Positions 1 to 40,956 of a stretch of DNA of 40,956 nucleotides are shown one piece after another (the first letter of the stretch is position 1; each line of letters starts with the position of its first letter). This DNA comes from Mariprofundales bacterium (lineage in GTDB: Bacteria; Pseudomonadota; Zetaproteobacteria; Mariprofundales; J009): contig JAUZRF010000016.1 of the NCBI GenBank assembly GCA_030950645.1, positions 1-40,956 of the forward strand, written 5' to 3'. Below the pieces are notes generated by a model that was not told where the DNA came from, did no database searches, and was given only the letters and a program-made list of their open reading frames with translations. A program made the translations under genes and the position numbers.

Positions 1-64
1 ACTGTAAATGAGCATTTTTTAACGCCGCTATCGAGAAAATCGGAAGTGAGCTGAGTAGTGTTAC
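1..64 (+). repeat. Partial copy (right half) of the dispersed GTAACTRCTCAG palindromic element
   Basis: actgtaaatgagcattttttaacgccgctatcgagaaaatcggaagtgagctgagtagtgttac matches the right half of the other copies; cut by the window edge. Confidence 0.85.
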
Positions 65-72
65 CCTCCACG

Positions 73-226
73 ATAACTACTCAGCACCCCTACCAGAAAA
101 TGACTGTAACTGCTCAGATTGCTTCCGGTTTTCCTGATAGCAAGGCGAAAAAGCGGAGTTTACTACTGTAAATGAGCATTTTTCAACGCCGCTATCGGGA
201 AAATTAGGAGTGCGCTGAGTAGTTAC
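73..226 (+). repeat. Full-length copy of the MITE-like palindromic element (long form, about 153 bp)
   Basis: Starts (g>a)TAACTACTCAGCACCCC, contains the 32-bp extension and the inner GTAACTGCTCAG arm, ends CTGAGTAGTTAC. Confidence 0.9.
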
Positions 227-234
227 AAAAGATC

Positions 235-355
235 GTAACTGCTCAGATTGCTTCCGGTTTTTCTGATAGCAAGGCGAAAAAGCGGAGTTTACTACTGTAA
301 ATGAGCATTTTTTAACGCCGCTATCGGGAAAACCGGAAGCAATCTGAGTAGTTAC
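235..355 (+). repeat. Short-form (121 bp) copy of the palindromic element
   Basis: GTAACTGCTCAGATTGCTTCCGGTTTTTCTGATAGC...GCTATCGGGAAAACCGGAAGCAATCTGAGTAGTTAC, near-perfect terminal inverted arms. Confidence 0.92.
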
Positions 356-372
356 AGCCCGCGAGGTAAAGC

Positions 373-810
373 ATGACCAAACAACGCATCCTATTTCTCT
401 GCACCGGCAACTCGTGCCGCTCCCAAATGGCTGAAGGGTGGTTGCGGCAACTCGGAGCGAGCCATTTTGAGGTGTTCTCCGCCGGCATCGAGGCACATGG
501 AAAAAACCCGCGCGCCATCGCAGTAATGGCCGAGGCAGGGGTGGATATCTCCAAACAAAAATCGGAAGTTCTCAACCCTGAAATCCTGCCCACACTGCAT
601 CTGCTCATCACCGTCTGCGGCCATGCCGACAAACACTGCCCCCTAGTGCCGACCCGTTGCGAAAAGCAGCACTGGCCATTCGACGACCCTGCCAAGGCAA
701 CTGGCACAGAAGAGGAGATCATGGCTGCTTTTCGCCGCGCGCGCGATCAAATCAAGGCGCGGGTGTCGCAATTTATCCGCCAAGCGGCGGGTATGCCAAA
801 TAAGAGTTAG
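373..810 (+). CDS. arsC: Arsenate reductase, low-molecular-weight protein tyrosine phosphatase type (thioredoxin-coupled)
   Basis: 145 aa; N-terminal LFLCTGNSCRSQMAEGW P-loop typical of LMW-PTP/ArsC; VCGHADKHCP motif. Confidence 0.85.
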   Translation: MTKQRILFLCTGNSCRSQMAEGWLRQLGASHFEVFSAGIEAHGKNPRAIAVMAEAGVDISKQKSEVLNPEILPTLHLLITVCGHADKHCPLVPTRCEKQHWPFDDPAKATGTEEEIMAAFRRARDQIKARVSQFIRQAAGMPNKS

Positions 811-1181
811 TAGTTGGTTGCCATCCAGGCAATCACATCAGCGCGGTCGCGTTTGGCAATTGGTGGAGTACGCATCTCGGTGTTGGGCTTCACCGCACGG
901 GGGTTGGTGAGCCAACGATCAAGCGCCTCCGCATCCCAGCGTGCAAATGGAACCCCGCTAATCGTTGGCGCACGATCAAACACCCCCAATAGGCCCGGAC
1001 CGATCTTACGATTGCTACGAATAAGAAAGTGACAATGCTTGCAACGCACCTCCGCCACCACAAATCCTCGCTGCACATGCGCGGAAGACACATCTGCTGC
1101 GGTGGAGTGCGGTGGAGAAGCCATTGCGAGCAGGGGTACAACAATCAGCAGAGGCGCCACCAAGGGCGATCTCCGCATCAT
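807..1181 (-). CDS. Monoheme c-type cytochrome with signal peptide
   Basis: Hydrophobic N-terminus, CKHCH heme motif, distal Met; end of the minus-strand cluster. Confidence 0.8.
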   Translation of the reverse strand: MMRRSPLVAPLLIVVPLLAMASPPHSTAADVSSAHVQRGFVVAEVRCKHCHFLIRSNRKIGPGLLGVFDRAPTISGVPFARWDAEALDRWLTNPRAVKPNTEMRTPPIAKRDRADVIAWMATNY

Positions 1182-1567
1182 TTCTGCGCCGGAGCCAACG
1201 GAAACACCAACTCTCCGAGCGTACCATCCTTATCTAACCGAACAAAAAGCTGACCATGCTTCAGATCTCTCACTGGCAAAGCGCGGCGGTAAACCCCCAA
1301 CGCGCCATCAGGTATCGCCTGACGCCAGCGTGATGAGGTGGTACGAATGTGCACCACCAAATCATTCACAAATCCATGCTGCTGACGACTGGCCATCACC
1401 AGAAACTCATTCATTCCCGGCAGCAATGTGGTTGGCCGCGTCTCAACATGAAGCGAGAAATCTTGCCATTTCTGTGTTGGAGCTATCCAAGCCGGCTTCT
1501 CATCACACCCATTCAGCAATAGTGACCACCCAAACAGCAGTGGCAACAGCAGTAGCGACCACCTCAA
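1178..1567 (-). CDS. Putative lipoprotein, YtkA/FixH-like domain
   Basis: LLLNGC lipobox-like; DLVVHIRT..WRQAIPDGALGVYRRALPV pattern; start/stop overlaps with neighbours. Confidence 0.5.
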   Translation of the reverse strand: MRWSLLLLPLLFGWSLLLNGCDEKPAWIAPTQKWQDFSLHVETRPTTLLPGMNEFLVMASRQQHGFVNDLVVHIRTTSSRWRQAIPDGALGVYRRALPVRDLKHGQLFVRLDKDGTLGELVFPLAPAQK

Positions 1568-1860
1568 AGCTTAGCTCCAGCCTGTAAAAAATGGAGCAAT
1601 ACTGCGCGATCCCCCGCACCAATTTTCTCATAACTGCGGTGCATCCGGTGCAACTCCATCCGTGCCACCACCGAAGGCCACTCGGCGGCGCGGTGGCGTT
1701 TGGGCATCGGCGCAGCGTGGCAGGTGTTGCAATACGCCCGCAACGCCACCGCACCGGGGTCATCCGATGCGATCAACTGCTTACGCTCGGCAGAGATCTC
1801 TGGCTGCGAACATGCCGCCAGCAACAACAACGCCAACCACGCCATACCGAGTCGCATCAA
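1564..1860 (-). CDS. Monoheme c-type cytochrome, probable lipoprotein
   Basis: LLLLAACS lipobox; CNTCH heme motif; overlaps neighbours. Confidence 0.75.
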   Translation of the reverse strand: MMRLGMAWLALLLLAACSQPEISAERKQLIASDDPGAVALRAYCNTCHAAPMPKRHRAAEWPSVVARMELHRMHRSYEKIGAGDRAVLLHFLQAGAKL

Positions 1861-2303
1861 TGTTCCCCTCGTGAGGGATCGCTCGGTGACTCCTCGTCCT
1901 CCTCCTCTTCTCCTTCCTCCTCTGCTGGTGCAAAGTTATTGACCATAAAGTTGATGAAGACCGCAGCTACCAGAAAATAGACCACTGCAATCACATCCCC
2001 CCAGTCAAACCAGGGCCGATGGTGACCGGGACGATCACCCCAAAACGGTTCAGTAAGGGTGAAGGCCACAATCACCACCGCCACAATCACCGCAATAAAC
2101 CAACGAGGCACCCGTTTGCTACTATGCTGCACCTGCTCGGCGAGCTCCCAATCCTCCAGCCCGCGTTTCTCAATGCGTTCCTCTTCGCTAGCGTAACCAA
2201 AGTGGTCATCAGGGAGCTTACCCCAAGCACTGTCCACCGCACCCAGTGGTTGCTCACTAGGCTCACTAGGCTCACTCGGAACCACCTTCTCTTCATCACT
2301 CAT
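1857..2303 (-). CDS. Membrane protein with acidic termini and two TM segments
   Basis: 148 aa, two hydrophobic stretches, SEPSEPSE repeat, start/stop overlap with flanking ORFs. Confidence 0.6.
   Translation of the reverse strand: MSDEEKVVPSEPSEPSEQPLGAVDSAWGKLPDDHFGYASEEERIEKRGLEDWELAEQVQHSSKRVPRWFIAVIVAVVIVAFTLTEPFWGDRPGHHRPWFDWGDVIAVVYFLVAAVFINFMVNNFAPAEEEGEEEEDEESPSDPSRGEH
2252..2278. repeat. 9-bp tandem repeat x3 (gctcactag) inside the CDS, encoding SEPSEPSEP
   Basis: gctcactag gctcactag gctcactcg. Confidence 0.85.
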
Positions 2304-3589
2304 GACTGCACACCTCCTGCCGCATAATGCACCACATTAAACACTTTTCGCCAACCAGCATCGCTTTTCGCCACCACCCGGAAGCGATGCAGACCCTTCG
2401 TCATATCTACCGATAGGGTAAGTTTGACATCCTTGCGACCAGGGTGATCAAAGCTGACCGTATCTTTTGCCAAATGAAAATTCTTCGTCTTCAGCCCCTC
2501 CACCCGCAGATGCACCGTAGCCGGCGCAAACAACTTATGCGCCACCTCAACACGATAGATGAGCAAATTATCCCCTTGTGAAACACCCGAACGATATACC
2601 GTCAAAGATTCCGGCTGATAGTAATAGAGCCCCGACACCAACATCGCGCCGCCAACCAGCGTAAATGCCAGCGCGGTTTTGGCTCGAAATACAAAATCAC
2701 TCAATCTACCCAGCACTGGCTTAGGCTGCGCACTCTTCCCCACCACAAAGCTAAGCAATGAACCATGGTCAAGCTTGTTGCTTTTTTGATGGAGCTCATC
2801 GCAGGCTACAATGCACTCACCACAATTCACGCAGCTATCAAAAACCACCGTGTTTCGCGGATCAATCTCGATAAAGCAACGGTCCGCACAGAATTGACAG
2901 CTAACACAATCATCTTTTCGTGATTCATCATACTGAACTCTAAGGGTAAAGCTCGTCTTAAAAGAGTGTTGCCAGATACGATAAATGCACATGTAGCGAC
3001 ACAGGAGGTGACGAATCACCGCCACATCAAGAAACACCAATACCACGCAGACGGTATAGATCCAATGCAAGGATCCCGCCAACCGGGCGTCCTCAGCGAA
3101 GGTGATGAATGACCAAATCGCCGATGGCGGATAGAAATAGAGCAGCGGCACCAGAGCAATCACCATGGATGCGCCCAGCAATAGCAGCAACAACACCAGT
3201 TTATTGACCCAACTACTCCGACGAAGCGCCACCTGCATCTCATCGCCAGTCATATCCATCATACGGGCATTGCGACCCAGCAAACGCTGGGTAACATGGT
3301 TCGCCCACTCCGACACCGAATTTTGTGGACACATCCAACCGCAAAACACAGCCCCAGCAAGCGAATAAAAAATCACCAACAGGCTGGCAACAAACATCCA
3401 AAACCCGAGCACAATAAACATATCAGAGAACCAGATCTCACGGCTACCAACGATAAATGCACCATCCATCGGATCGATGCGGAAAATGCCGGTAACGGGG
3501 ATCAAAACCAGCAACAACAGTGTAATAATCTGCACCATGCGCCGTGAAGGGTGCAGGCGTCCGGCATAGGCGTTGACATCAATAGCCAT
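2300..3589 (-). CDS. ccoG: CcoG/FixG-like cbb3 oxidase accessory ferredoxin (polyferredoxin)
   Basis: FCGWMCPQNSVSEW motif, DDCVSCQFCADRC and DSCVNCGECIVAC 4Fe-4S motifs, multiple TMs; start trimmed to MAIDVNAYAGR with an upstream SD. Confidence 0.85.
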   Translation of the reverse strand: MAIDVNAYAGRLHPSRRMVQIITLLLLVLIPVTGIFRIDPMDGAFIVGSREIWFSDMFIVLGFWMFVASLLVIFYSLAGAVFCGWMCPQNSVSEWANHVTQRLLGRNARMMDMTGDEMQVALRRSSWVNKLVLLLLLLGASMVIALVPLLYFYPPSAIWSFITFAEDARLAGSLHWIYTVCVVLVFLDVAVIRHLLCRYMCIYRIWQHSFKTSFTLRVQYDESRKDDCVSCQFCADRCFIEIDPRNTVVFDSCVNCGECIVACDELHQKSNKLDHGSLLSFVVGKSAQPKPVLGRLSDFVFRAKTALAFTLVGGAMLVSGLYYYQPESLTVYRSGVSQGDNLLIYRVEVAHKLFAPATVHLRVEGLKTKNFHLAKDTVSFDHPGRKDVKLTLSVDMTKGLHRFRVVAKSDAGWRKVFNVVHYAAGGVQS

Positions 3590-3750
3590 AAATAACTCCG
3601 TAAAGGGGCGGTTTAGATTTTGGATACACACCGATCTCCGCATGACCAATGGAAATGGGTGCCAAGCAATGCCGTGCCACCTCCTGGTACTGGAGTGTCG
3701 CCAGCAGCCAGGCGACACCATGCAAAAAATACTTTCCCATCTCTGTCACT

Positions 3751-6333
3751 CTAATCAATCCGCGCTAAGGGTGCAATATGGTGCAAGCGATCACGCCATT
3801 TCTGCTGTGCTACGGGGTCATCTACCGTTAACGCAATCATAGCACGCAGTGCTTGTTCATGGTCGGGACGAATATACAAGAGTTGAAGCAGCGCGCGCTT
3901 ACGGCTAAAGCCCTTCGGCAGACGATGTTGCTCAATCGCCATCATTAAGCGATCCGCCACCGCAAAGCTGGCCCAGCGATTCTTAGGGTTAGCGATATAA
4001 GCCTGCCGCAACCAATGGCGTGTCGCAGGGTCATTACCGAGCAGCTGTGCAATCCAGGAGCGCACATTGAACTCAGTTGCGCTGCGGGCACGCACAAATT
4101 CCTCCTGCTGCGCCTTAGGAACAGCTAGCAGATGCAGCGCCACAGCATTACTGGCACGCAAAGTAAAAAGCCACTGCCACACATCAACCAGCGTCCGCCC
4201 CTCACGACGGTAGTGCAGTTTGGGCAGACTATATTCAATTACCGGTCGCCATTCACTCTGCAGTGGCGCATTCAAATCGGGAATCTCTCCCCACAACCGA
4301 CCAGCCCAAGTCATCCACCCCTCACCACCATCACCACCCTGCGGCACGGCCACGGGGAGACGCAGTGGAGTGCCTGGTCGCGCAACCAGTGCTAGTCGAT
4401 AACCATCAATAAACAGCACTCCATGCGGAAAGGCATGGTGAAAAGTGGCCATCACTACCTTAAGGCCAGCAACATCAAACTGATTCATTGCCAGCCACTG
4501 GGTAAAAATACCCCCGGGAGCAAGGCGCTGGCGCACACGCCTAAACTGTTCGATAGAGAGCAACGCACCGCGCCCAGCCATATCGGGATGAAATAGATCA
4601 CCAACAATGACATCGTACTTGCCGGTGTCCCGACGCAGAAAACGGCGCACATCATCATGAACAACGGTGGTATAGTGATCAATATTTCCATTGACCAATA
4701 CAAACGCATTAGCAGAGGCTGCAATTGCTCCCGGAGAGAGCTCCACCGCAGTGCGTTTCAAATTGTGCCATGGCAACGATCCTGCAGCAGTAATGCCTGT
4801 GCCCAACCCCAAAAACAGCACCCGCTTGGGATGGGGGTGCAAGATCAATGGCAGGCGTGCCTGATTTTTTTGCACCTCCACCGAGGTCGGATCGGTAGCC
4901 GCATCCATGCGTTGAAGATCTGCCAACAGCAAGCGTTGGCCATCGGGGCGCTCCACCACATGGGTAACATTGACCGCATCCTCAAAGCGAGAGATCTGGT
5001 GGGTATCGGCCACCGCAGGGGAGAGTTTGTCAGGTGATGGCATGCGGTGCCACGGCCATGCCAGCAAAACAAACAACGGCAACAACAGCCACCAGCGCTG
5101 GTCATCCACCCAACGCATGCCGCAAACCGCCAGCAACAACGCCGCCAGCAGTAGGGTGGCCGGAGTGCCAATAGCGGGCATCAACACCATCCCCGCCAAA
5201 ATTGCACCCACCGCTGCGCCCGCACTGTTGACACCGTAAAGCCAAGCCGCAGAGGTATGGGAGCCACCTGTGTCATGCCCGTCCGAACCGCGAGCCAGGT
5301 GGCGAACCAGCAACGGCAACCAGGCGCCAAGTGCTAGCGTTGCCGGCAAAGTGAGCAGCGCCAACATGCCGCCCTGCCCTGCCATCGCCTGAGCTAAGGA
5401 GCCAAACTGCGCATTTCCCGCCCACTGCCCCAACCATGGCCAGGCAACCAATGACCCCAACACGGCCAGCGCAGAAATCCACGGCAAAGCATGTAGCGCA
5501 GCGCGAATCGGTAACCAACGAGAGAGCAGACTTCCCAGCCCCATGCCCAGCAGAAATATAGCCAGCAGCAGCGCCAGCACATATTCCGTGCGCAACAGCA
5601 CCATGCCAAACATGCGCGTCCACGCAATCTCCAACATCAGCGCACCCGCACCAATCCCAGCATAGGCGAGCAGGTCAACCATTGGTGGTGCCGAGCCCAG
5701 CGTGGCCTCCGTCGTGATACTAAATCTCGATGCAGACATCAGGTAAGCAGCACTCCACCAGGCAGAAAGTGCGATCAATGCTCCCAACAATGCCACCAAC
5801 TGCAGTGCTTGCGACCAACCAAATTGTGGCAACAGCCACAGTGGCAGCAAGGCACCAGCCACCCCTCCCAACACATTCACGCCATAGATCAGCCCCACCG
5901 AACAATCGGCAGCACGCGCCACCCGCATCATCAAAGGAAAAGCAAGACCCAATGCGCTAGCCGGCACGAGCAACAGCAGACCAGAAACCAGGAACTCCAA
6001 TCCTTGCCAGTGACCGATATCAATGCCACCGGCCACATGCAACAGGGTATGATCAAGCAGTGGCAACATCCATGGTAACAACAGGGCAAACAGTGCAACG
6101 GCAAGCTCAAGCGCAGCAAAAGCTTGTAAGGCTTGCCGTGCCGTAGGATTCAGGCGTGCGCCGAGCAGGCTACCCAAACCCAGTCCAGCCATAAAAGCAG
6201 ACACCGTTACCACCACGCCAAAGTTAGAGATACCAAACAGCAACCCGATTGGCCGCATCCACAACACCTCGTAAGCCAGGGCGGTAATGCCGGATGCGGC
6301 ATAAAGCGTGTTGATAATTAGATAGATAGGCAT
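3751..6333 (-). CDS. Fused membrane transporter-like / spermidine synthase-like protein
   Basis: 860 aa; many N-terminal TMs; C-terminal VLFLGLGTGITAAG...AVELSPGAI...YDVIVGDLFHP SAM-binding/SpeE-like fold. Confidence 0.75.
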   Translation of the reverse strand: MPIYLIINTLYAASGITALAYEVLWMRPIGLLFGISNFGVVVTVSAFMAGLGLGSLLGARLNPTARQALQAFAALELAVALFALLLPWMLPLLDHTLLHVAGGIDIGHWQGLEFLVSGLLLLVPASALGLAFPLMMRVARAADCSVGLIYGVNVLGGVAGALLPLWLLPQFGWSQALQLVALLGALIALSAWWSAAYLMSASRFSITTEATLGSAPPMVDLLAYAGIGAGALMLEIAWTRMFGMVLLRTEYVLALLLAIFLLGMGLGSLLSRWLPIRAALHALPWISALAVLGSLVAWPWLGQWAGNAQFGSLAQAMAGQGGMLALLTLPATLALGAWLPLLVRHLARGSDGHDTGGSHTSAAWLYGVNSAGAAVGAILAGMVLMPAIGTPATLLLAALLLAVCGMRWVDDQRWWLLLPLFVLLAWPWHRMPSPDKLSPAVADTHQISRFEDAVNVTHVVERPDGQRLLLADLQRMDAATDPTSVEVQKNQARLPLILHPHPKRVLFLGLGTGITAAGSLPWHNLKRTAVELSPGAIAASANAFVLVNGNIDHYTTVVHDDVRRFLRRDTGKYDVIVGDLFHPDMAGRGALLSIEQFRRVRQRLAPGGIFTQWLAMNQFDVAGLKVVMATFHHAFPHGVLFIDGYRLALVARPGTPLRLPVAVPQGGDGGEGWMTWAGRLWGEIPDLNAPLQSEWRPVIEYSLPKLHYRREGRTLVDVWQWLFTLRASNAVALHLLAVPKAQQEEFVRARSATEFNVRSWIAQLLGNDPATRHWLRQAYIANPKNRWASFAVADRLMMAIEQHRLPKGFSRKRALLQLLYIRPDHEQALRAMIALTVDDPVAQQKWRDRLHHIAPLARID

Positions 6334-6438
6334 ATTAGAAAAACAACAATACCAATCAAGCGTTGTGCTACGAAAACTGAGATATTAAGGGATCCCCCTC
6401 TGCTAATGTAGCTAAACAACACCCCTTGAAAATACTCA

Positions 6439-6559
6439 GTAACTACGCATATTGCTTCTGGTTTTCCTGATAGCAAGGCGAAAAAGCGGAGTTTACTACT
6501 GTAAATGCGCATTTTTCAACGCCGCTATCAGAAAAACCGGGAGTGAGCTGAGTAGTTAC
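6439..6559 (+). repeat. Copy of the palindromic MITE-like element (short form)
   Basis: GTAACTACGCATATTGCTTCTGGTTTTCCTGATAGC...GAGCTGAGTAGTTAC. Confidence 0.88.
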
Positions 6560-6617
6560 AATGGGTGTTTTTTTAACGCCGCCAGCGGGGGAGATCGGAA
6601 ATGGGTGGAGTGGTTAC
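6560..6617 (+). repeat. Decayed right-half remnant of a second copy of the element
   Basis: gtttttttaacgccgccagcgggggagatcggaaatgggtggagtggttac aligns imperfectly to the right half of the element. Confidence 0.65.
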
Positions 6618-6620
6618 CTG

Positions 6621-6998
6621 TTAATAGGGCCAAAACCAGACGAAAGCGGTGATCGCGTGGGCAATCGCTAGCGTAACCGTCAGCCCTGCACAAATCATAT
6701 GCGCAACGAACAGATCCTTGCCCAAGACACCTACCGCAATACCAAAGCCTCCGGTCAATAGCAGACCAATCAGCAGCGCCGCCCCCATCCAGAACAACAC
6801 TTCATGCTTGCTCTTGATGCTTATTTTTCGTTCAGCGCTCTCTTCATCGTGCGTTCCGGCATTAAATTTTATGATCATTTGCTCGGCACTCACCATCGGA
6901 TTAGAAACAGGCCTCGTCACGGCCACCGTAGAGGTCGCCGCCTGTGCCATCAAAGGAAACAGCACAACAAGTAGCATGATATTCAATGCTTTACTCAT
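6621..6998 (-). CDS. Small membrane protein with signal peptide, oxidase cluster
   Basis: Signal-like N-terminus then about 2-3 TMs; overlap-proximal to the upstream gene. Confidence 0.6.
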   Translation of the reverse strand: MSKALNIMLLVVLFPLMAQAATSTVAVTRPVSNPMVSAEQMIIKFNAGTHDEESAERKISIKSKHEVLFWMGAALLIGLLLTGGFGIAVGVLGKDLFVAHMICAGLTVTLAIAHAITAFVWFWPY

Positions 6999-7209
6999 CA
7001 CTATCGTCCTGATCGTCCTTCTGCATGGCGGTATACCAGTAAAGGATCATCAACACAATCAGTGGAGCCATCACCAAAAAAAACAGAAAAACAAAAATAA
7101 TCTCTGGCGTCTTAATGGTCACATGCAGATAGCGATAGCTATCCAATGCCCAAGCTGGTGTGGCAGGAAGTAGTGCCAAAATAAAACTGACAACAGCAAT
7201 GCGCTTCAT
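6991..7209 (-). CDS. Small membrane protein (signal peptide plus one TM)
   Basis: MKRIAVVSFILALLPATPAWA...; its ATG overlaps the stop of the upstream SUMF1 gene (ATGA). Confidence 0.6.
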   Translation of the reverse strand: MKRIAVVSFILALLPATPAWALDSYRYLHVTIKTPEIIFVFLFFLVMAPLIVLMILYWYTAMQKDDQDDSDE

Positions 7210-8234
7210 GGTTCCTCCGAGGCACAACGAAATCCGAAAAAGTCCGAGGCATAGTTCGGTAATGAATAGTTACGGTGGTAGCTAGCTGTGGCAAAAGGAT
7301 CGCTCTTCCACGACCCCCCTCGCCGCACCCGATACTCGGATCGCTCTACCTTATCCGAGCTCTGATGGTAGCGCGTATCCAATTGCTGCGGATGGAGTGT
7401 GGCTGAATCTACATTGCTGCCGGGATAGGGCGCAAACATGGTCGCCGTCCACTCGCTGACATTGCCCGCCATATCCATTACACCATACGGTGAAGCACCC
7501 TTCGGGTACGCAGTAACTGGCGTGGTGTGACGCGCACTGTAGTAGGTATTGAGATACTTACGGTTAAGATTATTACCCCACGGCCAACGACGGCCATCGG
7601 TACCGCGTGCGGCTTTCTCCCACTCCGCCTCCGTCGGCAGCTGCTTGCCCTTCCAAGTGCAGTAATCACGCGCATTATTCCACGACACCAAGTTAACAGG
7701 GTGCAGTTCCCGACCAGCAGGAAGATGGCCACCTTCCCAGTTCAGCGGAAGACGGTAATGTTGCGCCACTACAAACCGTGCATACTGCGCTTGAGTGACG
7801 GGGTATTTATCGATACGGTAGGCATGGAGCGTGACTGAATGCTCCGGCTTATTGGCATCGTTGCTCCTAGGATCATTGGTTCCCATCAAAAAGGCGCCGG
7901 CTGGAATCTCCACCATCTCGCCAAGCATCTTCCACTGATCAGGAGACAGTAATTTTTTGGCATCAGCTACCGTGTAGGTCGGTTGCACACCACCTTCAAA
8001 CTCATTATGTGCTTGAAGCTGGATCTCCTCTCCTGCAGCACGAATATGACTCTTCATGTTCACCGGATTGTAACCCGCCTTGGCACGCATCTCGTCCATC
8101 CGCTTGGAACCTAAAGTCATCACATGCAAGGATCCACCAATCAAAGCCGCAGCGATGCAAGTGACCAATGTTGCAACAAGCACACGCTTGCGCTTACGCC
8201 GATCAGCAGGAGGTATTTGATGGCGAGGCTTCAT
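7206..8234 (-). CDS. Membrane-anchored formylglycine-generating enzyme (SUMF1/FGE-sulfatase) family protein
   Basis: N-terminal TM; EIPAGAFLMGTND, LPTEAEWEKAARG, GNVSEWTA, RRGGSWKSDP, FGFRCA motifs. Confidence 0.88.
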   Translation of the reverse strand: MKPRHQIPPADRRKRKRVLVATLVTCIAAALIGGSLHVMTLGSKRMDEMRAKAGYNPVNMKSHIRAAGEEIQLQAHNEFEGGVQPTYTVADAKKLLSPDQWKMLGEMVEIPAGAFLMGTNDPRSNDANKPEHSVTLHAYRIDKYPVTQAQYARFVVAQHYRLPLNWEGGHLPAGRELHPVNLVSWNNARDYCTWKGKQLPTEAEWEKAARGTDGRRWPWGNNLNRKYLNTYYSARHTTPVTAYPKGASPYGVMDMAGNVSEWTATMFAPYPGSNVDSATLHPQQLDTRYHQSSDKVERSEYRVRRGGSWKSDPFATASYHRNYSLPNYASDFFGFRCASEEP

Positions 8235-8791
8235 TTCGAGGATGTAGGTGCGGAAGGATGCTGCGAATAGCGATGACTAATCGGCTCTGGCTCACTATCT
8301 GCATCGGTGGGAAGCGGTTCACTATCCGCCCACTGCGGCTCTACGGGGGAGTCCCAACCAATGTAGGGACGAATCAACAGCTCACCAAGCACCCCACCAA
8401 AAGCGCAAAATTCCATTTGCAAGATTAGAATAAAACCACACAACTGCCAAGGAATCAAATCAAAGCCAGGGGGAAGAGTATGCGTCATGCTCTCATAATA
8501 GAAAAAACCTATCACCGCTACCGGTGGAAAGTGTGCCAAATACTTACCGCCGTAACCATAGATGGCACCGACAACCATTCCTGTAACAATTGGCAGCACC
8601 GTCATGCAAAACACCCAACTCAGTGAAAAAGTGGCGATACTATGAAACCATTCCAACCGAACATCTAACAGATCAAGCCCCGTCAGCATCACTAGGCACC
8701 CCACCGGATAGGCCACGGCAAAACGCATCCACTTCGGGCCCCATTGCGGCATGGCTTTCAGCGCAGCTAGCGGATCAGGTCGCGTATTCAT
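8231..8791 (-). CDS. Polytopic membrane protein of unknown function, oxidase cluster
   Basis: About 4 TMs; ATGA-type overlaps on both sides. Confidence 0.65.
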   Translation of the reverse strand: MNTRPDPLAALKAMPQWGPKWMRFAVAYPVGCLVMLTGLDLLDVRLEWFHSIATFSLSWVFCMTVLPIVTGMVVGAIYGYGGKYLAHFPPVAVIGFFYYESMTHTLPPGFDLIPWQLCGFILILQMEFCAFGGVLGELLIRPYIGWDSPVEPQWADSEPLPTDADSEPEPISHRYSQHPSAPTSSK

Positions 8792-9324
8792 GACTTAATC
8801 GCTCCATGAGATGGCGATACTCCCTGCTTAGATGGGGATGGAGTGACCTGTTTATGACCAGTCAGCTTCTCATACTCAGCAGCCCTGCTCTTCTTTAGAT
8901 ACCAATCTTGCACCTTAAGCCCTGCAAAATAGCGCGCCAACTGGTGACGCTTAGCTTCAGGAAGATAGGCATACGATGGCATACGATAGCGCGGCTTCAA
9001 GCGGGACGGAATCGTTTTTTGAGGATCCTTAGCCGAAAAGTATGCATACAGCCAAGCTTCACTACGCCAAGAGCCGATACCATCCAGCATCGGTGCAGGT
9101 ACGAATTCGGTGATGTTATGCACGCCCCACAGGCTATGACAATCCCTGCAACCAAGATGACGATAAAGATCAGCGGCAGCAACCTCTACCTTATGCGATG
9201 AGGTCGAATAAAAAGGGATCTGATCTGTCTTCTTTTCACTTGGGGGAAAAAACACGCCTTTGGCCAACGCCGCCACCACCACCACCGATATCGCACCAGC
9301 AATCAACCACTCTCCACGCTTCAA
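8788..9324 (-). CDS. Membrane-anchored monoheme cytochrome c
   Basis: N-terminal TM, LGCRDCHSL heme motif, YRMPSY distal Met. Confidence 0.82.
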   Translation of the reverse strand: MKRGEWLIAGAISVVVVAALAKGVFFPPSEKKTDQIPFYSTSSHKVEVAAADLYRHLGCRDCHSLWGVHNITEFVPAPMLDGIGSWRSEAWLYAYFSAKDPQKTIPSRLKPRYRMPSYAYLPEAKRHQLARYFAGLKVQDWYLKKSRAAEYEKLTGHKQVTPSPSKQGVSPSHGAIKS

Positions 9325-9409
9325 TCGAAATGACTTCTAATCAGAACCATGGATTCACGCATCTTCAACATCTCCTCGCAAGTTATATTCAGCAACACAT
9401 CCATGGAGA

Positions 9410-9676
9410 TCAATCAAGTTTCGCTTCTTCTTCAAGCTGTTGCAAAAACTCCTGTCGGCGTTTTTCCTGATAAGCCTGCACCTCTTTAAATTTGGCAAAA
9501 TCATCCGCACTCATTCTATCCTCATCATTTTCGTCAAACACCAGATATTTAATATCCTCATCAAACTGCTCATTCTTAGTCGCCCAACGGATACCAAACA
9601 CCACCGCGACCAAAATCAACACCCCACTGGCCAACCAGATATAAATGGTCCAGCCATCTTGAAAATCAACCGTCAT
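9410..9676 (-). CDS. CcoS-like cbb3 oxidase maturation protein
   Basis: Single TM followed by RWATKNEQFDEDIKYLVFDENDED, resembling the CcoS pattern (WAv.sGQfdDl...ilfDd). Confidence 0.5.
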   Translation of the reverse strand: MTVDFQDGWTIYIWLASGVLILVAVVFGIRWATKNEQFDEDIKYLVFDENDEDRMSADDFAKFKEVQAYQEKRRQEFLQQLEEEAKLD

Positions 9677-9702
9677 ATCTTACTCCTTACAAAACCGTCT
9701 TA

Positions 9703-9856
9703 GTAACAACTCAGCACCCTACCCGAAAATGGCTGTAACTGCTCAGATCGCCTCTGACTTTTCATGATAGTAAGGCGAAAATCTTACATTTACTACTGTA
9801 AATGAGCATTTTTCAACGCCGCTATCAGGAAAATTGGGAATGAGCTGAGTAGTTAC
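9703..9856 (+). repeat. Full-length copy (long form) of the MITE-like element with probable TSD
   Basis: GTAACAACTCAGCACCCTACCCGAAAATGGCT...GAGCTGAGTAGTTAC; flanks CCGTCTTA / (A)CCGTCTAA. Confidence 0.92.
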
Positions 9857-9861
9857 ACCGT

Positions 9862-10173
9862 CTAAAACAAAAAACCATCAAGCAGCTGCATTGCCGCGAA
9901 CACCAGAGAGACCAAGACACCGAACCCAATCATCCAAAACATCACCTTTTCGCCGGTCTTCACCTTAGAGTCGCTACCCATACGATAAAAACCAATCATA
10001 ATGCCAACAAACATCGCCATCGACACCACCATAAAAACAAAAATGCCAACACTATAGTTATGGGAGCGCATACTCTCGATCCCAAGATCATAAGTAGCAG
10101 CTGGCTTGGCCCATGCAATCCCCGGACTCAAACTCAATATTATAAAAAGGACTCGGCGTATCATGGACGCCAT
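9862..10173 (-). CDS. Small membrane protein with signal peptide
   Basis: About 103 aa, signal plus two TMs, in the oxidase cluster; start may be at the internal Met (10164). Confidence 0.55.
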   Translation of the reverse strand: MASMIRRVLFIILSLSPGIAWAKPAATYDLGIESMRSHNYSVGIFVFMVVSMAMFVGIMIGFYRMGSDSKVKTGEKVMFWMIGFGVLVSLVFAAMQLLDGFLF

Positions 10174-10189
10174 GCTACAGCAGTTAGAC

Positions 10190-10227
10190 CAAAAAAAAAG
10201 CGCCGCCCAAATGGGCGGCGCTTTTTC
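10190..10227. terminator. Strong bidirectional rho-independent terminator
   Basis: aaaaaaaaaGCGCCGCCC aaat GGGCGGCGCttttt: perfect 9-bp GC stem, A-tract and T-tract on both sides. Confidence 0.92.
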
Positions 10228-10241
10228 CAGACAATGTGACT

Positions 10242-10376
10242 CTAAAGAGAGCTTTTACGAGGATCAGGTGTTCCTTTTTTATGATTATCAACAAACAAAC
10301 TGTAGATAATCGGCACAATAAGTGCGATCAGGATAACGCCTAACCCTGCAATCTGGGGGTTATCAAAATTAATCAT
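10242..10376 (-). CDS. 44-aa single-TM small protein of the oxidase cluster
   Basis: My translation: MINFDNPQIAGLGVILIALIVPIIYSLFVDNHKKGTPDPRKSSL*; SD-like aggagtc upstream; below the ORF-track cutoff. Confidence 0.75.
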   Translation of the reverse strand: MINFDNPQIAGLGVILIALIVPIIYSLFVDNHKKGTPDPRKSSL

Positions 10377-10388
10377 TTATAAGACTCC

Positions 10389-11042
10389 TTAGTGTGCGAT
10401 AGTGTGATCAGGTGCCCAAGTAAAATGGGGCAGACGCTTAACGGCGATAATGATCGAGAAAGCAAAAATAACAAACCACCATATAGCAATCGTATAGCCC
10501 TTATCCCACCATGGCTGTTTGTTAATTATCGTGCCATCAGGTTGAATACTAAAGAAGGTCGCCTTGGCCACGGTAGCCCCCACAATGGTGTACTCCTCTA
10601 AATCCACGCCTTTGCGTTGCAGCTCTACGATCTGCGGGGCAACCATACGAAGCTGATTCATAGTAATATGATGCTGTTCGCGCTGGAAGTTATAAGGAGA
10701 TTCAAATTTCTCCAGTGATGTAGTAATCAATTTCATCGCCTTCGCATCAGACTCCGCATGCGTCAGCGTTTTATCATCCAACACCTTTTGCACCGAGGAA
10801 GAGTTCATCAAGGTAACATAATCAGCAAAAATCGCCGCCGTTGGCCTCTGGCCATAGAGCGGCATGGTAAGCATCATCGCTGTGAAAAAAGTCAACACCA
10901 ACAAGCCAATCACCGGGCGTGGTAGCGGATTATTATTCTCCGCAATGCCACCCAAACTTTCATGCTCCCAGATATACTGGGCTTCCTTATTTTGATCCTT
11001 TGATGACAAAGAATATAGGGGTCGTGAAAATACCCAACTCAT
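10389..11042 (-). CDS. Two-TM protein with CcoP/FixP N-terminal-like segment and no heme motif
   Basis: YIWEHESLGGIAENNNPLPRPVIGLLVLTFF resembles the FixP_N signature (...ELNNPLPRWW...); no cysteine in the protein. Confidence 0.6.
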   Translation of the reverse strand: MSWVFSRPLYSLSSKDQNKEAQYIWEHESLGGIAENNNPLPRPVIGLLVLTFFTAMMLTMPLYGQRPTAAIFADYVTLMNSSSVQKVLDDKTLTHAESDAKAMKLITTSLEKFESPYNFQREQHHITMNQLRMVAPQIVELQRKGVDLEEYTIVGATVAKATFFSIQPDGTIINKQPWWDKGYTIAIWWFVIFAFSIIIAVKRLPHFTWAPDHTIAH

Positions 11043-11057
11043 AATTATTACCCTCCC

Positions 11058-11996
11058 TTACTTAAGATTCAGTACAAAGTCAATGATATAGCGAGCCTCA
11101 CTATTCCGTGCAGGAATTGGAACTGCCGGCGGATAAGGGGTATCACCACGAGCGTAGGCCATGAAATCACGATCCCACTTCTGACGATCAATCACCTTAC
11201 CATTGATATCGGCCTTACCCCACAGATAGTTAAAGCGCGGCATAATCGAATGCGGCTGTACCAATCGTGGGTTAAAGAAATGCATAGTCATCCACTCACG
11301 AGAGGAGTTGCGCGAACCCACATGAAGCAGATCTGGTCCTTTACGGTCGGAACCAAAGGAGGTTGGACTCTCACCATTGAAGTCGCCAGTTACCGGAGGA
11401 CGACCAAAGGACTGCCAATCTTGAGTCTCCTCGGGCAGCAGGGTGTGACACCACCAGCAACCTTCGCGAATAAACATGGTTTTACCTGAACCCGCATGAA
11501 TCCGCACATCTGCAGCCTTTAGCGTCGCAGCTACTTGCCAGCCTTTCGTCGCAGTTGCAAATTCCACATATGGCACACCAGTGGTGACATCCACATCCAC
11601 CAAGAACACGCCACCTCTCTTCTCAGTAGCCTGAGCCAAAAGCCCCTTACTCTTGCTTAGCGCCAACTGCTTAGTACCCATAATGTTATCATGGGTCAAG
11701 CCATCAGGGAAATGGGTTCCAGCGGTAAACACATAGGCCTCTGTCTTATCAATCGGCTTACCCGTTTCTGGATCCTTAGTCAGCACGACCTTGATCGGCT
11801 TATCCTTACCCAACAAGAATGGGTCGTAGTAGTTAAATGCACTCTCCCACCCATAGGTCAGCTGCTTCTTTAATGCCTCTTCAGTCGAGCCGATTCTGGA
11901 AATATCCAGCCCCGGCAAGAAAATGGTGACAAACATTGATGTACTCAATGCGATGCCAAACATAATACACCCTATTTTATATTCACGAAATGCCAC
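11058..11996 (-). CDS. ccoO: cbb3-type cytochrome c oxidase subunit II-like (CcoO/FixO), monoheme
   Basis: IREGCWWCHTLLPEE heme motif, GPDLLHVGSRNSSREWMTMHFFNPRLVQPHSIMPRF as in CcoO. Confidence 0.8.
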   Translation of the reverse strand: MAFREYKIGCIMFGIALSTSMFVTIFLPGLDISRIGSTEEALKKQLTYGWESAFNYYDPFLLGKDKPIKVVLTKDPETGKPIDKTEAYVFTAGTHFPDGLTHDNIMGTKQLALSKSKGLLAQATEKRGGVFLVDVDVTTGVPYVEFATATKGWQVAATLKAADVRIHAGSGKTMFIREGCWWCHTLLPEETQDWQSFGRPPVTGDFNGESPTSFGSDRKGPDLLHVGSRNSSREWMTMHFFNPRLVQPHSIMPRFNYLWGKADINGKVIDRQKWDRDFMAYARGDTPYPPAVPIPARNSEARYIIDFVLNLK

Positions 11997-12061
11997 GGAA
12001 TATCCTCCCTTTTCTAGTTAATAGCGTAATTAAAAAAAATAGTAAACGGTCTAGAAATAAA

Positions 12062-12091
12062 CTGACGGGTGGGGAAAACCTCGCCCGTCAG
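12062..12091 (-). other. Intercistronic hairpin between ccoN- and ccoO-like genes
   Basis: CTGACGGGtggggaaaacctcgCCCGTCAG, 8-bp perfect outer stem with partial inner pairing. Confidence 0.7.
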
Positions 12092-12103
12092 CTATTCCAT
12101 TAT

Positions 12104-13510
12104 TTAACGCTCGTATGCCAATTCGTGTGGAAGTCGGCCGACAGGAACAACCGTCCCTACCCTAGCTGTCATATACATATTCCACAGCCAAGTGATGTTA
12201 CCCAAGAACACCATGGTACCACCCAACCAGCGAACGATCATATACGGATGCTCAGCAATCACCACATCAAGGTAAGGCACCTCATAGATCTTGGCCGCAC
12301 CCTGTATAAGCCCTGCAATCGTCATCGATATCCAGTAGAGCGAAAAACCAATCAACAGCATAAAAAAGTGGAAATTGGCCAAGCTATACGAATAGAGCTT
12401 GCGACGCAGCAGCACTTGCATGCCATAATAGACCGCTGATGCCTCGGCAAAGGTAGAGAAGCCGAGCAGTGCCAAGTGAGCATGCGCCACAATCCAGCCA
12501 GTGCCATGGATATACCAGTTAATCGCACGAGTCTGCTGGAAGCCACCCTGCATATTCAGCGGAATCGCAAGGAAAACACCCGTAAGTGCGAACTTCAGCT
12601 CGATATTGGTAACAAACATCGTCCACTTGCCCTGCATCGTCAACATGATGTTACAAATATAAGCAATGGCAGGCACCAAAATCAACACGCCCTCTACCGA
12701 AGCAAACGACTTCAGCCACTCAGGCAACGGGGAACTCATCAAGTGATGCGCCGCCGGCGTTGAGTAAAACACCACAATCGCCCAGAAGTGCAAGTGACCT
12801 ACGCGATGGGAGTAAAGCGGATTTCCCGTAACCTTCGGAACGATGTAGTAGGTAATCGCCGCTGCCACAGGGGTAATCAACAGACCCAAAACATTGTGTG
12901 CAAACCACCATGTCATGTATGCCTCATTCAATCCGGTCAAGTGGAAGAATTCGGGTAGATTTCCGATTAAGAAAATAATAATTAACATGAACATACTGGC
13001 AGCAAAAAACCAGTTAGTGGTATAAATACCCTGCGTGCGGCGATTGAGAATCGTCATCCATACATTGAGCGACCATGGCACCACCATCACAAACGCAATA
13101 TAGAGGTCAATCGGCCAGATATGATCTGAATACTCACGCCCAGAGGTCATCCCTGACCACAACAATGCCAACGCCAAGCACAGACCTACATTGTAAAGCA
13201 GGCAGTTCCAAACGGCAAGCTTCTCACTCCATAGCTTGGTGTTACCCAATGCTGGGGTGATATAGAGCATAGACATAGCAAACGCCATCGCGATCCAACC
13301 AAAAATCACGGCATGCACATGCACTTGGCGCATATGACCAAACTGCAACCAATACACATTATGAAAAAAGTCTGGAAACGCCAACTTAGATGCGTTGAAT
13401 GACCCCAGTCCTGTACCAATAATAAACCAACAAATCGACGATACGCCGAAGAATATCGCAGCACTTCCCTGCGGAATATCCTCTTCTTTGGCCAACAAAT
13501 ACTTAAGCAT
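12104..13510 (-). CDS. ccoN: cbb3-type heme-copper oxidase catalytic subunit I (CcoN/FixN-like)
   Basis: About 12 TMs; VHVHAVIFGWIAMA, WWFAHNVLGLLITP, YSTPAAHHLMSSPLPEW, HAHLALLGF histidine-ligand motifs. Confidence 0.85.
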   Translation of the reverse strand: MLKYLLAKEEDIPQGSAAIFFGVSSICWFIIGTGLGSFNASKLAFPDFFHNVYWLQFGHMRQVHVHAVIFGWIAMAFAMSMLYITPALGNTKLWSEKLAVWNCLLYNVGLCLALALLWSGMTSGREYSDHIWPIDLYIAFVMVVPWSLNVWMTILNRRTQGIYTTNWFFAASMFMLIIIFLIGNLPEFFHLTGLNEAYMTWWFAHNVLGLLITPVAAAITYYIVPKVTGNPLYSHRVGHLHFWAIVVFYSTPAAHHLMSSPLPEWLKSFASVEGVLILVPAIAYICNIMLTMQGKWTMFVTNIELKFALTGVFLAIPLNMQGGFQQTRAINWYIHGTGWIVAHAHLALLGFSTFAEASAVYYGMQVLLRRKLYSYSLANFHFFMLLIGFSLYWISMTIAGLIQGAAKIYEVPYLDVVIAEHPYMIVRWLGGTMVFLGNITWLWNMYMTARVGTVVPVGRLPHELAYER

Positions 13511-13545
13511 GTATTCTTACTCCTTTAAACATTAAATTCTTAAAA

Positions 13546-13656
13546 TCAATCGTCGTGCAGTTCTTCGTCATGCTGGCCTGGCATCAGTAGATACCACGCA
13601 AACCACATGCTGGAAAACGCCAGCAACACGCCTAGAATCGATGCAATTGTACTCAT
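13546..13656 (-). CDS. 36-aa single-TM small protein (CcoQ-like position)
   Basis: My translation: MSTIASILGVLLAFSSMWFAWYLLMPGQHDEELHDD*; preceded by an AAAGGGGGG SD-like run; absent from the ORF track. Confidence 0.7.
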   Translation of the reverse strand: MSTIASILGVLLAFSSMWFAWYLLMPGQHDEELHDD

Positions 13657-13670
13657 TGTGTCCCCCCTTT

Positions 13671-13931
13671 TTACGCCTTTTGCCCTTCAATAATCGCATG
13701 CTGCTTCAGTGTGTACTGCATAATCAGACAAAATGCGATGCCGAAAAGAATCATAATCCAGTCAACAACCCCTTGGTAAGTCATGAAACTATAGGGATCC
13801 ATGCCCCATAGACCCGCCGTATCCCAAGGCGCACGACCAACAGCGAGCATAAATGCGCAGTCAAACACTGAGCCATTGCCCATCCCTGTTACCATGCCGC
13901 AGATAATGATCAACCATGTTGAATTCTTCAT
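13671..13931 (-). CDS. Two-TM membrane protein, first gene of the oxidase cluster
   Basis: MKNSTWLIIICGMVTGMGNGSVFDCAFML...IIEGQKA, SD GAGGAGGGC; the longer ORF in the track is an over-extended start. Confidence 0.7.
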   Translation of the reverse strand: MKNSTWLIIICGMVTGMGNGSVFDCAFMLAVGRAPWDTAGLWGMDPYSFMTYQGVVDWIMILFGIAFCLIMQYTLKQHAIIEGQKA

Positions 13932-13980
13932 ATCAGCCCTCCTCTCTAATCTTCCTATCTTTGGATGAATCCACGATGAA

Positions 13981-13994
13981 TGGATTTTAATCAA
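13981..13994 (-). promoter_or_regulatory. Candidate FNR/ANR-type box upstream of the oxidase cluster
   Basis: Minus strand TTGATTAAAATCCA versus consensus TTGATNNNNATCAA (9/10), 50-63 bp upstream of the first start codon. Confidence 0.45.
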
Positions 13995-14088
13995 GCCAGC
14001 GAACACTAGATGGGAAGAGGAATCGATGTCAACACTTTGCCCACCATCCATCCAAAACAACGCGCAATAGCCTGCGTGACCCACGGCT

Positions 14089-14883
14089 CTATACTGCCAC
14101 TTTCGCTTTGATATGTGGGTGAAATTGATAGTCATGCAAGCGAAAATCATCATAGCGAAAGGAGAATAGATCGCACGCCGGTGAACCGATCTCCATGCGG
14201 GGTAACGCCCGCGGCGGGCGCGATAATTGCAATTCAGCTTGGGATAAATGGTTACAATAGAGATGCGCATCGCCCAGCGTATGGATAAATTCACCGAGCC
14301 GTAATCCTGTCACCTGCGCCACCATGATGGTCAGCAGGGCATACGAGGCGATGTTAAATGGCACACCCAAGAAAACATCGGCACTACGCTGGTAAAGCTG
14401 GCACGAGAGCCGACCTTCAGCTACATAAAATTGAAAAAAAGCATGGCAAGGAGGCAGAGCCATATTGGGCAGATCAGCCACATTCCACGCCGACACAATC
14501 AGGCGCCGAGAATCCGGGTTGATGCGGATTTGATCCACCACTTCACGAATCTGATCCACCACCGCGCCATCCGCACCGCGCCACGAACGCCACTGGACAC
14601 CATACACCGGGCCGAGCTCACCATTGCCGTCCGCCCACTCATCCCAGATCGTCACCCCATTTTCCTGCAGATAGCGCACATTTGACGACCCACTTAGAAA
14701 CCAAATCAGCTCATGAATAATAGACTTAAGATGGATCTTCTTGGTTGTCACCAAAGGGAACCCCTGTGACAGATCAAAACGCATCTGATAACCAAACACT
14801 GAGCGGGTACCAGTACCAGTACGGTCCGACTTTTCTATCCCATTCTCCAGCACATGACGCATCAAATCTAAATATTGGCGCAT
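14089..14883 (-). CDS. thyA: Thymidylate synthase
   Basis: [67 protein letters not shown]. Confidence 0.97.
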
Positions 14884-14955
14884 AAAACCCTTCCCCTCTC
14901 CAGAATGATACCTAGCCTTGCCACCAACTTAATGAATTCACGGAGGCACTATAAG

Positions 14956-15246
14956 ATGGGCAAAAGACTAGCAGCAGTACTATTCCTATGCACCGCATCG
15001 GGCATCACTGCCATCACCGCAGACGCATCCCCTACGGTGAGCGACCGCATCGTTAGCCGCTTCATGCATCTGGACAGCGACCAATCAGGTCGCGTCTCGT
15101 TGGATGAATACATGATAATGGTTACCCGGCGCGCCCATCAACGGTTTCGATCCATGGATCGCAATCATGATGGTGAGATAAGTCCCGATGAGCGCGCTGC
15201 ATTTTGGAAGCGAGAGCAGGACAGGTGGTATCGCCTCAACCGCTAG
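14956..15246 (+). CDS. Exported EF-hand domain protein
   Basis: Signal peptide MGKRLAAVLFLCTASGITAITADA; EF-hand loops DSDQSGRVSLDE and DRNHDGEISPDE. Confidence 0.8.
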   Translation: MGKRLAAVLFLCTASGITAITADASPTVSDRIVSRFMHLDSDQSGRVSLDEYMIMVTRRAHQRFRSMDRNHDGEISPDERAAFWKREQDRWYRLNR

Positions 15247-16154
15247 CTACGAGCCAACTGCTTCAGCGCACCCAGCCCACCCAGCTGCCATACGGCCCAT
15301 AACCCAGGAAGCGCTGCCGCAGTCATCAAAAGCACCCACAGCGCCGCCAACGCGCCGCCTTGCGCCTCACTGCCGCCAAAAAAAACCACAAAACCAACAT
15401 AACCCGCTTCGCGCACACCAAAGCCGTTGAGCGAGATCGGCACAATTGCCATCAACGCCACCAATCCAACCATCACGCCATAGGCCAGCCACGGCAACTC
15501 CAGCCCGATCGCCATCCCCAAAAACAGATGGGTCTGTACCATTAATAGCTGCACCAGCAACGATAACGGCATGGCGCGCAGCCACTGCCGACGAAAATGC
15601 GCCCCATCCAGCGGCAGACGCGCCAGCCAATCCAACCGCTCAGGCAGCCGACGATGCAACCATGGCCAACCCAACATCACGATCACCATACCGAGCACCA
15701 AAGCACCCCACCCCCACCACGCCAACGCAGGCCAAGTAAACCATGGTAGACAGAGGGTGACCACCGCCACCAGTGCATAAAGGCCATTCACCCGATCCAA
15801 AATTACGCTGGCGCCCGCCTCAACGCCAATGCCGCTACGCCCCTCACCCTTCGCCAGCAACACCCCGCGCACCACATCACCACCAATGGTGGAGGGTAAA
15901 AACAGACTTGAGAACGCGCCAACGAAGTAGATCCGCACCTTACGCCGTAACGACACCTCAATCCCGAGACCACGCGCAATCCACGCCCAGCGCAACACGC
16001 TCAGAAGGTAAGCAAGCAGCAGGCAACCCAGCGCCGCAGCCACCAGCCATGGATTGGCACCAGCAAGCTGTCGCGCCACCGCACCGACATCGACCCAATA
16101 GAGCAGTGCCGCCAATACGGCCACCGACAGCAGTAATTTAATCGTGGCAAACAT
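15243..16154 (-). CDS. Lysylphosphatidylglycerol synthetase/UPF0104-type flippase-like membrane protein
   Basis: 303 aa, about 8 TMs; FVGAFSSLFLPSTIGGDVVRGVLL and PISLNGFGVREAGYVGF motifs. Confidence 0.8.
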   Translation of the reverse strand: MFATIKLLLSVAVLAALLYWVDVGAVARQLAGANPWLVAAALGCLLLAYLLSVLRWAWIARGLGIEVSLRRKVRIYFVGAFSSLFLPSTIGGDVVRGVLLAKGEGRSGIGVEAGASVILDRVNGLYALVAVVTLCLPWFTWPALAWWGWGALVLGMVIVMLGWPWLHRRLPERLDWLARLPLDGAHFRRQWLRAMPLSLLVQLLMVQTHLFLGMAIGLELPWLAYGVMVGLVALMAIVPISLNGFGVREAGYVGFVVFFGGSEAQGGALAALWVLLMTAAALPGLWAVWQLGGLGALKQLARS

Positions 16155-16155
16155 C

Positions 16156-16308
16156 GTAACTACTCAGCTCGCTTCCGGTTTTCCTGATAGCGGCGTTGAA
16201 AAATACTCATTTACAGTAGTAAACTCCGCTTTTTCGCCTTGCTATCAGGAAAACCGGAAGCAATCTTAGCAGTTACAGCCATTTTTGGGTAGGGTAATGA
16301 GTAGTTAC
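16156..16308 (-). repeat. Full-length MITE-like element, reverse orientation, 8-bp TSD (7/8)
   Basis: GTAACTACTCAGCTCGC...AATGAGTAGTTAC; flanks CAAACATC / CAGACATC. Confidence 0.94.
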
Positions 16309-16315
16309 CAGACAT

Positions 16316-17317
16316 CTAAGATTCCATCGCCAGCACCAATTTTCCCGCCATATGTCCCGTTTCAACCCTGCGATGCGCCTCAGCAGCCTGTTCCAATGGC
16401 AGAATGTCATCCACCATCACCATCAACTTCCGCTGCTCCATCATCTGACCACACTGCTCAAGGATTGCCGCCTGATGTTCGGCAGCATCATCCATCCCCA
16501 GCACCATCGGAGTTAACATCAGCTCTTGGCTCAGCCGCACATTGCGCAAGCGCAACCCTTTCCAGTCGGCATCCTGCGGCAGCTGTAACAGCGTGACCAG
16601 ATCGCCATAGGGTCGCACTGATTCCGCAGCTTGATGAAAAGCGACCCCGCCCACGGTATCCAAGGCCATATCCACCCCGCCACCACTCCAGCGCAGCAAC
16701 TCCGCCACCACATCCTGTTGGTCATAACGCAGCACCAAGTCCGCGCCCAATTCCGTCGCCAGCGCAGCCTTCTCCTCGCTACTCACCGTCGTCGCCACCT
16801 CACAACCTGCCTCTTTGGCCAATTGAATCGCCACATGCCCCACTCCACCTGCGCCCGCGTGGATCAACACCTTCATGCCACTAGCAATACCCGCGCGATC
16901 AAACAACGCCTCCCAAGCGGTAATCAACACCAACGGCGCCGCCGCAGCCGTTGCTAAATCCAAACCAATAGGCACCAGCGCCACATACCGGCTATCAACT
17001 ACGGCATACTCGGCATAGCTCCCACATGCCTGCCCTAATCCACCATAACAGTAATAGATCGCATCCCCAGTTTGGAACCCCCGCACATCATCACTGACCG
17101 CCACAACTTCCCCCGCACCATCACACCCCAATACCGCAGGCAACGGCCGATCCATATAGAGCCCATGTGCTCGCAGCTTGGTATCAATCGGGTTCACTCC
17201 GGCCGCAGCCAAGCGCACCAAAACCTGGTGATCACCATCAATCCGAGGCATCGGCAACGCGACAATTTGGAGCACCTCCGGCCCGCCAACCGCTGTCATC
17301 ACTACCGCTCGCATCAT
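16316..17317 (-). CDS. Zinc-type alcohol dehydrogenase / NADPH:quinone reductase-like protein
   Basis: VGGPEVLQ, GVNPIDTKLR, GCDGAGEVVAVS, VLIHAGAGGVGHVAIQLAK motifs. Confidence 0.88.
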   Translation of the reverse strand: MMRAVVMTAVGGPEVLQIVALPMPRIDGDHQVLVRLAAAGVNPIDTKLRAHGLYMDRPLPAVLGCDGAGEVVAVSDDVRGFQTGDAIYYCYGGLGQACGSYAEYAVVDSRYVALVPIGLDLATAAAAPLVLITAWEALFDRAGIASGMKVLIHAGAGGVGHVAIQLAKEAGCEVATTVSSEEKAALATELGADLVLRYDQQDVVAELLRWSGGGVDMALDTVGGVAFHQAAESVRPYGDLVTLLQLPQDADWKGLRLRNVRLSQELMLTPMVLGMDDAAEHQAAILEQCGQMMEQRKLMVMVDDILPLEQAAEAHRRVETGHMAGKLVLAMES

Positions 17318-17363
17318 GTTTCCCTATATCTCCCCACACTATATCTCCTACCCTACATCGTTC

Positions 17364-17516
17364 GTAACTACTCAGCTCACTCCCAGTTTTCCTGATAGCA
17401 GCGTTGAAAAATACGCATTTACAGTAGTAAACTCCGCTTTTTCGCCTTGCTATCAGGAAAACCGGAAGCAATCTGAGCAGTTACAACCATTTTCTAATAG
17501 GGTGCTGAGTCGTTAC
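17364..17516 (-). repeat. Full-length MITE-like element, reverse orientation, perfect 8-bp TSD
   Basis: 153 bp; flanked by CATCGTTC on both sides. Confidence 0.96.
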
Positions 17517-17621
17517 CATCGTTCATTCATGAAAGTATCAGCATCATCTGTGCGCAACAGCTTATCGCGCAGCGAATGATCGGCAATTCCGATCGTTCCC
17601 AAACTCGGCTACCATTGCGCC

Positions 17622-18083
17622 ATGGTTGACCTACAAGCTGCGATCCTGCCACTGCTCGCACTCGATATTGGCGGCAAACGCATCGGGATCGCGGTGTGCG
17701 ATGCATTAGGAATAAGCTGCCGTGGCATCACCTGCCTCCACCGGAATGACCGCCAATGGCCACAGCAGGTATTAGCACAGGCGGAGGCGCGCGGCTGCCA
17801 CGGCATCGTGATTGGCCTGCCCCGCAACATGGACGGCAGTGAAGGTACGCAAGCCAAGGATTGCCGTCAGGCGGCGAAACAACTTGGTAGCCAATGTCCG
17901 CTCCCCATCTACTTTCAAGATGAGCGACTATCCAGTTGGGAAGCCAAAGAGCGACTCTACGCCCAAGGTTTCAATGAAAAAAAAGTGCGCTTAAAGATCG
18001 ACCAGACCGCAGCCGCCATCATTCTTGAGTCTTTTTTAGCACGAAAAGCGTCGTCATCACGACGAGATGTGCCCAGCACATGA
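17622..18083 (+). CDS. ruvX: Holliday junction resolvase-like RuvX/YqgF
   Basis: LALDIGGKRIGIAVCD, IVIGLPRNMDGSEG, FQDERLSSWEA, DQTAAAIILESFL. Confidence 0.9.
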   Translation: MVDLQAAILPLLALDIGGKRIGIAVCDALGISCRGITCLHRNDRQWPQQVLAQAEARGCHGIVIGLPRNMDGSEGTQAKDCRQAAKQLGSQCPLPIYFQDERLSSWEAKERLYAQGFNEKKVRLKIDQTAAAIILESFLARKASSSRRDVPST

Positions 18084-18099
18084 CTCCAACGGAGAGGCC

Positions 18100-19083
18100 A
18101 TGCACACCTATCTGCTAAAGCGCCTGTTGATGATGGTGCCGCTACTACTTGGCATCACCATCATCTCCTTCGGCATGATGCATCTGGCACCGGGGGAGCC
18201 AGCGGTGGTCGGCAACACCATGAACCCCAAGGTGTCGGTCAATGACATCGAGCGACTGCGCAGCTACTACCAACTCGACCAGCCACTTTATCTACAATAC
18301 TGGCACTGGCTCAAACGGTTATCGACCCTCGATTTTGGCAACTCTTTTTCATCCGATAACCGCCCAGTATTAGATAAAATCACGGAACGACTGCCCGTGA
18401 CCCTATGGATCAACCTGCTCGCGATGGCGCTGATTTTACTGCTCGCCATCCCCATTGGGGTGGTCTCGGCGGTGAGGCAAAACTCGCTGATTGATCGCGC
18501 ATTCACCGTGTTGGTATTCATCGGCTTTGCCATCCCCGCCTTCTGGCTTGGACTACTGTTAATGATCAGCCTTGGGGTACAACATCAGTGGCTGCCAATC
18601 TCCGGTATCCATCGCTATGGCTGGCAACAGCTAGGTTGGTGGCAGCAACAGTGGGATCTACTGCAACACCTGACGATGCCTGTTTTCATTTCAGCAATTG
18701 GTGGCATCGCGGGCATGAGCCGTTTTATGCGCACCGGCATGCTCGATGTGGTGCGCAGTGACTATATTACCACTGCCCGCGCCATGGGAGCAAGCAATCG
18801 CAGCATCCACTACCGCTACGCACTAAAAAACGCGCTGCTACCGATCATCACCCTGCTCGGGTTATCCGTGCCAGGGATGATTGGAGGATCGGTCATTGTG
18901 GAGCAACTCTACTCAATTCCTGGCATGGGGCAGCTTTTTTTCCAAGCGGTGATGGCGCGCGATTACCCGTTGGTAATGGCCATCACAGTCATCGGTGCAG
19001 TACTTACCTTGATTGGCAACCTTATCGCTGATTTAGCCTATGTCTGGGTCGACCCCAGGACACAAGAAATAGAGAACAGCTAG
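18100..19083 (+). CDS. ABC transporter permease, dipeptide/oligopeptide (DppB/OppB) type
   Basis: MHTYLLKRLLMMVPLLLGITIISF..LAPGEP, GGIAGMSRFMRTGMLDVVRSDYITTARAMGAS EAA-like loop. Confidence 0.9.
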   Translation: MHTYLLKRLLMMVPLLLGITIISFGMMHLAPGEPAVVGNTMNPKVSVNDIERLRSYYQLDQPLYLQYWHWLKRLSTLDFGNSFSSDNRPVLDKITERLPVTLWINLLAMALILLLAIPIGVVSAVRQNSLIDRAFTVLVFIGFAIPAFWLGLLLMISLGVQHQWLPISGIHRYGWQQLGWWQQQWDLLQHLTMPVFISAIGGIAGMSRFMRTGMLDVVRSDYITTARAMGASNRSIHYRYALKNALLPIITLLGLSVPGMIGGSVIVEQLYSIPGMGQLFFQAVMARDYPLVMAITVIGAVLTLIGNLIADLAYVWVDPRTQEIENS

Positions 19084-19160
19084 CGCAAATTGCTTTTCAA
19101 AAACGGCGCGTTATGTTGCGCCCAGAATTTCACACACTTACTGGAGACATATACCCTATC

Positions 19161-19355
19161 ATGAGCAACAAATCAATCACCAAAGCCGCATTAACTAAAA
19201 TGGCAACGGCTCTCAACATCCAAAAAATAAGCGCGCTTAAGAAAGCGGATCTTATCCATAAAATCCAACTGGCCGAAGGCAATATTGACTGCTTTGGTCG
19301 CATTGAAAACTGCGCGGTAACCCCATGCTTGTTCCGTAAGAATTGCCAAGGCTAA
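19161..19355 (+). CDS. Small Rho_N/SAP-like domain protein with C-terminal cysteine motif
   Basis: MSNKSITKAALTKMATALNIQKISALKKADLIHKIQLAEGNIDCFGRIENCAVTPCLFRKNCQG. Confidence 0.7.
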   Translation: MSNKSITKAALTKMATALNIQKISALKKADLIHKIQLAEGNIDCFGRIENCAVTPCLFRKNCQG

Positions 19356-19379
19356 TGATCCCATTGCACAATGGCGGGG

Positions 19380-20441
19380 TCAGTACCCCTCCTTGTGCAA
19401 CAATAAAAACACCGCTAAACCGCCGAACACCATGTTTGGCAGCCACGCGGCGAATCCAGGTGGCAAGCCACCACCACCGATCAACATACCGCTCGCATTC
19501 CCCGTAATGTAGAGCAACAACCCCAGCACCAACGCCGCCACCATACCGCCATACCCTGAGGCAGACCGCCCGCCAACCTGCGCACAAAAGGCGATCGCCA
19601 ATAGCGCCATCACCAAACACGCAAACGGCTGTGCCAACTGCCGATAGAGTGCATAACGGTAGCTTTCATCCTCCAATCCGGAACTCCGCAAGTGGTTGGC
19701 AAAGCGATATAGCTTGATCACCCCCATCTCATTCGGCCACGGCTTATGACCACCAATCGCGCCTTGGGGCGCCGGTAACCGCATCAATGCTTGCTGCGTC
19801 ACCACCATGCCACGGGATGCATCCGGTCGACTAATGGTGACCTCGTGCATCTGCCATGCCCCATCACGATACCGCGCGCGTTTGCTATCCACACGGCGTT
19901 GCCAATTCCCTTGCCCATCCACATCCAGCACCAATAGCGATACCCACTCACCATCCAGTGGAGCCACACGAAAAAAACGATGCCCACTCCGATACCACTG
20001 CACCTTCTGCTCCGTGATCGGTTTTCCCCCATGCACATTCACCCGCTCAATCTGATTTAAGCGAACATTGGTCGCAGGAAGCACCCACTGTTCGAACAAC
20101 AAAACCACTCCGGCCGCAAGGAGACTCCCTGCCAGCAGAGGCAGCAATACCGAGCCGACCCCCAAACCCGCCGCGCGCATCACTACCAGCTCCTGATGGC
20201 GTGACAGCCCAATCAGATGAATCGCTGCAGCAATAAGCAAGGTAATTGGCATAAACTCCGCAATCATCATCGGAGTTTTGAGCACAATGTACTCAACCAG
20301 AATGGATCCCGTCATGCCATGCCCCAAAAGACGGGATTTATCAAAAGCTTCAATCACAAAAAAAACGGCCAGCAACGCACTCTGAGTAAGCAACAACCGC
20401 GACACCAACGCCTGCAGTTGCCAACGAAAAAGAATCGACAT
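19380..20441 (-). CDS. lptG: LptF/LptG (YjgP/YjgQ) family LPS export permease
   Basis: 353 aa; LVEYIVLKTPMMIAEFMPITLLIAAAIHLIGLSRHQELVVMRAAGL signature. Confidence 0.85.
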   Translation of the reverse strand: MSILFRWQLQALVSRLLLTQSALLAVFFVIEAFDKSRLLGHGMTGSILVEYIVLKTPMMIAEFMPITLLIAAAIHLIGLSRHQELVVMRAAGLGVGSVLLPLLAGSLLAAGVVLLFEQWVLPATNVRLNQIERVNVHGGKPITEQKVQWYRSGHRFFRVAPLDGEWVSLLVLDVDGQGNWQRRVDSKRARYRDGAWQMHEVTISRPDASRGMVVTQQALMRLPAPQGAIGGHKPWPNEMGVIKLYRFANHLRSSGLEDESYRYALYRQLAQPFACLVMALLAIAFCAQVGGRSASGYGGMVAALVLGLLLYITGNASGMLIGGGGLPPGFAAWLPNMVFGGLAVFLLLHKEGY

Positions 20442-20580
20442 CGCCGCTACTCAGCGCATCTGCGGATTTGCCCGATTGCGGGGTAAAAAACCGTTCTGCC
20501 CGCGTAGGCTGCTATCTAAGTGAAGGGCTGTCATGTTGAAAAGATAGATTCCCGCCGACGCAGGACTAAACGCCCATCGA

Positions 20581-21486
20581 TCACAAGGCCATTAAAAGGC
20601 GATCCATCGTTTTTTCTGCCTGCCGCACATAGCCTCCACCAAACATATTGGCGTGATTGAGCAAATGATAAAGATTATACAGCGGCATCCTGCGCTCAAA
20701 TCCAGAATCAATCGGATAGAGATCATGGTATGCTCGAAGAAACGCATCGGGAATGCCACCAAACAGTCGTGTCATCGCCAAGTCACACTCCCGATCCCCA
20801 TAATAGACCGCAGGATCAAACACCACCGGGGCGCCGCGTTGATCAGCTGCCTGATTACCGCTCCACAGATCACCATGGAGCAAAGAGGCCGGAGGCTGAT
20901 GACCAGCCAGCAATGCATTGCAAGCGTTGAGCACGAACTCACCTTTACGCAACAACGCCATATCCAGATGGTTATTTTCGGCAAGGCGTAGCTGCTCCCC
21001 AAGGCGATGATCCCGAAAAAAGTCGCGCCACGAATCGCCCTGCGCATTCATCTGTGGGGTTACTCCAATCGTGTTATCCCGTGACCACCCATAGCGGTCG
21101 TCCGTTTGGCGGTGAATCGTCGCCATGGCAGAGCCCAACACTTCCGCAGTACCATCCGTGGATGGACGCAACGGAATGTACTCAAGCACCAACCATGAGC
21201 GATCCTGCGCACTACCACAGCACACCACTGCGGGAATCCGCACGGACGCCCCCACACTGCGCAGCAACGCCAACCCTTCGCGTTCCGCTTCAAACATCGT
21301 CAACTGATTCTGATGGTTCAGTTTCACCAAAAACGATTGCTCGCCATCATCAATACGAAATGCCGCATTGATACTGCCGCCACTAAGCTTTACTCGCTGC
21401 CGTATGGTGAATGGATGACCCGAAGCCTTCGACACCTCACTCGCAACCACAGTCCAAATATTGGTTCGCCGAATCTGACTAAACAT
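20581..21486 (-). CDS. Fructosamine kinase family protein
   Basis: LSGGSINAAFRI, FLVKLN, LLHGDLWSGNQAADQRGAPVVFDPAVYYGDRECDLAMTRLFGG. Confidence 0.92.
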   Translation of the reverse strand: MFSQIRRTNIWTVVASEVSKASGHPFTIRQRVKLSGGSINAAFRIDDGEQSFLVKLNHQNQLTMFEAEREGLALLRSVGASVRIPAVVCCGSAQDRSWLVLEYIPLRPSTDGTAEVLGSAMATIHRQTDDRYGWSRDNTIGVTPQMNAQGDSWRDFFRDHRLGEQLRLAENNHLDMALLRKGEFVLNACNALLAGHQPPASLLHGDLWSGNQAADQRGAPVVFDPAVYYGDRECDLAMTRLFGGIPDAFLRAYHDLYPIDSGFERRMPLYNLYHLLNHANMFGGGYVRQAEKTMDRLLMAL

Positions 21487-21551
21487 GATACTTTCCCCCA
21501 ATCCGCGCTAAACATCGCCCTTGCTCATCCGCATATATTTTACCACACATT

Positions 21552-21704
21552 GTAACTACTCAGCTCACTCCCGGTTTTCCTGATAGCGGCGTTGAAAAAT
21601 GCGCATTTACAGTAGTAAACTCCACTTTTTCGCCTTGCTATCAGAAAAGTCAGAAACAATCTGAGCAGTTACAGCCATTTTCGGATGGGGTGCTGAGTAG
21701 TTAC
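21552..21704 (-). repeat. Full-length MITE-like element, reverse orientation, perfect 8-bp TSD
   Basis: 153 bp; flanked by CACACATT on both sides. Confidence 0.96.
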
Positions 21705-21710
21705 CACACA

Positions 21711-22220
21711 TTATTGATGACGCTCGCGCCATTTTTTACTCACCATAAACCGCCAACTCAAATGCACCACACACCAGCCCAGCAAAGCAAAAACAATACC
21801 AAGCACAAAACACCCCAGCAAAAAGGGTTGCCAAACTTCCATCATGCTATGAACCACCCAATCAAAACTAGCATCAAAATCAAACTGTTGCACCGGTAGG
21901 CCAAGCGACCATGCGCCCACTTTATAACAGCAATAAAAGACCGGAGGCATCGTCACCGGATTGGTCAGCCACACCAAGGCTACCGAAATCGGGATGTTGC
22001 ATTGCACCATAATCGCAATCGCCGCTGCCAGCAACATCTGAAAAGGAATCGGCATGAAGGCACAAAAAACACCAACCGCAAAGGCTTTGGCTACCGAACG
22101 GCGATTCAGATGCCACAATCTGGGGTTGTGCAGCAAAGTGCCGAAACAGCGCAGATACTTATGTTCCCGGATCGTCTCCGGATCGGGAAAGTATCGTCCA
22201 ATCAGCTTCTTTGGCGTCAC
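21711..22220 (-). CDS. DUF2062 family membrane protein
   Basis: SVAKAFAVGVFCAFMPIPFQMLLAAAIAIMVQCNIPISVALVWLTNPVTMPP. Confidence 0.85.
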   Translation of the reverse strand: MTPKKLIGRYFPDPETIREHKYLRCFGTLLHNPRLWHLNRRSVAKAFAVGVFCAFMPIPFQMLLAAAIAIMVQCNIPISVALVWLTNPVTMPPVFYCCYKVGAWSLGLPVQQFDFDASFDWVVHSMMEVWQPFLLGCFVLGIVFALLGWCVVHLSWRFMVSKKWRERHQ

Positions 22221-22228
22221 TGGTACGC

Positions 22229-23782
22229 TTACAACTCCATGCGCGGGAACACCGGTACCGGTTCAGCACAGCGGTGGCCTACCGTGAGCAGTCCCCAACC
22301 ACCATGGTGGGTCAAATTCTGTTCCAATCCCGCACGCTCGCCCATAATTTGTGCCATCAACTGGTCGCACTTACTTGGCATAAAGGGGGATAATTGCAAC
22401 ACCACCAGCCTCAGACCTTCAACCAAGTGGTAGAGCACACTATCGAGCCGATCATCATCCCCCTGTTTGGCTAGCCGCCACGGCGCGCTCTCCTCCACCA
22501 TGCGATTCCCATGGCGCACTACTTGATGAATGCGCTCTAACGCCAGATGGAATGCCTGCGTATTGATCGCAGCATCCACCTCCTGCTGCATCGCCTCAAT
22601 ATCAGCAATCCAGGCGCGATACTCAGCCTGCTCAGCATGCACCACACCCAGCACGCCACCGCGATACTTGTGCAGCATCGATAGCGTACGATTCACCATA
22701 TTGCCAAGATCATTGGCCAATTCGCTATTGTAGCGCCGCTTCAAGGCATCGAAAGAGAAGTCCCCATCATGACCAAATGGCACCTCACGCAGCAAAAAGT
22801 AGCGAATCACATCGGCATCCACCTGCTCCAGCATCTGTGCCGGTTGCAACGCATTGCCTTTCGATTTACTCATCTTTTCACCATCTACCGTCCACCAACC
22901 GTGGGCAAAGATGCGTTTCGGTAGTGGCAGACCGGCCGCCATCAGCATCGCTGGCCAATAGATAGCGTGAAACCGGAGAATATCCTTACCAATCAGATGA
23001 ATATCGGCAGGCCAAAAACGCATCGCTTCAGCATCCTCATCTGGAAAACCGAGTGCCGACAGATAGTTGGTCAGCGCATCAATCCAGACATAGATCACAT
23101 GCCCCGCATCATCAGGCACCGGCACACCCCAGGTGAAGGTGTTGCGTGACACCGAAAGATCATTCAAGCCACCTTCAACAAAACGCATCACCTCATTGCG
23201 CCGCGAATCCGGCCCGATAAAGTCCGGATGGGCAGCATAGTAGTCCAACAGTGGCTGCTGGTAGTCGCTTAAGCGGAAAAACCACGACTCCTCCTGCACC
23301 TTCTCCACCGAACGGCGGCAATCAGGACAAACCCCATCTTCGCCATGCTCCTTGAGCTGGGTCTCCGTCCAATAGGTTTCACATGGCACGCAGTACCAAT
23401 CCTCATAGAACCCCTTGTAGAGCGCACCAGCATCGCGTAGTCGATTCCACATCGCCGCCACGCCTCTTTTATGGTGCTCGGAGCTGGTACGAATAAAATC
23501 GTCATTGGAAATTGAGAATTTCGGCCACAACGCCCGGTAGTGCGCCACCACCTCATCGGCCAAATCAATCGGAGCAATCCCGCGTGCTTCAGCCGCCTGT
23601 TGCACCTTCAGGCCATGCTCATCAACGCCCGTTAAAAAGTAAGTGTCAATACCGCTTAACCGCTGATGGCGCGCCAACACATCGGCCGCCACCGTGGTGT
23701 AAAGGTGCCCCAAATGGGGCTCATCATTCACATAATAGATCGGGGTAGTGACATAATAGGTGGATTGTTGGTTAGACGGCAT
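22229..23782 (-). CDS. metG: Methionyl-tRNA synthetase, short form
   Basis: YYVTTPIYYVNDEPHLGHLYTTVAADVLARH; KMSKSKGN. Confidence 0.96.
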   Translation of the reverse strand: MPSNQQSTYYVTTPIYYVNDEPHLGHLYTTVAADVLARHQRLSGIDTYFLTGVDEHGLKVQQAAEARGIAPIDLADEVVAHYRALWPKFSISNDDFIRTSSEHHKRGVAAMWNRLRDAGALYKGFYEDWYCVPCETYWTETQLKEHGEDGVCPDCRRSVEKVQEESWFFRLSDYQQPLLDYYAAHPDFIGPDSRRNEVMRFVEGGLNDLSVSRNTFTWGVPVPDDAGHVIYVWIDALTNYLSALGFPDEDAEAMRFWPADIHLIGKDILRFHAIYWPAMLMAAGLPLPKRIFAHGWWTVDGEKMSKSKGNALQPAQMLEQVDADVIRYFLLREVPFGHDGDFSFDALKRRYNSELANDLGNMVNRTLSMLHKYRGGVLGVVHAEQAEYRAWIADIEAMQQEVDAAINTQAFHLALERIHQVVRHGNRMVEESAPWRLAKQGDDDRLDSVLYHLVEGLRLVVLQLSPFMPSKCDQLMAQIMGERAGLEQNLTHHGGWGLLTVGHRCAEPVPVFPRMEL

Positions 23783-23808
23783 CTTGATTCACCCTGACGC
23801 ATGGAATA

Positions 23809-23884
23809 TTCAACCACAGAGGCAGAGAAAACGGAAGGGGATTGCGTTGTTTCTTACCCTCAAAAACGCTGTGGCTCTGTAACG
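23809..23884. repeat. Degenerate inverted repeat of the CACAGAGRC type
   Basis: ttcaaccacagaggcagag ... cgctgtggctctgtaacg; second copy at 33474-33570. Confidence 0.5.
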
Positions 23885-23902
23885 CTATAGTGAAAAAAAA
23901 GG

Positions 23903-25201
23903 TCATGATGCCCCCCCCTTTCCCGCCGCAGGAATCATCTGCATGCCGCCCATGTAAGGATGCAGCACCTCAGGCAGCCGCACCGAGCCATCGGGCTGCC
24001 AACCGTTCTCCAACAATGCCACTAGGGTGCGACCAATCGCCAATCCAGAGCCGTTCAGGGTCGCCACCGCTTGCGGCTTGCCCTTGGGCTGATCACGAAA
24101 ACGGATCTGTGCCCGTCGCCCCTGAAACTGACCAAAGCAAGAGCAAGAGGAGATCTCACGATAGCACTGTTGACCCGGTAGCCACACCTCAAGATCGTAG
24201 GTTTTTTCAGATGAAAAACCGACATCCCCCGCGCAAAGCACCACCACCCGATAGGGTAATTCCAATGTCTGAAGCACCGCCTCAGCATGACCAGTAAGCT
24301 GTTCCAACGCCTCATGGGCGGTGTCTGGGTGTACCAACTGCACCAGCTCCACCTTGTCGAATTGGTGCTGCCGAATCAACCCGCGCACATCCTTGCCCGC
24401 CGAGCCCGCCTCACGACGAAAACAGGGGGTGTAAGCGCAGTGGCGAATCGGCAGCTGTGCCGCCTCCAGCACCATGCCCCGATAGAGGTTCGTCACCGGC
24501 ACCTCTGCGGTGGGAATAAGAAAGGCATCCTCACCAGCCAAGCGGTAGAGATCCGCTTCAAACTTAGGCAACTGACCGGTGCCCATCATGGTCTCACGAT
24601 TGGCAATTGCCGGCACCCATACCTCTTCATAGCCGTGCCGATCGACATGGAGATCGAGCATCAACTGCATCAACGCCCGCTCCAGTCGCGCCATTGGGCC
24701 TCGTAGCACCGAAAACCGGCTTCCCGCCAGCCTTGCTCCCGCCTCAAAATCGAGCCGATCCCCACCAATATCCCAGTGATTCGGCACCGCATCGGCGCGT
24801 GGATTCCCCCAGCGCCGCAGTTCAACATTGGCATCCTCATCATCACCATCCGGCACCGAATCATGCAGCGGATTAGGAATCTCCAACAACGCCTGAGTAA
24901 ACGCCTCCTCAGCCGCTTTGGCCTTGTGATCCAATGCCGTAGTCTCCGCGCCAACCTCAGCCATACGCGCCAACTCACCGCTGGCATCCTCACCACTGCG
25001 CTTCTTCTGACCAATCAGCTTAGAGACCCGATTCCGCTCCGCCTGCAACGCCTCGGCCTGCTGCTTACCACGGCGTTGTTCCACATCCAAAGCGAGGGCG
25101 CGTTGCCAAGCCGAGCCTTCCGCCACCAGCGCCATATTTCGCCGTGACAACGCCGCCTGCAACACATCAGGCTGGCGACGAAACGCATTGCGATCAATCA
25201 T
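23903..25201 (-). CDS. serS: Seryl-tRNA synthetase
   Basis: [22 protein letters not shown]; class II motifs ([55 protein letters not shown]). Confidence 0.97.
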
Positions 25202-27731
25202 CGAGATTCAACTCTCCTTGAGTCTCAGCATCATCATCACCATCCATATCATCGGCATCCATATCATCGACATCGTCAAACTCAACATCATCGGAGTTAT
25301 CATGCTCATTCTCAGGCATACGATCTACCGCAATCACCCGCTCGGCGCTAGGGCAATCAATCAGCGTCACGCCCTTAGTATTGCGCCCAATCACCGATAT
25401 ATCGCCCATGCGTAGCCGCACCAGTCGTCCACTATCGGTCACCACCATCACCTGGTCTTCATCAACCACCTGCACCGCAGCCACCATGTCACCATTACGC
25501 CCGCCGGTCTTGAGGCTAAACACGCCCTGCCCACCGCGATGCTGGCAATGGTACTCGCCCATCTGAGTTCGTTTACCATAACCACACTCAGAGACCACCA
25601 GCAGGGTGGCGCGATCAGCCACCCTAGTCAGTGCAATCACCTGATTCCCCTTCGGCATACGGATACCCGTCACACCACGGGTACTACGACCCGTCGGACG
25701 CACATCCTTCTCAGAAAAGCGAATCGCTTTACCGCCACTGCTCGCCAGCAACAGATCCTGCTCACCATCGGAAACCACCACCGACACCAATCCATCGCCC
25801 TCATCCATATTAATGGCAATAATCCCAGTGGTGCGAATCTTACCATAGGCGGAAAGCGCGGTTTTCTTAACCAGGCCGTTCCGAGTGGCCATCACAATGT
25901 AATGCTCATCATCAAATTCACGCACCGATAGCGTAGCGGAGACGGTCTCCCCCTTGGCTACTGGCAACAGATTGACCAGTGCCCGCCCACGGGCAGCTCG
26001 CCCAGCTTGCTGAATCTCATACACCTTCTTGCAAAAAACCCGACCTTGATTGGTGAAAAACAGCAGGTAATCATGGGTGGATGCCACCATCAAGCGCGCC
26101 ACAAAATCCTCTTCCTTGGTAGTCATCGCCTTCTTGCCTTTTCCGCCACGGCGTTGGGCACGGTAGAGGGTGGTAGCATTGCGCTTGATATAACCCTCAT
26201 TGGAGATCGTCACCACCATGTCCTCTTCGGTGATCAGATCCTCCACCGTCAACTCCGCCGATTCCACCACAATCTCAGAACGGCGCGGATTGGCATACTG
26301 TTCACGCACTGCCAGCAGCTCTTTACGAATGACCGCCATCAACTGCGTATCGTCGGCCAGAATCCCCTTCAACCGCGTAATTTCCAGTTGAATGCGCTCA
26401 AACTCCTGTTGGATCTTCTCGCGTTCCAAGCCCGTCAGGCGGTGAAGCCGCATATCAAGGATCGCCTGTGCTTGCAGATCCGACAGAGAAAAATTGGTCA
26501 TCAAGCCGGACTTCGCCTCCGCCGAAGTCTGGCTGCCGCGAATCAATTTAATCACGGCATCAATATTATCGAGTGCAATCAACAACCCTTGCAAAATATG
26601 CGCCCGGGACTCGAATTTCGCCAGTTCAAACAGGCAGCGCCGTGTCACCACTTGACGGCGGTGATCAACAAAATGCAACAGCAACTCGCGCACACCACAT
26701 AGCTTAGGCTGACCATCAAGCAAAGAGAGGTAATTGCAGCTAAACGAGCACTGCATCTGAGTGTGCTTGTAGAGATTGTTGAGTATCACCTCAGGGATCT
26801 CATCGCGCTTGAGCTCAATCACAATGCGCATGCCATCACGATCAGATTCATCGCGCATATCTGAGATGCCAGTCAGCTTTTTCTCGCGCACCAGCACTGA
26901 AATTGACTCTACCAATTTGGCCTTGTTGACCTGATAGGGCAACTCAGCAACGATGATAGCCTCGCGTTTGGTACGGCGGTTAATCTCAACAATCGCCTTA
27001 GCCCGCATCGTGACCGAGCCACGGCCGCCCAAGAACGCTTGACGCATCCCGTTACGACCATAAATGAACCCTCCGGTCGGGAAATCCGGCCCCGGCATTA
27101 AGCGTAACAGGGATTCATCATCGACATCAACATCATCAATCAGCGCCACCGTGGCATCAATCGTTTCGCCCAAGTTGTGCGGCGGAATATTGGTCGCCAT
27201 CCCTACCGCGATGCCCTGCGAGCCATTGATCAACAGATTGGGGTATCTCGCTGGCAACACCTTGGGCTCAGAGAGTGATTCATCATAGTTAGGGCCAAAA
27301 TCGACCGTATCTTTATCGATATCGGCCAACAATTCACCAGCCAAGCGACTCATGCGCGCCTCGGTGTACCGCATCGCAGCAGGCGAATCGCCATCGACCG
27401 AGCCAAAGTTGCCTTGGCCATCAACCAACACATGACGCATGCTCCACGGCTGCGCCATCCGCACCAAGGCGTCATAGACTGCGGTGTCACCGTGGGGGTG
27501 ATATTTACCAATCACATCACCGACCACGCGCGCAGACTTCTTGAATGGTTTATCGTAGGTAGAGCCAAGATCCTGCATCGCAAAGAGAATCCGACGATGC
27601 ACCGGCTTCAAGCCATCGCGCGCATCCGGCAACGCTCGGCCCACAATCACACTCATCGCATAATCAAGATAAGAGCGCTTCATCTCATCTTCGATCAGAA
27701 CAGGTACGGCGGGGTTAAGTATCTCATCCAT
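25194..27731 (-). CDS. gyrA: DNA gyrase subunit A
   Basis: [52 protein letters not shown]; GyrA box region; acidic C-terminal tail. Confidence 0.97.
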
Positions 27732-27866
27732 AGTTCGTAAATCCCTCGTTAAACGCCGAAAAAAACGGCCGATAATTAATAAGCCGTGTATCATAGCGAC
27801 CGAGTTTAAGCATGCCAATGGCTATTGGATAACAACCAAAAGAAGAGGAACGATTTCAGAATAAAG

Positions 27867-27975
27867 GTAACTGCTCAGATCGCTTCCGGCTTTTCTGGTA
27901 GCAAGGCGAAAAAGCGGAGTTTACTACTGTAAATGAGCATTTTTCAACGCCGCTATCGGGAAAACCAGAAAAAAT
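27867..27975 (+). repeat. MITE-like element, right end truncated, joined to the next copy
   Basis: GTAACTGCTCAGATCGCTTCCGG...GCTATCGGGAAAACCAGAAAAAAT then a second GTAACTGCTCAG. Confidence 0.88.
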
Positions 27976-28096
27976 GTAACTGCTCAGATCGCTTCTGGTT
28001 TTCCCGATAGCAAGGCGAAAAAGCGGAGTTTACTACGGTAAATGAGCATTTTTCAACGCCGCTATCGGGAAAACCAGAAGCGATCTGAGTAGTTAC
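27976..28096 (+). repeat. MITE-like element, short form (121 bp)
   Basis: GTAACTGCTCAGATCGCTTCTGGTTTTCCCGATAGC...GCTATCGGGAAAACCAGAAGCGATCTGAGTAGTTAC, near-perfect inverted arms. Confidence 0.92.
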
Positions 28097-28097
28097 G

Positions 28098-28122
28098 AAA
28101 AAACAGGCGTTGGCCGCCTCTA
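28098..28122 (-). terminator. Probable rho-independent terminator on the minus strand
   Basis: Minus strand AGGCGgccaaCGCCTgTTTTTT. Confidence 0.6.
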
Positions 28123-28132
28123 GTGCGTAAAG

Positions 28133-28372
28133 CTATCCCCGATGCTTGGGGATAGTATAGCGGTCTGGCATAGGCGCATCATGCGCCAGGTTCGGGGTTG
28201 TCGGAGACGCAGGAGTCTCCCCCTTTGCCATCTGTTTGGCCTGACCGGAAATCGATACCTGATCAACCGCGTTTCCCGCCGCCGTCCCCGCGCGCACAAA
28301 ACGAATCTCATGGCTACGGCTATTCTGCTGCAAAATGCGCAGTGCCCGCGATTCAGAGGGGCGAATCGTCAC
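28133..28372 (-). CDS. Small hypothetical protein
   Basis: 79 aa, codon-like composition (VDQVSISGQAKQMAKGE); followed by a terminator. Confidence 0.45.
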   Translation of the reverse strand: MTIRPSESRALRILQQNSRSHEIRFVRAGTAAGNAVDQVSISGQAKQMAKGETPASPTTPNLAHDAPMPDRYTIPKHRG

Positions 28373-28396
28373 CGTGACGCCTCTCCGCAGTGGGCG

Positions 28397-28663
28397 CTAA
28401 TCATCGCCATGCGAACGACTTTCGGCCTCATTCTCACGCTTGTCCCGACGATCCACCTCGACTTCGCTATCCCGCGCCTCCTTCCGATCCACGCGATCCC
28501 GCGACGCATTCCCATCCCGTTCGGCATCGTGCCCGGGCTGATCCACCTCATGTTTCTCCACACCTTGTTGTTGATGAGATCCTCCATCATCCGCCTGCGC
28601 CACAAAAGGCAGCGCCATTCCCACCAACAGCACTGCACCAAGCCACCACCCTTTATATATCAT
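28397..28663 (-). CDS. Small exported highly charged protein
   Basis: MIYKGWWLGAVLLVGMALPFVAQA signal peptide, then a D/E/R/H-rich mature part; SD upstream. Confidence 0.6.
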   Translation of the reverse strand: MIYKGWWLGAVLLVGMALPFVAQADDGGSHQQQGVEKHEVDQPGHDAERDGNASRDRVDRKEARDSEVEVDRRDKRENEAESRSHGDD

Positions 28664-28742
28664 ATACTCCCCCTTCGAGATAAGAATAACCGTCAACTAT
28701 CGGCAGAAAGTGTAACAACTTTAGAAATAGCGCGCTCGCGCT

Positions 28743-30281
28743 TCACTCCGCGATGAACGGAAGCCAAACAACAGCCTGAGTTCCGGCACCTGGCTGGGAA
28801 TATATCTCCAGCGCCCCTCCCATTCCTTCAACACAACTTTTCGCGGTTGGTAAACCCAGCCCGCGACCCAACCGTTTGGTTGAAAAAAACGGATCAAAAA
28901 TTAGAGGGAGATCATCAGATGCAACTCCGCCACCATTATCATTCAGCGACAAGCGCACATATTTCGCTGTTGGAGATAACCCGTCCGGAAACGCATCCCC
29001 TTGATCCACCACAGAAAAAGCGATACCCAACGCCGGCGCATCAACCCCGGCTACGGCATCAATCGCATTATGTGCCAAGACATCGAGCACAATTTGTAAC
29101 GAAGATACATCAGCACGCATCAACACATGGCATGGCTGAAGCTCGAGTTTAAGCGTACCATCTTCGCCTAGAGCCTCACGCACCCCTTTACACCACTCCT
29201 TCACGAAAGGGGAAAGCGCAAACACGCCCTGACTAACATCATCACCACGCGCATAAACCAGCAAATCGCTCACAATTTGACTAATCTCCGCCACTGTCGA
29301 TTCGATATTGGTAATGCGCCGCTCAGTTTTAGAAGCGTCTGACAACAACGATTTGCGCAACAGATAGAGGTTGCCAACCACACCAGACAGCAGGTTATTG
29401 AAATCATGTGCTATTCCACCGACAAGGGTCAACATTGCCGCATGTTTCTCTTGCGTTTTCCGGGCATGATCCGCCCGTTCATATTCGCTGATATCTTCCA
29501 GAATAATCACCGCGTAACCGCGTTTGCCTGCCAGTGGCGCAGTACTAACTAATGCAGGAAAACGCCCGCCATCCCTACGACATACCACCACACGACCACG
29601 CCACGGATCCCCATCTGACAACACCGCACGCACATGGGCCACCAAATCCTCATCCAGCTGATCCAACGCCAGCAACTCCAACAATGGCTGATTACGAACC
29701 GAGGGGCTCTCAATCTGGGATATAGCAAAAAATGCCTGGTTGGCATACTGCACCCGACCCTGATGATCCACTACAATCACCGCCTCTGCCGCAGCATCAA
29801 GCGCCGCAGCGAGCAACGCATTTTGCCGGCCATCCTCACCCCGCAACCGAACTTCTCGGCGGAGGCCCCCATTCACCCCCTCCAACGCATCAATCTGATC
29901 AACCCTATCCGTGCAATCACGCAGCGACAGTTGCATCACCAAGGTGTCGCCCAATAGATAGGGACTCAACAGTGCATCGCAATGTCGCATCTCCGCCCCA
30001 CCATCCGGCGCACATACCACCAACGAGGGATCGGCTTGCGCGTCCAGCGTCAGCGGTGTCATCTGTGCAAAGCTGTTTTCAAGCATCTTCTGATACTGGG
30101 TCTCTGCGAATCTTGGCAGCCACTGTGCCACCTTGCTGCCGACCAACACTGCCGCATCCAGATCCAACCATGTCGCCAGGCGTTGGTTACAAAACAGCAC
30201 GCAATAGTCGCGACCAAACACCAGCACGCCTTCATGCACATGCTCCAGCGGCGCAAATACCATCTCCTCTGCCTGCATCAT
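28743..30281 (-). CDS. PAS-domain sensor histidine kinase
   Basis: Two PAS-like regions; H-box GGIAHDFNNLLSGVVGNLYLL; LNDNGGGV, FDPFFSTKRLGRGLGLPTAKSCVEGMGG. Confidence 0.9.
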   Translation of the reverse strand: MMQAEEMVFAPLEHVHEGVLVFGRDYCVLFCNQRLATWLDLDAAVLVGSKVAQWLPRFAETQYQKMLENSFAQMTPLTLDAQADPSLVVCAPDGGAEMRHCDALLSPYLLGDTLVMQLSLRDCTDRVDQIDALEGVNGGLRREVRLRGEDGRQNALLAAALDAAAEAVIVVDHQGRVQYANQAFFAISQIESPSVRNQPLLELLALDQLDEDLVAHVRAVLSDGDPWRGRVVVCRRDGGRFPALVSTAPLAGKRGYAVIILEDISEYERADHARKTQEKHAAMLTLVGGIAHDFNNLLSGVVGNLYLLRKSLLSDASKTERRITNIESTVAEISQIVSDLLVYARGDDVSQGVFALSPFVKEWCKGVREALGEDGTLKLELQPCHVLMRADVSSLQIVLDVLAHNAIDAVAGVDAPALGIAFSVVDQGDAFPDGLSPTAKYVRLSLNDNGGGVASDDLPLIFDPFFSTKRLGRGLGLPTAKSCVEGMGGALEIYSQPGAGTQAVVWLPFIAE

Positions 30282-30299
30282 CTCCCCCCTATCATCCCA

Positions 30300-31781
30300 C
30301 TAACGCACCAGCTTGATTAAATAGCCAACACTTGGCGCAGTCCCGACATCAAAGCCATTCAGCACCGCCAAATGCGCCGCTGTCATCGGGCCAAGTGATT
30401 GCTTGGATTGGTCTGCAAACCGTTGCCAACTATCCCCCACTTTCCATCGCGCCAAATCTATGCGGGGAATGGTACCATCGAGATCCTGCCTGTAAGCATG
30501 GAAAGAGGAAATAATAGCATTAAATTGCCCCTGCCAACGATCAATCTCACTCCGTGGACACCACATCGCGATGAGTAACGCATGCCCCCCTAAAACCCAT
30601 ACCGAAAAATCCACCCGCGCCTCACTGACATGGGGTTGCGATAGATCCACCTGCGCCCGAGCCCACTGCCGACCCGCACGCCTACCATGGGTCACTTCAC
30701 CGCGAATGCGTCGCTTCGGCACCAGCTTCTCCAGCAACGCCTCGGCGGTGCGATGCTTAGCCAATTGCAATCTCGACATCTGAAAATAGACCTTCTGCCT
30801 GCGCACTCTGGCAGCCAATGCAGTGCGGCCATTATGAATCACCCAACCATCGGGAAACTGCAACGCAACCCCCAGCTGTGGATGAATAAAACGCTGACCA
30901 ACCACCGCGCCATCCACCACACTTCCCGCATAGGGTTGACCAGAGAGCTGATCCAACATCAACGCATGATCCGTAACGGGATTGATCACACTCGCCGATG
31001 CGTCATTCGATCCCCCAAGGGTGACCGCAGCATCCTTGATCCGTTCACCTGTTTTCGGATGGCTGGCAAAGGCGCCGTGATACACCACCGCTTGATCACC
31101 GGCAGCCCTCTTTTCGGCCACATCTAACGCCTCGACCCGTTTGAGGGTCTTCAGCAGTTGCACGGTAGCGTAGGGGTCATAACCGGCAGCGGTGATATAT
31201 TTGATCGACAACTGATCGGCCTGAGATTCATCCTTACGGCCATACCCCTGCACCACCGCCCCCGCTAACAGATCGGTCAATCCTCCGGCAGCCTGCACCC
31301 CTGGCACAAAGATCGATGCCACCACCATCCCCAACTGATAGCTCTGAATCTTGGTGTAGCGTTGCACCGCATGACGCGCCGTAACATGGCCAATCTCGTG
31401 CCCGAGCACCGCAGCAAGCTCCGACTCGCTATTGAGACGATTGAGCAACCCACGGTAGATATAGATGTAGCCTCCAGGCAGGGCGAACGCATTGATGGTG
31501 TCATCATCCACCACATGAAAACGATAAATCAGCTCAGGGCGATCCGCATGCGCCGCCACCTTCTGACCCACGCGATCCACATACTGCGCCAACGGATCGG
31601 TGGCCAGTAATAGGGGCAACTCCTTGGCAAACTTCGCTGCCATCTGCTGACCAAGTTGCAACTCTTGGTCCTCGCTCATCATGACGAATTCGCTGTGCTT
31701 GCTGACCGGATTGACCGCACAAGCCGAACAGAGCAGCGCGAATAACAGTAGCAAAACCCTGCTTGACACGCGCCAATTCAT
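30300..31781 (-). CDS. M48 family Zn metallopeptidase, lipoprotein
   Basis: LLCSACAVNP lipobox; AAVLGHEIGHVTARHAVQR HEXXH; ESQADQLSIKYITAAGYDP. Confidence 0.92.
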   Translation of the reverse strand: MNWRVSSRVLLLLFALLCSACAVNPVSKHSEFVMMSEDQELQLGQQMAAKFAKELPLLLATDPLAQYVDRVGQKVAAHADRPELIYRFHVVDDDTINAFALPGGYIYIYRGLLNRLNSESELAAVLGHEIGHVTARHAVQRYTKIQSYQLGMVVASIFVPGVQAAGGLTDLLAGAVVQGYGRKDESQADQLSIKYITAAGYDPYATVQLLKTLKRVEALDVAEKRAAGDQAVVYHGAFASHPKTGERIKDAAVTLGGSNDASASVINPVTDHALMLDQLSGQPYAGSVVDGAVVGQRFIHPQLGVALQFPDGWVIHNGRTALAARVRRQKVYFQMSRLQLAKHRTAEALLEKLVPKRRIRGEVTHGRRAGRQWARAQVDLSQPHVSEARVDFSVWVLGGHALLIAMWCPRSEIDRWQGQFNAIISSFHAYRQDLDGTIPRIDLARWKVGDSWQRFADQSKQSLGPMTAAHLAVLNGFDVGTAPSVGYLIKLVR

Positions 31782-32549
31782 TTATCGATTCGTAGCGGGC
31801 TCGAAATCTGTTGGCGCATGCAAGGCGATAAACCAACGCCCCTTCCCAGAGGTGCGAACCCGCCCCCGCACCGTCACCCTGTCCCTACGCATCACAGCAA
31901 GCGGGAAATCGAAATAGCGCCGATACTTCCTCGGCACCGTCACATGCACCGCACCAAGGTAAAAGTCACGCCCATGCCGCCCCACCTTGGTCACCACCCC
32001 TTGCACCACCCGGAACTGCCCCAGATTGTGCAGCCGCAAATCGGTCGATTTCAACACCTTCCAACGCGGCAGCGCCCAGATCCCCAGCTTGGCACGGCGC
32101 GCTTGCTGCTCCAGCACCAGCAATGGATGCGCCCAACGCAGATTGGGTACGAAGGTGTAAACATGCGCCCACCCCTCGCGCACCATCATCCCATTGATCC
32201 AGCGCCCTTGGCGATCATAGAGTTGTGCGAGTGTGCGACCATAGATGTCAATTTTTTCTTTATCAAACGCCAATTTCAGGGATTTTCCAGCGATCAACTG
32301 CGTCAACCGCTTGGTCGCCTCAATCCCATAGGGCTGCCCTGCCGAGTCACGATGGGTGATCTCCGGCGTATTGAGCCCAAGCAGGCGAATGCGTTCGCCA
32401 TCGGTGGTCTGAAAGGTATCGCCATCATAAATCCGCCCCACCGTCACCCAGCGGTCATTGCTAACAAATGAGAGCGTGCCGGCATCCGCAGCTAAGGGCA
32501 TCAGCAGCCACACCAAGCATGCGGCCACAGCCAAGCGCCGGATCATCAT
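31782..32549 (-). CDS. Exported thermonuclease (SNase)-like nuclease
   Basis: VGRIYDGDTFQTTDGERIRLLGLNTPEI, GIEATKRL, DIYGRTLAQLY. Confidence 0.88.
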   Translation of the reverse strand: MMIRRLAVAACLVWLLMPLAADAGTLSFVSNDRWVTVGRIYDGDTFQTTDGERIRLLGLNTPEITHRDSAGQPYGIEATKRLTQLIAGKSLKLAFDKEKIDIYGRTLAQLYDRQGRWINGMMVREGWAHVYTFVPNLRWAHPLLVLEQQARRAKLGIWALPRWKVLKSTDLRLHNLGQFRVVQGVVTKVGRHGRDFYLGAVHVTVPRKYRRYFDFPLAVMRRDRVTVRGRVRTSGKGRWFIALHAPTDFEPATNR

Positions 32550-33478
32550 GCTACGAGCGTCCCCACCAGCTCTGACCAACGGGCAATGGCGTGGCGCTGC
32601 AAATAGTCATCCATCCCCTCAAGCAGTTTAGGGCAGAGCAATGGGTCATAAAACAGCCCGGTACCGATACCAATCGCCTGTGCGCCAACAATGGCAAAGT
32701 CGATCGCATCCTCTGGCGTGGTAATGCCACCCTGGCCAAGAATAGGAACGCCATGCTTGGCCGCAACCTGATAGACTTGATGCAACTTCCACAACGCCAC
32801 CGGCTTAATCGCCGGCCCCGACAGACCACCAGAGATATTGGCCAACACCGGCCTGCGGCACTCACGATCCACCGCCATACCGACCAATGTATTGATCACC
32901 GACAAAGCATCACTACCCGCATCAATACAACACCGCGCCACCTCGGCGATATCCGCATTGTTGGGTGATAGCTTGGTAATCAAGGGCTTGCTGGTTCTCT
33001 TTCGCATGGCAGCCACCACTTTGGCAGCCATGGCCGGATCATTTCCGAAGTGTACCCCGCCCGCTTTCACATTGGGGCAGGAGATGTTGATTTCAATCGC
33101 GGAGACCGGCGAATCATCAAAGATCGCGGCCACCTCGCCATACTCCTCGGGGCTAGTGCCGTTGGCATTGGCCCAAAACTGGGTTTCACTCCATGGCAGA
33201 TGCGGCAACACCGCATCGACCACATGGCGTGCGCCAGGGTTTTGCAAACCGATCGCATTGAGCATGCCCGATGGGGTTTCATAAAGCCGATGCGGCGCAT
33301 TGCCCAAGCGCGGCTCCAGCGTGGTTCCTTTGAGAATGACCGCGCCGACATCATGGTTGGAGAAGCCCGCAATACGGGTGTACTCCTCACCAAAGCCAAC
33401 ACAGCCGGAGAGCAGTACCAGCGGCGTTTGCAGCGTCAGTCCGGCAAACTCAACCTCAAGTGTAGAAGATTTTTTCAC
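32546..33478 (-). CDS. pyrD: Dihydroorotate dehydrogenase, class 1B type
   Basis: INISCPNVKAGGVHFG, ANISGGLSGPAIKPVAL, ILGQGGITTPEDAIDF; GTG start. Confidence 0.93.
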   Translation of the reverse strand: MKKSSTLEVEFAGLTLQTPLVLLSGCVGFGEEYTRIAGFSNHDVGAVILKGTTLEPRLGNAPHRLYETPSGMLNAIGLQNPGARHVVDAVLPHLPWSETQFWANANGTSPEEYGEVAAIFDDSPVSAIEINISCPNVKAGGVHFGNDPAMAAKVVAAMRKRTSKPLITKLSPNNADIAEVARCCIDAGSDALSVINTLVGMAVDRECRRPVLANISGGLSGPAIKPVALWKLHQVYQVAAKHGVPILGQGGITTPEDAIDFAIVGAQAIGIGTGLFYDPLLCPKLLEGMDDYLQRHAIARWSELVGTLVA

Positions 33479-33570
33479 TGCAGAGACGCGGAGACGCGGA
33501 GGTGGAACGCAAAATAGTCATGTTGATCCGTCGCTATTTGCATCACTCTGTGGAGGCTCTGTGGTGAACC
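33474..33570. repeat. Degenerate inverted repeat of the CACAGAGRC type
   Basis: TTCACTGCAGAGACGCGGAGACGCGGAGG ... CACTCTGTGGAGGCTCTGTGGTGAACC. Confidence 0.6.
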
Positions 33571-33605
33571 TTGTAATCGCCACGCCATCGGGTTACCCAC
33601 CCCAT

Positions 33606-34343
33606 TCACATGTACAGTCCACCGTTGACTTGAAGAATCTGCCCATTCACATAGCCAGCATCATCACCGGCCAAAAATGCGACCACCGAAGCGATCTCCT
33701 CCGGCTTGCCCATGCGTCCAGCGGGGATCTGATTATCAATCGTGGCACGCGCATCATCATCCAACTGGTCGGTCATATCGGTGCGAATAAAACCTGGAGC
33801 CACCGCATTCACCGTAATGCCACGCGAGCCCACTTCGCGAGCCAACGACCGCGTCAGCGCATCAACCCCACCCTTGCTGGCGCAGTAGTTGGCTTGACCA
33901 GGGTTGCCCATCGACGCCACCACCGAAGAGAGGCTGATAATGCGTCCAAAGCGCGCCTTCATCATCGGCCGCAACGCCGCTTGGGCAGCAAAAAACACCG
34001 AATCAAGATTGGTATCCAACACCTGACGCCACTCCGCGGCCTTCATCCGCATCGCCAACCCATCGCGCGTAATACCAGCGTTGTTGACCAGCACATCCAG
34101 CCGCCCAAACCGCTTGGCTACGCCCTTAACAAACGACTGAATCTGTTCGGCGTTCGAGACATCCACCGCCTGAGCGTGCACCGCCACCCCATACGCAGCG
34201 GCCAGCTCCACCGCTACCGGCTCAATGGTCTCCTCACGGGTGCCACAAATCGCCACATCCATGCCATCGGCAGCCAAACGCTCAGCAATCGCGCGACCGA
34301 TCCCCCGACTAGCTCCGGTAACAATCGCCACCCTGCGCGTCAT
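33606..34343 (-). CDS. fabG: 3-oxoacyl-[ACP] reductase
   Basis: VTGASRGIGRAIAERLAADG, NNAGITRDGL, YCASKGGVDALTRSLAREV. Confidence 0.96.
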   Translation of the reverse strand: MTRRVAIVTGASRGIGRAIAERLAADGMDVAICGTREETIEPVAVELAAAYGVAVHAQAVDVSNAEQIQSFVKGVAKRFGRLDVLVNNAGITRDGLAMRMKAAEWRQVLDTNLDSVFFAAQAALRPMMKARFGRIISLSSVVASMGNPGQANYCASKGGVDALTRSLAREVGSRGITVNAVAPGFIRTDMTDQLDDDARATIDNQIPAGRMGKPEEIASVVAFLAGDDAGYVNGQILQVNGGLYM

Positions 34344-35308
34344 ATGACCACTCCTACAATCGATTCAATATTGCGGCCCATTGTCCGAGCAGTCTCTCCA
34401 GAAAACACCTTAATCGACCGATTAATACGCCTCACCAATCCCGCCAGCACCTTGCCCGGCCCCATCTCCACGGTTTGCATCACCCCGGCGTCAGCCATCG
34501 CACGCACTGACAAAGTCCATTGCACCGGCAGCGTCAGCTGCGCAACCAACGCTTGGCGCACAGCGTCCGCGTTGTGCACCATCGAGGCGGTAGTATTGCA
34601 CCACACCGGCCGATCAGGATTGCGCACCTCAATTTCTGAAAGACGCTGCGCCATCGACTCGGCGGCGGGCATCATCAAGGGGGTATGCGAAGGCACACTG
34701 ACATCCAACATCACGGTACGCTTGGCTCCGGCGGTCTTGGCCAACACCGTCACACAACTCACCGCAGCGGCATGGCCAGAGACCACAACTTGGCCGGGAC
34801 AGTTGAGATTGGCCACCCACACTTGGCCATCATCACCACTACTTGCCTGCTGGCACAACGCAGTCAGCAGCTCCTCATCCAGTCCAAGGATCGCCGCCAT
34901 GCAGCCGACTTCAGCCCCAGTTTTAAGCCCGCAGGCAGCCATCGCTTGGCCGCGAAAGGCAACCAGCGTCACCGCATCAGCGAATGCAATCGCCCCTGCC
35001 GCAACCAGTGCTGAATACTCACCCAAGCTATGGCCAGCGAGATGCCCTGCCTCAGGGCCGTCCATCGCACGCCACCAGCGTACCATCGCGATCGAGGCGA
35101 CCAGCAGCGCCGGTTGGGTGTGTTCGGTTTGATTGAGTTGATCGACAGGGCCTTGGCGCACCAATTGGCTCAGATCATAGCCCAGCACCTCACTTGCCTC
35201 AGCAAAGGTCTCCTGCACCACACCTGAATCGGCCAGCAACTCCGCCAACATCCCGACACTTTGCGACCCCTGTCCGGGGAAAATCCAAGCCAAATCTGAA
35301 TGCGTCAT
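34340..35308 (-). CDS. fabD: Malonyl-CoA:ACP transacylase
   Basis: WIFPGQGSQSVGM, AGHSLGEYSALVAAG. Confidence 0.96.
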   Translation of the reverse strand: MTHSDLAWIFPGQGSQSVGMLAELLADSGVVQETFAEASEVLGYDLSQLVRQGPVDQLNQTEHTQPALLVASIAMVRWWRAMDGPEAGHLAGHSLGEYSALVAAGAIAFADAVTLVAFRGQAMAACGLKTGAEVGCMAAILGLDEELLTALCQQASSGDDGQVWVANLNCPGQVVVSGHAAAVSCVTVLAKTAGAKRTVMLDVSVPSHTPLMMPAAESMAQRLSEIEVRNPDRPVWCNTTASMVHNADAVRQALVAQLTLPVQWTLSVRAMADAGVMQTVEMGPGKVLAGLVRRINRSIKVFSGETARTMGRNIESIVGVVI

Positions 35309-35325
35309 TTCCACTCCCAATTCAG

Positions 35326-36330
35326 TTATAAGCTCCAGCGCACCAGATTGGCACCCCAGACAAATCCGGCGCCAAAGGACTCCAGCAACAGCAATTGCCC
35401 CCGTTCCAACTTCCCTGTCTCCTGCAAATGGCTCAGTGCCAACGGCACGCTGGCAGCGGAGGTGTTGGCATGGAACCCCACCGTAATTACCACCCGTTCT
35501 GCGGGCAAACTTAATCGCTTACTAATCGCATTAATGATGCGGAGATTGGCCTGATGCGGCACCAGCCAGTCGACCTCGGATTCGGTCAGTCCATTGGCTG
35601 CCAGCACCTCGCCGACCACACCGCTTAACGACTTCACCGCAATACGAAACACCTCGTTACCACGCATCTCAATCGCCGCCACACCTGCCGCATCAGTATG
35701 AAAATCCGGCGTGTTGCTTGGCGCACCATCGCCATAATGCGCCTTCAACAGATCACGATGCGCACCATCACTGTGCAGCACTGAACCAATGACTCCACCG
35801 GAACCATCTGCACGATTCCGACTCTCCAACACCACTGCGCCCGCACCATCGCCAAACAGCACGCAGGTACTCCGGTCATTCCAATTGAGAATGCGCGACA
35901 TGGTCTCCGCACCAATCAACAGCACCCGTTTGAACATCCCTGCACGCATCATGGCATCGAGCTGTGCCAAGCCAAACACAAAACCGGCACACACGGCTTG
36001 AATATCCCAGGCGGGAAATCCCACGCCACCAAGCTTGGATTGCACCGATGCCGCAGTGGAGGGGAAAATAAGATCGGGTGTGGTCGTCGCCACCACCAGC
36101 GCGTCAATATCTTCAATGGATATCCCCGCCATTTTCAGCGCCTTACGCGCGGCTGCCGCTGCCAAATCGGAGGTACACTCCCCCTCGGCGGCAAGGTGGC
36201 GCTGGCAAATACCGGTGCGCTCCCGAATCCACTGATCCGAGGTATCCACGCGTGCGGCAAGTTCGGCATTGGTGACAATACGCTCCGGCAGATAGCCACC
36301 AACACCAACAATGTGTGTCGCCAGCGTCAT
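35326..36330 (-). CDS. fabH: 3-oxoacyl-[ACP] synthase III
   Basis: SDQWIRERTGICQRHLA, DIQAVCAGFVFGL, VPHQANLRIINAISKRL. Confidence 0.96.
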   Translation of the reverse strand: MTLATHIVGVGGYLPERIVTNAELAARVDTSDQWIRERTGICQRHLAAEGECTSDLAAAAARKALKMAGISIEDIDALVVATTTPDLIFPSTAASVQSKLGGVGFPAWDIQAVCAGFVFGLAQLDAMMRAGMFKRVLLIGAETMSRILNWNDRSTCVLFGDGAGAVVLESRNRADGSGGVIGSVLHSDGAHRDLLKAHYGDGAPSNTPDFHTDAAGVAAIEMRGNEVFRIAVKSLSGVVGEVLAANGLTESEVDWLVPHQANLRIINAISKRLSLPAERVVITVGFHANTSAASVPLALSHLQETGKLERGQLLLLESFGAGFVWGANLVRWSL

Positions 36331-37325
36331 ACCCGTGCCTCAACCGCGCCCGCAATCCGTGTCAGCAGATCCGCCTCCACCTCACGCCGCGCCACCTCAA
36401 TGGCACAGGCCAAGGCATAACCATCGGCCGAGCCATGGCTCTTTACCACAATACCATTAAGCCCGAGCAGCGGCGCGCCATTGTGCTCACTGGGACTAAT
36501 CGCCGCCTTGGTGCGTCGCAGCGCCTTCCCGGCCAACATCGCACCAATACGAGCCACCGGCGCTGAGCTTAACTCATGCTTAAGATGATTCAGAATCAAG
36601 CGTGCAGTTCCCTCCATGCTTTTGAGCGCCACATTGCCAACAAAGCCATCGCATACCACTACATCGGCGACACCTTGAAAAATATCCGTTGCCTCAACAT
36701 TGCCCACATAATTCAAGCTTTTATCGGCAGCAAGAAGCAGCGCCGCCTCCTTCACCACCTCGGTGCCCTTGATCGCCTCACTACCGATATTGAGCAAGCC
36801 AACACGCGGCGCAGCAATCCCTTCGGCCGCCTGCATATAGCAGGATCCCATCAAGGCAAACTGGTAGAGGTGCTGGGAACTACAATCGACATTGGCGCCA
36901 ATATCCAGAAACAGCGATGCCTGCTTCATCGAAGGGATCAACGAGGCAATGGCCGGCCGATCTACGCCCGCAATAGTGCGCAGCATCAATTTCGAGATCG
37001 CCATCAATGCCCCAGTATTTCCCGCACTGACCCAAGCATCCCACGCACCCTCTTTAAGCAACCTTGCGCCAACATGCATCGAAGAGTGACGCTTGCCGCG
37101 CACCACCTTGCCTGGGGCATCGCACATGCCAATCACCTCATCCGCATGAATCAGCGTAATGGCATCCTGTAGCTTCGCCTTGGCCAACAAGGGTGCCAAC
37201 ACCTGCTGCTGACCAACGACTCCCAGCACTACCTGAGATCCATAGTTGGCTCGCGCCCTAGCAAGGGCATCGATCACTACACTCGGAGCACCATCACCCC
37301 CATGTCCATCAAGCAGAATGCGCAT
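36327..37325 (-). CDS. plsX: Phosphate acyltransferase PlsX
   Basis: MRILLDGHGGDGAPSVVIDALARA, VSAGNTGALMAIS, CDGFVGNVALKSMEG. Confidence 0.95.
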   Translation of the reverse strand: MRILLDGHGGDGAPSVVIDALARARANYGSQVVLGVVGQQQVLAPLLAKAKLQDAITLIHADEVIGMCDAPGKVVRGKRHSSMHVGARLLKEGAWDAWVSAGNTGALMAISKLMLRTIAGVDRPAIASLIPSMKQASLFLDIGANVDCSSQHLYQFALMGSCYMQAAEGIAAPRVGLLNIGSEAIKGTEVVKEAALLLAADKSLNYVGNVEATDIFQGVADVVVCDGFVGNVALKSMEGTARLILNHLKHELSSAPVARIGAMLAGKALRRTKAAISPSEHNGAPLLGLNGIVVKSHGSADGYALACAIEVARREVEADLLTRIAGAVEARV

Positions 37326-37347
37326 CAAATTTAGCGCAACCCGCAGG

Positions 37348-37530
37348 CTAGATAGAAGATGTCTCCACCACTTCACGACCACGATAATGTCCGCAATGGA
37401 TGCAGGCATGATGCGGACGAGCCAACTCGCCACACTCGGTGCAGCGAGACATGCCTGAGACCGTCACCTTATCGTGCGAACGGCGCATATTGCGCTTAGA
37501 TTTACTGGTTTTTCTTTTTGGTACAGCCAA
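37348..37530 (-). CDS. rpmF: 50S ribosomal protein L32
   Basis: [21 protein letters not shown]..., C-x2-C / C-x2-C zinc ribbon. Confidence 0.97.
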
Positions 37531-37753
37531 TTTCTAACTCCATACTTGCCTTATTAAATGCAAGCAAATAATTTACTAAATAAGTTTGATCCCATCGCAA
37601 AACAACCGTCCGTAGCCGTTTTGCTTAACTGGCAAGCGAAAATGTAATATTTCACCTGCACCTGCCTTGACAAAGGCAACACCTTGCGTTGCGCATCCAT
37701 CCATCGGCGCGTTGACAGCCTCATCTTGCAAGGCCATCAAATATCATGATATA

Positions 37754-38332
37754 TCATGTAACCTTCAATCCAGCCAGCGCCGCAAACGGATGGCCTGCAT
37801 CCACCCCACTGCAACTGCAAGCCCCACGATTAAGGTCATACCCACAAACTGGGCACAACCCCTTGCATTGATCAGAGCAGCAAGCGAACTGCTGCCAAGC
37901 CAACCACACCTCTTCACGCAACAGATCAATCAGATCCATCACATCAAGGTCTTCCTGTCCCGCCACGCGCCCATCGTCCATCAGTGGCCCATCAGCCCCC
38001 CTTCCAAGCAAGGTGCCCGTCAATTGGTGAGGGAAAGCTCTAACAATATCTAACTCCAGCGGCCACCACATCGCTCCAGAACAGCGCGAGCACTCCCGCC
38101 GCAAGGACAGCGCGAGTGAACCAGCCAAACGCCAGCCTCCCGCCACCGACTCCAGCTCACCCTGCCACTGCACGGCCTGGCGCAGTGGCGGCAACGGTTT
38201 TACTATCCCGCGTCCCTCAGCCACGAACTCAGCCGCCGGAATCGTCGTCTGCCAATGCCGCGCATGCGCCCCCCGTTGGCGACCGATACGGAAAATATAA
38301 CTGGACACATTACCCCTGACAAACAATAACAT
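37754..38332 (-). CDS. yceD: DUF177/YceD family protein
   Basis: Upstream of rpmF; RECSRCSGAMWWPLEL, DLIDLLREEVWLA, CKGLCPVCGYDLNRGACSC. Confidence 0.85.
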   Translation of the reverse strand: MLLFVRGNVSSYIFRIGRQRGAHARHWQTTIPAAEFVAEGRGIVKPLPPLRQAVQWQGELESVAGGWRLAGSLALSLRRECSRCSGAMWWPLELDIVRAFPHQLTGTLLGRGADGPLMDDGRVAGQEDLDVMDLIDLLREEVWLAWQQFACCSDQCKGLCPVCGYDLNRGACSCSGVDAGHPFAALAGLKVT

Positions 38333-38483
38333 ATGGAACACAAGTCTATTACTTCCCAACATGGGGGAGTGCACCACAACTCCAACCTTGAACCTGGAGC
38401 TGATACATAAACGGGTGCGGCATTATGGGGCTGCGGCGGCGGCCGTCAATGTAAAGGCCGACGATATTCACGGCGAATTTGTT

Positions 38484-39668
38484 CTAATTTACTTCCGCAA
38501 CCTCTGACCAGTATTTTTTTGTCATGCGAAGATAATCAACGATCATTCTTGATTTGTAAGATATCTGTCTCATTTTTTGAGAGATGTTCTTAACGCCGCT
38601 GGATTTAAGGATACCCACGGCAAATCGTCGCAGCCGTGTAATGTTTACTGGTCCATGGCCTGTTCTGATCTGGCTTCGATCCTCATCGTAAATGGAATCA
38701 ATGATGTAATGGCATCCGTTTTCGATGACCCAGTGCCCACGATTGGTTGTCAGCACTTGCCGAGGGGATGCTTGTTCCGGCGTTTTGCTGGTGATTCCAA
38801 AGACAAGTTCACAGGATGATTTGCCAGTTTTTTTGTTGGTAACATTGCGTTCAATAGCAAATGCCTGTCCAACATCGGGGAATTCGAGATAGTCATTGAG
38901 CTTTGAAGTGACCCATATCTTTCGTGATTCAATGCGCCCATGGGTAAGGCACTTATCTTCAGTGAAATCAGGCGCTCCACGGTCTTGAAACTGAGCTGCA
39001 ATGTCTTGACGAAGATTCTTTTGGTTGTCTTTGACCGTGAAGTGATAATACGCATTGCGCCCTTTGAGATACCGGGCAAGTTCTCGTTGTGTAAGTAAGG
39101 CGTCTGCAGTAACGGTTACGCCCTCAATATTATCAATACTATCGAGCAATACTGAAGCGATTTTGATTTCATTGGTCTGCTTGAAGTCATCCGTACCTTC
39201 TACTGGGATGAGGCCAACTTTTTTTTGGGCGTAGCAGTCCTGGCTATGGTGACCAATAGCGCTCATGATGTGTACTTGGCGGCCATTTTCAGCAACAGCG
39301 CCGCGCATAGTTTTACCATCAATGGCAAGGCTATCATCCTTTTTGCTATAGATCGCAGTCCAGCGCTGAAGCGCTGCATCCAAATCGTCAGGGTCGACAC
39401 CAACCATGACATTTCGAATGATGCTCAAGCTGGGAACCACCCGTTTTCCATTCTTTTTGCGGCAACGGAAGTTTACCAACGCCTTTTGACCTAGGCTGTT
39501 GGCCCAATCCGAAATGCCCTTATATCCTTTTGCCCCACATAGTGTTGCAGCCACCGAAATCGAGAGCACTGTCGGCAAACTGTGGCGACGCCCCTGTCCT
39601 CGGCGAGGGTCTGTAATGTCGATAAAAAAGTCGGGTAGTGCTTGCATATGCCTGACTGGTAACATCAT
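38484..39668 (-). mobile_element. ISAs1-family transposase CDS (element ends not resolved)
   Basis: FIDITDPRRGQGRRHSLPTVLSISVAATLCGAKGYKGISDWA, LAIDGKTMRGA, RGHWVIENGCHYIID. Confidence 0.9.
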
Positions 39669-39864
39669 TTTTGTTCTCCCGTATTGAAATCGCTGTCTTC
39701 ACTGCGATCTACCGGTCGAACAATAATCGACTGAAGGTTAGGTGTTTTCTGAGGAGCGTTCATTTGCATGGCCGAAGTATGCGAATGAATCCAATGATTG
39801 TCCAGACATGTATGCTTTTACCTAATATGCTAAAAAGTTAAGCGTTAGGATGAATTGGCCGTGG

Positions 39865-39895
39865 CCTCCCAGCCTTCCCCCTGGGAGGGGGAAGG
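39865..39895. repeat. Overlapping alternative hairpins
   Basis: CCTCCCAG-ccttcccc-CTGGGAGG (39865-39888) and CCTTCCCCC-tggga-GGGGGAAGG (39873-39895). Confidence 0.75.
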
Positions 39896-39906
39896 AGTGA
39901 AGAGCC

Positions 39907-40440
39907 TCAATACGCCTGCAGATCGTTGAAGCTGCGGCATATGGTTAGCCAGACGATCTTCACATCCAGCCACAGTGACCAATTCCGGATGTACTCCAAA
40001 TCATGCTCCACCCGCTTCCGCATCTTCTCCATGGTGTCGGCCTCCCCTCTCCAGCCGTTGACTTGCGTCCAGCCAGTGATGCCGGGCTTACCTTGTGGCG
40101 CCACATGTAGCCCTTGATCAGCTTGCGGTACTGCTCGTTGTGCGCCACCGCGTGCGGTCTTTGGGCCAACTACGCTCATCCGGCCTTGCAGCACATTGAA
40201 AAACTGCGGCAATTCATCCAGCGAGGTGCGGCGCAAGACGGCTCCCAGCGGGGTGACACTCGCATCGGTTCGTTGCGCCTGTTTGAGGGTGCCCGCATCG
40301 TTCTCACACACCGTCATCGAGCGAAATTTATAGACCGCGATTTTGCGGACATTCAGCCCATAACGATCCTGCACAAAAAGCACCGACCCCGGCGAGGTCA
40401 GCTTGATCAGCAGCACAATCACGGCCAGCGAATGGCAAAT
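39907..40440 (-). pseudogene. Bacterial sugar transferase (undecaprenyl-phosphate glycosyl-1-phosphate transferase C-terminal domain), truncated and frameshifted
   Basis: LIKLTSPGSVLFVQDRYG, VYKFRSM, RRTSLDELPQFFNVLQGRMSVVGP, KPGITGWTQVNGWRGE; middle segment RPHAVAHNEQYRKLIKGYMWRHK lies in another frame. Confidence 0.85.
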
Positions 40441-40605
40441 CTTGCGGAGCGAATAGACTGGAACAGCAGAAATGCCAGCAGACCGAAAGCTGCGGCATGC
40501 GCCATCTTGTCCAAATTGGGAATGATATGATCATCAATGGTGGGCGCATGCAGCGCCTCAAAAAAGATGGCGCCGAACAGCAGCACAAACGCCAGTAGCC
40601 AAGCT
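40438..40605 (-). pseudogene. VanZ-like protein remnant
   Basis: My frame translation: AWLLAFVLLFGAIFFEALHAPTIDDHIIPNLDKMAHAAAFGLLAFLLFQSIRSARFAIRWP*, with no intact start in this frame. Confidence 0.6.
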
Positions 40606-40842
40606 CGCGGCCCCGGTCATGCGGCTTCATCAGGGTCATGGCTTCACACTTCCCTTTTCACTTTCTCCTCAGTCCTCAGCCCTCCGCGATTGCACTCCTA
40701 AATCCGCGAAACAAGTCCTGACCCCAGACCCCTGTACATTTGTTGTAAATGTTGCCGATTCACACAAAGCAAGAAAAGAATATACTGTCCCCGATTTCCC
40801 AATAACCACTGTGCCCATGCAAAACAGGGTTGAAAACATCAA

Positions 40843-40956
40843 TTACGACCGAAAGACATCCTGCAAGGTCTCTGCAGTTAGCACATGTTCAGCCCAACAG
40901 AGCAACTGTTCGGAATCAGCTTGTTCCAATCGTGCCAGCGTCTCGTCTCCCACTTC
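40843..40956 (-). CDS. C-terminal fragment of an Rpn/DUF4351-type protein, cut by the window edge
   Basis: ...EVGDETLARLEQADSEQLLCWAEHVLTAETLQDVFRS*. Confidence 0.55.
   Translation of the reverse strand, partial: EVGDETLARLEQADSEQLLCWAEHVLTAETLQDVFRS

Follow-up and report, generated by a model that had tools for sequence, protein, structure and literature searches.

The 40,956-nt window, the whole stretch of DNA analysed here, contains a 153-bp element (17364-17516, + strand) between two divergently oriented genes, one for a zinc-type alcohol dehydrogenase (16316-17317, - strand) and the other ruvX (17622-18083, + strand), a Holliday-junction resolvase-family gene. A perfect 8-bp target-site duplication (TSD), CATCGTTC, adjoins the element on both sides, as the preliminary description had stated; the left copy (17356-17363) is assigned from the sequence and the TSD statistics given below, and the right copy (17517-17524) is read from the sequence. 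Its left terminal inverted repeat (TIR) is GTAACTACTCAGC (17364-17376, + strand), and named ISBst12-type IS66 elements end in the same 12-mer. The outer right TIR (17504-17516, - strand) reads GTAACGACTCAGC as the reverse complement and differs from the left end at one position. The 13-bp TIR described earlier is thus present, with ends that are not identical: read directly, the termini GTAACTACTCAGC and GCTGAGTCGTTAC pair at 12 of 13 bases.

An end-motif search and the family consensus revealed a third, internal copy of the end, CTGAGCAGTTAC (17473-17484, - strand; GTAACTGCTCAG read from the right), so that the element consists of a 121-bp core and a 32-bp extension. The core (17364-17484, + strand) forms a long imperfect hairpin with a folding z of about -6, and elsewhere in the genome it is a stand-alone form with its own TSD. 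The extension (17485-17516, + strand), delimited by comparison with the family consensus, carries the outer right end, and in that consensus its last 17 bp are the right end of an IS66 remnant in the same genome. The element shows 93% identity to the consensus built from copies with a TSD, and it has no coding capacity. In its length of 153 bp, its TIRs pairing at 12/13 and its lack of any dedicated open reading frame it has the features of a MITE, and the earlier reading of it as free of transposase is upheld. IS66-family insertion sequences encode TnpC; because the element is non-coding, it is a derivative of an insertion sequence and not itself one. Plasmid, phage and viral collections contained no match to the element, and the open literature searched contained no paper that gives this end sequence or describes IS66 MITEs of this kind.

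Copies and their target-site duplications

Within the window, a second 153-bp copy (16156-16308, + strand) has flanks CAAACATC and CAGACATC that match at 7/8 bases, a third (21552-21704, + strand) has the perfect TSD CACACATT, and a 121-bp copy (27976-28096, - strand; TSD 7/8) sits inside another copy, whose start is at 27867. The end 12-mer, allowing up to two mismatches, occurs 24 times in the window versus 0.95 expected. At the left edge (1-355) lies an apparent three-copy array, in which a truncated copy (1-64) precedes a pair (73-226 and 235-355, together 73-355) separated by exactly 8 bp; the two 8-bp spacers, CCTCCACG and AAAAGATC, differ. Five end pairs with this spacing were found in total (e.g. 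L058:61-342 and L047:9796-9827), and in the pairs checked neither outer flank equals the spacer.

The window makes up a single contig in the 1.99-Mb draft genome (134 contigs, 91% complete) of an iron-oxidiser-type bacterium from the order Mariprofundales (Zetaproteobacteria). Genome-wide, 1,255 sites match the end 12-mer with at most one mismatch, versus 15 for the reversed control. Exact matches number 933; of 77 other genomes in the order, none has more than 63, and variant ends carrying T reach up to 92 there. A profile search of 1.56 Mb identified 475 copies, or 3.8% of that DNA, which extrapolates to about 600 copies genome-wide. A simple gene caller places just 7 of 217 copies within genes, versus 76% of random positions, and we infer purifying selection as the cause of this intergenic placement.

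Copies were extracted and their flanks scored, a check that had been proposed in the preliminary description. Among the canonical copies in 1.56 Mb (n=285), 80 have a perfect 8-bp TSD and 42 match at 7/8 bases. In a first sample of 696 kb, the flanks of 214 canonical end pairs matched at 8/8 bases in 40 cases and at 7/8 in 20, and shuffled flanks gave about 0.4 matches at each level. The duplication is exactly 8 bp long, flank agreement ending abruptly beyond it, and a copy inserted into a copy has its own TSD (L054:1185-1322, CTACTGAG, within a larger copy with TSD GATGGAAT). In the 1.56 Mb, at least 7/8 TSD bases match in 85 of 172 copies of the 153-bp type and in 37 of 113 stand-alone copies of the 121-bp type; because both types show TSDs, both lengths are mobile, one through the inner right end and one through the outer. 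Very small forms (42-82 bp) with TSDs were rejected as a further mobile class, since each is unique and looks like a product of internal deletion after insertion.

An empty, pre-insertion site is available within an IS66 gene. A tnpC remnant on contig C51 is split by a 153-bp copy (TSD GAAAAAAT), and joining the flanks of this copy with a single TSD copy restores a 102-aa open reading frame ending in ...STARKNNINPLDTIIRAYQDEPFIPTA, where a Mariprofundaceae relative has ...STARKNKMNAYDVINDAFKGIPFIPS. On the RuvX side of the locus, synteny with the orthologous region is not kept, so no empty-site comparison is possible there.

About half of the canonical copies (141 in 1.56 Mb) have unrelated flanks. 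They are about as near to the consensus as the TSD-bearing copies, and because their flanks keep the same target half-site preference, each flank probably arose in a real insertion. These copies could be due to recombination, deletions, strain mixing or assembly joins; the exchange of flanks by recombination between copies was considered and rejected, no reciprocal partners being present among the 141.

These data confirm that the repeat is a genuine gene-less mobile element, a MITE, as first described. Three findings that could have overturned that description (copies without 8-bp duplications, no empty site, or flank identity running past the element) were looked for and none was made: the copies show 8-bp duplications, an empty site is available and the flanks cease to agree after 8 bp. 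A REP/BIME- or ERIC-like palindrome, retained because it serves the host as an mRNA hairpin, a nucleoid site or a terminator, and spread by other means, would share the strong hairpin (z -6), the intergenic placement (7/217 in genes) and the very high copy number. We consider it highly unlikely because the sharp 8-bp TSDs, the ISBst12 ends and the empty site together demonstrate transposition; moreover, no terminator-like site was found and an Rfam search with the element gave no match. A secondary host role for some copies is compatible with the identification as a MITE.

Target site and ISBst12-type ends

Empty sites reconstructed from 121 TSD-bearing copies show a palindromic preference that reaches 7 bp past the TSD on each side, with a target consensus of about 22 bp, roughly AAYnnTW[VATnnATB]WAnnRTT (brackets enclose the duplicated 8 bp). 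With half of the sites used for training, the model told the remaining half apart from neighbouring positions at an AUC of 0.93. The MITE-site model was also applied to eight autonomous ISBst12-type elements in other bacteria, and their insertion sites gave a combined Z of 5.7, or 4.6 from the bases outside the TSD alone. This fit does not rest on the end sequence and gives separate evidence for the same kind of transposase acting at both sets of sites. End pairs exactly 12 bp apart are also in excess (nine cases). In the best of these (L052:2606-2890), the two TSDs, GTTGGGGA and GGGATAAG, share 4 bp, as though the second copy had taken a fixed position beside the first; the existing tip, 4 bp beyond the new target, may supply part of a half-site.

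IS66 loci from other bacteria were searched with the end query GTAACTRCTCAG (up to two mismatches), and 30 of 39 have a GTAACTACTCAG-type end within 260 bp downstream of the match. Pfam confirmed an IS66 transposase in the loci tested. Several loci have both ends and perfect 8-bp TSDs (L096, TTTTATTT; L097, GAAATTTG; L098, L116, L145, L149, L162 and L166), and the ends of named ISBst12-type elements are likewise GTAACTACTCAG, next to 8-bp TSDs. Transposition of ISDge4, an ISBst12-group element, has been documented with the TIRs GTGACTACTCAGCA and GTAACTGCTCAGCA and the 8-bp direct repeat CCTCGATG (PMC12898284), whereas the ends of classical IS66 begin GTAAGCG (PMC11946415). The IS66 hypothesis of the preliminary description is therefore supported in a refined form, the relevant branch being the single-ORF ISBst12 group and not classical IS66.

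Other Mariprofundales genomes (e.g. G052 and G066) contain related copies with the same 109/32-bp spacing of ends. In G057 the variable base is of the T type in MITE and IS66 ends alike, and in the genome studied here it is of the C type in both. Because MITE and IS66 ends share this base within a genome, the two comparable genomes hint at co-evolution of ends and transposase.

The ends might instead resemble those of ISBst12 by chance, with the MITE mobilised by another family that makes 8-bp duplications, such as an IS256- or ISAs1-like element. Duplications of this length are not unique to IS66. Against such a family, exact 12-mer ends are joined to IS66 transposase genes, with 8-bp TSDs, in many phyla, the MITE and autonomous IS66 elements have a target consensus in common, and ISDge4 moved with these very ends (PMC12898284), which together make it extremely unlikely.

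IS66 remnant and search for an autonomous partner

The preliminary description had proposed searching the genome for an IS66 element with such ends, and a remnant was found, with no intact element. The tnpC remnant (PF03050, 42 bits) is only a C-terminal piece. Its end, GTAACTACTCAGCACCC, has 17 bp identical to the outer right end of the MITE family, and the MITE and IS66 overlap in about these 17 terminal bp only. The DNA beside the remnant (L031:720-1500) contains a tRNA-like sequence and, after it, an integrase-like N-terminal fragment, which points to a genomic island in decay.

The draft genome yielded no intact IS66 transposase, which is weak evidence of absence because the assembly is fragmented, 91% complete and breaks at repeats. 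The 1.56 Mb were also searched for a full-length autonomous element, in the form of two ends separated by 400-6000 bp and flanked by an 8/8 TSD, and none was present. Loss of the intact transposase in assembly is plausible, since in other drafts of the order (e.g. G055) IS66 genes are cut off at contig ends. Many contigs of G055 and G020 stop some 80-300 bp away from a GTAACTATTCAG end, and G055 has C-terminal IS66 fragments there; multi-copy IS66 elements appear to have been lost from these two drafts.

Interpretation and comparison with known elements

The element is very probably a type II MITE, one with nothing but its ends in common with its partner, moved in trans by a single-ORF transposase of the ISBst12 group of the IS66 family, an assignment made because TIR sequence, TSD length and extended target consensus agree. 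The same three features favour the IS66-like transposase proposed in the preliminary description; its action in trans, and the identity of the partner now missing, are what we infer from them. Such a transposase would bind the 12-17-bp end GTAACTACTCAG(CACCC), pair one left with one right end, and insert at the loose palindromic target AAYnnTW-[VATnnATB]-WAnnRTT, where the bracketed 8 bp would be cut in a staggered manner and duplicated. Either of the two right ends, 32 bp apart, would be usable, which would account for the mobility of both the 121-bp and the 153-bp forms, and about 600 copies have accumulated, nearly all between genes. An assembly or binning artefact, in which repeat-rich contigs were misjoined, would suit the contig ends that often lie in or near copies and the roughly half of copies without matching flanks, but its probability is negligible given the many internal copies on long contigs with perfect TSDs and the same 109/32-bp end spacing in the related copies of G052 and G066.

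More tentatively, and at somewhat less than even weight, we propose for this MITE a fuller reading: that a twin-right-end element moves in two lengths and has reached a density among the highest in bacteria, and that ISBst12-group transposases recognise an extended palindrome of about 22 bp with outer half-sites resembling the element's own GTAAC tip, a likeness that would also account for the insertions 12 bp beside existing copies. The top copy number cited in a review of MITEs is 711 ERIC copies in one genome (PMC10969869).

Several hundred copies in a small genome amount to a natural data set with more than 100 verified insertion sites, and the MITE target consensus is transferable to autonomous elements in unrelated bacteria. 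This is useful for the IS66 family and above all its ISBst12 branch, whose transposition is poorly characterised; the mechanism has been termed insufficiently characterised (PMC12898284). At about 600 copies, or about 4% of a 2-Mb genome, the family is also a case for studying MITE multiplication and its effect on intergenic regulation where the partner seems to have been lost.

Classical IS66 (tnpABC) has the GTAA tip and an 8-bp TSD in common with the MITE (PMC11946415) but differs in the sequence past GTAA, and the relatives of the MITE are single-ORF elements. The ISBst12 group (ISDge4, L096, L097 and L128) has GTRACTRCTCAGCA ends, an 8-bp TSD and the palindromic target consensus, as the MITE does; its members are autonomous, 1.4-2 kb long and encode a DDE transposase (intact and 541 aa long in L128), whereas the MITE lacks a transposase and has only the ends in common with them. 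The type II prokaryotic MITEs Chunjie, QMITE and MITEAba12 are likewise short and non-coding, with TIRs and TSDs, mainly intergenic placement and size variants (PMC10969869). Compared with these, the present family has a probable ISBst12-type IS66 partner, a second right end placed 32 bp beyond the first and a density of about 300 copies per Mb, and it is notable for its density, its twin right end and its transferable target consensus.
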